64,000 nucleotides of DNA, taken from NCBI GenBank assembly GCA_016125375.1, contig WGLU01000006.1:186001-250000 (forward strand). The letters run 5' to 3'. Shown here piece by piece: positions 1 through 64,000 of the stretch. The stretch comes from Pseudomonadota bacterium. Its GTDB lineage: Bacteria > Pseudomonadota > Alphaproteobacteria > UBA1280 > RI-95. The notes below the pieces were generated by a model. The model had not been told where the DNA came from. It saw nothing but the letters and a program-made list of their open reading frames with translations, and made no database searches. How positions within the stretch are numbered: position 1 is the stretch's first letter; every line of letters starts with the position of its first letter. Both the position numbers and the translations under genes were made by a program.

Positions 1-1339
1 AGGTGACCAGTAAAACCGCCACCGCATGGGTAAGCGCCGTATGAATCTCCGCGCCAGCCAGCCACCACAGCGCAAAAGTTGCAGCCGCCAGCACGTGCAC
101 AAGGGGGGCGTACAGCCGTGCCACGCGGTCGGCCAGCAGGGTGTAGCGGTTACGTGCCGTGGTGGCCTCTTCCACCAACGCCACAATGTGGGCCAGTCGG
201 CTATCAGCCGCCCGTGCCGTCATGCGCAGCTTAAGCGCATCGCCTGCATTTAGGCTACCGGCAAAGGCAGTATCGCCTTTATGCAGCTGTGTGGGCAGAC
301 TCTCGCCCGTCAGAAAAGCCGTATCCAGTGTCACTGTGTCGGTGAGCACCACGCCATCGGCAGGAATACGCTCGCCTTTGGCAACCAGAACGGTGTCACC
401 AGCCGCCAGCGCCGACAGGGGCACGACTTCACTGCTTTGTCCGTTTAAACGCAGGGCGCTACCTGCCTGTAATCCGGCCAACTGTTCGGCTGCCGCCCGG
501 CTGCGGCCACGGGCCCGACTGTCCAGATACCGACCCAGCAGCAGAAAGAACAGCAGCATGGCGGCGCTTTCAAAGTAGGTCTCGCCGCCGGTTTGGGTCA
601 GCGTGTCAAAAATACTCAGGCCGAGCGTGAGGAGTACTGCAAGGCTGATGGGCACATCCATGTTCAGGCGCCCATGACGTAGCGCCCGCAGTGCCGAGGT
701 GAAAAATGGCTGACCCGCCCAAACCGCCGCAGGCAGCACAATCAGTGCGGAAAACCCCTGCATCATCAAACGTGTCGTGGGCCCCATGCTGCCATCCGTA
801 TCGGCCCACAGGGCGACCGACAGCAACATCACATTGGCGGCGGCAAACCCGGCAACGGCCAAACACAACAGCAGGTGTTTTTCTTCTTCCTTGCGGGTGG
901 TTTCCAGCAGTTCCGGCCTGTACGGGCGCAGGGTGTACCCCAGTTGATGAACAGGTTCCAAAACCTTCTGTGCGGTCGTTTTCGACCTATCCCACCGCAC
1001 GGTCAAGCGCCGTGTGGTCAGGTTCATGCGGGCATAGGTCACACCGCTCTGCTGGCTCAGAACTGTTTCAATCAGCCATGCGCAGGCGGCGCAGTGAACG
1101 GCACCGACCATCAGGTGCACGGTCTGGATATTGCCTTCGGTGGTGATAAACGCCGTCATATCCGGCAGTGGTGCCTCTTCCGGCACCTGCGGGGGCTGGT
1201 TACTATCGAGCGTGCGACGCTCATAATAGCTGCCGAGCGAGAGGCCGTTAATCAGCGTATACGCCGCCTTGCAGCCTGCACAGCAGAAGCCTTGCCCCGC
1301 CGGAGAAGGCTGGCCGCAATGCTGGCAGGCGGTGGTCAT
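1..1339 (-). CDS. ccoI: Copper-translocating P-type ATPase CcoI/FixI (partial, N-terminal 446 residues)
   Basis: CcoI exports copper across the inner membrane for assembly of the cbb3 oxidase binuclear centre. The visible N-terminus begins MTTACQHCGQ and has a cysteine-rich leader (two CxxC pairs near residues 5-22), then a heavy-metal-associated domain with the CAAC copper ligand motif, then membrane segments and an actuator domain containing LTGES. The window ends just before the transmembrane CPC motif and the phosphorylation motif DKTGT, so catalytic residues cannot be checked. The start ATG overlaps the stop of ccoH as ATGA, which fixes it and shows translational coupling. It is the last visible gene of the ccoNOQPGHI operon; a small ccoS gene would be expected beyond the edge. 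Confidence 0.93.
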   Translation of the reverse strand, partial: MTTACQHCGQPSPAGQGFCCAGCKAAYTLINGLSLGSYYERRTLDSNQPPQVPEEAPLPDMTAFITTEGNIQTVHLMVGAVHCAACAWLIETVLSQQSGVTYARMNLTTRRLTVRWDRSKTTAQKVLEPVHQLGYTLRPYRPELLETTRKEEEKHLLLCLAVAGFAAANVMLLSVALWADTDGSMGPTTRLMMQGFSALIVLPAAVWAGQPFFTSALRALRHGRLNMDVPISLAVLLTLGLSIFDTLTQTGGETYFESAAMLLFFLLLGRYLDSRARGRSRAAAEQLAGLQAGSALRLNGQSSEVVPLSALAAGDTVLVAKGERIPADGVVLTDTVTLDTAFLTGESLPTQLHKGDTAFAGSLNAGDALKLRMTARAADSRLAHIVALVEEATTARNRYTLLADRVARLYAPLVHVLAAATFALWWLAGAEIHTALTHAVAVLLVT

Positions 1340-1815
1340 TTGAAGTACAGGCGCTTGTGCGAATAGAGTGCGTCGTCACCGCGCGTGATGGTCAGAATGC
1401 TGTCCCATTGACCTTTGAGCGGCACATCTACCGCCACGGTATAGATGCCGTCTGTGCGCGGCGGGATGGTCAGGCTGACATCCGCCACCTGCTCGACAGG
1501 GCGTACAAGTGTGAGAACGAGGCTGGTTGGCACCAAAGGTTCGCCTCTGTTGTCCGCCAACTGGATTTTCAACACACCTTTTTGCGGCTCGGCAGATAGC
1601 ATGTCACTGGTGACATGCCACCCCAGCTTCTGCTCGGTTTCGCGTTGGGCAAGGGTCTGGTTATAGGCGAGCCCATGCTGGTAGGCTTGGTCGTCTGTCA
1701 CACCGTTAAAGGTGGTTTCGGCAAAGTAGACCATCACACCATCAACGGCAAAAATCACCCCAAAAAAGACGAAAAACCAGCTCCAGACCGGCAGGCGGGT
1801 AAAGGGGTTTTGCAT
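1336..1815 (-). CDS. ccoH: FixH/CcoH family protein, cbb3 oxidase assembly
   Basis: This 159-residue protein has one N-terminal membrane segment (about residues 8-30, after MQNPFTRLPV) followed by a beta-rich periplasmic domain. FixH/CcoH proteins work with the CcoI copper pump in cbb3 oxidase assembly. I chose the ATG at 1815 because GAGAGG lies just upstream; an ATG 12 codons further up would overlap ccoG and has no better ribosome site. It follows ccoG by 22 bp and overlaps ccoI by 4 bp. Sequence conservation in this family is low, so the call rests mainly on size, topology and position between ccoG and ccoI. Confidence 0.85.
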   Translation of the reverse strand: MQNPFTRLPVWSWFFVFFGVIFAVDGVMVYFAETTFNGVTDDQAYQHGLAYNQTLAQRETEQKLGWHVTSDMLSAEPQKGVLKIQLADNRGEPLVPTSLVLTLVRPVEQVADVSLTIPPRTDGIYTVAVDVPLKGQWDSILTITRGDDALYSHKRLYFK

Positions 1816-1837
1816 GGGTGTCCTCTCTTGGTGCCGC

Positions 1838-3262
1838 TCAGGGCGCAACAAATATACTGGTGTAGGTGTCGGCGTATGTACCGTTGGTGATATGCAGGTC
1901 GACAGATGCTTTTCCGCTCACCTCACCGCGGGGCAGGTCTGCATACACGCGGTACGTACCTACTTTACCGGGTTTGACGGTCAGAACAAGCTGTCCATCC
2001 GTGGAGGGGCTGACATCCTCGGCGCTCAGGTGTGCTTTGGGCATATCCGGCATGGTCAGGGTATAAAGCTGCTCGGCCCACGTTTTGTTGACGATATGCA
2101 CGGTATACACGTTGCGCACGCTGCCATCGGCACGGGTAATGTACAGCGGGTTGCGGTCGTGGATGACGTTCAGGTCGACCATATGCCGGGTCAGCATGCT
2201 AAAGAGCATGAACCCGCCAACGGCAGCCATGATGGTGGCGTAATACAGCACGCGCGGGCGCAGGAACCGGACGTATTTATGCAAATCGCGCAGGCGTGCG
2301 CCGCTGGGTACGGCGTTGTTGAGCGTGTTGTAGCGTATAAGCCCCTTCGGACGGTCGAGCTTTATCATCACCTCGTCGCAGGCGTCGATGCACAGGGCGC
2401 AGTTGATGCACTGGTATTGCTGCCCGTCGCGAATGTCGATGCCCGTGGGACATACGGCCACGCAGCGGCCACAGTCCACACAGTCACCCGCACCCTTGTC
2501 CGAGGGCTTGCCGCGCGGCTCGCCCCGGGTTGCGTCGTAGCTGACAATGAGGCTTTCCTCATCAAACATGGCGCCCTGAAAGCGCGCGTAGGGGCACATG
2601 TAAGTACACACTTGCTCGCGGGCGTGACCGGCCAGAAGGTAAGTGGAGAACGTCAGCAAACAAACCCAGAATCCGGCCACAAACGGCACATGGCCGTGCA
2701 GCATGTCCGCCATAAGGGTTGGCGCGTCCTGAAAGTAAAACACCCACGCACCGCCCGTACACAGACCAATGACCAGCCAGATGGCATGCTTGACCACGCG
2801 TTTGCGGATTTTATCCAGCGTCCACGGTGCGGCGTCCAGTTTCAGGCGGGCATTGCGGTCACCCTCGACCCAGCGTTCCACCACCATGAACAAGTCGGTC
2901 CAGACCGTTTGCGGGCAGGCATATCCGCACCACACGCGCCCCAGCAACGTGGTCACGAAAAATAGCGCCATGGCGGACAGGAGCAGCAGACCGGTGAAGT
3001 AAATCACCTCTTGCGGCCACAACTCGATAAAGAAGAAGTAGAACTTGCGGTTGATGGTATCGACCAGAATCGCCTGATCAGGCGCCCCGGGGCCGCGGTC
3101 CCACCGGACCCACGGCAGCAGGTAATAGATGCCCAGAAGCACCGCCATAACGGCCCACTTGAACCGCCGGAAAGGCCCGCGTACCCGCGCAGGGGAGATT
3201 TTTTTGCGGGCCTCGAACAGGCTCAGAAGGCCAGCTTCTTCCGGTGGTTGGTGGTCGCTCAT
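1838..3262 (-). CDS. ccoG: Cytochrome c oxidase accessory protein CcoG/FixG
   Basis: A 474-residue membrane iron-sulfur protein. It has several membrane segments in the first 230 residues, a CxxxCP pair (CTYMCP) after the fourth segment, then two ferredoxin-type clusters (CVDCGRCVAVCP and CINCALCIDAC, about residues 255-295), a further membrane segment near residue 340 and a C-terminal Ig-like domain. Known members take part in the copper reduction and delivery step needed for cbb3 oxidase assembly. It lies 11 bp downstream of ccoP in the operon. All ferredoxin cysteines of both 4Fe-4S motifs are present, so the protein looks functional. Confidence 0.95.
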   Translation of the reverse strand: MSDHQPPEEAGLLSLFEARKKISPARVRGPFRRFKWAVMAVLLGIYYLLPWVRWDRGPGAPDQAILVDTINRKFYFFFIELWPQEVIYFTGLLLLSAMALFFVTTLLGRVWCGYACPQTVWTDLFMVVERWVEGDRNARLKLDAAPWTLDKIRKRVVKHAIWLVIGLCTGGAWVFYFQDAPTLMADMLHGHVPFVAGFWVCLLTFSTYLLAGHAREQVCTYMCPYARFQGAMFDEESLIVSYDATRGEPRGKPSDKGAGDCVDCGRCVAVCPTGIDIRDGQQYQCINCALCIDACDEVMIKLDRPKGLIRYNTLNNAVPSGARLRDLHKYVRFLRPRVLYYATIMAAVGGFMLFSMLTRHMVDLNVIHDRNPLYITRADGSVRNVYTVHIVNKTWAEQLYTLTMPDMPKAHLSAEDVSPSTDGQLVLTVKPGKVGTYRVYADLPRGEVSGKASVDLHITNGTYADTYTSIFVAP

Positions 3263-3273
3263 GGCGGGTGTTC

Positions 3274-4161
3274 CTACTCTTCGCCGCCGCCCAGACTGTG
3301 CACATACACAGCCAGTTTTTTGATGGTGCCGGCATCCAGACGTTTGGAGAATGCGGGCATCACCCCGCCACGGCCACCGTGAAGGGTCTCGGCAAGGGTT
3401 TTGCCATCGCCGCCATACAGCCAGATGGCATTATTCAGTGGCGGGGCACCCAACTCACGGTTACCGATACCGCCGTCGTTGTGGCAGGAGGCACAGTTGT
3501 CGGCAAAAATGGTTTTGCCTTCATCGATGGCGCTGGAGCCGGGCAGGGCCTTGTTCGACAGGCTGCGCACGTAGGCGATGACGTTGAAAATCTCTTCTTT
3601 CGTGAGCATTTCATCGCGCCCGAATGCGGGCATGGGGCCCATGTCGCGGGTTTCGTCATCGTCCTTGCTGCGGATGCCGTGGGTAATGGTGGTGTAAATA
3701 TCGTCCAGCGTACCGCCGTACAGCCACTCGTCGTCCAGCAGGTTGGGGTAGCCTTTGGCACCTGCGCTGCCGGCACCGTGACACTGGGAACAGTTAATGG
3801 CAAAGGCCGCCTTGCCCGAGGCCACGGCATAGGGCCGTAGTTCGGGGTCAGCAGCAATCTGCGCCGGAGTCATTTGGGCGATTTTAGCCTCGAATGGCGC
3901 CTTGGCTGCGTCAGCTTCGGCCTGGCGGTCGGCCAGTTGCTTGTACTGGCTCCAGCCCGCTGTCCCTCTCAGGAAGCCGTTGGCGGTCGGCCAGCTGGGG
4001 TAATAAACACAGTATCCGATAGCAAAAACGATACATGCCAGAAACACCCAGACCCACCAGCGGGGCAGGGGGTTGTTATATTCTTCAATGCCGTCCCAGA
4101 CGTGGCCGGTGGTTTCTACCTTGTTGGCTTTTGGTGCCGTTTTTTTCGTTTCTTTTGCCAT
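3274..4161 (-). CDS. ccoP: cbb3-type cytochrome c oxidase subunit III, dihaem CcoP/FixP
   Basis: A 295-residue membrane-anchored dihaem cytochrome c that feeds electrons to CcoO and CcoN. A Lys/Thr-rich N-terminus precedes one membrane segment (about residues 34-53), then two cytochrome c domains with haem-binding motifs CSQCH (about residue 120) and CASCH (about residue 218). Each domain has its downstream methionine region (MGPMPAFG and GVMPAFSKRL). Haem attachment to these sites would depend on the CcsBA system encoded divergently at 7348. The gene follows ccoQ by 3 bp. Confidence 0.97.
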   Translation of the reverse strand: MAKETKKTAPKANKVETTGHVWDGIEEYNNPLPRWWVWVFLACIVFAIGYCVYYPSWPTANGFLRGTAGWSQYKQLADRQAEADAAKAPFEAKIAQMTPAQIAADPELRPYAVASGKAAFAINCSQCHGAGSAGAKGYPNLLDDEWLYGGTLDDIYTTITHGIRSKDDDETRDMGPMPAFGRDEMLTKEEIFNVIAYVRSLSNKALPGSSAIDEGKTIFADNCASCHNDGGIGNRELGAPPLNNAIWLYGGDGKTLAETLHGGRGGVMPAFSKRLDAGTIKKLAVYVHSLGGGEE

Positions 4162-4164
4162 GGT

Positions 4165-4317
4165 TTAGTCCTCCTCTCTCAGAGGGATATGAGCGTCAGT
4201 GTCATACTGTTTTTTGGCACCGGGGCGGAAGGTCCAGAACACAATGCCGACAAACAGGGTGCCGAACAGAATCAGGCCCGTCAGGCCCGACAGGGTGCGT
4301 ATGGTTTCGTATGTCAT
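4165..4317 (-). CDS. ccoQ: cbb3-type oxidase small subunit CcoQ/FixQ
   Basis: A 50-residue protein starting MTYETIRTLSG, with a single hydrophobic helix (about residues 12-29, ending FWTFRPGAKK) and an acidic tail. The size, the one-helix topology with WxFRPG after the helix, and the position between ccoO and ccoP match CcoQ, which stabilises the assembled cbb3 oxidase. It starts 2 bp after the ccoO stop and ends 3 bp before ccoP. Confidence 0.9.
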   Translation of the reverse strand: MTYETIRTLSGLTGLILFGTLFVGIVFWTFRPGAKKQYDTDAHIPLREED

Positions 4318-4319
4318 GG

Positions 4320-5039
4320 TCAGCGCTCCTGCGGTTCGTAAACGGAGAAGTCCACCAGCGTGCCCAGCATCTGCATGTAGGCAATCAGGGCGTCCATTTC
4401 GGTCAGCTTGTCCGGTTGGCCGTCAAAGTCGCCGGTCGGGACCTTGGCATAGCGGGATAGCAGATTGCCGGTATCGGCATCCGCCGTGCCCTGTGCCTTA
4501 AAGTCTTCCGTCGCGTGGGCGATCTGGTCGTCGGTGTAGGGCACGCCGACCATGCGCAGGGTTTTCAGGTGGGCGCTGATGTCAGCCCCGTCTATTTCCT
4601 TTTCCGACAGGAAACCGTAAGACGGCATCACCGACTCCGGCACCACGTCCTGCGGGTGTTTGAGGTGCGCCACATGCCATTCGTTGCTGTAGCGGCCGCC
4701 TACGCGGGCCAGGTCCGGCCCCGTGCGCTTGGAACCCCACTGGAACGGGTGGTCGTACATGCTCTCGGCCGCTAGCGAATAGTGGCCATAGCGTTCCACC
4801 TCGTCCCGGAAGGGGCGGATCATCTGGCTGTGGCACAGGTAGCATCCCTCGCGGACGTAGATGTTCCGTCCGGCCAGCTCCAGCGGTGTGTAAGGGCGCA
4901 TACCGCTTACCTTCTCGATGGTGCTGTCGATAAAGAACAGGGGAACGATTTCCACCAAACCGCCGATGGATACAACGATCAGCGTGCCGACCAGCAGCAG
5001 GATGGCGTTCTTCTCGGTCTTTTTGTGCAGGCTATACAT
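4320..5039 (-). CDS. ccoO: cbb3-type cytochrome c oxidase subunit II, monohaem CcoO/FixO
   Basis: A 239-residue membrane-anchored monohaem cytochrome c of the cbb3 terminal oxidase. It has one N-terminal membrane helix (residues 12-35) and the haem motif CYLCH (about residue 67) in the family-typical context [14 protein letters not shown]. The haem methionine is likely in the PSYGFL region near residue 140. The start has an AGGAG-like site upstream. It follows ccoN by 21 bp and is coupled to ccoQ. Confidence 0.97.
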
Positions 5040-5060
5040 GGTTTTCTCCTTTGCCTGACC

Positions 5061-6512
5061 TTAAGCGGTAACGGGTTTGGCAGCCGTGGCCGCACCGATG
5101 GGGGCTTCCTTGCGCAGGTCACCCTTCAGCGTACGCCAGACGTTGTACACCATGATGAGGGCACCACTGGTAAACACAACGCCAGCCAATGCACGGATAA
5201 CGTAGTACGGGTGCATCTGCTCGACCGTCTCGGCGAACGAGTAGGTCAGGAACCCGTAGTCGTTATACGCGCGCCACATCAGGCCCTGCATAATGCCCGA
5301 CACCCACATGGCCGAGATATACATCACAATCCCCAGCGTACTGATCCACAGGTGCATGTTGACCAAATGGAGCGAGTACAAACGCTCGCGCTTCCACAGT
5401 TTGGGCACCAGATAGTAAATGGCGCCAAAGCTGATAAAGGCCACCCAGCCCAGCGCACCGGAGTGTACGTGGCCGATTGTCCAGTCAGTGTAGTGGCTCA
5501 GTGCGTTAACGCTCTTGATGGACATCAAGGGGCCCTCAAACGTGCTCATGCCGTAGAAGGACAACGAGATAATCAGGAAACGCAGCACAGGGTCTGTGCG
5601 CAGTTTGTCCCACGCGCCCGACAGGGTCATGATGCCGTTAATCATCCCGCCCCAGCTTGGCATCCACAACATGACCGAGAACACCATACCCAGCGTCTGT
5701 GCCCAGTCGGGCAACGCCGTGTAGTGCAGGTGGTGAGGACCGGCCCAGATGTACAGGAAGATAAGCGCCCAGAAGTGGATGATGGACAGGCGGTAGGAGT
5801 AAACAGGCTTGCCAATCTGCTTGGGTACAAAGTAGTACATCATGCCCAAAAAGCCTGCGGTCAGGAAAAAGCCCACCGCGTTGTGGCCGTACCACCACTG
5901 GGTCAGGGCGTCCTGTACGCCCGCAAACAGCGAGTAGCTCTTGGTTCCGAAGAATGACACCGGCACCGACAGGTTGTTGACAATATGCAACATGGCAATG
6001 GTGACGATAAAAGCCAGATAAAACCAGTTGGCCACGTAGATGTGCGGTTCTTTACGTTTAATCAACGTCCCCATGAACACAACCAGATAGGCCACCCACA
6101 CCAGCGTCAGCCATAAGTCGGTGTACCACTCCGGCTCGGCGTACTCGCGGCTCTGGGTGATGCCCAGCACATAGCCGGATGCGGCGAGCAGAATAAAAAT
6201 CTGGTAGCCGATAAATACAAACATCGGCAGCCACGGGTCGCCGAACAACCGCGCACGGCAGGTCCGTTGCACCACATAGAATGATGTACCCAGCAGCGCA
6301 CAGCCGCCAAAGGCAAAAATAACGGCAGAGGTATGCACAGGGCGCAAACGGCCGAAGTTGAAATACTCATTCAGGTTCAGCTCGGGGAAGGCCAGCTGGA
6401 ACGCGATAAACGTCCCGACCAGAAACCCGACCACGCCCCAGAAAATAGCGGCAAGGGTAAACAGTTTGACAACGGTTTCGTTGTATTTTGGCTCTTGAGC
6501 AGTTGTAGCCAT
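5061..6512 (-). CDS. ccoN: cbb3-type cytochrome c oxidase catalytic subunit I, CcoN/FixN
   Basis: A 483-residue haem-copper oxidase subunit with about 12 membrane helices; it reduces O2 to water with high affinity while pumping protons. Histidines for the haems and CuB are visible in family contexts such as [21 protein letters not shown] and [13 protein letters not shown]. The open frame runs further upstream, but the ATG at 6512 ([11 protein letters not shown]) has GGAGC upstream and gives the family length. It starts 14 bp after the SafE-like gene, so the two are probably co-transcribed. Confidence 0.97.
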
Positions 6513-6526
6513 GACAAAGGGTGCTC

Positions 6527-7303
6527 CTAGTTGATCAGGATACCGAGGGCGACGGCGCACAGCCATGCACCTGCACCCAAAGTAACAATTTTTGTGAGGA
6601 AATAAAGCCGTTTTTTCAGGGCGTCGGCCGAGAGGGTTCCCAACAATGAAACCGCAAAAAGACCAGGAAAAGTGCCGCATCCAAAGGAAAATAGCAACCC
6701 TGCCCCCACCAGTGGTGTTGGTGCCGTAGCCGCTACCGCAAGGGCTGCATACACCATCCCGCAGGGCAGAAAACCAAGTAAAACGCCTAAAAAATACCCG
6801 CGCAGACCCGTAGGTGCCGCCATCAGCCTGGCCATGGTGCGGCGCAGCACTTTAAGGGGAGGCAGCGTGGCTAAACTGTCACGAATAACCGACTGTAACG
6901 CTAGGGTTTTCCTGTGTTTTATGACAAATGTATGATGAAAGTTGAATGCGCTCGCTACCATCACCGCACCCGCCAGCAGCATCAGCACGGCAGCAAAGGG
7001 CTGCCACAGACCGATGAACGGTCGCCCGGCCAGAGCGATAAGCGCGCCCAGCAGGGTGTAAGTGGTGATGCGTCCGAGGTGGTACGGCAGCAGCAGCGCA
7101 CCCTTGAGGCGTTGCAGCTCTCCCGTCGGTGGCAGGGTGCTCAGGCGGTTGGTCGTCTGCATCATCACGAACGGGCCGCACATAAAGGCGCAGTGGGTAA
7201 AGCTGCCCGCCATGGCCGCGCCAAACAGGCTGAGTGCCAGCAGGCGCATATCGGCCGTCTGGGGCAGGGCAAGGCACAGGCTGTTTAACAGGTCGTGAGT
7301 CAT
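6527..7303 (-). CDS. SafE/TauE-like membrane protein (COG2836 type) upstream of ccoN
   Basis: A 258-residue protein with about six membrane helices. The motif HCAFMCGP at the end of the first helix (about residue 37) and [11 protein letters not shown] in the second half are typical of the urease-accessory/DsbD-like transmembrane family often found next to cbb3 oxidase genes and proposed to handle copper or thiol chemistry. Paired cysteines at the helix ends fit metal or redox work. The function here is inferred from the family and position only. A start 18 codons later ([10 protein letters not shown]) is also possible. It is divergent from ccsBA with only 44 bp between them. Confidence 0.8.
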
Positions 7304-7347
7304 CGCTTCGGGTGGCTTTGTCGTCGTGGTTATGGTATGACGGGCGC

Positions 7348-9876
7348 ATGATAACGTATCTCCACACTCTGTGTAAGTTTTTTGCCCGCGCCGACCTGTT
7401 TTGCGCCGCGCTGGTGTGGCTGATGTTTCTGGTCGTTACCGGTACCGTCGCCCAGCGGGAGATGGGGTTGTACGACGCCCAGCAGATGTACTTCTCTTCG
7501 TGGTATTTCATGGCAGGCGGTTATGTGCCGCTGCCTGCGGGCATGAGTGTGCTCGCCCTGCTCGCCGTCGGCCTTGCCTGCAAGCTGGGGCTGGAGCGCT
7601 GGCGGCTGCGCAACCTCGGCACCCTGACCAGCCACATCGGCGCCTTGATGCTGCTGGTGGGCGGCCTGGCCATCCAGCAGACGGCTCAGGAGGGGCTTGT
7701 GGTGTTGTCCGTCGGCGATGTCGCCGCTGCCAGTACCAACGCCCATACCCAGCAGCAATATCTGCTGCCTTTTTCGCTGGAGTTGACCGCCTTCGAGCGG
7801 GAGGATCACCCGGGCACGGCGATGGCGCGGCATTTCGGCTCGCGGGTGATCGTCCACAGCGGCGCGCAGGCGTGGCCGGCGTACATCCGCATGAACGAGC
7901 CGCTGCGCTTCAAGGGCTACACCGTTTACCAGTCCGCCGTGGCCATGAACGACGGCACCCCTGCCAGCGTGCTGGCGGTGGTGAAAAACCCGACCCGCCT
8001 GTTCCCGTATATCTGCACGTTCGTGCTGGCAGTTGGCCTGCTGGCGCACCTGTTGCAGGCCGCGTGGCGGCGGCAGGCGTCGCTGGTGCTGCTGGCGCTT
8101 GGGGTTGCGCTGCCCGCCCATGCGGCGGTGGACGCAGACGGCTTCGGCGCCCTGCCCATCCAGCAGGAGGGCAGACTCAAGCCCCTCGATACCTATGCCC
8201 GCGTCTTGCTGACCGAGGTCAGCGGCAAGGACGCCCTGCCGGATAAAACCGCAACCGACTGGCTGGCCGAGCTGGTGCTCGACCCCGCACAGGCGTACGC
8301 CCGCCGCGTGTTCCGGATTGATAACCCCGCCGTGGCCGATGCGCTGGCGCTGCCAGTTCGTACACCCCGCCTGTATAGCTTTGCCGAGGTCGGCACCGCC
8401 CTGCGCCTGCACGCGGGGCTGGTCAACCCGCTGTTGGCGCAAAAGCCGGAAGCGCGTGCGCTGGTGGAAAACCAGCTCGTCGGCCTGTATGCCGTGGCGC
8501 AGAAGTATTTTCAGGTCAGCCGCGCCCTGACCGTGCTGCTGCCGGTTTTTGAGGTTACCGCGCCGGAGAACCTGCCCCTGTTCGCCCTAAAAGCCCCCGC
8601 AAGCCTGACCTATCTGGACGTGCACGCCCGCCGCGCCGCATGGGTGGCAGCGGTCGATGGCCTCGACCCCGCCCGCCCCACGCCTGCCCAGCGCGAACTG
8701 CTGCGCCTTGCCCGCCAGTACCGGCAAATCGGTCAGGATGTGCCCAGCGCCGCCTTTGCCGTGCTGCCGCCTTTGTGGGCGGAGGATGGCGAGCGCTGGT
8801 TCGCCCCGTGGGACATGCTGGCCAGCGGGCGCGGCAGCCCTGTGCTCGCGCGTTTTATCGGTGCGTGGCAGCGCTTGGCCATGGCCTATAAAACAGGGGA
8901 TGACGCCCTATGGCAGCGGGCGCTGACGGAACTGGAAAACGGCCTGAGCGCTGCCAGCACCGCCAACCCCGCCCGCCTGAGGGCGGAGGTCGCCTATAAC
9001 ACCTGCGCACCCTTCAAGGTATCCGCCATGCTGTATGTGCTGGCAGGTTTGGCCACGCTGGCTTTTTTGCTGGGCGCCGCCCGCCGTTTGGTGTGGCCGC
9101 TGGGCGTCACCCTGCTGGGGGCGGGCGTGGTGGTGCATGGGCTGGGGTTTGCCGCCCGCATCTGGGTGATGCAGCGCCCGCCGGTGGCGACGTTGTACGA
9201 GTCGGTTATCTTTGTCGGCCTTGTGGTGCCGCTGGTGCTGCTGGGGTGGGAGCTGAAACGCCGCGACGGCGTCGCCCTGCTGCTTGCCGCCATTGGCGGT
9301 GCGGCCTTGCAGGCCATCGGCCTGCGCTACAGCGCCGAGGGGGACAGCATGGGCATGCTCACCGCCGTGCTGAACACCAACTTCTGGCTGGCGGTGCACG
9401 TGCTGACCATTGCGCTGGGCTACAGCTTTTGTTTTGTCACCGCAGGCCTTGCCCATCTGGCGCTGGTGCGCGGCGGGCGCACCCTGCACCGCCCCATCCT
9501 GCTGATGGGGTTGACAGCGCTGCTGTTCACCCTTGTGGGTACGCTGTTGGGCGGGGTCTGGGCCGACCAGTCGTGGGGGCGTTTCTGGGGCTGGGACCCG
9601 AAAGAAAACGGTGCCCTGCTGATCGTCCTATGGTTGTTGTTCGCCTTTCACGGCAGCCTGAGCGGCCTCTTCCCGCAGCGGGTGTTTTACATGGTACTGG
9701 GGCTGACGGCGCCGGTGGTGGCGCTGGCATGGTTCGGCGTCAACCTGCTGGGGGTGGGGCTGCACAGCTACGGCTTTACCACCGGTGCGGCGCTCAAGCT
9801 GGCGGCGTTCTGTCTGGGCGACATGCTGCTGCTGGCCGTGCTTTATCGGGCAGGAGGCAAACGCCATGCGCTTTAA
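7348..9876 (+). CDS. ccsBA: Fused System II cytochrome c haem lyase CcsBA (ResB-ResC)
   Basis: An 842-residue fusion. The N-terminal part is ResB/CcsB-like with membrane segments near residues 15-35, 50-75 and 88-105, a periplasmic region and another helix near 230. A long, less conserved periplasmic middle (about residues 260-580) follows. The C-terminal 260 residues are the CcsA/ResC domain with the haem-handling signature WGRFWGWDPKEN. CcsBA moves haem to the periplasm and attaches it to CxxCH motifs. The frame is open further upstream, but the ATG at 7348 gives a typical start into the first helix. The sequence looks visibly more GC-rich than the ribosomal-protein region. Its redox partner overlaps its 3' end. 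Confidence 0.93.
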   Translation: MITYLHTLCKFFARADLFCAALVWLMFLVVTGTVAQREMGLYDAQQMYFSSWYFMAGGYVPLPAGMSVLALLAVGLACKLGLERWRLRNLGTLTSHIGALMLLVGGLAIQQTAQEGLVVLSVGDVAAASTNAHTQQQYLLPFSLELTAFEREDHPGTAMARHFGSRVIVHSGAQAWPAYIRMNEPLRFKGYTVYQSAVAMNDGTPASVLAVVKNPTRLFPYICTFVLAVGLLAHLLQAAWRRQASLVLLALGVALPAHAAVDADGFGALPIQQEGRLKPLDTYARVLLTEVSGKDALPDKTATDWLAELVLDPAQAYARRVFRIDNPAVADALALPVRTPRLYSFAEVGTALRLHAGLVNPLLAQKPEARALVENQLVGLYAVAQKYFQVSRALTVLLPVFEVTAPENLPLFALKAPASLTYLDVHARRAAWVAAVDGLDPARPTPAQRELLRLARQYRQIGQDVPSAAFAVLPPLWAEDGERWFAPWDMLASGRGSPVLARFIGAWQRLAMAYKTGDDALWQRALTELENGLSAASTANPARLRAEVAYNTCAPFKVSAMLYVLAGLATLAFLLGAARRLVWPLGVTLLGAGVVVHGLGFAARIWVMQRPPVATLYESVIFVGLVVPLVLLGWELKRRDGVALLLAAIGGAALQAIGLRYSAEGDSMGMLTAVLNTNFWLAVHVLTIALGYSFCFVTAGLAHLALVRGGRTLHRPILLMGLTALLFTLVGTLLGGVWADQSWGRFWGWDPKENGALLIVLWLLFAFHGSLSGLFPQRVFYMVLGLTAPVVALAWFGVNLLGVGLHSYGFTTGAALKLAAFCLGDMLLLAVLYRAGGKRHAL

Positions 9877-10447
9877 GGTGTTCACGCTGCTGGCCGTTGT
9901 CGGGCTGCTGGTTCTGGTGGCGGCCTACGACCGCCGGTCAGACGTGCCGACCTCCGCCCTGAACGACGCAGTTGTTGCGCCTGCGCCGGTACAGCACCCC
10001 GCGGTGCCCGATGTACCGCTGCCCCTGACGACCGGACAGACCGTCCGCTTTGCCGACCTTAAGGAGCCGCTGCTGCTGGTCAACTTCTGGGCGTCGTGGT
10101 GCGCGCCGTGTGTGGCCGAGCTGCCGGACATGGTGCGTTTGAGTGCCGCCTCGGGCGGGCAGATTGCGCTGGTTGCCATCAGCGTGGATGACGATAAGGC
10201 CGCCATGTCGCGCTTTATGGCGTATTTGCGTCACAGCGTGGGGGCAGAGGTATTTGACAGCGCCCGCCTCTACTGGGTGTGGGACGGGGCGGATAAAGCT
10301 ATTTCGCTCACCGCCTTTGGCGGCGTCAAAGTGCCGGAGACGGTGATTGTGAACGCCGAGCGCCGCATGGTGCACAAGATTGCCGGCACCTACCCGTGGG
10401 CGGACGCGGCCACACCCGCCATGCTGCGCAAACTGGCTGCCAACTGA
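9866..10447 (+). CDS. TlpA/ResA-like thiol-disulfide oxidoreductase
   Basis: A 193-residue membrane-anchored thioredoxin-fold protein that would reduce apocytochrome c cysteines before haem attachment. It has an N-terminal anchor (residues 6-24) and the active-site motif WCAPC (about residue 80) in the context NFWASWCAPCV, followed by the cis-proline region VKVPET. The start at 9866 overlaps the end of ccsBA by 11 bp and has AGGAGG at 9852, so it is translationally coupled. Position and motif make it the ResA/CcsX partner of CcsBA. Confidence 0.9.
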   Translation: MRFKVFTLLAVVGLLVLVAAYDRRSDVPTSALNDAVVAPAPVQHPAVPDVPLPLTTGQTVRFADLKEPLLLVNFWASWCAPCVAELPDMVRLSAASGGQIALVAISVDDDKAAMSRFMAYLRHSVGAEVFDSARLYWVWDGADKAISLTAFGGVKVPETVIVNAERRMVHKIAGTYPWADAATPAMLRKLAAN

Positions 10448-10503
10448 CGCTTCCCCATCCGACACGCACGGGGATAAGTGGCATAAAGGGTTTGCAGCCC
10501 CTA

Positions 10504-10532
10504 GCCCAAGTGTGGGCGTGCGGCTATTTTTT
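10504..10532 (+). terminator. Possible terminator after ccsBA-tlpA
   Basis: Hairpin GCCCA-AGTG-TGGGC at 10504-10517, then a second possible outer pairing and a run of six T at 10527-10532. The T run overlaps the last codons of the convergent crp/fnr gene. The spacing between the short stem and the T run is longer than ideal. Confidence 0.4.
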
Positions 10533-11237
10533 ACAGGGGTAGGTGCTGGAGCAATGAGCGCACACATACTGTGCCAGCGCCATCACGTCGGGCACGGTGA
10601 TCCGCGCGTCATCTACCGTCAGGCCCAGGTCTTTCTTCAATTGCCCCAACGCGCGGGAAAAGGTTTCCGGCTGCATGCCCAGACGGGCGGCGATGGTGGC
10701 TTTTTCCAGCGGCAGGTCCACGCTCAGGGCGCCTTTTTCCCGTCCGCCGCACAGTTGCAGCAGATAACACCCCAAACGCTGCGGGGCGTTCTGCACCATC
10801 AGGCGCTCCATTTCATTCTCGCGGCGGCGGGTGTGGGCGGCCATTTCGTCCATCAGGGCTTTCATGGCGGCGGGGATGTCCATCACCGCCTGACGCACCT
10901 GTGTGGCAGGCAGGGTAAAAATGCGGGTGTCCGCATCCAGCACCTCGGCCGCGCAGGTGTGGGTGCCGCCTAAAAGCTGGGTGTCGAACACGCAGGCCGG
11001 CCCCTCGATAACATCCATCACCACGTCGTTGCCGGCATAGGTGGTGCGGGTGAGTTTGAGCCGTCCGGCAGCCAGAATGATAATGCTCGTGGCGGGGTCG
11101 TCCTTCTGGAACAGTACCTCGCCCTTGTCGGCGGTGCGCCAGCGCCCTTGCAGGGCAAGACTGTCCAGCGCTGCGGGTGGCAGGGCGGCAAAGGGCATCA
11201 ACTGGCCGAGCAGGCTATGGGCGTTGGCAGCGGTCAT
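10524..11237 (-). CDS. Crp/Fnr-family transcriptional regulator
   Basis: A 237-residue protein with a cyclic-nucleotide-type beta-barrel (about residues 15-125), a dimer helix and a winged helix-turn-helix. The recognition helix reads QPETFSRAL, carrying the Glu-x2-Ser-Arg set that FNR uses to read TTGAT-type half sites. Unlike oxygen-sensing FNR it has no cysteine cluster at the N-terminus, so a canonical N-terminal 4Fe-4S cluster is unlikely. It instead ends in CAHC-x5-C. I chose the ATG at 11237 (MTAANAHSLL) with GGAGAG upstream; 11285 is an alternative. It follows hemN by 61 bp, which suggests regulation of anaerobic haem or respiration genes, including its own operon. Confidence 0.88.
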   Translation of the reverse strand: MTAANAHSLLGQLMPFAALPPAALDSLALQGRWRTADKGEVLFQKDDPATSIIILAAGRLKLTRTTYAGNDVVMDVIEGPACVFDTQLLGGTHTCAAEVLDADTRIFTLPATQVRQAVMDIPAAMKALMDEMAAHTRRRENEMERLMVQNAPQRLGCYLLQLCGGREKGALSVDLPLEKATIAARLGMQPETFSRALGQLKKDLGLTVDDARITVPDVMALAQYVCAHCSSTYPCKK

Positions 11238-11298
11238 GCGGGCGTAAACTCTCCGGTAAATTCGGGCAAGTGTAGCCGCAAGCATGGGCGGGTTCAAC

Positions 11299-12642
11299 CT
11301 AAATGGCGCGGGCGTGGGGCTTGCTGCTGGCCTGCGTGTAGGGGTCAAAACAGGCGGCCACCAGACGGGTGAAAAGCTGGCCGCGGGGGGTGATGTGTAA
11401 GGTGGTGTCCGTCAGGGTGACCAGCCCGTCGGCAATCAGGGGCAGGAGCGCGGGCAGGGCGGCGGGCAGCATATGGGTGGGCACATCTACGGTATCCCGG
11501 CACATGATGGCCATAATCACCTCGCGGTGCGCCTTGTCGGCTTCGCTCAGGCCATAACCGCGCACGGTGGGCAGGCTGTGACCGCTCAGCAGCGTTTCGC
11601 CATAGGTTTTGATGGAAACCACGTTCTGCGCGTAGCCGCCGGGCAACTGGCTGATGGCAGAGGCGCCAAACCCCAGTAGGACAGGGCAGTCATCATCCGT
11701 ATAGCCCTGAAAGTTCCGCCGCAGGGTGCCGTCTTTGGCCGCTTGGGCTAGACTGTCCTCCGGCAGGGCAAAGTGGTCGATGCCGATGGCGGTATATCCG
11801 CCCGCCAGCAGGTCGGCGGTGGCTGTGGCAAACAGGGTTCGGCGGGCGTGGGCATCCGGCAGGGGGTGGGCTTCCAGCAGCGCCTGATGCTTTTTCACCT
11901 GCGGAATATGGGCATAACCGAACAGGGAAATACGGTCAGGCCGCAAGGCAAGGGTATCCGCCACCGTCTGGCGCATGGTGGCCACGCTCTGGTGGGGCAG
12001 GCCGTAAATCAGGTCGAAGTTCAGTCTGATGATGCCGGCCTCCCGCAGCCAGTTCACGCAGTCGGTGACCATTGTCAGCGGTTGCACGCGGGCAATCGCC
12101 GTTTGCACCTGCGGGTCGGTATCCTGCACGCCCAAGCTCGCGCGGTTAAAGCCGAGCTCGGCCAGCAGGCGGGCTTTGGCTTGGGTCATAGTGCGGGGGT
12201 CGACTTCGATAGCCAGTTCGGCATCGTCAGCAAAATCAAAGGCTTGGCGCAGGCTGTCCATCAGCGTGCGCAGAGCATCGTCCGGCATATGGGTGGGCGT
12301 ACCGCCACCAAAATGCAGATGTCTGAGCGGCAGTTTATGCCCGATGGCCTTACAAGCCAGCGCAATTTCTGCCTGCAACGCCTTTAGGTAGTTATACATA
12401 ACATCGTTTTTGCGGGTCACCTGCATGGTGCATCCGCAATAACGGCACAAAGCGGCACAAAACGGCAAATGCACATACACCGACCCTAGCGCGCCCTCGG
12501 GTATTTGCGCCAACCAATCAGTATATGTGCGTGCCGTCACATCCGGGCAAAAATGGTTCGCAGGCGGGTAGCTGGTGTAACGCGGCACCGGCCTGTCATA
12601 TTTTGCAACAAGGGCATCGGAAATGGCTGTGGCTGCATCCAT
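11299..12642 (-). CDS. hemN: Oxygen-independent coproporphyrinogen III oxidase HemN
   Basis: A 447-residue radical SAM enzyme that converts coproporphyrinogen III to protoporphyrinogen IX without O2, feeding haem synthesis. The cluster motif is CAALCRYCGC (about residue 60) after YVHLPF, and FGGGTPTH follows near residue 112. Length fits HemN (about 455) rather than the shorter HemW proteins. It begins 30 bp after ompW and is followed by crp/fnr. Supplying haem for the cbb3 oxidase under low oxygen is the obvious link with the upstream cluster. Confidence 0.95.
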   Translation of the reverse strand: MDAATAISDALVAKYDRPVPRYTSYPPANHFCPDVTARTYTDWLAQIPEGALGSVYVHLPFCAALCRYCGCTMQVTRKNDVMYNYLKALQAEIALACKAIGHKLPLRHLHFGGGTPTHMPDDALRTLMDSLRQAFDFADDAELAIEVDPRTMTQAKARLLAELGFNRASLGVQDTDPQVQTAIARVQPLTMVTDCVNWLREAGIIRLNFDLIYGLPHQSVATMRQTVADTLALRPDRISLFGYAHIPQVKKHQALLEAHPLPDAHARRTLFATATADLLAGGYTAIGIDHFALPEDSLAQAAKDGTLRRNFQGYTDDDCPVLLGFGASAISQLPGGYAQNVVSIKTYGETLLSGHSLPTVRGYGLSEADKAHREVIMAIMCRDTVDVPTHMLPAALPALLPLIADGLVTLTDTTLHITPRGQLFTRLVAACFDPYTQASSKPHARAI

Positions 12643-12672
12643 GTCGTCCGCCTTTTCCCGGTTGTGTATGGT

Positions 12673-13317
12673 CTAGAAGCGGTAGCCGAGGCCGATACCA
12701 GCAATCCACGGATCAAGGTCAACCGATGCGGTGACCGTGCCGTTTACTTTGGCGTCGGTGCTCAGGTACAGCTTTTTCAGGTCGGCGTTAATCGACCAGT
12801 GGTCGTTCAGGCCGTAGTCGAAACCTGCCTGAAATGCATAGCCGAAGTTGTTGTCATACGAGGTCGACTGCTGGGGTGATGCGTTGTTGTTATAGAACAT
12901 GGTGTAGTTGATGCCAGCGCCGACGTACGGACGGAACTTATCCTCGCGGGTCATGAAATGGTATTGCAGGGTCAGGGTCGGTGGGAGAATCCACACGTCA
13001 CCCAAATCCAGATTGCCGGCGGTTGTGCGCACGGCGCCCATGTCGTGCTTGCTGGTGGCCAGAATCAGCTCGGTCGCGATGTGGTCAGACCAGAAGTAGG
13101 TAAAGTCCAGCTCGGGGGTGAAGCTGCTGTCGGCGGTAATTTCGCCGCCGATGCTGGTTTTGCTTGATTCATCCGGGTCTACGTTAATGATGCGGGCACG
13201 GATCATCAGGTTTTTGCTGTCGAAAGCAAACATTGGTTTGGCATCTTCAGCAACGGCAACGCTGCTTAAGGCGCACAGGGTGGCTGCAGCAGCAAGTGTT
13301 GTGCGGGTGAAGGTCAT
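12673..13317 (-). CDS. ompW: OmpW-family outer membrane protein
   Basis: A 214-residue protein with a signal peptide (start MTFTRTTLAAAATLC, likely cleavage after VAVA) and an eight-stranded beta-barrel ending in the C-terminal Phe (GYRF) of outer membrane proteins. Family motifs include LPPTLTLQYHF and FRPYVGAGINYT. OmpW forms a small hydrophobic channel and in enterobacteria is controlled by FNR, which fits the FNR-type box upstream. The ATG at 13317 has GAGGA upstream and matches the signal peptide; a start 13 codons earlier is unlikely. Confidence 0.92.
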   Translation of the reverse strand: MTFTRTTLAAAATLCALSSVAVAEDAKPMFAFDSKNLMIRARIINVDPDESSKTSIGGEITADSSFTPELDFTYFWSDHIATELILATSKHDMGAVRTTAGNLDLGDVWILPPTLTLQYHFMTREDKFRPYVGAGINYTMFYNNNASPQQSTSYDNNFGYAFQAGFDYGLNDHWSINADLKKLYLSTDAKVNGTVTASVDLDPWIAGIGLGYRF

Positions 13318-13389
13318 TTTCTTCGTCCTCAGGTTACAGGTGGAGGTAATATCCACCCCGTACCCTAAGCGCCAAACGCGCCTGATGCC

Positions 13390-13403
13390 TTGACCGTCGT
13401 CAA
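13390..13403 (-). promoter_or_regulatory. FNR/CRP-type operator upstream of ompW-hemN-crp
   Basis: Perfect palindrome TTGAC-N4-GTCAA, two changes from the FNR consensus TTGAT-N4-ATCAA and of identical geometry. A TAGGGT -10 candidate (minus strand, 13362-13367) would put the start of transcription near 13355, so the box centre (13396.5) would sit about 41.5 bp upstream, the classic activator position. The likely reader is the regulator at 10524-11237. No experimental support is available. Confidence 0.6.
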
Positions 13404-13416
13404 GCCTCGAGCTTTT

Positions 13417-13887
13417 TTAGGCAGGTCGGCCCGGTACCAACATCGTCCATTGCTGGCTTGCAATAATGTCGCCATCAGCGTAGGTCGTCACTTTGAACTG
13501 AACGTATCCGCGTCCGCCTTTGCTGGATGGTTTGAGCCCGACAATCTCACCGACCGCGTGGAGTGTCATCCCCGCGACGAGGGGTTTGTGGAAACGAATG
13601 TCATCTACCTGCATGCCGAGCAGAGGGGTATCGCCGAAAGGCTTGGCTTCGACCATCAGGCGAATGGTTGTACACAGGGTATGCCAGCCGCTCCCGACCA
13701 ATTTGCCGAAGGGACTCAGTTTTGCAGCTTCTGCATCTAGGTGCATGGGCTGGGGATCCCACTGGCGGGCAAAATCAAGCTGCTCTTCGAGGTTTAGCAT
13801 GGCGGTAGCGCTGGTGTAGGTCGCACCCAGTTGGAGGTCCTCAAAAAACGTAGACGAGGCAGCAGGTTGGTGAGCAGTTTGATGCAT
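13417..13887 (-). CDS. MaoC-like (R)-hydratase domain protein
   Basis: A 156-residue single hot-dog fold protein of the MaoC dehydratase family. The segment FARQWDPQPMHLDAEAA (about residues 39-55) holds the catalytic Asp and His of (R)-specific enoyl-CoA hydratases, and GSGWHTLC follows as in the family. Substrate is unknown; enoyl-CoA hydration is the family reaction. It lies 2 bp after the YdjM-like gene, in the lepA operon. Confidence 0.85.
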   Translation of the reverse strand: MHQTAHQPAASSTFFEDLQLGATYTSATAMLNLEEQLDFARQWDPQPMHLDAEAAKLSPFGKLVGSGWHTLCTTIRLMVEAKPFGDTPLLGMQVDDIRFHKPLVAGMTLHAVGEIVGLKPSSKGGRGYVQFKVTTYADGDIIASQQWTMLVPGRPA

Positions 13888-13889
13888 GG

Positions 13890-14372
13890 TTACTCCAACA
13901 ATTTAATGGCAGTTGGGTTGCAGATAAAGGATAGACCGAGCAATAGGCCCGTCACCAGATATTCTACGAGAGAGCCCGTTTTGAAGGGCGTTGGCAGAAT
14001 GTGCATTTTGACCGGGTTGGGCCACAGAATGGGCACACCGCCTTTCGTCATGGCATCTGCCAGCAGGTGGGATGTGAATCCTACGCTAAGTGCGAGTGCC
14101 ATATCCGGTGAGAGCAGGTAAAATCCGCCAATAATTGTGGCGGCCAGTGCAAAAATCGAATGGGTGGCGCCCCGATGGCCGACAGCCATATCCATAACGC
14201 CGCTGACCAGAAAGAACCTCCTACCCAGCAACGACTTGGGGTGATCAATATCCGGCAACAGGCTGCCGAGCAAGAGCGGCGGCAGCGTCTCCGCGTTCAG
14301 AGGCAGTACGCCAGCGGCATCCCCCAGAACACCGCAAGCAAAACCGACAAGCAGGTGATTGGCGCCGAGCAT
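13890..14372 (-). CDS. YdjM-like inner-membrane metal-dependent hydrolase family protein
   Basis: A 160-residue integral membrane protein. Conserved family residues are visible: His near the start (GANHLLVGF), LPDIDHPKS, GHRGATHS and a later His-Asp (SHLLADAMT). These fit the DUF457/YdjM family of predicted membrane hydrolases; the substrate is unknown. The start overlaps the lepA stop by one base (TGATG), showing coupled translation. Confidence 0.8.
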   Translation of the reverse strand: MLGANHLLVGFACGVLGDAAGVLPLNAETLPPLLLGSLLPDIDHPKSLLGRRFFLVSGVMDMAVGHRGATHSIFALAATIIGGFYLLSPDMALALSVGFTSHLLADAMTKGGVPILWPNPVKMHILPTPFKTGSLVEYLVTGLLLGLSFICNPTAIKLLE

Positions 14373-16168
14373 CAGTCCAGCTTCAAAGCAGCAAGGAAGG
14401 CGGCCTGAGGGATCTCCACGTTACCAACGGCCTTCATGCGTTTTTTACCCTTTTTCTGCTTCTCGAGCAGTTTGCGCTTACGGGTAATGTCGCCGCCGTA
14501 GCACTTGGCGGTCACGTCTTTGCGCATGGCTTTAACGGTCTCGCGGGCGATGATTTTACCACCAATGGCCGCTTGTAGTGCGATGTCGAACATCTGCCTT
14601 GGGATGAGCTCTTTCATCTTGGTCAGGACGGCCCGCCCACGGCCTTCCGCAAAGTCGCGGTGGACAATCATGGACAAAGCGTCCACGGGTTCGCCATTGA
14701 CCATGATGTTGACTTTGGAGAGATTGGCTTCTTCAAACCCGTCGGCCTCGTAGTCAAAGCTGGCGTAGCCCTTGGTCAGTCCCTTGAGCTTATCATAGAA
14801 GTCCAGCACCACTTCGTTGAGCGGTAGGCGGTAGGTGAGCATGACGCGGTTACCGGCGTAGCTCATGTTAATCTGCACGCCGCGCTTATCGGTGCACAGT
14901 TTCATCACGTTACCGACATACTCTTCTGGTACCAGAATGGTTGCCTTGATCATCGGCTCCAGCATGGCGTCTATATGGGTGGGGTCGGGCAGGTCGGCTG
15001 GGTTTTGTACGTCCACCACCTCGCCGTTGGTTTTACGGACCTGATACACCACGCCCGGGGCAGTGGTGATGAGGTCGAGATCGAACTCCCGTTCCAGGCG
15101 TTCCTGAATAATTTCCATGTGCAAAAGGCCAAGGAAGCCGCAGCGGAAACCATAACCGAGCGCGGAAGACGATTCGGTCATATAGGTGAACGATGTGTCG
15201 TTGATACGGAGCTTGGCCAGCGCGTCCTTGAGCTTTTCATACTCATCACCCTCGGTCGGGTATAGGCCGCAGAACACCATCGGCTGGACCTGTTTAAAGC
15301 CGGGCAGAGGTTTGGCGCAGCGGCGCGACTCTTCCGTAATTGTATCGCCCACGTTGGTTTCCGCCACGGTTTTGATGGCAGCGGTGATAAAGCCGACTTC
15401 GCCTGCTTTGAGGGTGTCCGTCACAACCTTCTGACCAACGCCGAGCATGCCCACACGTTCGACAGTGTTGGTGCTGCCGTTGGACATGAAGCGGATCTTC
15501 ATCCCCTTTTTCAGGGTGCCGTCGACCATGCGAACCAGAATCACAACGCCGAGGTAGTTATCGTACCAGGCATCAACCAGCATGGCTTTGAGCGGGGCGG
15601 CAGCGTCACCCACTGGCGCGGGAACCTTGGCCACAATGGCTTCCAGAATCTCGACAACGCCCTGACCTGTTTTTGCAGAGGCCGGAATGGCGTCAGCCGC
15701 GTCCAGGCCGATAATATCTTCCACCTCCTGCGCCACACGGTCCGGGTCGGCCGCAGGCAGGTCGATCTTATTCAGCACGGGAATGATTTCGAGGTTGTTT
15801 TCCAACGCCAGGTATACGTTGGCGAGGGTTTGCGCCTCGACACCTTGTGCGGCATCTACAACCAGCAGCGCGCCTTCGCAGGCAGACAGGGAGCGCGATA
15901 CCTCGTACGAAAAGTCCACGTGACCCGGCGTGTCAATCAGGTTGAGCTGATAGGTATTGCCGTCCTTGGCACTGTAGCTCAGGCGCACGGCATTGGCTTT
16001 GATGGTGATGCCGCGCTCGCGCTCGATGTCCATGCTGTCGAGCAGCTGGTCTTTCATTTCGCGGGCTTCGATCGCATCGCAGGCCTGAATGATCCGGTCG
16101 GCAAGGGTGGACTTGCCATGGTCGATGTGCGCAATAATCGAAAAGTTGCGGATATGCTTGGTGGTCAT
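14372..16168 (-). CDS. lepA: Elongation factor 4 (LepA)
   Basis: A 598-residue translational GTPase that acts on ribosomes and affects initiation and translocation. G motifs are AHIDHGKST (G1), DTPGH (G3) and NKIDLP (G4), followed by domains II and III, the EF-G-like domain V and the LepA-specific C-terminal domain with [14 protein letters not shown]. Length equals the family norm. The reading frame is open for a further 163 codons upstream, but the ATG at 16168 ([10 protein letters not shown]) is the family start. Confidence 0.97.
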
Positions 16169-16239
16169 GTGGCCGTTATCTGTCCTGCTTGAGAAATCTG
16201 CCCCGCAGTATACCAATAGCCGCCGAAAAGAAAAGAACC

Positions 16240-16268
16240 TTGCAAATAGGCCCGCACATAGGCATATA
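16240..16268 (+). promoter_or_regulatory. Possible promoter for the four-cysteine gene cluster
   Basis: TTGCAA (16240-16245), 17 bp, then CATATA (16263-16268), about 60 bp before the first gene. The -10 element matches poorly, so this is tentative. Confidence 0.3.
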
Positions 16269-16327
16269 GGTGGGCGTATTCTTTTGTCTTTTCCCGTTTC
16301 CCTCCTACGCAGAAAGGCCCACAAGCC

Positions 16328-16648
16328 ATGAAGCGTATTCTGCTTGCTACGGCGTTGGCTATTGTCTGCGCCACGCCGGCTTTTGCCGACGATGCACCCC
16401 TCATGCCCATCAACGGCCAGAACGCTGTGACCAGCGGCTGGACGACCATGCCCGATGGCGGCTATATCCGCCGCATCTGGGACTTCGAGTACGATCAGCT
16501 GTGCACCTTCTCTGCCGGTAACTCCGAGGCTGGCGGCATGTCCTGCCAGGCCTACCGGCAGATGACCACCAACGCCCAAGGGCGTTTTGTGGAGGTCTGC
16601 AAGGCCAACAGCAAGTCCCCCGCAACCTGCCCTGCCCGTGAACAATAA
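16328..16648 (+). CDS. Exported four-cysteine protein, paralogue 1
   Basis: I do not recognise this family. The 106-residue product has a clear signal peptide ([14 protein letters not shown], cleavage likely after AFA) and a mature domain with the spacing W-D-F-x4-L-C-x13-C-x17-C-x9-C. The same signature, with a Gln 11 residues after the second Cys and an aromatic residue 3 further on, occurs in the next three genes. An even number of cysteines in an exported protein suggests two disulfides. Its stop codon overlaps the ribosome site of paralogue 2, so the two are co-translated. Divergent from lepA. Confidence 0.85.
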
Positions 16649-16658
16649 GGAGGTCACG

Positions 16659-16976
16659 ATGTTCCGTCATCTGCTTCTCGCCGCCGGTGTGGCGCTCTCG
16701 CTCGCCGCCGTGGCCGGTGCCGCCCAGGCGGGCGAGCCCACCACCCGCACGTCGCCGGATGGCAACGTCATCCAGCAGGATATCGGCGGCAACCTCCGTG
16801 GTCCGCTGTTCCGGTATTTCGATTTCGACATGGGCACCGTCTGCTACAGTGCCTACAGTGGCGAGTTCCACTGCCTGCCGCTGGCCCAGCTGCCGCCGGC
16901 CGGGCAGGATACCTTCGCCAAGCTGTGCAAGCAGCACAGCCGCGAGCCCGCCCTGTGCCCCAAGGCGGCCGAATAA
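16659..16976 (+). CDS. Exported four-cysteine protein, paralogue 2
   Basis: A 105-residue unknown protein. Signal peptide [14 protein letters not shown] with likely cleavage after AQA; mature part carries F-D-F-x4-V-C-x9-C-x17-C-x9-C, the shortest first loop of the four paralogues. The start at 16659 has AAGGAGG at 16647-16653 overlapping the preceding stop; the open frame upstream of it overlaps paralogue 1 and is not used. A strong terminator follows directly, so paralogues 1 and 2 form a two-gene operon. Confidence 0.85.
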
Positions 16977-16991
16977 CCCCAAACACGCGCA

Positions 16992-17021
16992 GAACCCCGC
17001 CATCCGGCGGGGTTCTTTTTT
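16992..17021 (+). terminator. Rho-independent terminator after paralogue 2
   Basis: Perfect 10-bp stem GAACCCCGCC / GGCGGGGTTC with loop ATCC, followed by six T. Confidence 0.95.
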
Positions 17022-17060
17022 GTCTACAGGGGCGGGGGACTGTGTGGTAGCCTTGTGGGC

Positions 17061-17642
17061 ATGCGATACCTTTTGGCCCTACTGATGTGTGTGACGGCTG
17101 TGCCTGCTTTTGCCCAGAGCCGCGGTATGGCCATGCCTGTTATCGTTCAAAAAGAGGTGCGCGACCCATCCGCGACAACAGCGGCGAATGCCGCCAACAT
17201 CGTCATCGAGCAGGTAGACTTAATTGGCAGTTTTCGCCGTCTTTACGATTTTGATAACGAACAGCTCTGCACCTTTTACAACCACTCCGCCAATATCCAG
17301 AGCGGTGGGGGTTTGAGCTGCCGCTTTTATGACGAGCTGCCGGCACGGGTGCAAAAGCGCTATGACGATATTTGCCAGAAAATGAGCAAACGTAAAGAAG
17401 CTTGCCCGCAGCCCACCCCCCGGACATCAGCACCTGTGGCCCCGCCTGTCGGTGTGCCGGGAGTCTATTCGCCTTCTGCGACCGTGGACAGCCCGCCACC
17501 AACCGGTGACGAGGAAGAAATGGAGGGTACAGAATCCTCGGATACGACCCCTGCCATCGGCAACGGATTGCCGCCCAAGTTCAACCTACTGGGCCGCGGC
17601 AGGTCCTACTCGGTGGACGAATTGCGCAGTGCAAAGCCTTAG
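17061..17642 (+). CDS. Exported four-cysteine protein, paralogue 3, with acidic/proline-rich tail
   Basis: A 193-residue unknown protein. Signal peptide MRYLLALLMCVTAVP with cleavage likely after AFA. The cysteine domain (about residues 63-117) reads Y-D-F-x4-L-C-x16-C-x17-C-x9-C. The remaining 75 residues are Pro/Ser/Thr-rich and then acidic, so probably disordered. A GTG two codons earlier is an alternative start; neither has a strong ribosome site. Placed after the terminator of paralogues 1-2, so it needs its own promoter. Confidence 0.8.
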   Translation: MRYLLALLMCVTAVPAFAQSRGMAMPVIVQKEVRDPSATTAANAANIVIEQVDLIGSFRRLYDFDNEQLCTFYNHSANIQSGGGLSCRFYDELPARVQKRYDDICQKMSKRKEACPQPTPRTSAPVAPPVGVPGVYSPSATVDSPPPTGDEEEMEGTESSDTTPAIGNGLPPKFNLLGRGRSYSVDELRSAKP

Positions 17643-17748
17643 TGTATAGTGCTGCGGCTTACACATTCCCTTTCCTTTTTATAACGTCTTGATTACCTGC
17701 GTATAGGAGCGCCCGATTATAGCTGCTCGTGATCCCTCCCGCCGTGGC

Positions 17749-18324
17749 ATGACCAAGAGCCAATGGCGTGATGCACGCCGTTGGGTATGGATTGCCTTTG
17801 GATTCCTGGCCTTTGTGATGCTGGTGGTACCCCTTGTGTTGATGAGCTACAGCCATTGGCTGCATAAGCCGGCACCTGTGGTACCCGAGAAACCGGCCCT
17901 TGTGCAGCCCGCGCTGCCACAGGTCGAGCCGGATGCTTCCAAGGCCGAACCCGCGCCTCTTCCCCCTGTCGACAAGGCAGAAAAGGACGCGCCGCCGACG
18001 CCGAAAGCTGACAAACAGCCCGAGGCCGTCAAACCCGCAACGCCTGCAAAACCGGCTACACCGGCCAAGCCGTTTGTCCATCCGGACACCGGTTACCTGA
18101 AGGGCAACAGCCTGACCATCCACACCTTCCCGAGCTACTACCCGGACGATACCGCAACGTTTGACTTTGTCCGGCGCGAGGTGTGTTTCAACAATATCGG
18201 CAACACCGTTTTGCCGACCGGCTGCTGGGCGGTGGAAGACCTTCACCCCAAATGGCAGCAGGACTTTGCCTTGTACTGCAGTCGCCACGCCGTGTCACCA
18301 CAGGCTTGTGGTCGCCGCTGGTAG
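17749..18324 (+). CDS. Membrane-anchored four-cysteine protein, paralogue 4
   Basis: A 191-residue unknown protein. A basic N-terminus is followed by one membrane helix (about residues 13-33), not a cleavable signal, then a Pro/Ala/Lys/Glu-rich linker with PATPAKPATPAKP repeats (about residues 45-105), then the cysteine domain F-D-F-x4-V-C-x12-C-x17-C-x9-C at the C-terminus. The linker would hold the domain away from the inner membrane. The ATG at 17749 has no ribosome site; AGGAG at 17705-17709 stands 6 bp before an in-frame ATT (17716), with a stop codon upstream of it, so a rare start adding 11 residues is possible. Confidence 0.8.
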   Translation: MTKSQWRDARRWVWIAFGFLAFVMLVVPLVLMSYSHWLHKPAPVVPEKPALVQPALPQVEPDASKAEPAPLPPVDKAEKDAPPTPKADKQPEAVKPATPAKPATPAKPFVHPDTGYLKGNSLTIHTFPSYYPDDTATFDFVRREVCFNNIGNTVLPTGCWAVEDLHPKWQQDFALYCSRHAVSPQACGRRW

Positions 18325-18327
18325 CGC

Positions 18328-18360
18328 ACGCCCCCGTTTTCACGGGGGCGTTTTCTTTTT
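18328..18360 (+). terminator. Rho-independent terminator after paralogue 4
   Basis: Perfect 10-bp stem ACGCCCCCGT / ACGGGGGCGT with loop TTTC, followed by a T-rich tract (TTTCTTTTT). It separates the cluster from pyrD. Confidence 0.93.
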
Positions 18361-18377
18361 CATAAAAACAGCCTAGC

Positions 18378-19439
18378 ATGGTGGGCATGAACACATTGGT
18401 GACCCGTCTGCTCCATCTTCTGCCGCCGGAAGCTGCGCACAATGCGGCTATCTGGGGGCTTTCCCGCGGCCTGGCACCGCGGGTGGTGCTGCCTGTCGAA
18501 AAACGCCTGCAACTGACTGTGGCGGGTGTCCCATTCCCACATCCGCTCGGGCTTGCTGCGGGGTTCGATAAGAATGCCTGCGCGCTGGATGCGCTCCTGC
18601 GGCTTGGATTTAGTCATATCGAGGCTGGTACAGTCACACCGTTGCCTCAGGCAGGTAATCCCAAGCCGCGTATTTTCCGTCTTCAAGAAGATGCCGCCAT
18701 CATCAACCGCTTGGGTTTTAACAATGCCGGGCTGGAAGCATTTTGTGCACATTTGGCCAAACGTTCCGGCAAAGGCGTGGTGGGTGCCAATATCGGGTGC
18801 AACAAGGCCAGCTCCGACCGCGTGGCGGATTTTGTGGCAGGTCTGCAAAAGGTGTATCCGCTGGCGAGCTATGTGACCGTGAATGTGTCGTCCCCCAACA
18901 CACCCAATCTGCGGGACATGCAGGCGGAGGAACACTTGACCAGCTTGTTGGCCGCACTGGATGATGCCCGTAAGAAGCTCCACGACCGGGGGGTGAAACC
19001 GCGCCCGCTCTTCCTCAAAGTTGCGCCTGATGTTGCAGAAGAGGGCGAGCATCCGCTGGTGGATATGGCCGTCCGTCACGGCCTGAGCGGCTTGATTGTC
19101 AGCAATACGACCGTATCCCGTCCCGAAGGGCTTCTCAGCCATAACAAGCAAGAGGCAGGTGGCCTGAGCGGCACACCGTTGTTTGAGGCCTCCACAGTTC
19201 AGCTCCGCCGGTTATATAAATACGCAAACGGTGCGTTGATTTTCGTCGGTGCCGGTGGTGTGCGCACAGGAGAGGATGCCTACGCTAAAATCCGGGCAGG
19301 CGCATCGCTTGTGCAAGGCTATACAGGTTTTATTTACGGCGGCTCTGGCTATGTGCCTGCTGTTCTGGAAGGGCTTCTTGCCTGTATGGAGCGCGATAAG
19401 GTGACCCATATCCGTCAGGCTGTCGGCGCCGACGCATGA
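18378..19439 (+). CDS. pyrD: Dihydroorotate dehydrogenase (quinone), class 2
   Basis: A 353-residue membrane-associated flavoenzyme oxidising dihydroorotate to orotate with quinone as acceptor, step four of pyrimidine synthesis. The amphipathic N-terminal extension typical of class 2, AAGFDKNA, INRLGFNN, the catalytic Ser region NVSSPNTPNL, SNTT and GAGGVRTGEDA are all present. The start is either 18378 or the ATG three codons later; neither has a clear ribosome site. The stop overlaps the next gene by 4 bp. pyrE lies nearby at 22436. Confidence 0.96.
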   Translation: MVGMNTLVTRLLHLLPPEAAHNAAIWGLSRGLAPRVVLPVEKRLQLTVAGVPFPHPLGLAAGFDKNACALDALLRLGFSHIEAGTVTPLPQAGNPKPRIFRLQEDAAIINRLGFNNAGLEAFCAHLAKRSGKGVVGANIGCNKASSDRVADFVAGLQKVYPLASYVTVNVSSPNTPNLRDMQAEEHLTSLLAALDDARKKLHDRGVKPRPLFLKVAPDVAEEGEHPLVDMAVRHGLSGLIVSNTTVSRPEGLLSHNKQEAGGLSGTPLFEASTVQLRRLYKYANGALIFVGAGGVRTGEDAYAKIRAGASLVQGYTGFIYGGSGYVPAVLEGLLACMERDKVTHIRQAVGADA

Positions 19440-20287
19440 CCCTTGAGCTGACCCTGCTGGTTTTGCTGTCTGCCATCCTGCATGCCGGATGGAACACGCT
19501 GCTCAAAAAAGGAGGGGACCGGTTTCTAAGCTTGGTTTCCATGGCTGTGGTCCATATGGTTCCCTGCCTGCTGATGATCCCCTTTGTGCCGCTGCCCGAT
19601 GCCGCAACAGCCCAGTGGCTTGCCATGTCGCTCGTGTTCAATGTGGCCTATCAGATTTTCCTGTCGTGGGCATACAAGCACGGGGATTTGTCGCAGGTGT
19701 ATCCCATCGCCCGTGGTTCCGGACCGCTGTGGGTGGCGCTAACGGCACCGCTTTTTTACGGCACGGTGATGCCGTGGTATGCACAGGGGGCTGTGGCTCT
19801 GATTTGTACAGGCCTGTTCACACTCGGTATTCGCCGGGGAATGTTGAAACCAGAAAATCTTCGTCCGCTCCTCCTCGCGCTGGCAACAGGTATGCTGATT
19901 GCCAGCTACCTGATGACCGATGCAGCGGGTGTACGGGCTGCCCCCGTGGTTTGGACGTTCATCGCCTGGCAGGGGTTTACGCTGGGCAGCACCATGATGG
20001 TGGTTGCCATCTGTGTGCATAAACGCGGGTGGCAGAAATACGTACGGCAGAACTGGCGGCGGGATGTGGTCCGTGGCCTGATGGGGTTTGTGAGCTACGG
20101 GATTATCCTGTACGTCCTGCGCAGTGGCCCAGTGGCAGAGGTCGTGGCCCTGCGTGAAACCAGCGTTATTTTTGCAGCCGTACTCGGGTGGCTTTTTTTG
20201 GGGGAAGGATTCGGCAAGCGGCGGATTGCAGGGGCAATTTTTGTCGCCAGCGGTGTTTTACTCCTCAAGCTCGGGGCTTTGTTGTAG
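19436..20287 (+). CDS. EamA/DMT-family transporter
   Basis: A 283-residue protein with about ten membrane helices in two homologous halves, the EamA drug/metabolite transporter architecture. Motifs such as HAGWNTLLKK at the first helix, QVYPIARGSGPLWVAL and LRETSVIFAAVLGWLFLGE are characteristic of the family. Substrate cannot be inferred. Starts within ATGA at the end of pyrD, so translation is coupled. Confidence 0.88.
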   Translation: MTLELTLLVLLSAILHAGWNTLLKKGGDRFLSLVSMAVVHMVPCLLMIPFVPLPDAATAQWLAMSLVFNVAYQIFLSWAYKHGDLSQVYPIARGSGPLWVALTAPLFYGTVMPWYAQGAVALICTGLFTLGIRRGMLKPENLRPLLLALATGMLIASYLMTDAAGVRAAPVVWTFIAWQGFTLGSTMMVVAICVHKRGWQKYVRQNWRRDVVRGLMGFVSYGIILYVLRSGPVAEVVALRETSVIFAAVLGWLFLGEGFGKRRIAGAIFVASGVLLLKLGALL

Positions 20288-20321
20288 ACTGCCCGCTACC
20301 ACTTCAAAAAGGGTCGTGCAG

Positions 20322-21332
20322 ATGAATATCACCATCGTCACCGATGCTTGGAAACCCCAAGTCAACGGCGTTGTCCGTAACTACGAGAGCCTGACCAAAG
20401 TTTTCCGCGAACGGGGTAACAAGGTCACCTTTATCAGCCCGCTGGACTTTATGACGGTGCCATGCCCCACGTATCCAGAGATCTCCCTCGCGATATTCCC
20501 CAAGCGTAAGTTGGTCAAACTGCTGGAGGCCTCCAACCCCGAGCGCATCCACATTGCGACCGAAGGTCCTCTGGGCTGGGCCGCGCGCGCCTACTGCATC
20601 AAAAACGGCCTGCCGTTTACCACCTGTTATCACACCAAGTTCCCCGAATACATCCACGAGCGCTTTAGTATTCCGCTGGACTGGAGCTACGGTCTGATGC
20701 GTAAGTTCCACGATGCCGCCACGACCACGTTGATTAACACCGACGGTGTGTATGACGAGCTGACTCTGCGTCGCTTCAACCACTTGCGTAAGCGTCGCAT
20801 GGGTGTGGATGGTAGAATCTTCCAACAAGGGGAAAAGGACTTTCTGAAGCACCTGCCGCGGCCAATTTTTGTCTGCCACGGACGCATTGCGGTGGAAAAG
20901 AACCTCGAAGCCTTCCTCAAACTCGATCTGCCGGGCACCAAGTTGGTTATCGGCCCGGGGCCGCTGCTGCCGTACCTGAAGAAAAAATATCCGGACGTTG
21001 TGTTCACCGGCTATGTACCGGATGAGGAGATGAGCAAGATGCTCGCCGCCAGTGACGTGATGGTTTTCCCCAGTTTCACCGAAACCTTTGGTCTGGTACA
21101 GCTGGAAGCCATGGCCTGTGGCCTGCCTGTTGCCGCCCTGCCGGTGACAGGTCCGAACGAGATTGTGGGCAAAAGCGGCGCTGGCGTACTGGATACCGAT
21201 CTGCGTAAAGCAGCCCTTGCCGCACTCGACATCAATGGCGATACCTGCCGCAAGCACGCCTTGCAGTTCAAATGGGAAGATGGTGCGGACGACTTTTTGG
21301 GTGCCCTCACCCCCCTTGCCAAGAGCGCCTGA
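20322..21332 (+). CDS. GT4-family glycosyltransferase, paralogue A
   Basis: A 336-residue glycosyltransferase with two Rossmann-like domains. The N-terminus MNITIVTDAWKPQVNGV holds the glycine-rich acceptor loop; the C-terminal half has HGRIAVEKNLEAFL, and the E-x7-E nucleotide-sugar motif in TETFGLVQLEAMACGLP. The family includes enzymes adding sugars to membrane lipids; the substrate here is unknown. It lies 34 bp after the EamA gene and is convergent with a close paralogue across a shared terminator. Confidence 0.9.
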   Translation: MNITIVTDAWKPQVNGVVRNYESLTKVFRERGNKVTFISPLDFMTVPCPTYPEISLAIFPKRKLVKLLEASNPERIHIATEGPLGWAARAYCIKNGLPFTTCYHTKFPEYIHERFSIPLDWSYGLMRKFHDAATTTLINTDGVYDELTLRRFNHLRKRRMGVDGRIFQQGEKDFLKHLPRPIFVCHGRIAVEKNLEAFLKLDLPGTKLVIGPGPLLPYLKKKYPDVVFTGYVPDEEMSKMLAASDVMVFPSFTETFGLVQLEAMACGLPVAALPVTGPNEIVGKSGAGVLDTDLRKAALAALDINGDTCRKHALQFKWEDGADDFLGALTPLAKSA

Positions 21333-21340
21333 TTAAGTAA

Positions 21341-21368
21341 ACACCCCCGTGTTGCGGGGGTGTTTTTT
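21341..21368. terminator. Terminator shared by two convergent glycosyltransferase genes
   Basis: Stem ACACCCCCG / CGGGGGTGT with loop TGTTG, followed by T5 on the plus strand. It overlaps the stop of the minus-strand gene and may serve both. Confidence 0.9.
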
Positions 21369-22422
21369 AGGCGCGTTTTTTCTGTTTCATAACCGGAAAG
21401 GCCGCCGGGTCGAACAGGGCAAGATTATCCACAAACTGCTGTGTGGCATTCTGCCATGTAAACTGCTCGGCATGTTTACGGCAGGCTTTGTGGTCCAGCT
21501 CCAGTGCCTGCAATGCTGCGGCCTTCAGGTTGCTGGCCAGAACGCCCACAGGGGCCTTGCCAATGATGTCCTTGGGCCCTGTAACGGGAAATGCTGCAAC
21601 AGGCAGGCCACAGGCCAATGCCTCCAGCACCACATTGCCAAAAGTTTCCGTTACGCTGGGGAAGACCATAACGTCGGCCGATTGCAGGTGGGCAACCATT
21701 TCCGTGTCCGACAGATGACCGGTAAAAATCACCTGCGGGTATTTGCGCCGCAGTTTGGGCAGGTCGGGGCCGTCACCGATAATGACTTTATGACCGGGCA
21801 GGTCGAGCTTGAGAAAAGCCTCGAGATTCTTTTCCACCGCAATACGTCCGTGGCAGATGAAGATGGGGCCGGTGAGTTCTGTCAGGCGGCTGCGGGGCGC
21901 AGGTTTGAATACTGTCAGGTCAACGCCGCGGGACCACAGAACCGGATTGTTGAACCCCCAGCCTTTCAGGGTCTCTATCATGGATGGGGCAGGGACCATG
22001 ACCCGCTGGCCCGCATTATGGAAGCGGCGCAGGAGCGCATAACTTACCCCGACAGGCAGGCCGGAGCGGGCCTGCACATACTCCGGAAACTTGGTATGGT
22101 AGGCCGTCGTGAACGGAATGCCCTGACGCACACAGACGGCGCGGGCCGCCCAGCCCAACGGACCTTCGGTCGCGATGTGAATGGCGTTTTCGTTGCAGCG
22201 GTCGATCAGGCGTTCCATCTTGGGTCCGGCAAAGAGTGAGAGGCGGATTTCCGGATACGTCGGGCAGGGGATGGTTTTAAAGTCGTTCGGGGTGACAAAG
22301 GTCAACTGGCCGCCATTTTCGCGGATGATGCGCTGCGTGGTTTGCAGGGTGCGTACCACGCCGTTTGTCTGCGGCAGCCAGGCATCGGTGACGACAAGGG
22401 CGTTGATATGGCTCATAGGCAT
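21367..22422 (-). CDS. GT4-family glycosyltransferase, paralogue B
   Basis: A 351-residue paralogue of the gene at 20322, facing it. It shares long blocks with it: VVTDAWLPQTNGVVR, IHIATEGPLGWAARA, YHTKFPEY, ICHGRIAVEKNLEAFLKL and TETFGNVVLEALACGLP. It keeps the usual W-S-R-G-V-D-L segment in the middle, which paralogue A has changed to RRMGVDG, so the two may use different substrates. It lies 13 bp downstream of pyrE. The starts at 22422 and 22416 are both possible; GGAG lies upstream. Confidence 0.9.
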   Translation of the reverse strand: MPMSHINALVVTDAWLPQTNGVVRTLQTTQRIIRENGGQLTFVTPNDFKTIPCPTYPEIRLSLFAGPKMERLIDRCNENAIHIATEGPLGWAARAVCVRQGIPFTTAYHTKFPEYVQARSGLPVGVSYALLRRFHNAGQRVMVPAPSMIETLKGWGFNNPVLWSRGVDLTVFKPAPRSRLTELTGPIFICHGRIAVEKNLEAFLKLDLPGHKVIIGDGPDLPKLRRKYPQVIFTGHLSDTEMVAHLQSADVMVFPSVTETFGNVVLEALACGLPVAAFPVTGPKDIIGKAPVGVLASNLKAAALQALELDHKACRKHAEQFTWQNATQQFVDNLALFDPAAFPVMKQKKRA

Positions 22423-22435
22423 GGGGGCGGAACTC

Positions 22436-23011
22436 CTAACCGAGGTTTTTTAAATCGCTGAGGGTCAGCAAGGGTATCAGGGTGAGATTGTGGGCATTCA
22501 GCTCTTCCGTGGCCCCTTCCTCGCGGTCGACAACGGTCAGGACGTAGCTGACATGGCCACCGGCCGCGCGGATGGCTTCCGCCGCTTTCAGGATAGAACC
22601 GCCCGTGGTTGTGACGTCCTCAATCAAGACAGTATGGGCACCTTTGTAAAATACCCCGTCGATGAGCTTATTGGTGCCATGCCCTTTGGCCTGCTTACGG
22701 ACGAAAAAGGCACCTTTAAGCATCTGGTCCGGGCAACGGGCACAAATACTGGCGACGAGGGGAATACCGCCTGTTTCCATCCCGCCAATCAGGTCGCAGT
22801 CCATGGGTTTGAGTTTCTCAATCATCAGGTCGGCGATAAGCTTGGCACCGCGGGTGTGCATGGCTGTGGGTTTGAGATCGATGAAATGGGTACTGGTCCT
22901 GCCCGAGGAAAGCTTGAACGGCACGTCGGATTCGCGGTACGAAAGGTCGGCCAGGAGCCGTAGCAGTTCGGACACAGCAGGCGTGTATTCTTTCAGGGTG
23001 TGGGCGTGCAT
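22436..23011 (-). CDS. pyrE: Orotate phosphoribosyltransferase
   Basis: A 191-residue type I phosphoribosyltransferase joining orotate to PRPP to give OMP. The PRPP-binding motif VLIEDVTTTGGS (about residues 127-138) and the Lys/Arg-rich loop FVRKQAKGHGTN are intact. First gene of a two-gene unit with glycosyltransferase B. Confidence 0.96.
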   Translation of the reverse strand: MHAHTLKEYTPAVSELLRLLADLSYRESDVPFKLSSGRTSTHFIDLKPTAMHTRGAKLIADLMIEKLKPMDCDLIGGMETGGIPLVASICARCPDQMLKGAFFVRKQAKGHGTNKLIDGVFYKGAHTVLIEDVTTTGGSILKAAEAIRAAGGHVSYVLTVVDREEGATEELNAHNLTLIPLLTLSDLKNLG

Positions 23012-23097
23012 GGTCTGTTTCCTTGTTCAAAAAGGTTCAGACAGTATATATGATTTACGTTCGCCCTGACAAACGGCGCAACAATAAGGACAAGCAG

Positions 23098-23976
23098 ATG
23101 CGTATTGCCGTTATTTTTAATCCCGTTTCCGGCCGCTATAAAGTGGATGATGTGGCTGCGATCAAGGCAGCACTCCGTCAGGCCGGACATGATGTGACAG
23201 CTTATGCCTCCCGTCATGCAGGGGATATTGAAATACGCACGCGTGAAGCTGTGGAAACCAGCGATCTCATCATGGCTGTCGGTGGTGATGGGACATTTAA
23301 TGAAGTCATCAATGGACTTGCCGGCTCTCAGGTACCTTTCCTGCCCGTACCCATGGGCACGGCTAATGTTCTGTCTTTCGAGCGCGGGTATGGCCGTAAA
23401 CCTGCCGAGGTTGCCGCTGCTGTTGCGGCTATGAAAACAGTGACCTATGCGCCTGGTATCGCCAATGGCCGCCGATTTGTCCTGATGGCGAGCGCAGGCG
23501 CCGATGCCTGGGCCGTTCATCTTGTCAGCGGCAAACTGAAAAAATATGTCGGACCGTTGGCCTATGTCTGGTCCGGTCTGCTGGCGTTTATCAAACACGG
23601 CCGTCAGCGATATCGCGTAACGGTGGATGGCCGCCGACTGGATGTTGACGGTGTTATCATTACCCGCGCCCGTTACTACGGCGGCCCGTTTATTGTGGCG
23701 GCAGAGGCGAATATGGAAAGCGACCGCCTCTATGCCGTGTTGCTGGAGAGTGTATCCTTCTGGCGGATACCGCTGGTATTGCTGGCTGCCCTGCGCGGCA
23801 GGTTGGAACGGGTTGCAGGTGTACGGGTGCTGCGATGTACACAGGTCACTGTGACGGCGGACGGCCAGACGCCGTTCCAGACAGACGGGGATGACCGTGG
23901 CCTACTGCCTTTACAGGTAGCCGTAGACGACCGTGCCATCAAACTGGTGCAACCGGCACCAAAAGCAAAAGCCTAA
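23098..23976 (+). CDS. Diacylglycerol kinase family lipid kinase
   Basis: A 292-residue lipid kinase of the DagK/YegS/BmrU fold. The ATP-binding motif VGGDGTFNEVINGL (about residues 61-74) and the N-terminal IFNPVSGR are diagnostic. It would phosphorylate diacylglycerol or a related lipid. The start at 23098 has AAGGA 10 bp upstream; the open frame further up lacks support. Its last codons overlap the convergent transporter by 4 bp. Confidence 0.9.
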   Translation: MRIAVIFNPVSGRYKVDDVAAIKAALRQAGHDVTAYASRHAGDIEIRTREAVETSDLIMAVGGDGTFNEVINGLAGSQVPFLPVPMGTANVLSFERGYGRKPAEVAAAVAAMKTVTYAPGIANGRRFVLMASAGADAWAVHLVSGKLKKYVGPLAYVWSGLLAFIKHGRQRYRVTVDGRRLDVDGVIITRARYYGGPFIVAAEANMESDRLYAVLLESVSFWRIPLVLLAALRGRLERVAGVRVLRCTQVTVTADGQTPFQTDGDDRGLLPLQVAVDDRAIKLVQPAPKAKA

Positions 23977-24866
23977 CCGCGCCCCAGCCAGATCAGCAGA
24001 ATTGCCGACGCAACAAACAGGATGCCCGCCCAAATGTTGGAGCGGTCGGTAACGCCGCGCATTTTGTTGAAAGCCATCACCCACAAAGGGGCAGCCAGCG
24101 AGATGGTGGTTACATACGTCGGGTTGGGTGTCAGGTGCATGGCCATATTCTTGGTGACCATCGTGGTCAGGATAACAACCATCATCACCAGCCCGTACTT
24201 GATGGCGTGGGGAGTAAAAAACTCGTGCACGCGCAGGCGACGGGTTTGCCACCAGCGCCCTGCCATGGAAACGGTGCCCGCCATCAGGCTCACCGTAAAA
24301 CCATAACCTACAATCCCGCCCCATAAGGCATCACCCACGTGGCTCATAGCCGTTTTGTTCAAAATATCGATAAACCCACCCATGACAATAACCGGTACCA
24401 AGAAACGGATGGCGCTGGCGCTGATGGGATCCTTGCGGAAAAACGCCATGGCCGAAACAGCCATGACAACGGCGAGAACAACACCTGCAAAGCGCACGGG
24501 TTCGGCTAGGAGCGCCATGCGGTAATCCGGCGCAATCGCCAGCCATAAGGCGAATCCTATCCAGATGCCCATGGGGCTGAGGCGGGACGTCGGCCCCGCG
24601 CCGAACTGGCGGGCGCTGTTAAAAACCATGGTGTCGCTGATGCCGACCAGCACGCCGTTGGTCAGAATGGCGGCGTAGTAGATGGGACTGTCCGGCAGGG
24701 GGATAAGGCAAACAACGGGCAAGAGGGCCAGAGCAACGCCAAAACCGCGCCAGAACATCAGCGTGGAGCCCGTCAGCCCGGCCTGCTGGTTGACCAGAAC
24801 AAACCCTGCAGCACCAAGGCTTTTAAGGATGGCCCATGGCCACCAGAGCAGGAGCAGTAGCTCCAT
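23973..24866 (-). CDS. EamA/DMT-family transporter
   Basis: A 297-residue protein with about ten membrane helices starting MELLLLLWWPWAILKSLG; the two-half EamA topology is visible. It belongs to a different branch from the transporter at 19436. ATG at 24866 has AGGAG 7 bp upstream, so the 25 extra residues of the open frame, which overlap pheT, are not used. It follows pheT by 17 bp and is likely the last gene of that operon. Substrate unknown. Confidence 0.85.
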   Translation of the reverse strand: MELLLLLWWPWAILKSLGAAGFVLVNQQAGLTGSTLMFWRGFGVALALLPVVCLIPLPDSPIYYAAILTNGVLVGISDTMVFNSARQFGAGPTSRLSPMGIWIGFALWLAIAPDYRMALLAEPVRFAGVVLAVVMAVSAMAFFRKDPISASAIRFLVPVIVMGGFIDILNKTAMSHVGDALWGGIVGYGFTVSLMAGTVSMAGRWWQTRRLRVHEFFTPHAIKYGLVMMVVILTTMVTKNMAMHLTPNPTYVTTISLAAPLWVMAFNKMRGVTDRSNIWAGILFVASAILLIWLGRG

Positions 24867-24883
24867 ATGCGTACTCCTGTGCC

Positions 24884-27250
24884 CTAAGCGCGCAGCTGGG
24901 CGTTGAAGCGCTTGGTAGCAGCCTCCACCGCCTTGTCGCAAATGCCGGTAATGTCGGCTTCGGTCAGTGTCCGGTCGTCGGCCTGTAAGGTCAGGCTCAC
25001 GGCGATGGATTTTTTACCCGCAGGCAGTTTATCGCCGCTGTAAACGTCGAACAGCTGGACGTTACGGACGATGTTCTTATCTACGTTGCGCAAGGTTGCC
25101 AGCAACTCGCCTGCAGGGGTGGTTGCGTCTACCACAAAGGCAAGGTCGCGGCTCACGCTCTGGTATTGGGACAGCACAAACGGTTTATCCTTCCCAACCG
25201 CTTTGGCGGCCAGATGCAGGTTCACCTCAAATGCGGCGACGGGCACTTTGATGCCCAGCTCCTTGGTCACCGCAGGGTGGATTTCGCCGAAAGTCATCAG
25301 CACATCCTTGCCCAGGCGGACAGAACCGCTGCGGGTGGGGTGGAAATAACCGGGCACGTTTGTATCCACCGGCATGCGGGTAATGTCGATACCGTAGGCT
25401 TCGAGCAGGGCATAGGCGTCAGCTTTAGCGTCGAACACGGTCGGCATGGCCTGCTGCCCCTGCCAGTGGCGTTGACCTTTGCCGAACAGGATACCTGCGG
25501 CACGCAGTACTTCCGCCCCGCCAGCGTGGTGGGTGCGGCCAATTTCGGCCAGCTTGAGGTTATCTTCCGCGCGGGAGACGTTTTTAACCGCCGCATCCAG
25601 CAAGCCAGCCAGCAGGCTGGGGCGCATGTCACTCATGGTGGCGGCGTCAATCGGATTGGCGAGTTTTAAATCGTCGCTGCCGCCCTCGAACAGCCTGGCC
25701 AGTTTTTCGCTGATAAAGCTGTAGGTAATGGCTTCCAGATAGCCTAGCGCAGCCATCTGGCGGCGGGCAATGCGGTCAAGGCGCAGCGCAGGAGCGCTGT
25801 CGCGTTTGCGGTTGAGTGCGGCTGCCGGCAGGACAGCGGGGATGTTTTCGTATCCGGCAAGGCGCAGCACTTCTTCCACCAGATCTTCCGGCGTGGCCAT
25901 TTGGGTAAAATGCGGCGGTACGGCAACGGCGAACTGGCCACCGGTCTGTTCCGTCACGCCAAAACCCAACGCTTCCAGACTGTTTTTGACGTCCTGCGGC
26001 TGCATGGGCAGGCCACCGAAGCGGTTAACCATATCCGGGTCAAAATCAATTACTACGGGAGCGGGCACGGCGGTGCCGATTTGGGTCATGCCGACGATTT
26101 TACCGCCACAAAGCTCAACCACCAGATTGGCTGCGTGCAGGGCGGCGGGGATGGTCATTGCCGGATTGATGCCGCGTTCGAAACGCGCACGCGCGTCGGA
26201 GTGAATTTGATGAGCCTGCCCTGTTAGCGCGATGCGGGAGCGGTCGAACTGGGCGGCTTCGATGTAAATGCGTTTGGTGGCCTCGGTTGTGGAGGTTTCT
26301 TCTCCGCCAACAATCCCGGCAAGACCAATCACGCCACTGTCGTCCACAATAGTGATGTCATTGGCGTTCAGTGTGTGTTTGCCACCGTTGAGGCCATTCA
26401 GTTTTTCGCCCCCTTTGGCGGTGCTCACGCGCAAGGTGCCTTTGAGGGTATCGGCGTCGTACATGTGTAAGGGTTGGCCGAGGTCGAACATGACAAAGTT
26501 GCCGATGTCCACAATGGTGTTAATCGGGCGCAGGCCAATGCTTTCAAGGCGCTTTTTCAACCACGCAGGGCTTTGGCCGTTTTTTACGCCTTCAACCTCG
26601 ATACCGCAGAAGAAATGGCAGCCGTCGGTCTCAATAGCTGCTTTTTGCTTGGCGGCCTGCTCGAAAGTCAGGGCGGTGACTGGCTCGATCAGACGGCCAA
26701 GTCCGGCGGCGGCGAGATCGCGGGCAATACCCAGTACGCACAGCGCGTCGCCGCGGTTGGGGGTGATGCTGACGTCAAAAATGGTGTCGGCTTCGCCCAA
26801 TGTATCGGCAAACGCCGTGCCGGGGGCGGCTTTGGTGGCCAGCTCCATGATGCCGTCATGCTCGGTCCCTAAACCCAGTTCGCGGGCGGAGCAAATCATG
26901 CCTTTGGACTCTTGTCCGCGGATTTTGGATTCCTTGATTTTGAAGTCACCCGGCAGGACGGCGCCCGGCATGGCTACCGCAACGGTAAGACCGGCGCGTG
27001 CGTTTGGCGCGCCGCAGACAATCTGGCGCAGGCTGCCCTCGCCCACATCCACCTGACAGACGCCCAGACGGTCGGCATCCGGATGGGGAACGCGTTCTTT
27101 GATGTGGCCGATGACCACATGCGCGAAGCTCCCGCCCGTTGTTTCCACAGCTTCAACCTCGATGCCCATTTTGACGAGGGTATCGGCAATTGTTTGCACG
27201 GCAGCATCGGTTTCCAGATGGGTTTTGAGCCAACTGAGAGAGAACTTCAT
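24884..27250 (-). CDS. pheT: Phenylalanine-tRNA ligase beta subunit
   Basis: A 788-residue beta subunit of the alpha2-beta2 synthetase. Domains in order: N-terminal fold, EMAP-II tRNA-binding domain (about residues 40-150), B3/B4 editing domain (about 210-390), B5, the catalytic-like core, and the C-terminal ferredoxin-fold anticodon-binding domain ending QADDRTLTEADITG. Length is the bacterial norm. Separated from pheS by an inserted phosphodiesterase gene. Confidence 0.97.
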   Translation of the reverse strand: MKFSLSWLKTHLETDAAVQTIADTLVKMGIEVEAVETTGGSFAHVVIGHIKERVPHPDADRLGVCQVDVGEGSLRQIVCGAPNARAGLTVAVAMPGAVLPGDFKIKESKIRGQESKGMICSARELGLGTEHDGIMELATKAAPGTAFADTLGEADTIFDVSITPNRGDALCVLGIARDLAAAGLGRLIEPVTALTFEQAAKQKAAIETDGCHFFCGIEVEGVKNGQSPAWLKKRLESIGLRPINTIVDIGNFVMFDLGQPLHMYDADTLKGTLRVSTAKGGEKLNGLNGGKHTLNANDITIVDDSGVIGLAGIVGGEETSTTEATKRIYIEAAQFDRSRIALTGQAHQIHSDARARFERGINPAMTIPAALHAANLVVELCGGKIVGMTQIGTAVPAPVVIDFDPDMVNRFGGLPMQPQDVKNSLEALGFGVTEQTGGQFAVAVPPHFTQMATPEDLVEEVLRLAGYENIPAVLPAAALNRKRDSAPALRLDRIARRQMAALGYLEAITYSFISEKLARLFEGGSDDLKLANPIDAATMSDMRPSLLAGLLDAAVKNVSRAEDNLKLAEIGRTHHAGGAEVLRAAGILFGKGQRHWQGQQAMPTVFDAKADAYALLEAYGIDITRMPVDTNVPGYFHPTRSGSVRLGKDVLMTFGEIHPAVTKELGIKVPVAAFEVNLHLAAKAVGKDKPFVLSQYQSVSRDLAFVVDATTPAGELLATLRNVDKNIVRNVQLFDVYSGDKLPAGKKSIAVSLTLQADDRTLTEADITGICDKAVEAATKRFNAQLRA

Positions 27251-27286
27251 GGTCTATCTACTTCCTTGTATAACAAGTCTAAAAAC

Positions 27287-28027
27287 TCAGGCCGCGGCAA
27301 CGTCGCTCAGGCGATCCGGTGCGTCGCTGAACACACCGGCCACGCCCATGGCGTACAGCTCGCCCGCCAGAAGCGGGTCGTTGACGGTGTAAGCGAGTAC
27401 CGGATAACCGGCTTCCGTCATTTTTGTCACATTCTCGGCATTCAGTGCGCTGTGGTGGCAATTGAGTGTGGCGCAACCGACGGCATCAAGCACGCTGCGG
27501 GTGCTGTAGCCGATTTTCTCGACCAGCAGGCCGCGAGGGATATGCGGGGCAACCTGACGGATTTTGTCCAGCTCCGGCACGTCAAAGCTGCTGACCAGCA
27601 ACGGACGGGTGACGGGCCAGATGGTGTTGACCGTTTCCACCAGCGCGCGCGCTGTCATGCCCGGGCGGTTGGGGTCGGCTTTAATTTCCAGATTCACACC
27701 CATGTCCAGACTGATGAGCAGCAGCAGGGTTTCGGCCAGCGTGGGCACAGGTTCACCCGCGTAGGCGCTGTTGAACCATGTGCCGGCGTCGAGCTTTTCC
27801 AGCTCCTCTGCGGTCAGGCTGTCGATGGTGGCGTTAATGCCGGCAGTGCGGTTGAGCTCGTAGTCGTGCATCAGCATGGGCACGCCGTCTTTGCTCAGGC
27901 GCACGTCCACTTCCACCCAGTCGATGCCCAGCCGCTTGGCTTTACGAATACCAGCCAACGTATTTTCGGGCGCGTAATGTGCCGCGCCGCGGTGGCCGAT
28001 GATACGGGGCAGAAGGTCCGGCATCAT
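27287..28027 (-). CDS. Glycerophosphodiester phosphodiesterase (UgpQ-like)
   Basis: A 246-residue TIM-barrel enzyme hydrolysing glycerophosphodiesters to glycerol-3-phosphate and an alcohol. Motifs IGHRGAAHYAPENT (catalytic His and metal ligands, residues 10-23), WVEVDVRLSKDG and HDYELNRT are intact. No signal peptide, so cytoplasmic like UgpQ. It sits 5 bp after pheS and 36 bp before pheT, an unusual position in a synthetase operon. Confidence 0.93.
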   Translation of the reverse strand: MMPDLLPRIIGHRGAAHYAPENTLAGIRKAKRLGIDWVEVDVRLSKDGVPMLMHDYELNRTAGINATIDSLTAEELEKLDAGTWFNSAYAGEPVPTLAETLLLLISLDMGVNLEIKADPNRPGMTARALVETVNTIWPVTRPLLVSSFDVPELDKIRQVAPHIPRGLLVEKIGYSTRSVLDAVGCATLNCHHSALNAENVTKMTEAGYPVLAYTVNDPLLAGELYAMGVAGVFSDAPDRLSDVAAA

Positions 28028-28032
28028 GACGA

Positions 28033-29091
28033 TTATATCCGTGCAGCCGGTTTGCCGAAGTGCCGCAGGAAGGCGGCATGACTGTCATAAAACAGGCGCA
28101 GGTCGTTGATGCCGTATTTGAGCATGGTCAGGCGCTCCAAACCGCAGCCGAAGGCGAAGCCCTGCCATTGGGTATGGTCGATGCCGCCGTTGGCCAGTAC
28201 ATTCCGGTGCACCATGCCGGCGCCCAGTACTTCGATCCAGCCTGTGTGTTTACATACGCGGCAGCCGTTCCCGCCGCAGAAAATGCAGCCGATATCCACT
28301 TCGGTTGAAGGTTCCGTGAACGGGAAGTAGCTCGGACGCAGGCGGATTTCCACCTTGCGCTCAAAGTAGGTGGTCAGGAACGTTTGCAGGACGCCTTTGA
28401 GGTGCGCGAACGTCAGGTTTTTATCAATTGCCAGACCTTCAACCTGGTGGAACTGCGGTGTGTGGGTGAGGTCGGAGTCGCAGCGGAACACGCGGCCAAT
28501 GGCCTGCACGCGCATGGGGGGCGTCATGTTCTGCATGGCGCGCACCTGCACGTTGGAAGTTTGAGTGCGCAGCAGACGGCGTTCATTCTCGCCCTTCAGG
28601 GGCTTGAAATAGAACGTGTCGTGGTCCTGACGGGCGGGGTGGTCATCCGGGATGTTCAATGCAGTGAAGTTGTTGAACTCGGTATCAATCTCCGGCCCTT
28701 CTACGGGGTCAAAGCCGAGCTCAGACAGTGCCTTCTCCACTTCTTCAATTACAAAGGACAGCGGATGCATTTTGCCGACAGGTCGGGCAGTGGCAGGCAA
28801 GGTGACGTCCACAGTTTCGGTCGCCAGCTTGGCGTCTAGCTCGGCACGTTCCAGTGCGGTCTTTTTGTCTTCGAGTGCGGATTGCACCTGCACCTTAACG
28901 TCGTTGACGGCCTGACCGAAAGTTTTGCGGGTCTCTGGATCCATGCCGCCGAGAGATTTGAGCAACTCGGTAATTTTACCACTTTTGCCCAGCAGGGTGA
29001 CGCGGGCATCTTCCAGCTCTTTGAGGGAGTTAATGGCCCCGATATGGGACAGACTTTCACTTTGCAGGGTTTTCAGCTCTTGCATGGTCAT
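28033..29091 (-). CDS. pheS: Phenylalanine-tRNA ligase alpha subunit
   Basis: A 352-residue class II synthetase subunit. It has an N-terminal coiled coil (about residues 1-85), motif 2 in the region QFHQVEGLAIDKN, the Phe-pocket segment FGCGLERLTMLKYG near the C-terminus, and the cysteine-bearing FCGGNGCRVCKH stretch common in the family. A hairpin terminator and a TATAGT -10 candidate (29127-29132) lie between rplT and this gene, so it may have its own promoter. Confidence 0.97.
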   Translation of the reverse strand: MTMQELKTLQSESLSHIGAINSLKELEDARVTLLGKSGKITELLKSLGGMDPETRKTFGQAVNDVKVQVQSALEDKKTALERAELDAKLATETVDVTLPATARPVGKMHPLSFVIEEVEKALSELGFDPVEGPEIDTEFNNFTALNIPDDHPARQDHDTFYFKPLKGENERRLLRTQTSNVQVRAMQNMTPPMRVQAIGRVFRCDSDLTHTPQFHQVEGLAIDKNLTFAHLKGVLQTFLTTYFERKVEIRLRPSYFPFTEPSTEVDIGCIFCGGNGCRVCKHTGWIEVLGAGMVHRNVLANGGIDHTQWQGFAFGCGLERLTMLKYGINDLRLFYDSHAAFLRHFGKPAARI

Positions 29092-29126
29092 CTTCGCTTG
29101 CGCATCGCTTTGATTAAAGACGGTTT

Positions 29127-29132
29127 ACTATA
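29127..29132 (-). promoter_or_regulatory. Candidate -10 element for pheS
   Basis: TATAGT on the minus strand, 36 bp before the pheS start and after the rplT terminator. No convincing -35 element at 16-18 bp. Confidence 0.3.
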
Positions 29133-29165
29133 CCCAAAACAGGCCTCTGCGCCTAGTGCAGCCTT

Positions 29166-29197
29166 AAAAAAATCAGGGGCCTTGAGGGCCCCTGATT
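29166..29197 (-). terminator. Terminator or attenuator between rplT and pheS
   Basis: On the minus strand, an 11-bp stem AATCAGGGGCC / GGCCCCTGATT with loop CTCAA, followed by a run of T. It lies 21 bp after the rplT stop. I see no Phe-rich leader peptide around it, so simple termination is more likely than classical attenuation. Confidence 0.9.
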
Positions 29198-29217
29198 GTT
29201 GACCTTTACGTAAGGTC

Positions 29218-29583
29218 TTATTTGGCAGCAGCCAGTGCTTTTTTGGATTGCTCTACCAGAGCACCAAAAGCAGCAGGCTCGGTCATGGCCAAGTTGGCCA
29301 GCACCTTGCGGTCCACGTCGATGTTGGCTTTTTTCAAGCCGTTCATGAACATGGAGTAAGACATATCGTGCGCGCGGGTACCAGCGTTGATACGCTGAAT
29401 CCACAAAGCGCGGAACGAACGCTTTTTGTTGCGGCGGTCGCGGTAGGCGTACTGACCTGCTTTTTCGACTGCTTGAACAGCGGTACGGAAGCAGTTCTTA
29501 CGACGGCCACGGTAGCCTTTGGCCAGTTTCAGAATCTTTTTGTGACGGGCGTTGGATGTCACACCACCTTTAACACGGGACAT
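29218..29583 (-). CDS. rplT: 50S ribosomal protein L20
   Basis: A 121-residue basic protein with the family start [19 protein letters not shown], the [13 protein letters not shown] segment and [17 protein letters not shown]. It binds 23S rRNA early in assembly and in many bacteria represses its own operon. Cotranscribed with rpmI, 22 bp upstream. Confidence 0.98.
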
Positions 29584-29605
29584 GGTCTCTTTCCTCCGTC
29601 AGCGA

Positions 29606-29803
29606 TTACAAATAAGGGAGCATGCGGCGGATGCGCGGTGCATCGGCCTCGTTCACCATAGACGTGCCGGCCAGACCACCGGAACGCTTGGAACCCATTT
29701 TGCTCAGTTCGTGGTTGTGGTACGCCTGACCACGCTTGATTTTGCCACTACCGGTGGCGGAAAAGCGTTTCGCAGCGGAACGCTTGGTCTTCATCTTAGG
29801 CAT
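29606..29803 (-). CDS. rpmI: 50S ribosomal protein L35
   Basis: A 65-residue basic protein starting MPKMKTKRSAAKRF with the family segment AYHNHELSKM. The start at 29803 is preceded by GGAGC; the longer open frame is not used. Unlike the common arrangement, infC does not precede it. Confidence 0.97.
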   Translation of the reverse strand: MPKMKTKRSAAKRFSATGSGKIKRGQAYHNHELSKMGSKRSGGLAGTSMVNEADAPRIRRMLPYL

Positions 29804-29914
29804 AATAATAGCTCCATAACAAAGCCATTGATCGGGCAAAATTGGCGGTTTTTCAACACTTAGGGGCCAAAGTTGCGGCTAAAAGGGCGCATACGGAACG
29901 CGCACTGGAGGGTA

Positions 29915-29943
29915 TGTATACGCTGAACCTGTCAGTTTTTCAA
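29915..29943 (-). promoter_or_regulatory. Promoter of rpmI-rplT
   Basis: Minus strand TTGAAA (29938-29943), 17-bp spacer, TATACA (29915-29920). Predicted start near 29908 leaves a leader of about 105 nt before rpmI, long enough for autoregulatory structure. Confidence 0.65.
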
Positions 29944-30033
29944 GGCTAAAAGTACACTTTTTCTAATGACGGCCCCCATAACAGGATAACCGTAGGCCTT
30001 TTGGGGTACTGCGGTTGATAAGGGGGAAACAGC

Positions 30034-30474
30034 ATGACAATCAAGTCTGAACTTGTTCAGCAGTTGGGCGGTCAGAAAATGACCCATTACCCGGGTGCCG
30101 AGGTTTTCCGTGCTGCCTCCACTCCCCAGGCTGTCGAAGGCTACAGCAATAACGAAATAGATGCCGCCGCACGCCTGCATGCCGCCTATAACGTGATGCA
30201 TGATGCTGGCCACATAGCCAACCGCCGTAAAATGCAGGATGGCAGTGTGGAGCTGACTTTCCGGGACCAATCTACGCTGACCGTTGGCCGTGATCTGGCA
30301 GTACGTGACGTGACAGGTGCCAAACCCAATAGCCCATTCCGTCTGGATGGCGCCTCCGTCGAGCGTCTGGATGGTGCCATGAAAGACCACTTTATCGAAA
30401 AATACCGCGAGGAAGCGCGTGCAGGCTACGTGCCTGATGCCGCCGATACCCGCGAGCATGAGCAATCCCGCTAA
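30034..30474 (+). CDS. Hypothetical protein, partner of the next gene
   Basis: I do not recognise this 146-residue protein. It has no signal peptide or membrane segment and is polar, with a basic/acidic C-terminus. AAGGGGGA precedes the ATG. It contains KMQDGSVELTFRDQST and, later, FRLDGASVERLDG, which resemble KMPDGTSISFEDESS and LRLDGQLVSRH in the protein encoded 17 bp downstream, so the two probably share a small domain. Divergent from rpmI. Confidence 0.7.
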   Translation: MTIKSELVQQLGGQKMTHYPGAEVFRAASTPQAVEGYSNNEIDAAARLHAAYNVMHDAGHIANRRKMQDGSVELTFRDQSTLTVGRDLAVRDVTGAKPNSPFRLDGASVERLDGAMKDHFIEKYREEARAGYVPDAADTREHEQSR

Positions 30475-30491
30475 GGGCCGGAGGCAGCAGC

Positions 30492-31382
30492 GTGCAGAAA
30501 GCAGATCGCACCATCCGACGTCATAAAAAGTACGACTGTTCCATTGTTGCAAACATTATGGACAGCTTCAGCGATGCGAGCACGATTGAGGTTGCTGTCC
30601 GTCACTTGCACCAGAAGTACCGGGTGCCCTTGCAGGACGCCTTTATTATGGTGACCGAGCAATTTGAGCAGACGGCTATCCGTTGGGCGCGCGTGCTGGC
30701 CAATGACGTGGCTGACATCAGCTACAACCACCGGGGTCTGAGTCACATCACGATCTCCAAGACAATCCGCTATGCCGTGCTGGCGGATAATTCGTCCCTG
30801 ACGATTCAGCAGGATCCGGAAACTGGCAAATGGCTCGCTATTCAGGCCCAGATGCCTGTCGGTATGATTGGTATGACCTACCTGCATGGCGGCAAACTGC
30901 AGGATGCCCTTGATACGTTGGCGATTAACAATAATCTGGCGGTCCGTTCGCAGGCGGAGGCTTTCCTGATTGCCGCGGAGCGTACACGTCTGAGCCCGAT
31001 TGCCGCGGCAATGTTCTTCTTCAAAATTGATCACTTCCCAAGCGCGGACTATGTAATTGGTGATCGTCATGGTGGCGGCCGTGCGCTGGCTGAAGTGAAA
31101 ATGCCCGATGGTACATCTATCAGCTTTGAAGATGAAAGCAGCCCACAAGTGAACGGCGTATCGGAAAAATATCTGCGTCTGGACGGTCAGCTGGTGTCCC
31201 GCCATACGCTGGAGCGTCGTGTAGAGCGTGTGATGCAGGACCCGAATGTACAGATGATTTTTGGCTCGGTTCTGCGGATTATGGCTGACCAGCGCAAAAG
31301 GCGTGAAGCGGCCGTAGCAACGGCAACAGAGCATCAGCACGAAGACGAGTTTGTCGAGAAAGCCGAAGCGCTTGCTGTTTAG
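30492..31382 (+). CDS. Hypothetical protein with a domain shared with its upstream neighbour
   Basis: An unrecognised 296-residue soluble protein. GTG start at 30492 with GGAGG about 8 bp upstream. The first 190 residues look alpha-helical; residues about 195-250 carry the segment resembling the upstream protein (KM-x-DG ... RLDG). The last 20 residues are Glu/His-rich. It overlaps the end of convergent accD by 4 bp. No catalytic motif seen. Confidence 0.7.
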   Translation: MQKADRTIRRHKKYDCSIVANIMDSFSDASTIEVAVRHLHQKYRVPLQDAFIMVTEQFEQTAIRWARVLANDVADISYNHRGLSHITISKTIRYAVLADNSSLTIQQDPETGKWLAIQAQMPVGMIGMTYLHGGKLQDALDTLAINNNLAVRSQAEAFLIAAERTRLSPIAAAMFFFKIDHFPSADYVIGDRHGGGRALAEVKMPDGTSISFEDESSPQVNGVSEKYLRLDGQLVSRHTLERRVERVMQDPNVQMIFGSVLRIMADQRKRREAAVATATEHQHEDEFVEKAEALAV

Positions 31383-32233
31383 GCGCGGTTGCCTGCCATC
31401 AGTTGCGACATCAGTCTGCCAATGACCTGCGGCTGCTCCTGACGGCTGACAATCACATCTACCATTCCCTTATCCAACAGGTATTCTGCTGTCTGGAAAC
31501 CTTGTGGCAGAGTCTCGCCAATGGTCTGCTGGATAACGCGCGGCCCTGCAAAACCGATGAGGGCGCCCGGCTCGGCCAGTGTAATGTCGCCCAACATGGC
31601 AAAGGATGCCGTCACCCCGCCTGTTGTCGGGTCGGTCAGCAGAACAAAGTAAGGCAAGCGGGCTTCTTTCAGTTTTTGCAGCGCTGCTGTGGTGCGGGCC
31701 ATCTGCATGAGGCTGAGAATCCCTTCCTGCATGCGTGCCCCGCCCGAGGCCGGAATCGCCAGCAGCGGCAGATTGTGCTTCAACGCAGCTTCTGCGGCGG
31801 CAACAACGGCTTCACCAACTGCTGTACCCATAGAACCGGCCATAAAGGCGAAGTCAAATACACAGACGATGCAGGGAGTACCGCCGATTTTGGTGCGGGC
31901 GACATAAAAAGCATCCTTGCGGCCAGTAGTTTTAACCGCGTCTTTAATACGGTCGTTATAGCGTTTGAGGTCACGGAACTTGAGCGGGTCTTTGGCCGGC
32001 AGCGGGACCTCGATTTCTTTGGCGGAACCGGCATCCAGCAAATAAGCCAGTCGCGCGTCTACACTGATGCGCAGATGGTGCCGGCAGCTCGGGCACACGC
32101 CCAGGCGTTCCGCCAGTTCCTTTTGGTAAATCATCTCGCCGCAGGAGGGACACTTTTCCCAAATGTTTGTAGGCACCTCGCGTTTGGTACGGGTGGCAAT
32201 CTTCGGGCGGACCAAATCTGTTAACCAGCTCAT
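31379..32233 (-). CDS. accD: Acetyl-CoA carboxylase carboxyltransferase subunit beta
   Basis: A 284-residue subunit that with AccA transfers the carboxyl group from biotin to acetyl-CoA, the first step of fatty acid synthesis. The zinc ribbon is formed by C28, C31, C47 and C50 (CPSC ... CPSC). The crotonase-fold core has MAGSMGTAVGEA, PASGGARMQEG and DPTTGGVTASFA. AGGAG lies before the ATG. No folC or trp genes adjoin it. Confidence 0.97.
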   Translation of the reverse strand: MSWLTDLVRPKIATRTKREVPTNIWEKCPSCGEMIYQKELAERLGVCPSCRHHLRISVDARLAYLLDAGSAKEIEVPLPAKDPLKFRDLKRYNDRIKDAVKTTGRKDAFYVARTKIGGTPCIVCVFDFAFMAGSMGTAVGEAVVAAAEAALKHNLPLLAIPASGGARMQEGILSLMQMARTTAALQKLKEARLPYFVLLTDPTTGGVTASFAMLGDITLAEPGALIGFAGPRVIQQTIGETLPQGFQTAEYLLDKGMVDVIVSRQEQPQVIGRLMSQLMAGNRA

Positions 32234-32387
32234 GGGGGCTCCTTATCACGGTCAGTCTGGCATTATGGGATAAATTGTGCCGAATGCAAGACCCGAGCAG
32301 CAGGTATGTTTTTGTGGCGTTTTACAAGAAGTTGCCGTAAAACAGTTGGGCATTTATTGCCAACAAACCGACCTAGGAGAGTACATC

Positions 32388-32924
32388 ATGGCGATTGAAA
32401 ACGTAATTACCGGTAAAAACCCGCCGGAAGACGTCTACGTTATTATCGAGAACCCCCGTCACAGCGCCCCTGTGAAGTACGAAATGGACAAGGACACCGG
32501 TGTTCTGTTCGTTGACCGCTTTACCCCGACGCCGATGTTCTTCCCTGCCCACTATGGTTACATTCCGCACACACTGGGTGGCGACGGTGACCCTGTTGAC
32601 GCTTTCGTTGTGACCGACATTGATGTGGTGCCCGGTTGTGTTATCCGTGCCCGCCCTGTGGCTGTTCTGGTGACCGAAGACGAGTCCGGCATGGACGAGA
32701 AGGTTGTTTGCGTACCCCACACCAAGCTGGACCGCCGCTTTGAAAAAATTAAAGATGTGAACGATCTGGAAGATCTGCTGAAAGACCAGATGAAGCACTT
32801 CTACGAGAACTATAAGGGTCTGGAATCCGGCAAATGGGTTAAAGTAACCGGTTGGGAAGGTGTGGACACCGCCCGCAAGGTTATCGCCGACGGTGTGGCC
32901 CGCCTGAAAAAAGGCGCTGCATAA
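32388..32924 (+). CDS. ppa: Inorganic pyrophosphatase, family I
   Basis: A 178-residue soluble enzyme hydrolysing pyrophosphate. The signature GDGDPVDAFV with its metal-binding Asp residues (about residues 65-74), the upstream KYEMDKDTG and YGYIPHTL segments, and KVIADGVARLKK at the end are typical. The start at 32388 has TAGGAGAG upstream; the longer open frame is not used. Confidence 0.97.
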   Translation: MAIENVITGKNPPEDVYVIIENPRHSAPVKYEMDKDTGVLFVDRFTPTPMFFPAHYGYIPHTLGGDGDPVDAFVVTDIDVVPGCVIRARPVAVLVTEDESGMDEKVVCVPHTKLDRRFEKIKDVNDLEDLLKDQMKHFYENYKGLESGKWVKVTGWEGVDTARKVIADGVARLKKGAA

Positions 32925-32940
32925 GCAGCCAGCCAATGCA

Positions 32941-32966
32941 AAAGCCCCCGCACTGCGGGGGCTTTT
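32941..32966. terminator. Bidirectional terminator between ppa and the 32973 gene
   Basis: Stem AAAGCCCCCGC / GCGGGGGCTTT with loop ACT and T runs on both strands. Confidence 0.93.
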
Positions 32967-32972
32967 CGTTTT

Positions 32973-33449
32973 TCAGCTCAGGCGGAAGTGCCAGTAGCGC
33001 ACATGCGGGTTTTCCGCAAGGCGTGCCGCGTAATTATCGGCACGTTCGTTATCCCGGAAGTGCATGACCTTCGTATCGCCCACGCCCCACAGGCTGCTCC
33101 ACATGGTGAATTTTGGGGCCGTGACCAAAAACCAGATGTAGGCGCGGCTGTTGACATACGGCACATGGCCGATGCGGGTGCCGAGCAAGCGGTTGACGGT
33201 GTTGTCCACCAGCCAGCTGATGCTCTTGTACATGAAGGTGTTGCCAAGGGGCATGATTTCGCAGACGGTCAGGTCGGACTCGACCAGAATCAGGTCGGTG
33301 AAACGGTCCCGCGTCACCGGCGACTGCGGGTAGCCCTTGGCCTGCCAGTCCAGCAGACCCAAGGACCAGTGCAGGCCCTCACGTGCGTTATCGGAAAGCT
33401 TCTGCCCGCTGGAGGTCGCCAGCTGGCTCGTGCGCTTTGGGGTAATCAT
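32973..33449 (-). CDS. Hypothetical protein
   Basis: An unrecognised 158-residue protein without signal peptide; a hydrophobic stretch near residues 100-115 is too polar to be a clear membrane segment. It is rich in aromatic residues (Trp, Tyr, Phe) in the C-terminal half. GGAG precedes the ATG at 33449. It follows lapB by 73 bp and is closed by the terminator shared with ppa, so it could be the last gene of the rpsA-lapB transcript. Confidence 0.65.
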   Translation of the reverse strand: MITPKRTSQLATSSGQKLSDNAREGLHWSLGLLDWQAKGYPQSPVTRDRFTDLILVESDLTVCEIMPLGNTFMYKSISWLVDNTVNRLLGTRIGHVPYVNSRAYIWFLVTAPKFTMWSSLWGVGDTKVMHFRDNERADNYAARLAENPHVRYWHFRLS

Positions 33450-33522
33450 CGGATGTTACTCCGTCAGGGGGAGGAAACGGAAAATCATCAATTGGAAAAG
33501 GTGATGGCGGAGTGTGCCGTAT

Positions 33523-34713
33523 CTAGGCGGCGCGTGTCAAGGTGATGGGGGCGGCTTTGTCCCATTTCTGGCATTGGGGGCAGTGCCAGAAAACCTTTTG
33601 TGCGGAGTATCCGCAGCTGCGGCATTGGTAGGCCATAAAGTTGCGGGTTTTGGCTTCGAGGTGGTTTTGCAGAATATCCAATGCTTCCTGTGTGCGCCCC
33701 AGGTCTTTCAGTTGCGCGCTGAATGCATTGGCAACCTCTACGGTTTGCGGGTGGGCGGTGTACACTTCTTGTAGCACAGCGCAGGCATCCGCCGCGCGGT
33801 CTTGTCCGACCAGCCATTTGGCATACCCGGCAGCCGTACGCCAGTCCGTTTTGGGATTCAGGGCAGCCGTGCGCCATAGGGTGTCGAGCTTTTTCGTGTC
33901 TTTGGCAAAAGCTTCAAGCATCAGCGGTTCCATCAGGTGGAACAGCTCTGGGCGGATATCCACGCTGTCAGCAACCAGGTTCTGGGCATCACTGCGGTTC
34001 TTTTCCGCCAGATACAGGCGGAGCATACCCATGCGTGCGGGCATACAGCCCGGGTGTTTGGCCAAAGCCTTGCTGTAGCTCAGCAGGGCCTGTGTCGGAG
34101 TGCCGGCTTTTTCTTCCTGTGCGGCAATGGCACACAGCAGGTGGGCGTGTGCGGCCTTGTCGGCGCTGGATTTGCTCATTTTTGCGCGGATGCGCAAGGC
34201 GTCATCCCACCGTTTTTGGCGTTCAAACAGCTCTGCCAGCTGGGTCAGTGCCTTGATGCGCTCGGGGCTTTCTTTTTCGGCATTCTTGGCGGCGTTGCGG
34301 AACATGTCTTCCGCACGGTTCATGATGCCGGCCTGCATGTAATCCAGTCCGAGCGCATACATAGCGGCGTTACGCTGCTCTGCTGGCAGGCTGTTGCGTT
34401 CCAGAATCGACTGGTGAATCTTTGTAGAACGGTCAAACTCCCCACGGGCGCGGAACAGGCTGCCCAGGGCCATGTAGGTGTGTACGGTATCCGGTTTGAG
34501 CTCGGGCATTTGCGACAATGTAGCGATTGCCTGATCGGAAGCGTTGTTGAGGACAGAACCGAGGCCGCGGGCCTCCAGGCGGCTTGTGGAGCGGGGACGC
34601 AGAATCAGGCCAACCACGAAAGCACAAACGAGCGCCGGCAGGACCATCAGCCAGAATTGCGCCTGCAAAACAAACGGCGGAATAAAATCAGACGTGAGGA
34701 TATCCGGTGTCAT
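33523..34713 (-). CDS. lapB: Lipopolysaccharide assembly protein LapB (YciM)
   Basis: A 396-residue protein with an N-terminal membrane anchor (about residues 18-38), an array of TPR-like helical repeats, and a C-terminal rubredoxin-like zinc site (YQCRSCGYSAQ ... HCPQCQKWD, two CxxC pairs). LapB regulates LpxC turnover and thus LPS synthesis. It overlaps lapA by 4 bp, as in gammaproteobacteria. Confidence 0.92.
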   Translation of the reverse strand: MTPDILTSDFIPPFVLQAQFWLMVLPALVCAFVVGLILRPRSTSRLEARGLGSVLNNASDQAIATLSQMPELKPDTVHTYMALGSLFRARGEFDRSTKIHQSILERNSLPAEQRNAAMYALGLDYMQAGIMNRAEDMFRNAAKNAEKESPERIKALTQLAELFERQKRWDDALRIRAKMSKSSADKAAHAHLLCAIAAQEEKAGTPTQALLSYSKALAKHPGCMPARMGMLRLYLAEKNRSDAQNLVADSVDIRPELFHLMEPLMLEAFAKDTKKLDTLWRTAALNPKTDWRTAAGYAKWLVGQDRAADACAVLQEVYTAHPQTVEVANAFSAQLKDLGRTQEALDILQNHLEAKTRNFMAYQCRSCGYSAQKVFWHCPQCQKWDKAAPITLTRAA

Positions 34714-34961
34714 TCAGGCAGGGTATCCACGGGTTGGGCCTTGCGCAGTGGGCGATGGCGGCCCAGAAGACCGGCAAAAAAACCACAGAAAAAGCCGGTC
34801 GTCAGGACGGCGAACACGAGCAAATAAGCAGGCACAGTCACAGGAGCGTCAAGCACGCTGATGGTAATGTCCGAGGTGTTTTCCAACGCAAAAAGGGCGC
34901 CGATGGCCAGCAGGACAGTCGCCGCAAAGCGGCGTAACCACAGGCCGATAGCAGGGGTCAT
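34710..34961 (-). CDS. lapA: LapA-domain (DUF1049) inner-membrane protein
   Basis: An 83-residue protein with two membrane helices (about residues 12-26 and 45-66) separated by a short periplasmic loop, and a charged C-terminus, matching LapA. It overlaps both ihfB (4 bp) and lapB (4 bp), so the three are tightly coupled. Confidence 0.87.
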
Positions 34962-35239
34962 TTGTCGTTCAGACGCTCTTTAAGCTCTTTCCCCATTTTA
35001 AAGAACGGGGTGCGTTTGGCAGGTACTTTGACTTTTTCGCCGGTACGGGGGTTGCGGCCCAGACGTGCGTCGCGCTCGCGCACGGAAAAGGCACCAAAAC
35101 CACGCAGTTCAACGCGTTCGCCACGAGTCAGGGCTTCGGCAATCTCTTCCAGTACGGTGTTGACCACGCGCTCCAGATCCTGGTTGTGCAGGTGCGGGTT
35201 GGCGGTGGACAGGCGTTGAATCAGCTCGGATTTGGTCAT
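34958..35239 (-). CDS. ihfB: Integration host factor subunit beta
   Basis: A 93-residue HU/IHF DNA-bending protein. The start [10 protein letters not shown], the core [17 protein letters not shown] and the beta-arm [21 protein letters not shown] with its intercalating Pro match IHF beta. It acts with an alpha subunit encoded elsewhere. 14 bp after sppA. Confidence 0.95.
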
Positions 35240-35253
35240 GGGGTTTCTCTCCG

Positions 35254-36168
35254 TTAAGGCTTATGGATGGCCAGTGCACCGCCGTAAAACAGAGCCTTAA
35301 GGTGTTTTGGCAGTAGGCTTTGACCTTCCAGAATCTCGTTCATCAGACTGGATTTTTCCTCCAGCTCGAACGTGATTACAGGTATATCTTGGCTAATTTT
35401 ATGCTCGGTTTCAAGCCACTTACGTACTTCAGGGCGGCCGCCAATGGCGTCAACCATGTGGAGTTTCAGAGCTTCAGCGCCAATAATCACGCGGCCATCG
35501 CGGATGGTCGCAATGTCATCTTCTGTCATATCCGGGCGGCGGGACTGCACTTTTTCAAGGAAAATGGTCATCAGTTTGTTGACGACTTCCTGCAGGTGCG
35601 CGCGGTCGCTTTCGGAGCGTTTATAGGTGGGCGATGTGATGGCTTTCAGGGCACCGCTGGTAATTTCGTCTGACTTAATGCCGATTTTGTCGGTCAGTTC
35701 GGTTACATCCACAAGCGGCATCAGAACGCCGACGGAGCCTGTGAGTGTGGCTTCGTTGGCAACAACGTAGTCCCCGGCAAGGGAGGCCAGATAACCTGCG
35801 GAGGCAGCCACGGTGCCCATGTAAACAGTGACGGGTTTACCGCTGTCGGATACGCGGCGCAGGGCCTCGAACAGCTTCATCCCGCCGACCATGGTACCGC
35901 CGGGAGAGTCGACAAATACCATCAGGGCTTTGGCTTTTTTATCTTTGGAAATGCTGTCGATGACGCCTTCGGCATAGGGGGAGTGGGTCATCATGCCGGT
36001 AATCTCGATCTGGGCGATGTAGGACTTGGGCAGGGCAGTTTTGTACTCGGCCGTGCCAGCCAGAGAGATAACCAGAAGAACGAAAAGAATTAAGGCAAAT
36101 AAACGCCAGCGTCGCCGGCTACGGTCTAACCGTAGCGCGGCGACGAAGTCCTGTACAGATGCGGACAT
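35254..36168 (-). CDS. sppA: Signal peptide peptidase SppA
   Basis: A 304-residue membrane protease of the S49 family. One N-terminal membrane helix (about residues 20-40) anchors a ClpP-like domain with the nucleophile in [10 protein letters not shown] (Ser about residue 126) and the general-base Lys in [10 protein letters not shown]. It is the short bacterial form. Lies between rpsA and ihfB, an arrangement common in alphaproteobacteria. Confidence 0.93.
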
Positions 36169-36187
36169 CTAGCGTGTTTCCGACAAG

Positions 36188-37936
36188 TTATTTTTTCTTG
36201 GCGGATTTTTTGGCGGCGCCCAGTGCGTCGGCCAGGACATCACCCAGCGAACCTGCACCTTCATCACCACCTGCGTAGGCTTTAACGGCTTCTTTCTCTT
36301 CAGCCATTTCCAGCGCTTTGATGGACAGGGTTGCGGCGCGTGTGCGGCCGTCAACCTTGATCACCTTGGCGTTGACAGAGTCGCCAACGTTAAAGCGGCT
36401 GGTGTTTTGCTGGTCGCGGTCACGGGCAATATCACGCAGAGAGATAGTGCCGGTCATGCCGTCTTCCAGTTCAACAGTCAGGCCTTCGCCGGTTACTTCG
36501 GTTACCTTGGCGGTAACGGTAGCACCTTTCTTCGGCCCTTCTTTACCGGCCATCGGGTCGTCGCTCAGTTGCTTAACGCCCAGAGAAATACGTTCTTTCT
36601 CAATATCGATGGTCAGTACTTTGGCTTTGATTGTATCGCCTTTTTTGTACTCTTTCAGAGCTTCTTCGCCGGACTTGTCCCATGCCAGGTCGGACATGTG
36701 GATCAGGCCGTCGATCTCTTCGGTCAGGCCGATAAAGATACCGAAGTCGGTGATGTTGCGAACAACGCCTTCAACTTCAGCACCTTCCGGATGGGCGGCT
36801 GCGAAAGCGTCCCACGGGTTGGCCTGGCACTGTTTGAGACCCAGGGAGATACGACGCTTCTCGCGATCGATCTCGAGCACCATGACTTCCACTTCCTGAG
36901 AGGTGGACAGGATTTTGCCCGGGTGTACGTTTTTGCGGGTCCAGCTCATTTCGGAGACGTGGATCAGGCCTTCAATGCCCGGAGCCAGTTCTACGAATGC
37001 GCCGTAGTCGGTAATGTTGGTCACAGTACCTTTAACTTTGGCACCCAGCGGGAATTGGGCGTCTACCTTGCTCCAAGGATCGTCGCTCAGTTGTTTCAGG
37101 CCCAGCGATACGCGCTTGGTTTCCTCGTTAAAGCGGATGACTTTAACTTTGATAACCTGACCAACATGCAGCACTTCCGACGGATGGCTGATACGGTGCC
37201 ATGCAATGTCGGTGATGTGCAGCAGGCCGTCGATACCGCCCATGTCGATGAACGCACCGTAATCGGTGATGTTCTTGACCACGCCCTCGAGCACTTTGCC
37301 TTCGGTCATGTCTTTGAGCAGCTCGTCGCGGGCTTCTGCACGGGATTCGTCCATGATGGCGCGGCGGGAAACGATGATGTTGCCACGCTTGCGGTCCATT
37401 TTCAGGATTTGGAACTCCAGCGGGGTGTGCATCAGCGGGTTCATGTCGCGTACAGGGCGGATGTCCACTTGGGAGCCCGGCAGGAAGGCCAGAGCGCCTT
37501 GAACGTCCACGGTGAAACCACCTTTAACGCGGCCGAAAATGATACCGGTGACGCGCTGTTGGGCTTCGTATGCTTTTTCCAGCAGGCCCAGGGCTTCTTC
37601 GCGTTTGGCTTTCTCGCGGGAGATGTTGGCTTCGCCATGCTGGTCATCCAGTGCGTCCAGATACACCTCTACCTCGGAGCCAACTTTAACGCTGGGCTCG
37701 GTTTTGCCATGCTCGATGAATTCTTTAACCGATACGCGGCCTTCGGCTTTCATGCCGATGTCGATAACGACGATGTCGTTTTCAATGGCAACGACGATAC
37801 CTTTTACCACGCTGCCTTCTACCGGAGTTTCGGAGGAGAAGGTGTTGTCCAGCATGGAGGCGAAGTCTTCGCTCATCGCCTTTTTGATCAGTTCTGGGTT
37901 AACACCCTGAAACTCGCGCTGTTCGCTCATAATCAT
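36188..37936 (-). CDS. rpsA: 30S ribosomal protein S1
   Basis: A 582-residue protein made of six S1 (OB-fold) domains, for instance with GMKAEGRVSVKEF in the first and repeated TDYGAFV and RISLGLKQ units in the central four. S1 brings mRNA to the ribosome. I chose the ATG at 37936 because AGGA lies 6 bp upstream; the next ATG two codons later is also possible. The C-terminal tail is Lys-rich. Follows cmk. Confidence 0.97.
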   Translation of the reverse strand: MIMSEQREFQGVNPELIKKAMSEDFASMLDNTFSSETPVEGSVVKGIVVAIENDIVVIDIGMKAEGRVSVKEFIEHGKTEPSVKVGSEVEVYLDALDDQHGEANISREKAKREEALGLLEKAYEAQQRVTGIIFGRVKGGFTVDVQGALAFLPGSQVDIRPVRDMNPLMHTPLEFQILKMDRKRGNIIVSRRAIMDESRAEARDELLKDMTEGKVLEGVVKNITDYGAFIDMGGIDGLLHITDIAWHRISHPSEVLHVGQVIKVKVIRFNEETKRVSLGLKQLSDDPWSKVDAQFPLGAKVKGTVTNITDYGAFVELAPGIEGLIHVSEMSWTRKNVHPGKILSTSQEVEVMVLEIDREKRRISLGLKQCQANPWDAFAAAHPEGAEVEGVVRNITDFGIFIGLTEEIDGLIHMSDLAWDKSGEEALKEYKKGDTIKAKVLTIDIEKERISLGVKQLSDDPMAGKEGPKKGATVTAKVTEVTGEGLTVELEDGMTGTISLRDIARDRDQQNTSRFNVGDSVNAKVIKVDGRTRAATLSIKALEMAEEKEAVKAYAGGDEGAGSLGDVLADALGAAKKSAKKK

Positions 37937-38009
37937 GTAATTTCCTTTTTGGTCCTGCTCGGTAGGGCGCACCGCCAGTCCCGCTGTTGTTTGGTGTTCA
38001 TCTTTTAAA

Positions 38010-38039
38010 CCTGCCTGCGGTGCCCAAACCGCCAGCAGG
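38010..38039 (-). promoter_or_regulatory. Long hairpin in the cmk-rpsA intergenic region
   Basis: Near-perfect 12-bp stem CCTGCTGGCGGT / ACCGCAGGCAGG (minus strand, one mismatch and one wobble) with a 6-nt loop, then TTTAAAAG. The T tract is too short for a confident terminator. It lies in the rpsA leader, where S1 autoregulation acts in other bacteria. Confidence 0.5.
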
Positions 38040-38052
38040 GTCTTAAAGTCTT

Positions 38053-38748
38053 TTACGAGGCGCTTTTATTGGCACGGGCGCGTTGTTTTTCAACCACGGC
38101 GCATGCTTTTGCAAACACATCGTCGATGCCGAGGTCGCTGGTATCCAGCAAGATGGCATCGTCCGCCGCCTTTAGCGGCGCGTCACTGCGGTTGCGGTCA
38201 CGGTCGTCCCGGTCGATGATTTCGGCCAGAACCGTTTCGTAAACAGCCTCACGGCCTGCCTCGCGCAGTTCTTTCACGCGCCTTTGTGCCCGAATTTCGG
38301 GCCGAGCGTCAAGGAAAAACTTGACCTCTGCGTGGGGGCAAATGACGGTTCCGATATCCCTGCCATCCAGAATGACTCCCCGTGCCGTGCTGTGGGTGGC
38401 GGCGAAATGGACCTGAAAGTCCTTGAGCGCGGCTCTCACTGCGGGAATCGCGGAAACAACGGAAGCTGCCTGACCCACGTCCTGTGTGCGCAGCTTGGTG
38501 GTGACATCCTGGTCTGCAATAAATGCACGGAACGACCCGTCTACGGGCTTGAAGTTGAAATCAAGGCCCTGCGCAGCGCTGGCGGCTGCTGTTGTATCGG
38601 CAGGGTTCTGGCCTGCCATGAGGACGCTGAGGCCCACGGCACGGTACAGGGTGCCTGTATCCAGATAGCTCATGCTGTAGTGTGTGGCCAGTTTCTTGGC
38701 CAACGTTCCCTTGCCAACACCGGCCGGACCGTCGATAGCAATAATCAT
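38053..38748 (-). CDS. cmk: Cytidylate kinase
   Basis: A 231-residue P-loop kinase phosphorylating CMP and dCMP. The Walker A motif is GPAGVGKGT (residues 7-15), and DGRDIGT, VKFFLDA and RDDRDRNRSDAPL are family landmarks. The start at 38748 (MIIAIDG) with GGAGAG upstream gives the family length. Confidence 0.96.
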   Translation of the reverse strand: MIIAIDGPAGVGKGTLAKKLATHYSMSYLDTGTLYRAVGLSVLMAGQNPADTTAAASAAQGLDFNFKPVDGSFRAFIADQDVTTKLRTQDVGQAASVVSAIPAVRAALKDFQVHFAATHSTARGVILDGRDIGTVICPHAEVKFFLDARPEIRAQRRVKELREAGREAVYETVLAEIIDRDDRDRNRSDAPLKAADDAILLDTSDLGIDDVFAKACAVVEKQRARANKSAS

Positions 38749-38785
38749 GCGGGCTCTCCCGTTTTCAATAACGGGGCCAAAAGTA

Positions 38786-39406
38786 TCATTTGGCAGAGGG
38801 ATCGTCCAGTTTGGTGCGCTGTTCGTCGTCGCCGTCGTTCGGCACAAAAGTGGCTGGATCCACTTTTCGCTTGGCCGGTTTGGGTTCCAGAAAGTCCGGC
38901 AGCAGCTGGCTGCGATGGTCGTCCGGCAGCATACCTTCCTTGCTGGGGCGCATGCTCATGCGGAAGGTGATAATCAGGGTCAGGATACCCAGGAGCATGG
39001 GCAAGGGCGATGGCAGGTCCAGACCGGTCAGGGCCTCAAACGCCCCCTCGGCAAAGCTCAGATAAACAATCCAGACAGACCATAATGCCATGCCGCAGTC
39101 CCGTAGGCGGCGGACCATCATCGGGAACAGCAAGAAAGCCACACCGTAAATTGTTATCAAGGCCGCCCAGTCAACAGTGTGCGGGCCTTGCGGTTGCTGC
39201 AACCGCTGCAACAGGGCCATCGGGTCGCTATTACCGGATTTGACGGCCAGAGCCGCGCCCTCCATGTCGGCAATCATGATGAACAGGTAAGGGAGTGTCG
39301 AGATCATCAGGACGATATTAAAGACCACCCGGTCTGTGCGACCACGCAGAGAGAAAAATTGCCGGATAATAAGGGACAAGTCGTCGAGCATGGGAGTTGC
39401 TGCCAT
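38786..39406 (-). CDS. DUF805-like membrane protein
   Basis: A 206-residue protein with about four membrane helices. FFSLRGRTDR near the start and MMVRRLRDCGMALW (about residues 105-118) match the pattern of the DUF805 family, whose function is unknown. The C-terminal 50 residues are charged and cytoplasmic. The ATG at 39406 is chosen from the family start; upstream ATGs exist in the same frame but lack ribosome sites. It precedes cmk by 37 bp. Confidence 0.75.
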   Translation of the reverse strand: MAATPMLDDLSLIIRQFFSLRGRTDRVVFNIVLMISTLPYLFIMIADMEGAALAVKSGNSDPMALLQRLQQPQGPHTVDWAALITIYGVAFLLFPMMVRRLRDCGMALWSVWIVYLSFAEGAFEALTGLDLPSPLPMLLGILTLIITFRMSMRPSKEGMLPDDHRSQLLPDFLEPKPAKRKVDPATFVPNDGDDEQRTKLDDPSAK

Positions 39407-39598
39407 GTTTTTAGAAAAGAACCAGAACCCATTATACGCCCACACAGACAGTTTGGTGAGAGGGAATATTTGAGATGACATAAAATATTTCTGTTCTCTT
39501 TCCGGTCCGTCTGCCGTGTAATCGTATACATGAGCGTTGCAGTACCACCAGAACGGTCGTTCGGCGGCTGCAAGGCTGATAGTTGATAGGGTAAAAAA

Positions 39599-39736
39599 AT
39601 GATGAAGAAGGACTCTTCCTGCGGTTCTTGCGCAACTCCTACCAAGACAGCTGCCAAAACCACCACTGCCAAGCCGGCTGTACAAGCTAAGCCAGCTGCC
39701 AAACCAGCTGCCAAACCGGCCCCGCGCGGGAAGTAA
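39599..39736 (+). CDS. Small Lys/Ala/Pro-rich protein with a CGSC motif
   Basis: A 45-residue open frame (MMKKDSSCGSCATPTK, then repeated AAK, AKPA and KPAAKPA units, ending PRGK). The composition resembles the tails of histone H1-like bacterial proteins. A CxxC pair sits at residues 8-11. The ribosome site is weak (TAGGGT), and an 18-codon frame (39532-39588) ends just upstream. Support for a real gene is the strong terminator 24 bp after the stop and the biased composition. Function unknown; DNA or RNA binding is only a guess. Confidence 0.65.
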   Translation: MMKKDSSCGSCATPTKTAAKTTTAKPAVQAKPAAKPAAKPAPRGK

Positions 39737-39759
39737 CCTCCGGCTGACCAAGCCAGTTC

Positions 39760-39791
39760 ACACACCACCCGTTTGGGTGGTGTGTTTTTTT
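39760..39791 (+). terminator. Rho-independent terminator after the small Lys/Ala/Pro-rich gene
   Basis: 11-bp perfect stem ACACACCACCC / GGGTGGTGTGT with loop GTTT, followed by six T. Confidence 0.95.
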
Positions 39792-39859
39792 GTCAGGTAT
39801 GGCTTGGGGTCAAACCTATAAGTATGTAAGGGAAGCAGGACAAAACTGAGGGGTTGCCA

Positions 39860-40519
39860 ATGACTGACCGTTTTGATGATGTGCGCCAAAGCACGGAACG
39901 CGTGCGTGGTGACGACGTGCGCCTGAACAGGCTGGAGTCGGAACTGGGGCGCCATTTTGATGAAAGACGCGGCGGGTTTACACAGGCTTTCCAGAAAGAT
40001 CTGGATAATCTGAAAGCGGATATATTGACCCAGCAGGATGCCAAAGAAACCAAGGCACCCAGCTATGTGTCCAAGAGTGGCGGCATTTTGCCCGCAAGTT
40101 ACAAACCCCACCACGACATTCTTCTTTCCGATGAGATGAAGGGATTAGATAGCCGGCAGATAGAAAACAGCACGGGCTTTAGGGCCATGCGTGCCGGTCT
40201 GGAACAGCAGGGATTGACCTGCGAGGTGACGACCCAGAAAGTCTGGGACGATGGTGCTTACGGGCCACGTGCAGACGAAGGTGCGTTTGCCCGCTGCGTA
40301 ACCGTTCGCCATATGGAAGGTGCAGAGTTGCGCGACCCGCTGCCCCATGGCCTTGAACACGTCGCAAGCCGTGAACCAACAGCACAGGACTTGGCGCGTA
40401 AAGCAGACAATGATGCAAAATTGCGCCAGTTACGTGACGAGTTGCGCCAGCGGCATCAGCAGCCGCAGGGCGTTGTGGGGCGTGTGAAAGGTTTCTTTGG
40501 ACGGTTTCAAAAGTCGTAA
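39860..40519 (+). CDS. Hypothetical protein, charged
   Basis: An unrecognised 219-residue soluble protein. The first 60 residues (RFDDVRQSTERVR ... FQKDLDNLKADI) and the last 50 are strongly charged and probably coiled-coil or helical; the middle contains two cysteines. GAGGGG precedes the ATG at 39860; a TTG two codons earlier is a poorer start. It stands alone between two terminators. Confidence 0.7.
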   Translation: MTDRFDDVRQSTERVRGDDVRLNRLESELGRHFDERRGGFTQAFQKDLDNLKADILTQQDAKETKAPSYVSKSGGILPASYKPHHDILLSDEMKGLDSRQIENSTGFRAMRAGLEQQGLTCEVTTQKVWDDGAYGPRADEGAFARCVTVRHMEGAELRDPLPHGLEHVASREPTAQDLARKADNDAKLRQLRDELRQRHQQPQGVVGRVKGFFGRFQKS

Positions 40520-40537
40520 AAAAAAGACAGGTTGCAT

Positions 40538-40569
40538 AAAAAAAACGCCGCCCCATTCGGGGCGGCGTT
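40538..40569. terminator. Terminator for the M16 peptidase operon, possibly bidirectional
   Basis: 11-bp perfect stem AACGCCGCCCC / GGGGCGGCGTT with loop ATTC; on the minus strand it runs into T8. Convergent with the 39860 gene. Confidence 0.95.
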
Positions 40570-40578
40570 GTCGTTTGC

Positions 40579-41886
40579 TTAGTTCCCGCCAACGATGACG
40601 GTGGTCAGCTTGTCGGGGCTCAGGTGCCGTTGGACGGCACGCAGAATGTCCGCCTTGGTCACTGCCAGAATCTTGTCCACACGGGTATCCATGTAGTCAA
40701 GCGGCAGGCCTTCCAGCTGCATCAGGTCCAGGTAGCTCATGATGGTGCTGTTGCTGCCCATCCGGATGGGGAACTCCCCGGCCAGATAAGCCTTGGCATT
40801 CTTGAGCTCCTCGTCCGTAACGCCGTCGCCGACCAGTTTGGCCAGCTCGTCGCGAACGATGTGGATGGTGGTGTCGACGGTAGCGTTCTTCACGCCCGTC
40901 TGCACCATGAACATCCCACGCTGCTTGATGCTCCAGATGTTGCTGCCGACACTGTAGGCAAGGCCACGCTTTTCGCGCACCTCGTCCGTCAGCCGCGACT
41001 CGAACCCGCCACCGCCGAAGATGTAGTTGGCCACATGCAGCGGCCAAAAGTCTTCGTGGTCACGGGGCAGGTCCAGCAGGTGCCCCATCAGGATGGTGCT
41101 CTGCGGAACCGGCACTTCGATGCGCTTCAGGCTGGGGTTGACCGGTGTGGTGATCACCGGCGCCTGCCAACGGCCGTCGCCTTGCGGCATGTCGGCCAGG
41201 TAGGTGTCGAGCAGGTGGCTCAGCGTTGCCGCGTCCACATCACCCACAACCGAGATGACCGCATTGCTGCGGGTCACACACCGGCTGTGCAGCGCCTTGA
41301 CGTCCGCAGCCGTAAGGCCGCTGACGCTGTCGACCGTCCCGTTGTCGGGGCGGCTGCGCGGGTTGTCACCGTAGACGAGGCGGGCGTACGCCTGACCGGC
41401 AATTGTGTCCGGATCGGTGGCGTCGTCCTGCAGACCGGAGATGATCTGCTGCTTCATCCGTGCGGTGTCACCGTCGGTGAAGTCCGGGTGCAGCACAGCC
41501 TTGCCGTACAGGGCAAAGCTGCCATCGAGCTTGGTCGACAGCGACCGCAGCTTGACGCTGAGGTATTCGCCGCCGGCCTCGCCGCCGATGCTGGTTCCCA
41601 GATCTTCCATCTTGCGGGTGAACGTCAGCGTGTCCATGCCGGCGACGCTCTCGTTGAAGAGCGTGCTGGTCAGGTGCGCCAGACCTTCTTTCCCGTTGGG
41701 ATCGAAGAGGGGACCGCAGCTGAAGGTGATGTTCACGTCGACCATATGCGGGGTCGGCGTGGTCACCAGCAGTGCCTTGAAGCCACCGGGTGTGGTGACC
41801 TGCTGAACCTCCGGCGCAGCCTCGGCCGTGGCGGAAAAGCCCAGCGCCACGACGGCGCCGAGCAGGAGTGCACGGAGCTTACTCAT
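40579..41886 (-). CDS. M16 (insulinase-like) peptidase, inactive-type subunit
   Basis: A 435-residue exported protein: signal peptide MSKLRALLLGAVVALGF with cleavage after AEA, then two M16 domains. Where active members have HxxEH this one has HLTST (in GLAHLTSTLFNES), so zinc-binding and catalysis are lost. The C-terminal half keeps the R/Y pair region (GGGFESRLTDEVREKRGLAYSV) that binds substrate in such partner subunits. It overlaps the active subunit gene by 8 bp, so the two likely form a periplasmic heterodimer. Confidence 0.9.
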   Translation of the reverse strand: MSKLRALLLGAVVALGFSATAEAAPEVQQVTTPGGFKALLVTTPTPHMVDVNITFSCGPLFDPNGKEGLAHLTSTLFNESVAGMDTLTFTRKMEDLGTSIGGEAGGEYLSVKLRSLSTKLDGSFALYGKAVLHPDFTDGDTARMKQQIISGLQDDATDPDTIAGQAYARLVYGDNPRSRPDNGTVDSVSGLTAADVKALHSRCVTRSNAVISVVGDVDAATLSHLLDTYLADMPQGDGRWQAPVITTPVNPSLKRIEVPVPQSTILMGHLLDLPRDHEDFWPLHVANYIFGGGGFESRLTDEVREKRGLAYSVGSNIWSIKQRGMFMVQTGVKNATVDTTIHIVRDELAKLVGDGVTDEELKNAKAYLAGEFPIRMGSNSTIMSYLDLMQLEGLPLDYMDTRVDKILAVTKADILRAVQRHLSPDKLTTVIVGGN

Positions 41887-43294
41887 GGGTGGGTTCTCCC
41901 GTCAGTTCGGCACGGGGCGTAAGATACGCCGTGGTGCTCTGGTTGATGTCGAAGGCCTCGCGCGCAGCGGTCATGATGTCCGCCGCTGTGGTTTCGTCCT
42001 GAATCTGAATCCAGTCATTCAGGGTCGCAACCGCGCCGCCGCCAGTCAGGTAGTTGCCTACCAGACGTGCAGTGGCACCAACGCTGTCCTTGCTGTACTC
42101 CAGCGCCGCCATGGTCTTGATCTTCAGGCGGTTCAGATCGTCCTGGGTGAAGCGCTGCTCGGCCAGCCAATCGGCAAGTGCCGCATCGATGGCCTTCTCC
42201 AGTTCGGCCAACGTCACGCCCGGGGCGGGCACGCCGTAGACCGTCATGCTGGATTCGCTGCGGGTTTCGTTATTGTAACCCACGCTCACGTACAGGGCTT
42301 TCTTCTCCTGCAGGATCAGACGCCGTTGCAGGTAGCTGGTCTGACCCTCCGACATCAGTCGGACGGCAAGAGCCAGAGCGACCGACTTGCGCTGGTCGCC
42401 TTCGGCGCCGGCAAGGCCGGCAAAGGCACCGCCCACACGGTACTGACGCACCATGATGGGGTTACCCGCCTGCGGGTCGACCACGGTCGGCATCCGCTTG
42501 GGTGCCGTCCACTTGGGCTCGGCGTAGCCGTTGTTGACGAACGGCGGGTTGCCGTGCGCCAGCGTGCCGAAGTGCTCCTGCGCCACCTGCTTGGCCTGGT
42601 CCAGCGTGATATCGCCCACCAGCACCAGATAGGCATTGTTGGGGACGTAGTTGGTCTTGAACCAGTTCTGCAGGTCGCTCAGCACCCAGCCGTTGATGTC
42701 GGTCATCGAACCGATGACCGGACGGCCGTACGGATGGTTCGGCAGGTGATACTGGGTGAACTTCTCGAAGAAGCGCGCCTGCGGGTTGTTGTCGGTCCGC
42801 ATGTCGCGCTCGGCGATGATGGCGCCACGCTCCTTCTGGAAACGCGCGTCGTTCAGCTCCAGGTTGGCCCAGGTCTCGCCGTACAGCCACAGGGCGTCAC
42901 CCAAGTAGCGGGTGGCGACCGTGGCCACGTAGCACGTGCGGTCCTGCATGGTGAAGGCGTTCACGCCCACGCTGCCCCGCTGGGACAGGAAGGCGCTGTA
43001 CTGGCCTTCGGGCATGTTGCGCGAGCCGTTGAACCACGAGTGTTCGAAGGCGTGCGCCAGGCCACCCATGCCGAGCGGCTCGTCGAAGGAGCCGACCTTG
43101 AAACACAGGTTGATGGCCACACGTTCGGCGCGGTGGTCTTCCACCACGGCGACCGTCAGGCCGTTGTCGAGAACGGTGCTCTGCACGTTGGTGCCTTCCA
43201 GCGCGTTGGCCTGCGCACCCACCGTGAGGGTGAGGGCAAGACCAGCCGCACCGGCAAGCGCCAGTACAGACCGTTTGAGGAAAGAAGAGAACAT
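41879..43294 (-). CDS. M16 (insulinase-like) zinc peptidase, catalytic subunit
   Basis: A 471-residue exported protein: signal peptide MFSSFLKRSVLALAG with cleavage after AQA, then two M16 domains. The inverted zinc motif HAFEH is intact in GLAHAFEHSWFNGS, with the distal Glu expected in the ELNDARFQKERGAIIAE segment. Start chosen at 43294 from the signal peptide and AGGGA upstream; a longer frame is open. It precedes the inactive-type subunit and probably degrades peptides in the periplasm. Confidence 0.92.
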   Translation of the reverse strand: MFSSFLKRSVLALAGAAGLALTLTVGAQANALEGTNVQSTVLDNGLTVAVVEDHRAERVAINLCFKVGSFDEPLGMGGLAHAFEHSWFNGSRNMPEGQYSAFLSQRGSVGVNAFTMQDRTCYVATVATRYLGDALWLYGETWANLELNDARFQKERGAIIAERDMRTDNNPQARFFEKFTQYHLPNHPYGRPVIGSMTDINGWVLSDLQNWFKTNYVPNNAYLVLVGDITLDQAKQVAQEHFGTLAHGNPPFVNNGYAEPKWTAPKRMPTVVDPQAGNPIMVRQYRVGGAFAGLAGAEGDQRKSVALALAVRLMSEGQTSYLQRRLILQEKKALYVSVGYNNETRSESSMTVYGVPAPGVTLAELEKAIDAALADWLAEQRFTQDDLNRLKIKTMAALEYSKDSVGATARLVGNYLTGGGAVATLNDWIQIQDETTAADIMTAAREAFDINQSTTAYLTPRAELTGEPTHE

Positions 43295-43487
43295 GAGGGC
43301 AGTCCCTTTCTGTTGGGTTGTATGCCGCAAAAAGTAGAAAGAGGATAACAGAAGCTGCCACGCCATAAAACCATGTAAGAACACAAGGTTGGTGAAAGCA
43401 GGGTCGTTAGAAAAAGCATGAAAAAGATGGGCAGAAAGCTGCTTAATAGATAGTTGTCGTGCAAAATGTCGTCCTATGCAAGGGGTA

Positions 43488-43516
43488 TGTATACAATTAG
43501 GTGCGCTTTTTTACAA
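43488..43516 (-). promoter_or_regulatory. Promoter of the M16 peptidase operon
   Basis: Minus strand TTGTAA (43511-43516), 17-bp spacer, TATACA (43488-43493). Leader of about 185 nt before the first gene, longer than usual. Confidence 0.5.
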
Positions 43517-43523
43517 AAAGACC

Positions 43524-43552
43524 TTGCCAAGCTCCCCCGCGATGCAGTAAAC
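43524..43552 (+). promoter_or_regulatory. Candidate promoter of tRNA-Ala
   Basis: TTGCCA (43524-43529), 17-bp spacer, GTAAAC (43547-43552), about 20 bp before the tRNA. The -10 element is weak. Confidence 0.35.
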
Positions 43553-43575
43553 ACAATCTGCTTTTCTTGATACGT

Positions 43576-43651
<76 letters not shown>

Positions 43652-43674
43652 AGAAAATCAAAGGTTAAAAAGAT

Positions 43675-43699
43675 AAGGCGCCCGAAGGCGCCTTTTTTT
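43675..43699 (+). terminator. Terminator after tRNA-Ala, shared with the convergent TRAP gene
   Basis: 8-bp stem AAGGCGCC / GGCGCCTT with loop CGAA, then T5. Confidence 0.93.
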
Positions 43700-43709
43700 A
43701 GTTTACAGG

Positions 43710-44789
43710 TTACAGGGGCTTGGGCGAGAGTTTCTCGACCTTGCTTTCCTGCACTTTGGACAGTGGTTCTGCTGCCTTGATGGCATCAATCCATTTGCCC
43801 AGTGTGTGGTGATACTTGGCTTGCACACGGTTACCCATCTGTTCCAGCTCTTGCCGGTCGGCCGGGCTCATGCTGACAAATTTTACACCTTCTGCAGCCA
43901 TTTGGGCTTTGCTGTCCTGCTCCTGCTGGATTGACAGAGCACGTTCCTGCAGGGCAAGGGTCTGTGCCTCTTCCTGCACGATGTTCTGCTGGTCCGGTGT
44001 CAGGCTGGCAAACATAGGCCCGTTGAAGACAATCATGGTCAGGTACAGGCTGTGGTGTGTTTCCAGCACAGTTTTGATGGATTTGGCCACTTCCGGGTGG
44101 CGGTACTTGTAGGTAGCAATCCGGTTCACTTCAGCTTCTTCTGCCTGAATGTCGCCAGTTGAGTGCATCTTGGCCCAGCCGGCATCATCATACAGGGGGG
44201 TGTACACATACTGCAGGCCCAGTTGGTCCATGGCATCCAGACTGAAGCGTCCGCCACGCAGACGCATCTTCTGGCCTTTAAGCTCTGCAACCGAATGGAT
44301 GTCTTTTGTCGAATACACATCGCGGAAACCGCCGCTGTATGTAAAGGACAAGCCACGCACCCGCCCATTGGAGCCGTCATAGACTGACTGGCGCAGGTCC
44401 TGACCTATTCTACCATCCAGCACTTTGGCAGCGTGTTCATGGGATTTAAACAGCATAGGCATATCCAGCACGTCCAAATCCTGACTGATAGGCAGGAAGT
44501 ATTTAATGGCAATCTGGCTCATGGCTGTTTTGCCCAGATAAACTTCGTCCAGTGCCTGTTGAAAATCCGGCGAGTAGGCCGATGGAGCAAATACACTGAT
44601 ATCCAGCTCACCATGGGTCCGTTCACGAACGCGGTCGGCAAATTTTTCGATAAGTTTGACGTTCTCAACATTCTCCGGCTTGTGGGCCATAACAAACTCG
44701 AGTTTACGAACGGCCTGTTCAGCGGCAGAGGCGCTTATCGGCAACAAAAGTGCGGCAACCAAAGCGAGGGCTTTAAAGCGGTACATCAT
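43710..44789 (-). CDS. TRAP transporter substrate-binding protein (DctP family), copy 1
   Basis: A 359-residue periplasmic binding protein with signal peptide (MMYRFKALALVAALLLP, cleavage after ASA). Family landmarks: FADRVRERTHGELDISVF near residue 50, LDMPMLFKSHEHA, SFTYSGGFRDVYST, LKGQKMRLRGGR with the substrate-binding Arg, and EAEVNRI. It would capture an organic acid for a TRAP permease, but no dctQ or dctM gene is near. GGAG precedes the ATG. Closely related to copy 2. Confidence 0.9.
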   Translation of the reverse strand: MMYRFKALALVAALLLPISASAAEQAVRKLEFVMAHKPENVENVKLIEKFADRVRERTHGELDISVFAPSAYSPDFQQALDEVYLGKTAMSQIAIKYFLPISQDLDVLDMPMLFKSHEHAAKVLDGRIGQDLRQSVYDGSNGRVRGLSFTYSGGFRDVYSTKDIHSVAELKGQKMRLRGGRFSLDAMDQLGLQYVYTPLYDDAGWAKMHSTGDIQAEEAEVNRIATYKYRHPEVAKSIKTVLETHHSLYLTMIVFNGPMFASLTPDQQNIVQEEAQTLALQERALSIQQEQDSKAQMAAEGVKFVSMSPADRQELEQMGNRVQAKYHHTLGKWIDAIKAAEPLSKVQESKVEKLSPKPL

Positions 44790-44920
44790 TCAATCTCCAT
44801 CCTGCCCGTTGGTTTCATGGGTCATAGGTTTATAGGGCCACGCATTAGGCCGAGAACCGACATCCCTAACGTGTCCCATAGCATAGCCTGCGCAACCAAC
44901 GATGACAAGGCGCTGCAAAT

Positions 44921-44949
44921 AAAACAGGCACCCTGAAAAGGGTGCCTGT
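44921..44949 (-). terminator. Terminator after DctP-family copy 2
   Basis: Minus strand 11-bp perfect stem ACAGGCACCCT / AGGGTGCCTGT, loop TTTC, then TTTATTT. It shows the two copies are separate transcripts. Confidence 0.92.
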
Positions 44950-44969
44950 CGTAGGGTGGTTTTGGCAGG

Positions 44970-46064
44970 TTAGAGCGGCTTGGCAGCTTTGCTGTCCAGT
45001 TTGCTTTCCTGCACTTTACCTGTAGGTGCCGCTGCCTTGATGGCTTCAATCCAGGGGCCAAGGTACTGTTCGTTCTTGGCTTGGACTTTTTCACCCATGG
45101 TGTTCAGGATTTGCTTGTCAGCATCCGACATGCTGACAAATTTCACGCCGTCAGCTTCCAGCTTGGCTTTGTAGTCCTTCTCCTGCTGGATAGACAAATC
45201 GCGTTCCTGCACGGCCAGTACCTGAGCCTCCTCTTGCAGGATTTGTTGCTCCTGAGGCGTCAGCTTGGCGAAGCGTTCACCATTGATGGTGATCATGGTC
45301 AGGTACAGGCTGTGGTTGGTTTCCAGCACAGTTTTGATGTACTTGGCCATTTCAGGTGCCTGATGCTTGTAAGAGTAAATACGCAGGGTCTCGGCCTCTT
45401 CGGCTTCTATACCACCATCGGCATGCTTTCTCGACCAGTCGCTGTTAAAGTCGCTGCCTGGTGCGGTATAAACAAAGTTCAGACCCAACTCATCCATGGC
45501 GTCCTGGCTCAGGCGTCCGCCTTTCATGCGCATGTTCAGGCCCTTCAGTTCGGAGACCGAGTTGATGTCATGCGTCGAATAGATGTTGCGGAAGCCGCCA
45601 CTATACGTAAAGGATAAGCCTTTCAGGTGGCCGTTGGAATCTGCAAACACAGTGTCGCGGAGCTTCTGGCCAATCTGGCCGTCCAGAACGCGGGTTGCGT
45701 GTTCGTGGGATTTGAAGATCATCGGCATGTCCAGAGCTTCTACAGCAGGGCTGAAATGCGCAAAGTGTTTGGCCGAAATCTGGCTCATATCAGCGCGGCC
45801 TGTGTACACATCCTCAAGGGCGCGTTTGTGCGCGTTCTCAAATTCATCACCGGCGCCAGTTGGGGGCGGTGCAAAAATGCTGATTTCCAGCTCACCGTTG
45901 GTCCGTGCTTTAACCCTGTCAGCAAATGCCTGAATAAGGTTAACGTTATCCCGGTTATCCGGCTTGTGGGCCATAACAAAGTTCAGATGCTCCACAGCCG
46001 ACGCGCTCAGCGGCAACACACTGGCAGCGGCCAGCAACAGCGCAGAAAGCTTTACGATTTTCAT
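44970..46064 (-). CDS. TRAP transporter substrate-binding protein (DctP family), copy 2
   Basis: A 364-residue paralogue of copy 1: signal peptide MKIVKLSALLLAAASVLP (cleavage after ASA), then the same blocks (FVMAHKPDN, LDMPMIFKSHEHA, SFTYSGGFRNIYST, LKGLNMRMKGGR, VLETNHSLYLTM). It carries a short insertion (PPTGAGDEFENAH) near residue 70. The start is uncertain; ATG at 46064 fits the signal peptide, with a GTG four codons earlier possible. No permease genes adjoin. Confidence 0.9.
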   Translation of the reverse strand: MKIVKLSALLLAAASVLPLSASAVEHLNFVMAHKPDNRDNVNLIQAFADRVKARTNGELEISIFAPPPTGAGDEFENAHKRALEDVYTGRADMSQISAKHFAHFSPAVEALDMPMIFKSHEHATRVLDGQIGQKLRDTVFADSNGHLKGLSFTYSGGFRNIYSTHDINSVSELKGLNMRMKGGRLSQDAMDELGLNFVYTAPGSDFNSDWSRKHADGGIEAEEAETLRIYSYKHQAPEMAKYIKTVLETNHSLYLTMITINGERFAKLTPQEQQILQEEAQVLAVQERDLSIQQEKDYKAKLEADGVKFVSMSDADKQILNTMGEKVQAKNEQYLGPWIEAIKAAAPTGKVQESKLDSKAAKPL

Positions 46065-46182
46065 AGTCCTAACCACCCATACTTATTGAGAGTTATCTTC
46101 TTATGTATTCAGCTACCAGCTTTTTCATTTTATTTGGCTTACGGGTATCAGTATGTCGTTATGTTAATGCTTTGGCAACCGC

Positions 46183-46632
46183 CTACACGGGTTTAAAAAC
46201 CATCAGCCAGAAAATTACTAACACGGTGGGGAAGGCAAGACACCCAAGCAGGAGCCACCAGCGAAAGAGGTGCCGGCAGCGGTCATCCGGTACATTATCT
46301 TTACCAAGATGTATTTGTATGGCGACGACAGGTACCCAACAAAGGCCTGCAAACACGTACAGGGCCAGCGCCCAAATGATCCAGCTTTCACTCAGGCTAT
46401 AACCACCCAAATGTACGAGCAGCAAACCGCTCAGTAACTGAATGATCACGGCAGGGGTGGTGAAGAGCCAATCTGCCAGCACAACATGGCGGACGGTAGT
46501 TCGGCGGTGCTGTGGCTGGGCTTGCAGGTGTGCCATCAACATGTAAAACGCGCTACCGATTCCCGTACCGAATAGAATGGTAGAAGAGACAATATGTATC
46601 CATTTCGTGAGTAGGTACCAGTCAGCGGTCAT
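46183..46632 (-). CDS. DUF2269-family integral membrane protein
   Basis: A 149-residue protein with four membrane helices. The start MTADWYLLTKWIHIVSSTILFGTG, with a conserved Lys-x-x-His at the first helix, is typical of the DUF2269 family of unknown function. It overlaps the upstream SDR-DoxX gene by 11 bp, and the pair is commonly found together. Confidence 0.85.
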   Translation of the reverse strand: MTADWYLLTKWIHIVSSTILFGTGIGSAFYMLMAHLQAQPQHRRTTVRHVVLADWLFTTPAVIIQLLSGLLLVHLGGYSLSESWIIWALALYVFAGLCWVPVVAIQIHLGKDNVPDDRCRHLFRWWLLLGCLAFPTVLVIFWLMVFKPV

Positions 46633-47917
46633 ACCGGCGTCCTCCATTGGCCATAAACAACAAAATCGTTGCTGCAATAAGCGGGATATTTTTTAAAAGC
46701 GGTCCATAGGGGTGCATCCACCATTCTGGGGCACTTATGCTTAGGAAAACGCTGTAAAACAGCATCAACATGATTTGCAACACATACACAGGCGTTGCCG
46801 TACGTTTGATGAACATGCCAAGCCCAAGCAGAACATCTGCGCTGAGCGAGGTGACGAGTAGAATATCAGCGGTGCGTCCGGTTATGCCGCTCTGGGCAAA
46901 ATAGTCCAGCAACACGCTGTGCGGTGTTATAACAGAGGGGATAAGCCCACTGGCTATCCACATAAAGGCAAGGCTGGCATTCAGGAGCGGTAGCGCAAAA
47001 AACAAGCGGGCTGCCAACGCTTGCGCAGGGGTTGCCGGGTATTTGTGTAAAGCATTGTCCAGAGTTCTGGGCTGCACAGTGGTTAGGCGCCAGAAGCTGG
47101 CCTCAGGTGTTATGTTGTGCCGTGTCAGCATATCAAAGCTGGCCGAATTGACGGGGCCTTTCAAGAACAAGTCCCCCACCTTAGCCGTGAGGCGTACAAC
47201 AAGCAGAGGGACGCGCAGGTACCGCGCTTCCCCAAGGCCGAGCCAGAGTCGAAATATTCCCAGAATATTGCGGATGGTAAGCTGTTCGGGGCCACCAACC
47301 TCGATTGTGCGGTTTTGCGGCGGTAACGCCGCCAAGCGGGCAACGCCCTCTGCAAAATCCTCTATAGCGATGGGTTGAACCAGATAATCGCCTTTTCCTG
47401 TCACGGGTATCAACGGGAGAGCAGCGAAGGCGCACAACACACCAAAGCTGAGGCTGCGTCGCCCATACAGCCACGAGGGGCGCAAAGTTGTATAGGGGAT
47501 GCCGGAGTTGGCAAGATAGTCATCTGCGGCCAGTTTGGTGACATTGTAAGCGGTTGTTATACCGGCAGCCACCCCGAGTGCCGAAACCTGTATCACCTGT
47601 TTGATTCCTGCCTGTTTGCAAGCGTCGAACAAAGCGCAAGGTGTATCGGTGTGAATGCGCTGGAACGTGTTTTCACCAGTTTCTGTGATGATGCCTGCCA
47701 CATTGATGACCACATCAACGTCAGCAAGTCGTGGCAACCATGACTGTGGTGAGGTGTCAGCGGTAAAGTCGCACGGCACATGCATCATATTGGGCAATAG
47801 TCGCGCCGCAAGAGCGGGGCTACGTACACAGCACACAACGTTATGCCCATGTTGCTCTAAGGCTAAGGCAATGTGGCTGCCGATAAAGCCGGTGGCACCG
47901 GTCATAAGAATCCGCAT
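46622..47917 (-). CDS. SDR-family epimerase/dehydratase fused to a DoxX-like membrane domain
   Basis: A 431-residue fusion. Residues 1-290 are an atypical short-chain dehydrogenase with the NAD(P) motif TGATGFIGSH at the start; the catalytic Tyr lies in YNVTKLAADD, as in NDUFA9-like proteins. Residues about 300-425 form four membrane helices of the DoxX-like type. The start at 47917 is placed directly before the Rossmann motif. Substrate unknown; role in quinone or membrane redox chemistry is an inference. Confidence 0.85.
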   Translation of the reverse strand: MRILMTGATGFIGSHIALALEQHGHNVVCCVRSPALAARLLPNMMHVPCDFTADTSPQSWLPRLADVDVVINVAGIITETGENTFQRIHTDTPCALFDACKQAGIKQVIQVSALGVAAGITTAYNVTKLAADDYLANSGIPYTTLRPSWLYGRRSLSFGVLCAFAALPLIPVTGKGDYLVQPIAIEDFAEGVARLAALPPQNRTIEVGGPEQLTIRNILGIFRLWLGLGEARYLRVPLLVVRLTAKVGDLFLKGPVNSASFDMLTRHNITPEASFWRLTTVQPRTLDNALHKYPATPAQALAARLFFALPLLNASLAFMWIASGLIPSVITPHSVLLDYFAQSGITGRTADILLVTSLSADVLLGLGMFIKRTATPVYVLQIMLMLFYSVFLSISAPEWWMHPYGPLLKNIPLIAATILLFMANGGRRYDR

Positions 47918-47981
47918 AAAGGCACACTGTTCAGTCGTTATTTCTGGCCGATTATACCTGTTAGGTGGATGCACCCAAAAG

Positions 47982-48007
47982 AAAAACCCCCGCCGTGGCG
48001 GGGGTTT
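47982..48007 (-). terminator. Terminator after the rhlE-like gene
   Basis: Minus strand 11-bp stem AAACCCCCGCC / GGCGGGGGTTT followed by TT and a T-rich tract. Confidence 0.88.
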
Positions 48008-48013
48008 GTTTGG

Positions 48014-50026
48014 CTAGGCACCGTGGCGTTGCGGGCGCTGTTTGGCGCCGCCGGGCTTGCCGCGTCCCTTAAAGGCTGCAAAGCCGGCGCTCTTGCCGCT
48101 GCTGCCTTTAGGCTTACCGGCGCCAAAACCACCGGGTTTGCCTTTGGAGGCACCCTTAAAGCCACCACTTGCGGCGGGCTTGGACGGGCGGTCAGATTTA
48201 GAGCCGCTTTTACCAAAAGGTTTGGAGGAGCCTTCACCACCTGCCGATTTACCGTAAGGACGGTCGGATTTTTTGAATCCTTCCGAGCGGCTGCCAGCAG
48301 ATTGACCAAACGGCTTATCGCTCTTACGGAAGCCCTCGCTGCGGGTACCGCCGGGCTTGCCGAACGGTTTGCCGGGCTTTTTAAAGCCTTCGCCGCTGGC
48401 GGACATATCATCACGCTTACCGAACGGCTTGGAGGAACGTTTGAAGTCACCACCGCGGGTGTCCGCATCGTCACGCTTGCCAAACGGTTTGGCGGAACGT
48501 TTGAAGCTGTCGTCGCTACGGCCTTCTGCACCGTAATCACGGTTGCCGAAAGGCTTGGAGGCGCGTTTAAAGCCATCATTGTTGCCGAAGGAAGAACCAT
48601 CGCGCTTGCCAAACGGGCGTGGGGATTTTTTGAACCCTTCGCCGTCCGCTGCGGCAGCCTGAGGCTTGCCATAGGGCTTGCGGGTTGTGGTCAGCAAGGC
48701 GCGTTCCAGATCGTCTTGCGAGGCACGACCCCTGTAAGGGGAGGCGTCACGGTCGCCGCCCTTGAACCCACGGGTCGGGCGGTTTTTGTGCCCAAAGCTG
48801 TCGCTGCGGCCTTTTTTAAAGGGGTTGGCAGGTTTGGGGGACTGCACTTCGGCAACCTCCAGCGAGCCGGTTTGTTCTTCGGATGTGGGGTCGATGCCTT
48901 TGAGGAACTTCTGCTCGAATTTTTTGCCCAGCAGACGCTCAATGCCTTTGAAAGCACCCATGTCCTTGCCGTTGACAAACGACATGGCAATGCCCGTTTT
49001 GTTGGCACGGCCTGTACGGCCAATACGGTGGATGTAGTCTTCGGCCACCATCGGCAAGTCGTAGTTGATGACGTGGGAGAGGTCGTTAACGTCCAGACCG
49101 CGGGCAGCAACGTCGGTCGCAACCAGTACTTTCAGGTCGCCACGGTGCATCTGGTCGATGACTTTTTTGCGGGCGTTCTGGCGCATGTCACCGTGCAGGG
49201 CCGCAGTCTTGTGACCCATTTTGCGGATGTTCTTGGCCAGACGGTCAGCGCCGTGCTTGGTGGCAATGAACACAATCGCTTGCCATACGTCTTCACCGTT
49301 CAGCAGGTAGCGCAGCATGTTCTGCTTGTGAGCGGTGTCGGTGGCCTTATAGAAGGTCTGGGTAATCTGGTCGTGGTTCTGGCTGGCTACAGCAAGCTGA
49401 ATGCGGACGGGGTTTTTCAGCTTTTTGGCGGCGATTTTCTCCACACGGTCATCGAACGTGGCGGAGAACAACAGCGTTTGCACCTGATTTTCAATCTCGT
49501 CAAAAATGCGCTCGATAGGCTTGAGGAAGCCCATGTCCAGCATGCGGTCGGCTTCGTCCAGCACGACCATCTCCACGCGGGAGAAATCAATGCGCTCGGC
49601 TTCCATGTGGTCAATCAGGCGGCCAGGGGTGGCAATTACCACATCCTGACGCTTTTTCAGCGCTTGGATTTGTCCTGCGTAGGCCACGCCACCAATAATC
49701 ATGGTGCTGCTGACAGGGGTGTACTTGCTGAAGGTCTGGATATTCTCGTGCACCTGTGCGGCCAGCTCGCGGGTCGGGGTCAGCACCAATACACGTGGGC
49801 CTTTACCGTAGCCCTTGGGCTCGGTTTCCATCATACGGTGCAGGGCGGGCAGTACAAACGCGGCGGTTTTACCGGTACCGGTCTGGGCACAGGCCATCAC
49901 ATCGTTGCCTTTTAAGACGGCGGGAATGCTTTTTTCCTGTACGGGGGTGGGGGTGGTGAAGCCGCTTTCGGTAACAGCTTTCAGGAGCTTGGCGTTCAGG
50001 CCAAGTTGGTCAAAGGGCATCGTCAT
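48014..50026 (-). CDS. rhlE: DEAD-box RNA helicase, RhlE type, with long repeat tail
   Basis: A 670-residue helicase. The core (residues 1-375) has the Q motif, AQTGTGKT (motif I), DEAD (motif II), SAT (motif III), and HRIGRTGR (motif VI). The last 290 residues are a low-complexity basic tail with at least six imperfect copies of a unit like [GD]-F-K-[KR]-S-x-[KR]-P-[FY]-G-[KNQ] and then a Gly/Ser/Lys-rich end, probably RNA-binding and disordered. RhlE proteins act in ribosome assembly and RNA decay. ATG at 50026 or two codons later. Confidence 0.93.
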   Translation of the reverse strand: MTMPFDQLGLNAKLLKAVTESGFTTPTPVQEKSIPAVLKGNDVMACAQTGTGKTAAFVLPALHRMMETEPKGYGKGPRVLVLTPTRELAAQVHENIQTFSKYTPVSSTMIIGGVAYAGQIQALKKRQDVVIATPGRLIDHMEAERIDFSRVEMVVLDEADRMLDMGFLKPIERIFDEIENQVQTLLFSATFDDRVEKIAAKKLKNPVRIQLAVASQNHDQITQTFYKATDTAHKQNMLRYLLNGEDVWQAIVFIATKHGADRLAKNIRKMGHKTAALHGDMRQNARKKVIDQMHRGDLKVLVATDVAARGLDVNDLSHVINYDLPMVAEDYIHRIGRTGRANKTGIAMSFVNGKDMGAFKGIERLLGKKFEQKFLKGIDPTSEEQTGSLEVAEVQSPKPANPFKKGRSDSFGHKNRPTRGFKGGDRDASPYRGRASQDDLERALLTTTRKPYGKPQAAAADGEGFKKSPRPFGKRDGSSFGNNDGFKRASKPFGNRDYGAEGRSDDSFKRSAKPFGKRDDADTRGGDFKRSSKPFGKRDDMSASGEGFKKPGKPFGKPGGTRSEGFRKSDKPFGQSAGSRSEGFKKSDRPYGKSAGGEGSSKPFGKSGSKSDRPSKPAASGGFKGASKGKPGGFGAGKPKGSSGKSAGFAAFKGRGKPGGAKQRPQRHGA

Positions 50027-50273
50027 GTGCCTTGGTATCCTTATAAGGGTTGGGCAGCCTCAACGGCCTTGTGCCGCGATTCTGCATACAGCGCCCGCTG
50101 ACCCAAGTCGGAACCGAGGCAAACGTGCAGAGGGGCATATTGGACATTTGTATACAGAATGCAAGTTGTTTTTCCGTAACTGTAGTGTTTTTCATGCACG
50201 CATAACGTGCTTCATGGGGCTGAATATGGCAGAATGGCGTCAAATATAGGCGATTGATGATGGAACTGACGGG

Positions 50274-50756
50274 ATGAAAAAAGCGCTTGCCCTGTTTGTA
50301 TTGCTGGGTGTTGTGCTGGGTGGTGCCTGCGTGCTGCTGGCAACCCAGCCCTCTGTACCGGCTCTGCCGAACGTCAATGCGCATTTTCAGGATGTGGAAT
50401 GGGAAGCTAAGTTGGGTTCCACCCCCCAGATTCCTGCGCCAGAAGAGCTTTTTGATGTCGCTTTCAACCAGATGCGCCGTGGCGAGGTAAAAGGGGTAGA
50501 CTTGATGTATACACTTGCTCGCCACAAAACCGCAGATGCCTGCGGTGTGCTGGGGTATGTGCATTACTTTGGGTCAGATCCCTTTTTCTGGCAGGACGAT
50601 GAAATGCCCCATATCAAGGAACTGCGGCAGACCTTCTTGAGCGCCGGTGGCCAGATAAACCATCAGGAGGCTGTATATTGGCTTTCCTGCCTGACTGCCC
50701 AAGGCGGTGAAGGTGCTTGGTATGCCAGAGTACTTTTGGCTGCCGATGTCTTGTAG
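50274..50756 (+). CDS. Hypothetical membrane-anchored or exported protein
   Basis: An unrecognised 160-residue protein with one N-terminal hydrophobic segment (MKKALALFVLLGVVLGGACV), which could be a signal peptide with a poor lipobox (GGAC) or an anchor. The rest is mixed helical with three cysteines and a conserved-looking GVLGYVHYFGSDPFFW stretch. Divergent from rhlE; a terminator follows directly. Confidence 0.72.
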   Translation: MKKALALFVLLGVVLGGACVLLATQPSVPALPNVNAHFQDVEWEAKLGSTPQIPAPEELFDVAFNQMRRGEVKGVDLMYTLARHKTADACGVLGYVHYFGSDPFFWQDDEMPHIKELRQTFLSAGGQINHQEAVYWLSCLTAQGGEGAWYARVLLAADVL

Positions 50757-50782
50757 AAAAACCGCCCCGAAGGGCGGTTTTT
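50757..50782. terminator. Bidirectional terminator between the 50274 gene and fadE
   Basis: Stem AAAAACCGCCC / GGGCGGTTTTT with loop CGAA and T runs on both strands. Confidence 0.93.
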
Positions 50783-50792
50783 GTTAGGGTTG

Positions 50793-53213
50793 TTACTTCT
50801 GCTTGAGGAACTGCTTGGGATCGAAGCTGTCCACCTGAATGGTATCCTCACGGGCGGCTTCGGCCAGCAGCAGGGTGTCGCGCTCGGTCTGGGTGAGGAT
50901 GCCCAGCTTGTGGGCGGCCTCGGCCATGTGGGGCAGCGCCTGCTTGGCGATTTTCTTCTCGCGGCGGGCCTTGTCCAGCTTTTTGCGGATGTCGCGGGTG
51001 GCAACCACCTTGCGGTAGGTGTCCTCCAGTCGTCCCAGCGCGGGGTCGGTGGCCTCGGGCACGTACACGTCGGGGGTCAGTGCGTCGCGGATGCCCGGCA
51101 GGTACTTCATCACCTTGTTCATCTGCTTGTCGGTCGGCGGGTTGTGACGGCCACCAAACGGGAAGCACAGGGTCAGCAACACGGCGCCCACAGCCTTGTT
51201 AGGCATGTTGCGGCAAACGCCGAGGAGTGCCTGCTCGGTATTGTGCAGGGCGTAGGTCACCGCCCAGTCCACCACGGCTTTCTGGTCATGGGGGCGGCCA
51301 GTGTCGTGATAGTGCTTGAGCGTGGCCGAGGCCAGATACATCCAGCTCAGGGCATCGGCAAAGCGGCCGCTCAGGCTTTCCTTACGCTTGAGGGCGCCAC
51401 CGAGGGTCGCCAGCGCCACATCTGCGCACAGGGCGAAGGCGGTGGACAGGCGCGTCAGCGCGCGGTAGTGGCGACGCTCCTTGCAGCCGATGGCAGACTT
51501 GGGCGCGCAGATAAAACGACCTGCGGTCAGGTTGTGCACCACCGCACGGGTGATGTTGCGGACGATGTGGTTGATGTGGCCGAAGAACGCTTTGTCAAAC
51601 GCCTTCAGGTCACCTTTTTCAATCGCCTGCACCTGCCCCAGCACGTAGGGGTGGCAGCGGTTGGCGCCCTGCCCGAAAATAATCATGCTGCGGGTGAGGA
51701 TGTTGGCACCCTCGACCGTAATCCCGATGGGGATGGACATGTACGGGCGGGCAAAAATGTTGCGTGGGCCGCGGATGATGGCCGCACCGGCCATAACATC
51801 CATACCGTCGTTCAGGCACAAACGCATGCCTTCGGTCAGGTAGCCCTTGGCAATGGCGGAAACTACGGACGGTTTTTCGCCCGCATCCACAGCCGCATTG
51901 GTCAGGCGACTGGTGGCGGTCATCATGTAGGCGTAGCCGGCCACACGGGCGAGGCGTTCCTGAATGCCCTCAAACTGGCCGATGGCCATGCCGAATTGCT
52001 CGCGCACGACACCGTAAGCCGTTGTTGCGCGCAGGGCGAGCTGGGCGGCACCGACCGACAATGACGGCAGCGAAATACCACGTCCGACCGAGAGCTGTTC
52101 CATCAGCATCCGCCAGCCCTGACCGACATACTCCTGCCCGCCAATGACGTAATCCATGGGGATGAACACATCCTCGCCTTCCACGGTACCGTTCATGAAC
52201 GGAATATCCATGGGGTCGTGGCGGTTACCGATGCGCATGCCTTTGGTGTCGCGCGGGAGGAGGGCACAGGTAATGCCGATATCTTCTTTACCACCCAGAA
52301 TCTTGTTCGGGTCCTTTAGGCGGAAGGCAAGGCCAATAATAGTGGCTATAGGGGCGAGCGTAATGTAGCGCTTTTTAAAGGTCACACGGATGCCGATGAC
52401 CTCCTTGCCCTTGATTTTTTCCTTTACCACAATGCCTTCGCTGCGGCCATTGGCGGCGTCGCTGCCGGCGGTGGGTTCGGTCAGGCCGAAGCAGGGGATT
52501 TCTTCCCCTTTGGCAAGGCGGGGCAGGTAGTGGTTCTTTTGTGCTTCTGTGCCGTAGTGGAGCAACAGTTCACCGGGCCCGAGGGAGTTGGGTACCATCA
52601 CCGTGACCGAGGTCGGCACGCTGCGGCTGGCAAGACGGGTGACAACAGCGGAGTGACCTGCGGCGGAAAAGCCCAGACCACCGTATTCCTTCGGAATAAT
52701 CATGCCGAGGAATTTTTCCTTCTTGATATAGTCCCACACCTTTTTGGGCAGGTCGCGGTCTTGGCTGATTTGCCAGTCGTCGACCATTTTGCACAGGGTG
52801 TTGACCTGATTATCCAGAAAGTCCTGTTCATCCTTACGCAGAGGTTGTTTTTTGAAATCCAGCAGGGTATGCCATCGCGGCGCGCCGGAAAACAAATCCC
52901 CCTCCCACCAGACGGTACCGGCGTTCAGGGCGATTTTTTCGGTTTCGCCCAGTCGCGGCAGAGCTTTGCCGACCAGCTTCATAATCCAGCTGGAGAAGAG
53001 GAGACGGCGGAGAGGTTTAAAGCCGAACACCACCGCCAGCGCTACCAGACCATAGGCCCACACATACCAGCAGGTGGTGGGCTCTGCCGGCAGGTTTTGC
53101 CAGCAATCCGCCATCAGGATGGCGGCGGGCAGGACCCACGCCCAGTAGGTTTTACCGGCGTAGGCCAGTATCACAAACAACAGGGCAGCAACAATAACGG
53201 GGGCGGTCAGCAT
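50793..53213 (-). CDS. fadE: Acyl-CoA dehydrogenase FadE (long E. coli type)
   Basis: An 806-residue flavoenzyme for the first step of fatty acid beta-oxidation. Two N-terminal membrane segments (about residues 5-35 and 48-65), then the acyl-CoA dehydrogenase core with GLTEPTAGSDAA and a Glu-bearing VEGANILTRSM catalytic region, then the C-terminal DUF1974 domain found only in this long FadE class. Length matches E. coli FadE (814). GAGGA precedes the ATG. Last gene of the fad operon. Confidence 0.95.
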   Translation of the reverse strand: MLTAPVIVAALLFVILAYAGKTYWAWVLPAAILMADCWQNLPAEPTTCWYVWAYGLVALAVVFGFKPLRRLLFSSWIMKLVGKALPRLGETEKIALNAGTVWWEGDLFSGAPRWHTLLDFKKQPLRKDEQDFLDNQVNTLCKMVDDWQISQDRDLPKKVWDYIKKEKFLGMIIPKEYGGLGFSAAGHSAVVTRLASRSVPTSVTVMVPNSLGPGELLLHYGTEAQKNHYLPRLAKGEEIPCFGLTEPTAGSDAANGRSEGIVVKEKIKGKEVIGIRVTFKKRYITLAPIATIIGLAFRLKDPNKILGGKEDIGITCALLPRDTKGMRIGNRHDPMDIPFMNGTVEGEDVFIPMDYVIGGQEYVGQGWRMLMEQLSVGRGISLPSLSVGAAQLALRATTAYGVVREQFGMAIGQFEGIQERLARVAGYAYMMTATSRLTNAAVDAGEKPSVVSAIAKGYLTEGMRLCLNDGMDVMAGAAIIRGPRNIFARPYMSIPIGITVEGANILTRSMIIFGQGANRCHPYVLGQVQAIEKGDLKAFDKAFFGHINHIVRNITRAVVHNLTAGRFICAPKSAIGCKERRHYRALTRLSTAFALCADVALATLGGALKRKESLSGRFADALSWMYLASATLKHYHDTGRPHDQKAVVDWAVTYALHNTEQALLGVCRNMPNKAVGAVLLTLCFPFGGRHNPPTDKQMNKVMKYLPGIRDALTPDVYVPEATDPALGRLEDTYRKVVATRDIRKKLDKARREKKIAKQALPHMAEAAHKLGILTQTERDTLLLAEAAREDTIQVDSFDPKQFLKQK

Positions 53214-53233
53214 GGGGGATCGTCCTCTTTTCT

Positions 53234-55567
53234 CTAGTTACGCAGGGGTTTGCCGTTTTTCAGCATGTACACCACGCGGTCACGGGTCTGTGTGGTTTTG
53301 GTCAGGGCAACAAGGCCTTTGCGCTCCAGGCGCAGCATATAGGCCTCGGTATGCGGCTCGTCCGTCAGGTCGGCTTTATCCCCTGTCAGTGCCATGGCCA
53401 GCTGCCCGGCAATGGTCACGTCGTGTGGGGTGGCAATACCTTTAGCCGCAAAGTCGCGCACGCCCAGTTCCAACGCGGCACGACCACTGGGTCCGGGCAG
53501 GGTGTAAGTGAACGGCTTGGGCGGTGTGTAGTCCTTCGCCATGGCTAACGCGCGGGTTTTGGCAGCGGCCAGAACGCGGTCACGGTTCATCACCACCTCA
53601 TCATCCGGGCGCAGGAACATCAGGTCCTTGGCTTCGTCCGCACTGGTGGCCACCTTGGCGGTGGCGATGGTGGTAAACGTATCCATTACCGGTGGCATAG
53701 GCCCGCCCTTGCGGGTTTTGGCCACGCTGTGACGGCCAACAAGCTCTTTACAGCCACCCCAACCGGGGATGAGGCCAACGCCGGCCTCGACAAGGCCGAT
53801 ATAGGTTTCGGCATGCGCGGTCAGGGCGTTACAGTGCAGCAGCACCTCACACCCACCGCCCAGCGCCATGCCGGACGGAGCACCCACAACGGGGAACGGG
53901 GCGTATTTCAGGCGGCTGAAGGCATCCTGTCCGTGGCGAAGAATCAGGTCGATAATCGGCCACATGCGCAGCTTTGCCGTCAAAACCAACATGAACAGGT
54001 TGGCACCCACTGAAAAGTTGCTGCCCTCGTTATAAATCACCAGCCCCTTAAAGCCGCGCTTGGGCAGCTCTTTGACCGTTTTATTGATGAGGCTGATAAT
54101 CAGCGGGTTGAAGGAGTTCATTTTGGAATGGAACTCCAGACAGGCGATACCGTCGCCAATGTCCCACACGCTGGCGCTGCGGTTATGCAGCATGGGCTTG
54201 CTGGCGCGTTTGATGTCTTCCAGCAGGATGACGCCATCGGGGCGGACAATGTCGTGATAGGCGCCATCGGTGCCCATGAACTGTTTCTTACCGCTATGCA
54301 CGCGGTAGAAGGGACGCCCTTTGGCGACTTCCACCATTTTGGGGACGGGGCGGCCTTCGGCCTTCAGGCGTTCGGCAAACCAGCCGCTGCCGAGCTTGTC
54401 CAACAGCTCAAAGGGGCCGTATTTCCAGTTGTAGCCGAGGCACATGGCGCGATCCACTTGCTCGATGGTATCCGCAATTTCGGGCACGAGGTCAGCCGCA
54501 TAGCCTAATGTGCCGGATAGCACGGCCCACGCATATTCGGCCTCGGGGCTCTTGTGGGTCAGCAGGCCTTTCAGGCCGTGACATTTAAAGGCTTTCATGG
54601 CCGCAGGGCGCGGTTTGAGGGCGGCGTAATAGCAGCCTGTTTGCAGGTCGCGCACCTCTTTGGTTTTTTTCGGGTCGTCAGGGCGCAGGCGGTAGAAGCC
54701 GCCCTTGCCTTTGCGGCCGGTGTAGCCGTCGGCAATCATGGCGTCCATCAGTTGGGGGGCAGGCCCCAGTGCATGGAAGGCATCGGTTTTGGGCAGGGCG
54801 TCCATCATGCTGTTCAGCACGTGGGGCATCAGGTCGATGCCAACGAGGTCGAGCAAGCCGAAAATACCCGTTTTGGGAATACCCGCAGGTTTGCCCAGCA
54901 CAACGTCGGCGCTTTCTACGTCCACTTTGCGGGTAACGGCCTCGGTCACGGCGGCGTGCAGCCAGTAGGTGCCGATACGGTTGGCGATAAAGCCCGGTGT
55001 GTCTTTACAGTCGACAACACTTTTGCCTAGCATGCGGTCGCCGAAAGTACGAATGGCCTCCGCCTGCGCAAGACCGGTCTCGGAGCTGGTGACAACCTCC
55101 AGCAGGCGCATGTAGCGCGGCGGGTTGAAGAAGTGGGTAATCATGAAATCCTGCTTGAAGGCTTTGGGCATGCCGTCGACCAGCACATGCAGGGGCAAGG
55201 TGGAGGTGTTGGAGGAAACTACCGAGCCTTTTTTACGTACTTTGTCGATTTTTTTGTACAGGGCGCGTTTAATATCCAGCTTCTCGATCACAACCTCGAT
55301 AATCCAGTCGCAGTCGGCCAGCAAAGCCATATCATCCTCGGTATTGGCGGGGGTGATGCGCTTGGCGTTGCGCGGGTGCATAAAGGCGGCAGGTTTGTTT
55401 TTGAGCAGCTTTTCAATCGCGCTCTTTGCAATCACGGTGCGGTCGGCTGCGCCGTTGGGGACAATATCCATCAGTACCACGTCAACCCCTGCGTTGGCAA
55501 CCTGAGCGGCAATGCCTGCTCCCATGACGCCTGCGCCGATAACGGCAACCTTTTTAACGGTCGTCAT
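53234..55567 (-). CDS. 3-hydroxyacyl-CoA dehydrogenase / enoyl-CoA hydratase, FadN-type
   Basis: A 777-residue bifunctional beta-oxidation enzyme. The N-terminal dehydrogenase has the NAD motif VIGAGVMGAGIAAQ and the catalytic His region MITHFFNPPRYMRL; the hydratase domain lies in the C-terminal half (FVAGANLF equivalent NFSVGANLFMLVL, then GMALGGGCEVLLH, EAGVGLIPGWGG). This domain order is that of Bacillus FadN, the reverse of FadB/FadJ. The ATG at 55567 is 2 bp after the thiolase stop. Confidence 0.93.
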   Translation of the reverse strand: MTTVKKVAVIGAGVMGAGIAAQVANAGVDVVLMDIVPNGAADRTVIAKSAIEKLLKNKPAAFMHPRNAKRITPANTEDDMALLADCDWIIEVVIEKLDIKRALYKKIDKVRKKGSVVSSNTSTLPLHVLVDGMPKAFKQDFMITHFFNPPRYMRLLEVVTSSETGLAQAEAIRTFGDRMLGKSVVDCKDTPGFIANRIGTYWLHAAVTEAVTRKVDVESADVVLGKPAGIPKTGIFGLLDLVGIDLMPHVLNSMMDALPKTDAFHALGPAPQLMDAMIADGYTGRKGKGGFYRLRPDDPKKTKEVRDLQTGCYYAALKPRPAAMKAFKCHGLKGLLTHKSPEAEYAWAVLSGTLGYAADLVPEIADTIEQVDRAMCLGYNWKYGPFELLDKLGSGWFAERLKAEGRPVPKMVEVAKGRPFYRVHSGKKQFMGTDGAYHDIVRPDGVILLEDIKRASKPMLHNRSASVWDIGDGIACLEFHSKMNSFNPLIISLINKTVKELPKRGFKGLVIYNEGSNFSVGANLFMLVLTAKLRMWPIIDLILRHGQDAFSRLKYAPFPVVGAPSGMALGGGCEVLLHCNALTAHAETYIGLVEAGVGLIPGWGGCKELVGRHSVAKTRKGGPMPPVMDTFTTIATAKVATSADEAKDLMFLRPDDEVVMNRDRVLAAAKTRALAMAKDYTPPKPFTYTLPGPSGRAALELGVRDFAAKGIATPHDVTIAGQLAMALTGDKADLTDEPHTEAYMLRLERKGLVALTKTTQTRDRVVYMLKNGKPLRN

Positions 55568-55569
55568 GG

Positions 55570-56706
55570 TTAGATGGCCTCCAGTACCGTGGCAATGCCC
55601 TGACCGCCGCCGATGCACTGGGTGGCCAGTGCGTATTTGGCGCGTTCGCGTTTAAGGAGTGCGGCTGCCTTGCCTGTAATCCGTGCGCCGGTGGCGCCCA
55701 GCGGGTGACCCAGCGCAATGGCGCCGCCGTCGAGGTTGATTTTGCTCTTATCCAGTTCCAGCGCCTGAATGACGGCAATGGATTGGGAGGCAAAGGCCTC
55801 GTTCAGCTCGATAATGTCGATGTCTTTGATGTTGATGCCGGCGCGTTCAACCGCTTTGAGCGTGGCGCCGACGGGGCCGATGCCCATCACCTCGGGCGCG
55901 CAGCCTGCGACGGCGAAGGATTTAACGATGGCCAGTGGCTCGAGGCCGTGTTTTTCGGCATATTCCAGCGAGCAGACCAGCGTGGCGGCGGCGCCGTCGG
56001 TTAACGGGGAGGAGGTACCCGCAGTGACCGTGCCTTTTTCGTTAAAGGCGGGCTTCAGCCCGGCCAAACCTTCGAGGCTTGTATCGGGGCGGATGCAGCC
56101 GTCTTTGCTCACGGAACCGTTGGCGGTTTTGATGGTGACAATCTCGTCTTTCAGCTTGCCGGCTTTTTGGGCGGCAGCAGCTTTTTTGTGACTTTCTACA
56201 GCGAAGGCATCCTGCTCTTCACGGGTGAGTTTGTATTTTTTGGCCACATTCTCGGCGGTTTCGCCCATGCCGATGTAGGCTTGGGGATAACGTGCAAACA
56301 GCTCGGGGTGGGGCATCGGGTTGTAGCCGGTCATCGGCACGCGGCTCATGCTCTCCAGCCCCGCGCAGATAAAGGCATCGCCTGCGCCCATCTGGATGTT
56401 ACCAGCGGCGATGTGGATGCTCTGCATGGAGGAACCGCAGAAACGGTTAATGGTCATGCCGGCCACACCCAGCGGCATATCGGCCAGAAAACCGACCAGA
56501 CGGGCGACGTTAAAGCCCTGTTCAGCTTCGGGGAAGGCGCAGCCCATGATGATGTCTTCAAGGTGTTCAGGCTTGATTTTGGTCTGTTTGACCAGAGCAC
56601 GTATGACCTGTGCGGCAATTTCGTCAGGGCGTTCCTTTGTCAGCTCGCCTTTGAAGGCGGGGGTAAACGGGCTGCGCAGGTAGCCTGCAATGACGACGGG
56701 TTTCAT
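55570..56706 (-). CDS. Acetyl-CoA C-acyltransferase (thiolase)
   Basis: A 378-residue thiolase releasing acetyl-CoA in beta-oxidation. Catalytic residues are intact: nucleophilic Cys in NRFCGSSMQS (about residue 88), His in GGAIALGHPLGATGAR (about 335), and the second Cys in QCIGGGQG (about 365). NEAFA is also present. Context makes it the FadA/FadI partner of the FadN-type enzyme downstream. Overlaps the upstream gene by 4 bp. Confidence 0.94.
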   Translation of the reverse strand: MKPVVIAGYLRSPFTPAFKGELTKERPDEIAAQVIRALVKQTKIKPEHLEDIIMGCAFPEAEQGFNVARLVGFLADMPLGVAGMTINRFCGSSMQSIHIAAGNIQMGAGDAFICAGLESMSRVPMTGYNPMPHPELFARYPQAYIGMGETAENVAKKYKLTREEQDAFAVESHKKAAAAQKAGKLKDEIVTIKTANGSVSKDGCIRPDTSLEGLAGLKPAFNEKGTVTAGTSSPLTDGAAATLVCSLEYAEKHGLEPLAIVKSFAVAGCAPEVMGIGPVGATLKAVERAGINIKDIDIIELNEAFASQSIAVIQALELDKSKINLDGGAIALGHPLGATGARITGKAAALLKRERAKYALATQCIGGGQGIATVLEAI

Positions 56707-59123
56707 GCCTTACTCCTTTTTGCCGCAGCTTTTTTAGCGGCTGGTTTTTTCTGTTTCTGTTCGGCTTTGGCCGGCTTTTTAGGCTCTTTTTCTGTTGCCT
56801 GTTTCGGGACAGGCGCAACCACCGCGTTGGGTGGCGTATCGGTCCATGCAAATGCGGTACCATCCATAAACGCACGGATGGCGGCACGCGTGTTACCCAC
56901 ATTATCGTATATCAGGCCGTGCACATCTGCACGCACCCAATGCAAGTGTTTTTCACGGGCGGCCAAACCAGCCATGAGCTGGTTGATGCTGTCTGGCTCC
57001 ACCACAGGGTCGTTGTCACCCTGAATCAGCAAGGTGCGGGCGTGCACTTGAGGCAGGGTATGGCGGAGGGTGTACATCATCTGCCGGAGCTCATGGACGG
57101 CACTGACGGGCATGGAACGGTAATTGATGTCCGGATGCTCGGGGTCGTTTTCATAGAAGGGGATAATCCCGTCGGGTGTAACAGGCAGCCAGCTCGCCAT
57201 ACGGTTCAGGCGGTGTACCAGCGGTACGAGGGCGATGTTTTTATCCTTCACTGCCAGAGGCGTGGCAACACTGACAACACCGGCAAGCTTGTCCGGTTGC
57301 TCTGCTGCCAGAAGCATGCCGAGCGCGCCACCTGTGGAAAATCCGACAACCATAACCTCATCTACAAACCCGGAGAGGATGCGGTAGCCGCGGCGCACGC
57401 TATTTAACCAGTCCTGCCATGTGCGGGTGTGCAGGTCCCACGGCGAAGTGCCGTGTCCGGCCAGACGCACGCCCATGACGGCATGGCCCTGCGCAAAAAG
57501 TTCATCGCCGTAGCCGCGTACCTCCGCCGGAGAGGCCAACAGGCCATGTACCAACAGAACACCGACCTTTTTAGGTGCTTTGGGCACCAGCAGGAACGGG
57601 CGGGCGTCCTGACTGGCGGTTTCTTTCTGGTTGATGTCCGCGTATTTTTTCTTGCTGAAGTGCTGACGGTTCCACCCATAGGCCTTGAGTTCATCGTCGA
57701 ACAGATAGTTGGCCATCTCCTGCGGATTGGCATCGCTCATGCGGGCGATGGCTTCGGTCAGGGCTTTGCCGACGCCGGAAACAGGTGCAACCTCGTTTGC
57801 CGAAACAATAAGCGGATTGTCCAGACGCACCGTGCGGAAGTCGTTTTTCTCCAACAGGCGTTCGGAGAATCTGTAACTTGTTGCGCCTCTGACCAGAAGG
57901 CCCGCCTTGGCACAGGTATCCAGAAAGCGGTCCAGCTCCGGGCTGTGACCATCCGCCAGACCACGATATTTATCCGGCCAGTTCAGACTGCGGTGGAGGT
58001 ATACATCCGGCATATTATGCAACGATTTCAACGTGCGGTAGAGGGTTCTGTGAAAAGAGGCAAAATCGATTTCCATCTGCCCGTGTCTGACCAACCGCAT
58101 AATCAATGCAGAGGCGATGTGCGCCAGATTTACAGTAATCCCTTTGTACAGGCCTGCCATGTAGGCATCACGAAGGTGTTCTGTTTCGCGGCTGATGGCA
58201 GTTACCAGCAGGCGCTCCGTCCATTTGTTGGCATTTTCCCGCAGGCCAAAGAACTCGTCCAGTGAGTGGATATCCGCAAAATATTTGTTAAGCAGTGCTT
58301 TTTGCCACCAACTCCAGTTCATGGAAGGGGTAATCGGGTCGCTCAGGCGGACATCCATATCTGTATCGCGGAAGAGGATATTCCCCTCTACGGCCATTTC
58401 CTCCAGTGCCTGACGGGAGGGTTTGTCATTAAACCACTGCATGCCGCGGGTTAGCAGGTTGTCGTCAATCCGGATGGGGTAGAATGTGATGTTGCCCGGG
58501 ACGACCAACGTAGGCTTGCGGGCAGCCTCCAACAACTCTTCCGGACTGTTCATGCCGAGTGATTTCTGCCAGTGGGCAATCCGGCGCTCATTCCCTTCTT
58601 CAAAGTTGTCCAGAATACGCCGTTTGAAAATCTCCAGTGTTAGTGCCAGCACGGCAGCGCCCCGGTGGTGTTTGCGGAACTCCTGCTTGGTGGGGGAGAA
58701 AATACGGAACTGGCCCTCATCGTCCAGTACGCGGCGGTCTTTAATCATGCCGCCTTCAGGGAAAATGACTACTTTGCGGCCACGCAGAATCTCCGCAGCC
58801 AAGAATGGCAGCAGGCCAGGCAAGTTATTCGGCACGGCGCCGACACCCCGCAGCAGTTTGCCAAAACCGTCGCTCACCTCGAATAGATGGTGATCGGCAA
58901 CAGAACGCGCATAGCATCCGGTTTCGGTGTGCAAAATATACGGCGGAATAACGGTTTCGAAACGGGCAAAGTGATTGAACAGAAAAATCTGCCCCCGTTC
59001 AAGTTGGTCAGCGGTATTGTTATGTACCTTGACGTTGAGGCCGATTCTGCTGTGAAACGACTGGAACGTGCGAACCGCCCAATCGTAAATACCTTTGTTT
59101 ATTTCGAAATCTTTTTCGTTCAT
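56703..59123 (-). CDS. Fusion of a PlsC-like acyltransferase domain and an alpha/beta hydrolase
   Basis: An 806-residue protein. Residues about 30-260 resemble glycerol-phosphate acyltransferases, with NHFARFET (an HX4D-like site with Glu in place of Asp) and FPEGG in place of FPEGTR. A helical middle part (about 270-510) has no recognised fold. Residues about 535-770 are an alpha/beta hydrolase with VLLVHGL, nucleophile GFSTGG, and a late DNDPVV and VHGL providing Asp and His. The end is Lys/Ala-rich. First gene of the fad operon, so a role in releasing or re-esterifying acyl chains is likely but inferred. Confidence 0.85.
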   Translation of the reverse strand: MNEKDFEINKGIYDWAVRTFQSFHSRIGLNVKVHNNTADQLERGQIFLFNHFARFETVIPPYILHTETGCYARSVADHHLFEVSDGFGKLLRGVGAVPNNLPGLLPFLAAEILRGRKVVIFPEGGMIKDRRVLDDEGQFRIFSPTKQEFRKHHRGAAVLALTLEIFKRRILDNFEEGNERRIAHWQKSLGMNSPEELLEAARKPTLVVPGNITFYPIRIDDNLLTRGMQWFNDKPSRQALEEMAVEGNILFRDTDMDVRLSDPITPSMNWSWWQKALLNKYFADIHSLDEFFGLRENANKWTERLLVTAISRETEHLRDAYMAGLYKGITVNLAHIASALIMRLVRHGQMEIDFASFHRTLYRTLKSLHNMPDVYLHRSLNWPDKYRGLADGHSPELDRFLDTCAKAGLLVRGATSYRFSERLLEKNDFRTVRLDNPLIVSANEVAPVSGVGKALTEAIARMSDANPQEMANYLFDDELKAYGWNRQHFSKKKYADINQKETASQDARPFLLVPKAPKKVGVLLVHGLLASPAEVRGYGDELFAQGHAVMGVRLAGHGTSPWDLHTRTWQDWLNSVRRGYRILSGFVDEVMVVGFSTGGALGMLLAAEQPDKLAGVVSVATPLAVKDKNIALVPLVHRLNRMASWLPVTPDGIIPFYENDPEHPDINYRSMPVSAVHELRQMMYTLRHTLPQVHARTLLIQGDNDPVVEPDSINQLMAGLAAREKHLHWVRADVHGLIYDNVGNTRAAIRAFMDGTAFAWTDTPPNAVVAPVPKQATEKEPKKPAKAEQKQKKPAAKKAAAKRSKA

Positions 59124-59212
59124 GCCCCGCCCAGGTGCCTGTTCTTATGCTGCTTGCTTTGCGGCGTGTCCGGCTTTTGGATTGCCTGTATGCAAAAGTG
59201 ATGTATACACTA

Positions 59213-59242
59213 ATCATATGGCAACGATAGTATGCTAAGCAA
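59213..59242 (-). promoter_or_regulatory. Candidate promoter of the fad operon
   Basis: Minus strand TTGCTT (59237-59242), 18-bp spacer, TATGAT (59213-59218). The palindrome TGTATACA at 59202-59209 falls at the predicted transcript start and could be an operator. Confidence 0.4.
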
Positions 59243-59314
59243 CTGACAACATTAAAGTCGCAACGCGGTTGCAGCATAAGAACGGGCATTTTTCTGTTTG
59301 GGATCGGCTACGAG

Positions 59315-59620
59315 TCAGACTTTGCAGTATAGCTCGTAAAGGGAATTGAAGATGCTCGTCAGACGGGCATCCGCAATACTATAGTAGGCCATACGACCAA
59401 CACGGCGAACTTTAACATGTTTGCCGGCGCGTAGACGCATGAGGTGTTGGGAAACGCGTGACTGTTCGAGGTTAAGCGCATCTTCTAGAGCGTTAACCGT
59501 CATTTCGCCCTGTGCCAGTAGGCACAAGATCATCAGCCTGTCGGGGTGAGAGATGTCCCTCAGCATTGCCGCCACGGGGCGGCTTTTTTTGCGAACGAGG
59601 GAGAGATCCTTTTCGTCCAT
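59315..59620 (-). CDS. ArsR-family transcriptional regulator
   Basis: A 101-residue winged helix-turn-helix protein starting MDEKDLSLVRKKS. The DNA-recognition helix is in ALNLEQSRVSQHLMRLRAG and the wing in VRRVGRMAYYSI, as in the ArsR/SmtB family. No metal-binding cysteine motif (CxC) is seen; only two isolated cysteines are present, so the signal may not be a metal. Start at 59620 has AGG upstream. It lies between the FemAB-like gene and the fad operon and may control either. Confidence 0.88.
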   Translation of the reverse strand: MDEKDLSLVRKKSRPVAAMLRDISHPDRLMILCLLAQGEMTVNALEDALNLEQSRVSQHLMRLRAGKHVKVRRVGRMAYYSIADARLTSIFNSLYELYCKV

Positions 59621-59649
59621 GATTAAGGCCTGTATCATTTCTGCAGGGG

Positions 59650-60591
59650 TTATCCAAAAAGTCCGGCAAGAGAGTAGACTTCAGGATGTATTCCCAGCTT
59701 GAAGTGGGCTACACCTGTCGCATCATCCGTATTGATGCCCCCTAAGTCCATCCAGGTTACACCACGCTTCTTCAATTCTTTTATGGCTTCCCACAAAAGC
59801 AGATGATGCGCGTTTAACTTGCGACCTGACTCTCCGTTCCAGCCGATGTAATACGTCGCACTGGTACCGTGTTTGAGAAACAGCATACCCGCAACGGGTG
59901 TATTTTCAATAGCCGCTGTGAGGGTGATAACATCGCCCCGCTGCGATGTAAGTCCAGAAACTAAATGTGCGAACGCGCCAGATGTGCCACTGTATCCGCC
60001 ACTTTTTCTGTGAGCATCCGCCTGTTCCAAAAGCCAGGTGAGTGTTTTACCTGTGTGGTTTAGTTGTGTTTTTAACCCTTTTTTTTGTATGGTCTTTAGG
60101 TTGCGGCGCCAGCTGCTGTGAGCCTTTTCAAGAATTTCTTCTTCTGTTTTTTTGAGGTCCAGCCACGCTGAATGATACCCGGTAATTAACTGACGTTTAC
60201 CTAGGTCTGCCATTTCGGCATAGCTTTGCGGTGAGTCTGTTTTTTCCGGCATCCACAATAAAATGTCGCCTTTGCGGATAGGAAATGCATCACATGTGAG
60301 TTTGTGGGCGGTATCGGATACTTCTTTGGGGGTGTCGGCAATAAAGGCAGGTCCTCGGGCAAGCAACCAGAAGGTAATCGGGCCCATTTGGCGCCCCTGA
60401 GCCTGTAGCAGGCCTATGTCCTGTCCGTTATGTACAATAATACCGCGTCTTATCTGGCGGCGGGCATGGATGCGTACGGCCTCTCCAAAGGCCCATGTCT
60501 GCTCGACGGCAGAACGGGGAAGGTTTTCCAGAACGGCAGACCAGCGGCGCACACTATGGTTTTGCCAGTCAATCGTGGTGCTTGTACTCAT
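59650..60591 (-). CDS. FemAB/GNAT-like aminoacyl or acyl transferase
   Basis: A 313-residue protein with the double GNAT-fold organisation of FemAB-related transferases: SSWRRNLKTIQKKGL in the middle, and the C-terminal segments TYYIGWNGESGRKLNAHHLLLWEAI and WMDLGGINTDDATGVAHFKLGI are characteristic. Family members add amino acids to peptidoglycan precursors or acylate other substrates; the specific acceptor is unknown. It is followed 29 bp later by the ArsR-family gene. Confidence 0.85.
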   Translation of the reverse strand: MSTSTTIDWQNHSVRRWSAVLENLPRSAVEQTWAFGEAVRIHARRQIRRGIIVHNGQDIGLLQAQGRQMGPITFWLLARGPAFIADTPKEVSDTAHKLTCDAFPIRKGDILLWMPEKTDSPQSYAEMADLGKRQLITGYHSAWLDLKKTEEEILEKAHSSWRRNLKTIQKKGLKTQLNHTGKTLTWLLEQADAHRKSGGYSGTSGAFAHLVSGLTSQRGDVITLTAAIENTPVAGMLFLKHGTSATYYIGWNGESGRKLNAHHLLLWEAIKELKKRGVTWMDLGGINTDDATGVAHFKLGIHPEVYSLAGLFG

Positions 60592-60651
60592 AGCGGCGCT
60601 TGTTTATCCTGTCTGCTTACAGAAATCCAGTTGAAGGATGACACAACCATA

Positions 60652-60849
60652 ATGCGCAGCAGCCGGCACGTGCAACGGATATATGGCTATCATCTGCCGC
60701 GCCAACGTCCGACCTTATGGGCGTTGGGTTATATCCTGATGTATTTTGCCGCACCATTTTTGGGTGTGCTGCTTGTGCTTGATGGCGTACTTTACCTGAT
60801 ATTCAAGTACGTATTCCATACCTGTTACGGTATTTTGTGCCTGTTTTAA
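60652..60849 (+). CDS. Small membrane protein
   Basis: A 65-residue protein starting MRSSRHVQRIYGYH with one or two hydrophobic helices (about residues 24-65) separated by a short turn. GAAGGAT lies 12 bp before the ATG. The longer open frame overlaps the divergent FemAB-like gene and is rejected. It precedes yajQ by 24 bp. Function unknown. Confidence 0.6.
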   Translation: MRSSRHVQRIYGYHLPRQRPTLWALGYILMYFAAPFLGVLLVLDGVLYLIFKYVFHTCYGILCLF

Positions 60850-60873
60850 CACCCTGTGCGAAAGGACGCGATA

Positions 60874-61359
60874 ATGCCTAGTTTTGATATTGTTTCCAAG
60901 ACCGACCTGTCCGAGGTCACCAACGCGCTTGCGGCTATGACCCGCGAGATTCAGCAGCGGTTTGACTTCAAGGGAAGTCAGTGCAGCATCGAGCGCAAGG
61001 AAGAAACGTTGACTGTGCTGGCTGACGACGATATGAAGCTGCGTCAAATGCATGAGCTGCTGAAGGTGCACCTGACCCGCCGTAACGTAGATGCCCGGGC
61101 GCTGGAATATAAGACACCTGAAAAAGCTTCGGGTAATACGCTGCGTCAGGTTATTACCGTCCGTCAGGGCATTGAGCAGCCGATTGCTAAAAAGATAACC
61201 GCTGCCATAAAAGACAGTAAAATGAAGGTACAGGCCGCCATTCAGGGGGATGCCGTACGCGTCACAGGCAAGAAACGCGACGACCTTCAGGAAGCTATTG
61301 CCATGATTAAGGGTCTGGAACTTGACCTGCCACTCCAGTTCGAGAACTTCCGCGACTAG
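60874..61359 (+). CDS. yajQ: YajQ-family nucleotide-binding protein
   Basis: A 161-residue protein starting MPSFDIVSKTDLSEV, with QRFDFKGS and the C-terminal VRVTGKKRDDLQEAIA typical of YajQ (DUF520). Members bind nucleotides, with cyclic di-GMP binding shown in Xanthomonas. Start at 60874 has AAAGGA upstream. A terminator follows. Confidence 0.95.
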   Translation: MPSFDIVSKTDLSEVTNALAAMTREIQQRFDFKGSQCSIERKEETLTVLADDDMKLRQMHELLKVHLTRRNVDARALEYKTPEKASGNTLRQVITVRQGIEQPIAKKITAAIKDSKMKVQAAIQGDAVRVTGKKRDDLQEAIAMIKGLELDLPLQFENFRD

Positions 61360-61393
61360 GCAATCGGGTGCATTTAGGGGCTTGCAAAGCCCG

Positions 61394-61426
61394 GGGTACA
61401 GGTTTATCTAAGCCTGTACCCTTTTT
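61394..61426 (+). terminator. Terminator after yajQ
   Basis: 9-bp stem GGGTACAGG / CCTGTACCC with a 10-nt loop, followed by T5. Confidence 0.9.
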
Positions 61427-61466
61427 GCTTCCCTCCCTTTTCCGAAAGCTTACCAACGAGGTGACA

Positions 61467-62171
61467 ATGCGCACCCTGCGCGCGCTTGCGTTTAATACCC
61501 TGTTCATCATCTGGTCGCTGCTTGTCTTTGTGGCAACTGTGGTGACCTTCCTGCTGCCGCGGCGGACACTGGTCCGTGCTGCGGAAATCTGGGCCACGGG
61601 TGTGGTGGTGCTGATGAAGGCCGTTCTTGGCCTGCGTGTGCGGATTGAAGGGCGCGAGAACCTGCCATCCGGTGGCTATATTCTGGCCTCCAAACATCAG
61701 TCTGCCATCGACACCATCCTGCTGCACCTGATGGTCGATGACCCTGCCATCGTGCTCAAAAAAGAGCTGCTCCGCATACCGCTTTACGGGCGGTACGCCA
61801 AGCGGCTTGGCATGTTGCCGGTGGACCGCAGCGGCGGCGTCGCTGCCCTCAAAGATATGCTTGACGGTGCCCGTAACCGCCTCGAGGCGGGACGTGCTGT
61901 CGTCATCTACCCCGAGGGCACCCGCCGCGAACCCGCCAGCCCGCCGGACTACAAGAGCGGCGTCGTCATGATGTACCGTCAGCTCGGTGTACCGGTTGTG
62001 CCGGTTGCACTGAACACGGGGCTGTTCTGGGGCCGCAAATGGCGCCACCGTGAAGGGGGCACCCTGACGGTGCGCATCCTTCCGGCCATTCCCAGCGGAC
62101 TCGACAAGGCAGACTTCCAGTCCCGTCTTGTGAACGCCATAGAAACCGAAACCGCCAACCTTGGCGCCTGA
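61467..62171 (+). CDS. plsC: 1-acyl-sn-glycerol-3-phosphate acyltransferase
   Basis: A 234-residue inner-membrane enzyme making phosphatidic acid from lysophosphatidic acid. One N-terminal membrane segment (about residues 8-30), then the catalytic HX4D motif KHQSAIDT (about residue 75) and YPEGTRR (about 150). The start at 61467 precedes the membrane segment. Unlike the fusion protein at 56703, both motifs are canonical. Confidence 0.93.
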   Translation: MRTLRALAFNTLFIIWSLLVFVATVVTFLLPRRTLVRAAEIWATGVVVLMKAVLGLRVRIEGRENLPSGGYILASKHQSAIDTILLHLMVDDPAIVLKKELLRIPLYGRYAKRLGMLPVDRSGGVAALKDMLDGARNRLEAGRAVVIYPEGTRREPASPPDYKSGVVMMYRQLGVPVVPVALNTGLFWGRKWRHREGGTLTVRILPAIPSGLDKADFQSRLVNAIETETANLGA

Positions 62172-62176
62172 TCGAT

Positions 62177-62206
62177 AACCGGCCCCTGTGTGGGGCCGGT
62201 TTTTTT
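62177..62206 (+). terminator. Terminator after plsC
   Basis: 10-bp perfect stem AACCGGCCCC / GGGGCCGGTT with loop TGTGT, followed by T5. Confidence 0.95.
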
Positions 62207-62291
62207 GTGGCCTGATACCAGAACGCTTTCCGCTGTCGGTGTTTTTGGGTACACTATAAAAAAGCAATAATCTTGAGTATATCCAGCACCT

Positions 62292-62504
62292 ATGAAAAAA
62301 GTCATATTGTCCCTATTGATTGCCGCTTCTTCGGGGGCTTTGACCGGATGTTCAAAACTGATCGTCCTACGCGATCCGGTGACGGGCCATACGGTAAAAT
62401 GCCGCCAGGAGAAATCTGACGTCATGGCTGGTATCGGTCTTGCCCAAGGTGCAGAAGAGTGCGCACGTTTTCACGAATCCCTCGGATTCCGGCGTATCGA
62501 CTAA
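62292..62504 (+). CDS. Small lipoprotein
   Basis: A 70-residue protein with a lipoprotein signal: MKKVILSLLIAASSG then the lipobox LTGC (Cys at residue 20). The mature part of 51 residues has two further cysteines (VKCRQE and EECARF) that could form a disulfide. Function unknown. Stands alone between terminators. Confidence 0.8.
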   Translation: MKKVILSLLIAASSGALTGCSKLIVLRDPVTGHTVKCRQEKSDVMAGIGLAQGAEECARFHESLGFRRID

Positions 62505-62532
62505 CAATCGTTACGTAACCAGAAACGGAAGA

Positions 62533-62552
62533 GGGGCCACGGGGTCCCTTTT
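62533..62552 (+). terminator. Possible terminator after the lipoprotein gene
   Basis: 6-bp stem GGGGCC / GGTCCC (one G-T pair) with a 4-nt loop, followed by T4. Weak. Confidence 0.5.
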
Positions 62553-62582
62553 CTCATAGATGAAAAAGTAACATAAAAAACC

Positions 62583-64000
62583 ATGGAACAAGCCGTCGAT
62601 AGTCCGCAGTCCCTTATCGTATATGCGCTGATCTTGCTTGCAGCGGCTGTTGTTGTGGTGACGTTGTTCCGACGCTTGCGGTTGAGCCCCGTCCTTGGGT
62701 ATCTGGGTGCCGGGATGGCAATCGGTCCCTATGGCCTGCAACTGGTTAATGATGCCGAAAGTCTGGCACACTTCTCTGAAATCGGCATTGTGTTCCTTCT
62801 GTTTACCATTGGTCTGGAGCTGTCGTTCGAGCGTTTGAATGCCCTGAAGCGCTACATGCTCGGACTGGGATCCATTCAGGTTGTCGTCACATCGGCTGTG
62901 TTTACAGGCGTTGCGATTTTGTGCGGGTTGCCATTTGAAAGCGCGCTTGTTGCCGGCTCTGCCTTATCTCTTTCGTCCACGGCGTTTGTCCTCCAGCTGT
63001 TTATGGAACGGGGCGAGCAGACAACACGCCACGGGCGGGTAGGTATTTCTGTTCTGCTGATGCAGGACCTTGCTGTTGTTCCAATGCTGACGCTGGTCCC
63101 TATTCTGAAATCAGGTGGCGGCAACGTAGGTATGCTGGTGGCACAGGCTATGGGGATCGCTCTGATTGCCATGACAGCCATGATTCTGTTGGGCCGTTTG
63201 ATTATGCGTCCGCTCTACCGCTGGGTGGCAAGCAGCCGCAATCAGGAAGTCTTCATTGCCATGACACTGTTGGTGGCGCTGGGTGCCGGCTGGCTGACGT
63301 CTCACTTTGGGTTGTCCATGGCGCTTGGCGCATTCCTTGCCGGTATGCTGCTGTCGGAAACCGAGTTCCGCCATCAGGTTGAATCGGATATTCGTCCTTT
63401 CCGGGGCCTGCTGTTGGGATTATTCTTCATGTCCGTTGGCATGATGATGGAGGTGCCGCTGCTTTTTGAAAACCTGTGGCTGATTATTGCGCTGCTGCTG
63501 GTGGTTGTGACGGTTAAATGCATCATCCTGACCATTGCCGCCCGTGCCTTCAACCTCACTTGGGGAGTTGCTGTGCGGGTTGGCTTGCTGCTGGCACAGG
63601 GGGGCGAGTTTGCCTTCATTATTTTCGGTGTGGCTGCCAAGGCCGGTTTGATGGATGAACACATCCGCCAGCTGTTACTGCTTGTGGTTACCCTGAGCAT
63701 GGTGGTGACACCGTTGCTGGCATACCTTGCCGGCCGGCTGGCGAGCCGCATTGACCGCTCCCAGACCGTCATGGATCTTGGCCGTGTGCGGGAAGAAACC
63801 GAACACCTTAATCAGCACGTGCTTATCGCCGGGTTTGGCCGTGTCGGACAGACCATCGCCCATATGCTGGACATGAAACACATTAAATATGTTGCGCTGG
63901 AAAACGACCCGATGCTGGTTCAACGGGCACAGGCGTTTTACAGTCACGTCTATTTTGGTGATGCGACACGGGAGTCTATCCTCGAGGCAGCGGGGACGGA
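62583..64000 (+). CDS. Kef-type potassium/proton antiporter (partial)
   Basis: The first 472 residues of a monovalent cation:proton antiporter-2 protein; the gene runs off the window. Residues about 10-385 contain some twelve membrane helices with LSPVLGYLGAGMAIGP, FTIGLELS and LLMQDLAVVP, typical of KefB/KefC. An RCK/TrkA-N nucleotide-binding domain begins near residue 415 (HVLIAGFGRVGQ). The Kef proteins exchange potassium and protons and protect against electrophiles when gated by glutathione; the regulatory end is not visible. No ribosome site is evident before the ATG. Confidence 0.9.
   Translation, partial: MEQAVDSPQSLIVYALILLAAAVVVVTLFRRLRLSPVLGYLGAGMAIGPYGLQLVNDAESLAHFSEIGIVFLLFTIGLELSFERLNALKRYMLGLGSIQVVVTSAVFTGVAILCGLPFESALVAGSALSLSSTAFVLQLFMERGEQTTRHGRVGISVLLMQDLAVVPMLTLVPILKSGGGNVGMLVAQAMGIALIAMTAMILLGRLIMRPLYRWVASSRNQEVFIAMTLLVALGAGWLTSHFGLSMALGAFLAGMLLSETEFRHQVESDIRPFRGLLLGLFFMSVGMMMEVPLLFENLWLIIALLLVVVTVKCIILTIAARAFNLTWGVAVRVGLLLAQGGEFAFIIFGVAAKAGLMDEHIRQLLLLVVTLSMVVTPLLAYLAGRLASRIDRSQTVMDLGRVREETEHLNQHVLIAGFGRVGQTIAHMLDMKHIKYVALENDPMLVQRAQAFYSHVYFGDATRESILEAAGT

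Follow-up and report, generated by a model that had tools for sequence, protein, structure and literature searches.

Described systems that resemble the cluster

The MliC/PliC lysozyme inhibitors, which are β-barrels, share a small exported domain that occurs both in anchored and in soluble form. TonB and TolA each combine one N-terminal membrane helix, a Pro-rich periplasmic linker and a C-terminal globular domain, and the linker of TonB can span the periplasm (PMC9022066). Protein E of Haemophilus influenzae (Adhesin_E, PF16747) is an exported protein in which an antiparallel sheet is followed by a C-terminal helix, with one disulfide joining the end of β-4 to the main helix (PMC6652776). 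Two further groups share features with the proteins described here: the twin CX9C (CHCH) proteins, in which two C-x9-C units sit in a helical hairpin, and DUF6440 (PF20037) with its phage relatives, a small β-hairpin domain whose proteobacterial members also possess an anchor and a cysteine in the hairpin.

The cluster considered here lies in a 64 kb stretch of DNA from an uncultured alphaproteobacterium (hereafter ‘the window’) and consists of four adjacent genes, P1 to P4, whose products share a four-cysteine domain of about 55–85 residues; P4 is the tethered form. Its overall plan is that of TonB and TolA, with a linker of 80–86 residues in the two tethered proteins found, but the C-terminal domain is unrelated to theirs, soluble paralogues adjoin the tethered gene and there is no ExbBD motor beyond tolQR. 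The predicted fold is a sheet with a helix, unlike the barrels of MliC/PliC, and the domain has no Pfam match. Whereas the CHCH proteins have paired C-x9-C units, there is one such unit per domain here and the models are mostly β. DUF6440 differs in its cysteine positions and in having no helix that carries the third and fourth cysteines. Protein E is larger, with two conserved cysteines as opposed to four, and has no sequence similarity to the domain, although its strand 4-to-helix disulfide would occupy a place comparable to that of the first and third cysteines (C1 and C3).

Genes and transcription units

All four genes named in the preliminary description are present among the open reading frames of the window, on the plus strand and with the starts given there, and the sequences bear out its view that three of the products have signal peptides and the fourth is anchored. 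P1 (16328..16648) is divergent from lepA and encodes a signal peptide (cut after AFA) followed by the domain, with cysteine gaps of 13, 17 and 9 residues. It is the first gene of a probable two-gene unit with P2 (16659..16976, plus strand), which is preceded by a strong Shine-Dalgarno sequence (AAGGAGGT) and encodes a signal peptide (cut between AQA and GE) and a domain with gaps of 9, 17 and 9. The unit is closed by an intrinsic terminator-like hairpin with an 11 bp stem and a T tract (16991..17016, plus strand). P3 (17061..17642, plus strand) likewise has a signal peptide (AFA before QS), its domain has gaps of 16, 17 and 9, and it ends in a Pro/acidic C-terminal tail of 77 residues that the preliminary description did not mention. 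In P4 (17749..18324, plus strand), residues from about 9 to 38 are hydrophobic and form the N-terminal anchor; a Pro/Ala/Lys linker of 80 residues (34–113), 21 of them Pro, leads to the C-terminal domain, which has gaps of 12, 17 and 9 and whose motif, from FDF to the fourth cysteine, occupies 18160..18309 on the plus strand. A second terminator-like hairpin, with a 10 bp stem and a T tract, lies 3′ of P4 (18328..18351, plus strand). Given the hairpins after P2 and P4, P1 and P2 seem to be transcribed as a single unit, behind which come P3 and P4. The GC3 of the four reading frames (0.63–0.86) is consistent with their being coding genes. The cluster is flanked by housekeeping genes; further along the window (20124–22422), two convergent paralogous glycosyltransferase genes lie between pyrD and pyrE, and a single protein of the genome UBA6503 is 48% identical to one of their products and 56% to the other.

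A shared four-cysteine domain

Direct reading agrees with the signature originally proposed, in which a variable first loop is followed by fixed gaps of 17 and 9 residues. When all six frames of the window were searched by regular expression for [WYF]DF-x4-[LVI]-C-x(5-22)-C-x17-C-x9-C, the full motif was found to start at four places, 16478, 16818, 17244 and 18160, each inside one of P1 to P4, and in no other frame of the 64 kb. The bare cysteine spacing arises in shuffles of each protein at frequencies of 1e-5 to 5e-4, and the full motif was recovered in 0 of 100,000 shuffled proteins. Smith-Waterman scores between the domains were 3.7 to 25 SD above those of shuffled sequences; the weakest pair, P3–P4 (3.7 SD), is unconvincing alone, and both of its members are strongly tied to other members. 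By alignment statistics, the four domains are homologous. The D, the F and the four cysteines are invariant over all five members (P1 to P4 and the UBA6503 homologue described below). The glutamine included in the original motif is not, being K in the UBA6503 homologue.

AlphaFold2 models were made of one secreted domain (P1) and of the tethered domain (P4), from only five sequences. The P1 domain was predicted with a pLDDT of 89 and a pTM of 0.77, with strands at residues 4–6, 12–15, 25–31, 36–42 and 49–54 and a helix at 60–73. The P4 domain (pLDDT 76, with low confidence in the first 17 residues, which belong to the linker) was modelled with four strands and then the helix, in an order matching that of P1. 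The two predicted domains agree in topology, a short antiparallel sheet and one helix. In the P1 model C1 (residue 38) lies in strand 36–42 and C2 (52) in strand 49–54, while the helix holds C3 (70) and is followed by C4 (80). The gap that varies, the first, therefore corresponds to a loop between strands, and the fixed gaps of 17 and 9 span strand, helix and turn. As read from the predicted secondary structure, the cysteines could pair either as C1–C2 with C3–C4 or as C1–C3 with C2–C4, and the domain is probably locked by two disulfides. DsbB is encoded in 6/6 genomes of the order, so disulfides can form. The compact fold predicted for both P1 and P4 supports the small disulfide-bonded periplasmic domain originally envisaged, and the disulfides, which the presence of DsbB would allow, are what we infer.

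A tethered relative in another family

A profile of the four domains, run against six genomes of the order, detected one strong relative (E 1e-10), encoded on contig DJLZ01000001.1 of the metagenome-assembled genome UBA6503 (G005), which belongs to another family of the same order as the window genome. The protein begins with about 100 residues of charged N-terminus, followed by a membrane helix, a linker of 86 residues (25 Pro and 16 Thr) and a four-cysteine domain with gaps of 13, 17 and 9. The sequence of the linker has changed between the families, being a P/A/K-rich stretch of 80 residues in P4 and a P/T-rich one of 86 in the UBA6503 protein, and the tether anatomy has been kept; identity across the two families is about 28–29%. 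The gene is present in a single copy, directly divergent from lepA as is the window cluster, and the order lepA, four-cysteine gene(s), glycosyltransferase, DAG kinase is common to both genomes, with different intervening genes. The four-gene profile detected no soluble copy in UBA6503, which has the tethered form alone, and this indicates that soluble partners are not needed for the tethered form to be kept. Directly 3′ of the tethered gene (L026:6841-11343) five genes in a row are predicted to encode exported proteins, some of which form alternating similar pairs; one of the proteins (372 aa, 7989–9107) contains a HINT domain (Pfam E 2.7e-8), and none of the five is a homologue of the window cluster.

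In a five-row tree, which is unrooted and has long branches, P4 and the UBA6503 protein are separated from P1, P2 and P3 with support of 94/96, and from these sequences the two tethered forms look orthologous. The soluble paralogues were most likely made by tandem duplication. The secreted copies are either older than the split between the families, in which case UBA6503 has lost them, or of later origin and rapid divergence.

Distribution across genomes

The window genome (1.98 Mb, 97.7% complete) gave no convincing fifth copy; a match of E 0.3 on contig C4 is weak and falls in unrelated genes. The family is patchy, being present in 2/6 genomes of the order. Other genes lie beside lepA in G003, which is of the same family as UBA6503, and in G002, with no four-cysteine member there. 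As UBA6503 has no soluble copies and G003 has no member at all, the system is dispensable. In G003 the region beside lepA (L027:7036-11070) encodes several similar-looking proteins of about 310–320 aa that do not contain the motif, so tandem families specific to one lineage seem to accumulate at this locus. Two low-GC genomes of the order carry repeated copies of a prepilin-like N-terminus in the lepA region (L029:1711-2304, 7578-8285; L030:2171-2482), reading KGAMFGLDARIAL[AV]IFGALSVISGAALY in the longer copies.

No other acceptable member was found in two samples of the class (385 and 384 genomes, most of them probably common to both) or in a phylum sample of 398 genomes; the genomes sampled cover only about half of known species. 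The weak class-wide matches (E 0.002–0.008) were dismissed as chance, since none had the four-cysteine pattern, several had stops, and one lies across an unrelated, intact gene that is read in a different frame. Of the protein scans of wider genome contigs, one was empty and another gave UBA6503 itself and a stretch in a clostridial MAG (L036) that has neither an open gene nor the cysteine pattern and was rejected as chance. Viral contigs, plasmids and phages yielded no relevant match. As far as sampled, and judged by sequence comparison, this is a real, undescribed and narrow protein family. An old family kept by selection had been suggested: the orthologue in another family, which keeps the 17 and 9 spacing, speaks for it, whereas ‘old’ applies only within a small order, given that the class and phylum samples gave nothing solid.

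Comparison with known families

The original description could not place P1 to P4 in a known family, and that position is upheld. There was no match near the cut-off in Pfam (all five members), NCBIfam or PHROGs; a profile search of PDB sequences returned nothing up to E 10, and Foldseek against the PDB returned nothing below E 0.24. Against viral models the best Foldseek match was an uncharacterised Bacillus phage protein (E 2.4e-3, TM 0.59, but rmsd 7.4), which was not used. One DUF6440 protein stood at rank 50 of the viral fold list and the link was followed for its hairpin; comparison with four proteobacterial members using hhalign gave a probability of 0.1%, and the link was rejected. No DUF6440 match was found by Pfam in the five members, and none in the window genome.

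Alternative explanations were weighed against these results. One of them, which we regard as unlikely, is that the domain is a reduced, divergent form of the protein E/Adhesin_E fold, in which case the copies would belong to that superfamily as ligand binders of the cell surface or periplasm. VIA-align ranked protein E first for both models (P1: Z 6.2, rmsd 3.2, 78 residues aligned; P4: Z 4.8, rmsd 3.4, 67 aligned), and the β-4-to-helix disulfide of protein E (PMC6652776) sits in a position similar in kind to those of C1 and C3; on calibration, however, both Z values fall in the range that unrelated folds reach and are common without relationship, and identity to protein E is 2–9%. The Adhesin_E alignment has two invariant cysteines 49 residues apart (reference row), as against four here, the PF16747 profile matches none of the five members, and no Adhesin_E protein is encoded in the window genome. 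Profile–profile comparison (hhalign) with 11 alphaproteobacterial Adhesin_E proteins gave a probability of 0.2% over 10 columns. In view of the calibration and of this negative outcome, the four-cysteine domain is not filed under Adhesin_E. It is also conceivable, at about the same low level of likelihood, that the proteins are exported inhibitors or immunity proteins directed against lysozyme-like enzymes, proteases or rival toxins. By analogy, small exported four-cysteine domains in soluble and anchored forms, as in PliC/MliC, with divergent tandem paralogues, fit such a role, but no toxin gene was recognised in the neighbourhood, no Pfam inhibitor family matched and PADLOC gave no strong match (best E 0.0055, for 1/5 members).

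The TonB-like plan of P4, with its membrane helix and long Pro-rich linker of a kind that can span the periplasm (PMC9022066), raises the idea of an energy transducer whose C-terminal domain acts on outer-membrane partners. This is highly improbable: P4 has no TonB_C match in Pfam, and the only ExbD and TonB_C genes of the window genome belong to a tol cluster that follows ruvB (L073, G000:C9:241500-249500), with a tolQ-like gene on one side and a tolB-like gene on the other, which identifies them as tolR and tolA. No separate ExbBD or Ton motor was found in that genome, and with its only ExbD and TonB_C genes so accounted for, a Ton-type motor role for P4 is unlikely and P4 was rejected as a Ton surrogate. 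A dispensable orphan gene, duplicated and drifting with no present role of its own, would agree with the patchy presence in 2/6 genomes of the order, yet the cysteine spacing and the D-F pair are invariant across two families despite about 28–29% identity, and the reading frames are intact and have their own terminators; drift of this kind is somewhat less probable than either the inhibitor or the protein E explanation.

A proposed envelope domain in tethered and released forms

The explanation that we favour, tentatively, is a lineage-restricted family of exported domains in which the tethered P4 and the soluble copies serve as binding modules of the envelope. A small domain of antiparallel β-sheet and helix would be exported; in the tethered form, an inner-membrane anchor would hold it out into the periplasm on the Pro-rich linker of about 80 residues, and the anchor-less tandem copies, with their signal peptides, would be released into the periplasm or beyond. 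Fully extended, the linker is estimated to measure about 25 nm (at 3.1 Å per residue), a length sufficient for the domain to pass through the peptidoglycan. The domain itself may bind proteins or peptides in the periplasm or at the outer membrane, and the soluble copies might recognise its target or a related one, either competing with the tethered form or acting as its partners; alternatively, the soluble paralogues may bind the tethered form itself. The tethered receptor or assembly platform with soluble partners put forward in the preliminary description would be one version of the binding-module explanation. The flanks of the cluster indicate no partner, ligand or pathway, and a binding role is what we infer for the domain. 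A more specific proposal, and a rather improbable one, is a new envelope system in which a new disulfide-locked binding domain is displayed across the cell wall by an inner-membrane protein and secreted copies of that domain serve as its soluble ligands or competitors, the relative amounts of the tethered and soluble forms tuning a single interaction.

The cluster represents an undescribed domain family from a little-studied alphaproteobacterial order, for which a confident fold prediction was possible from only five sequences. Its likely history is a simple one, in which one tethered gene gave rise to one tethered and three secreted genes, and if the soluble and tethered forms do share a target, the cluster would provide a compact model for how a membrane-held envelope domain yields secreted paralogues.
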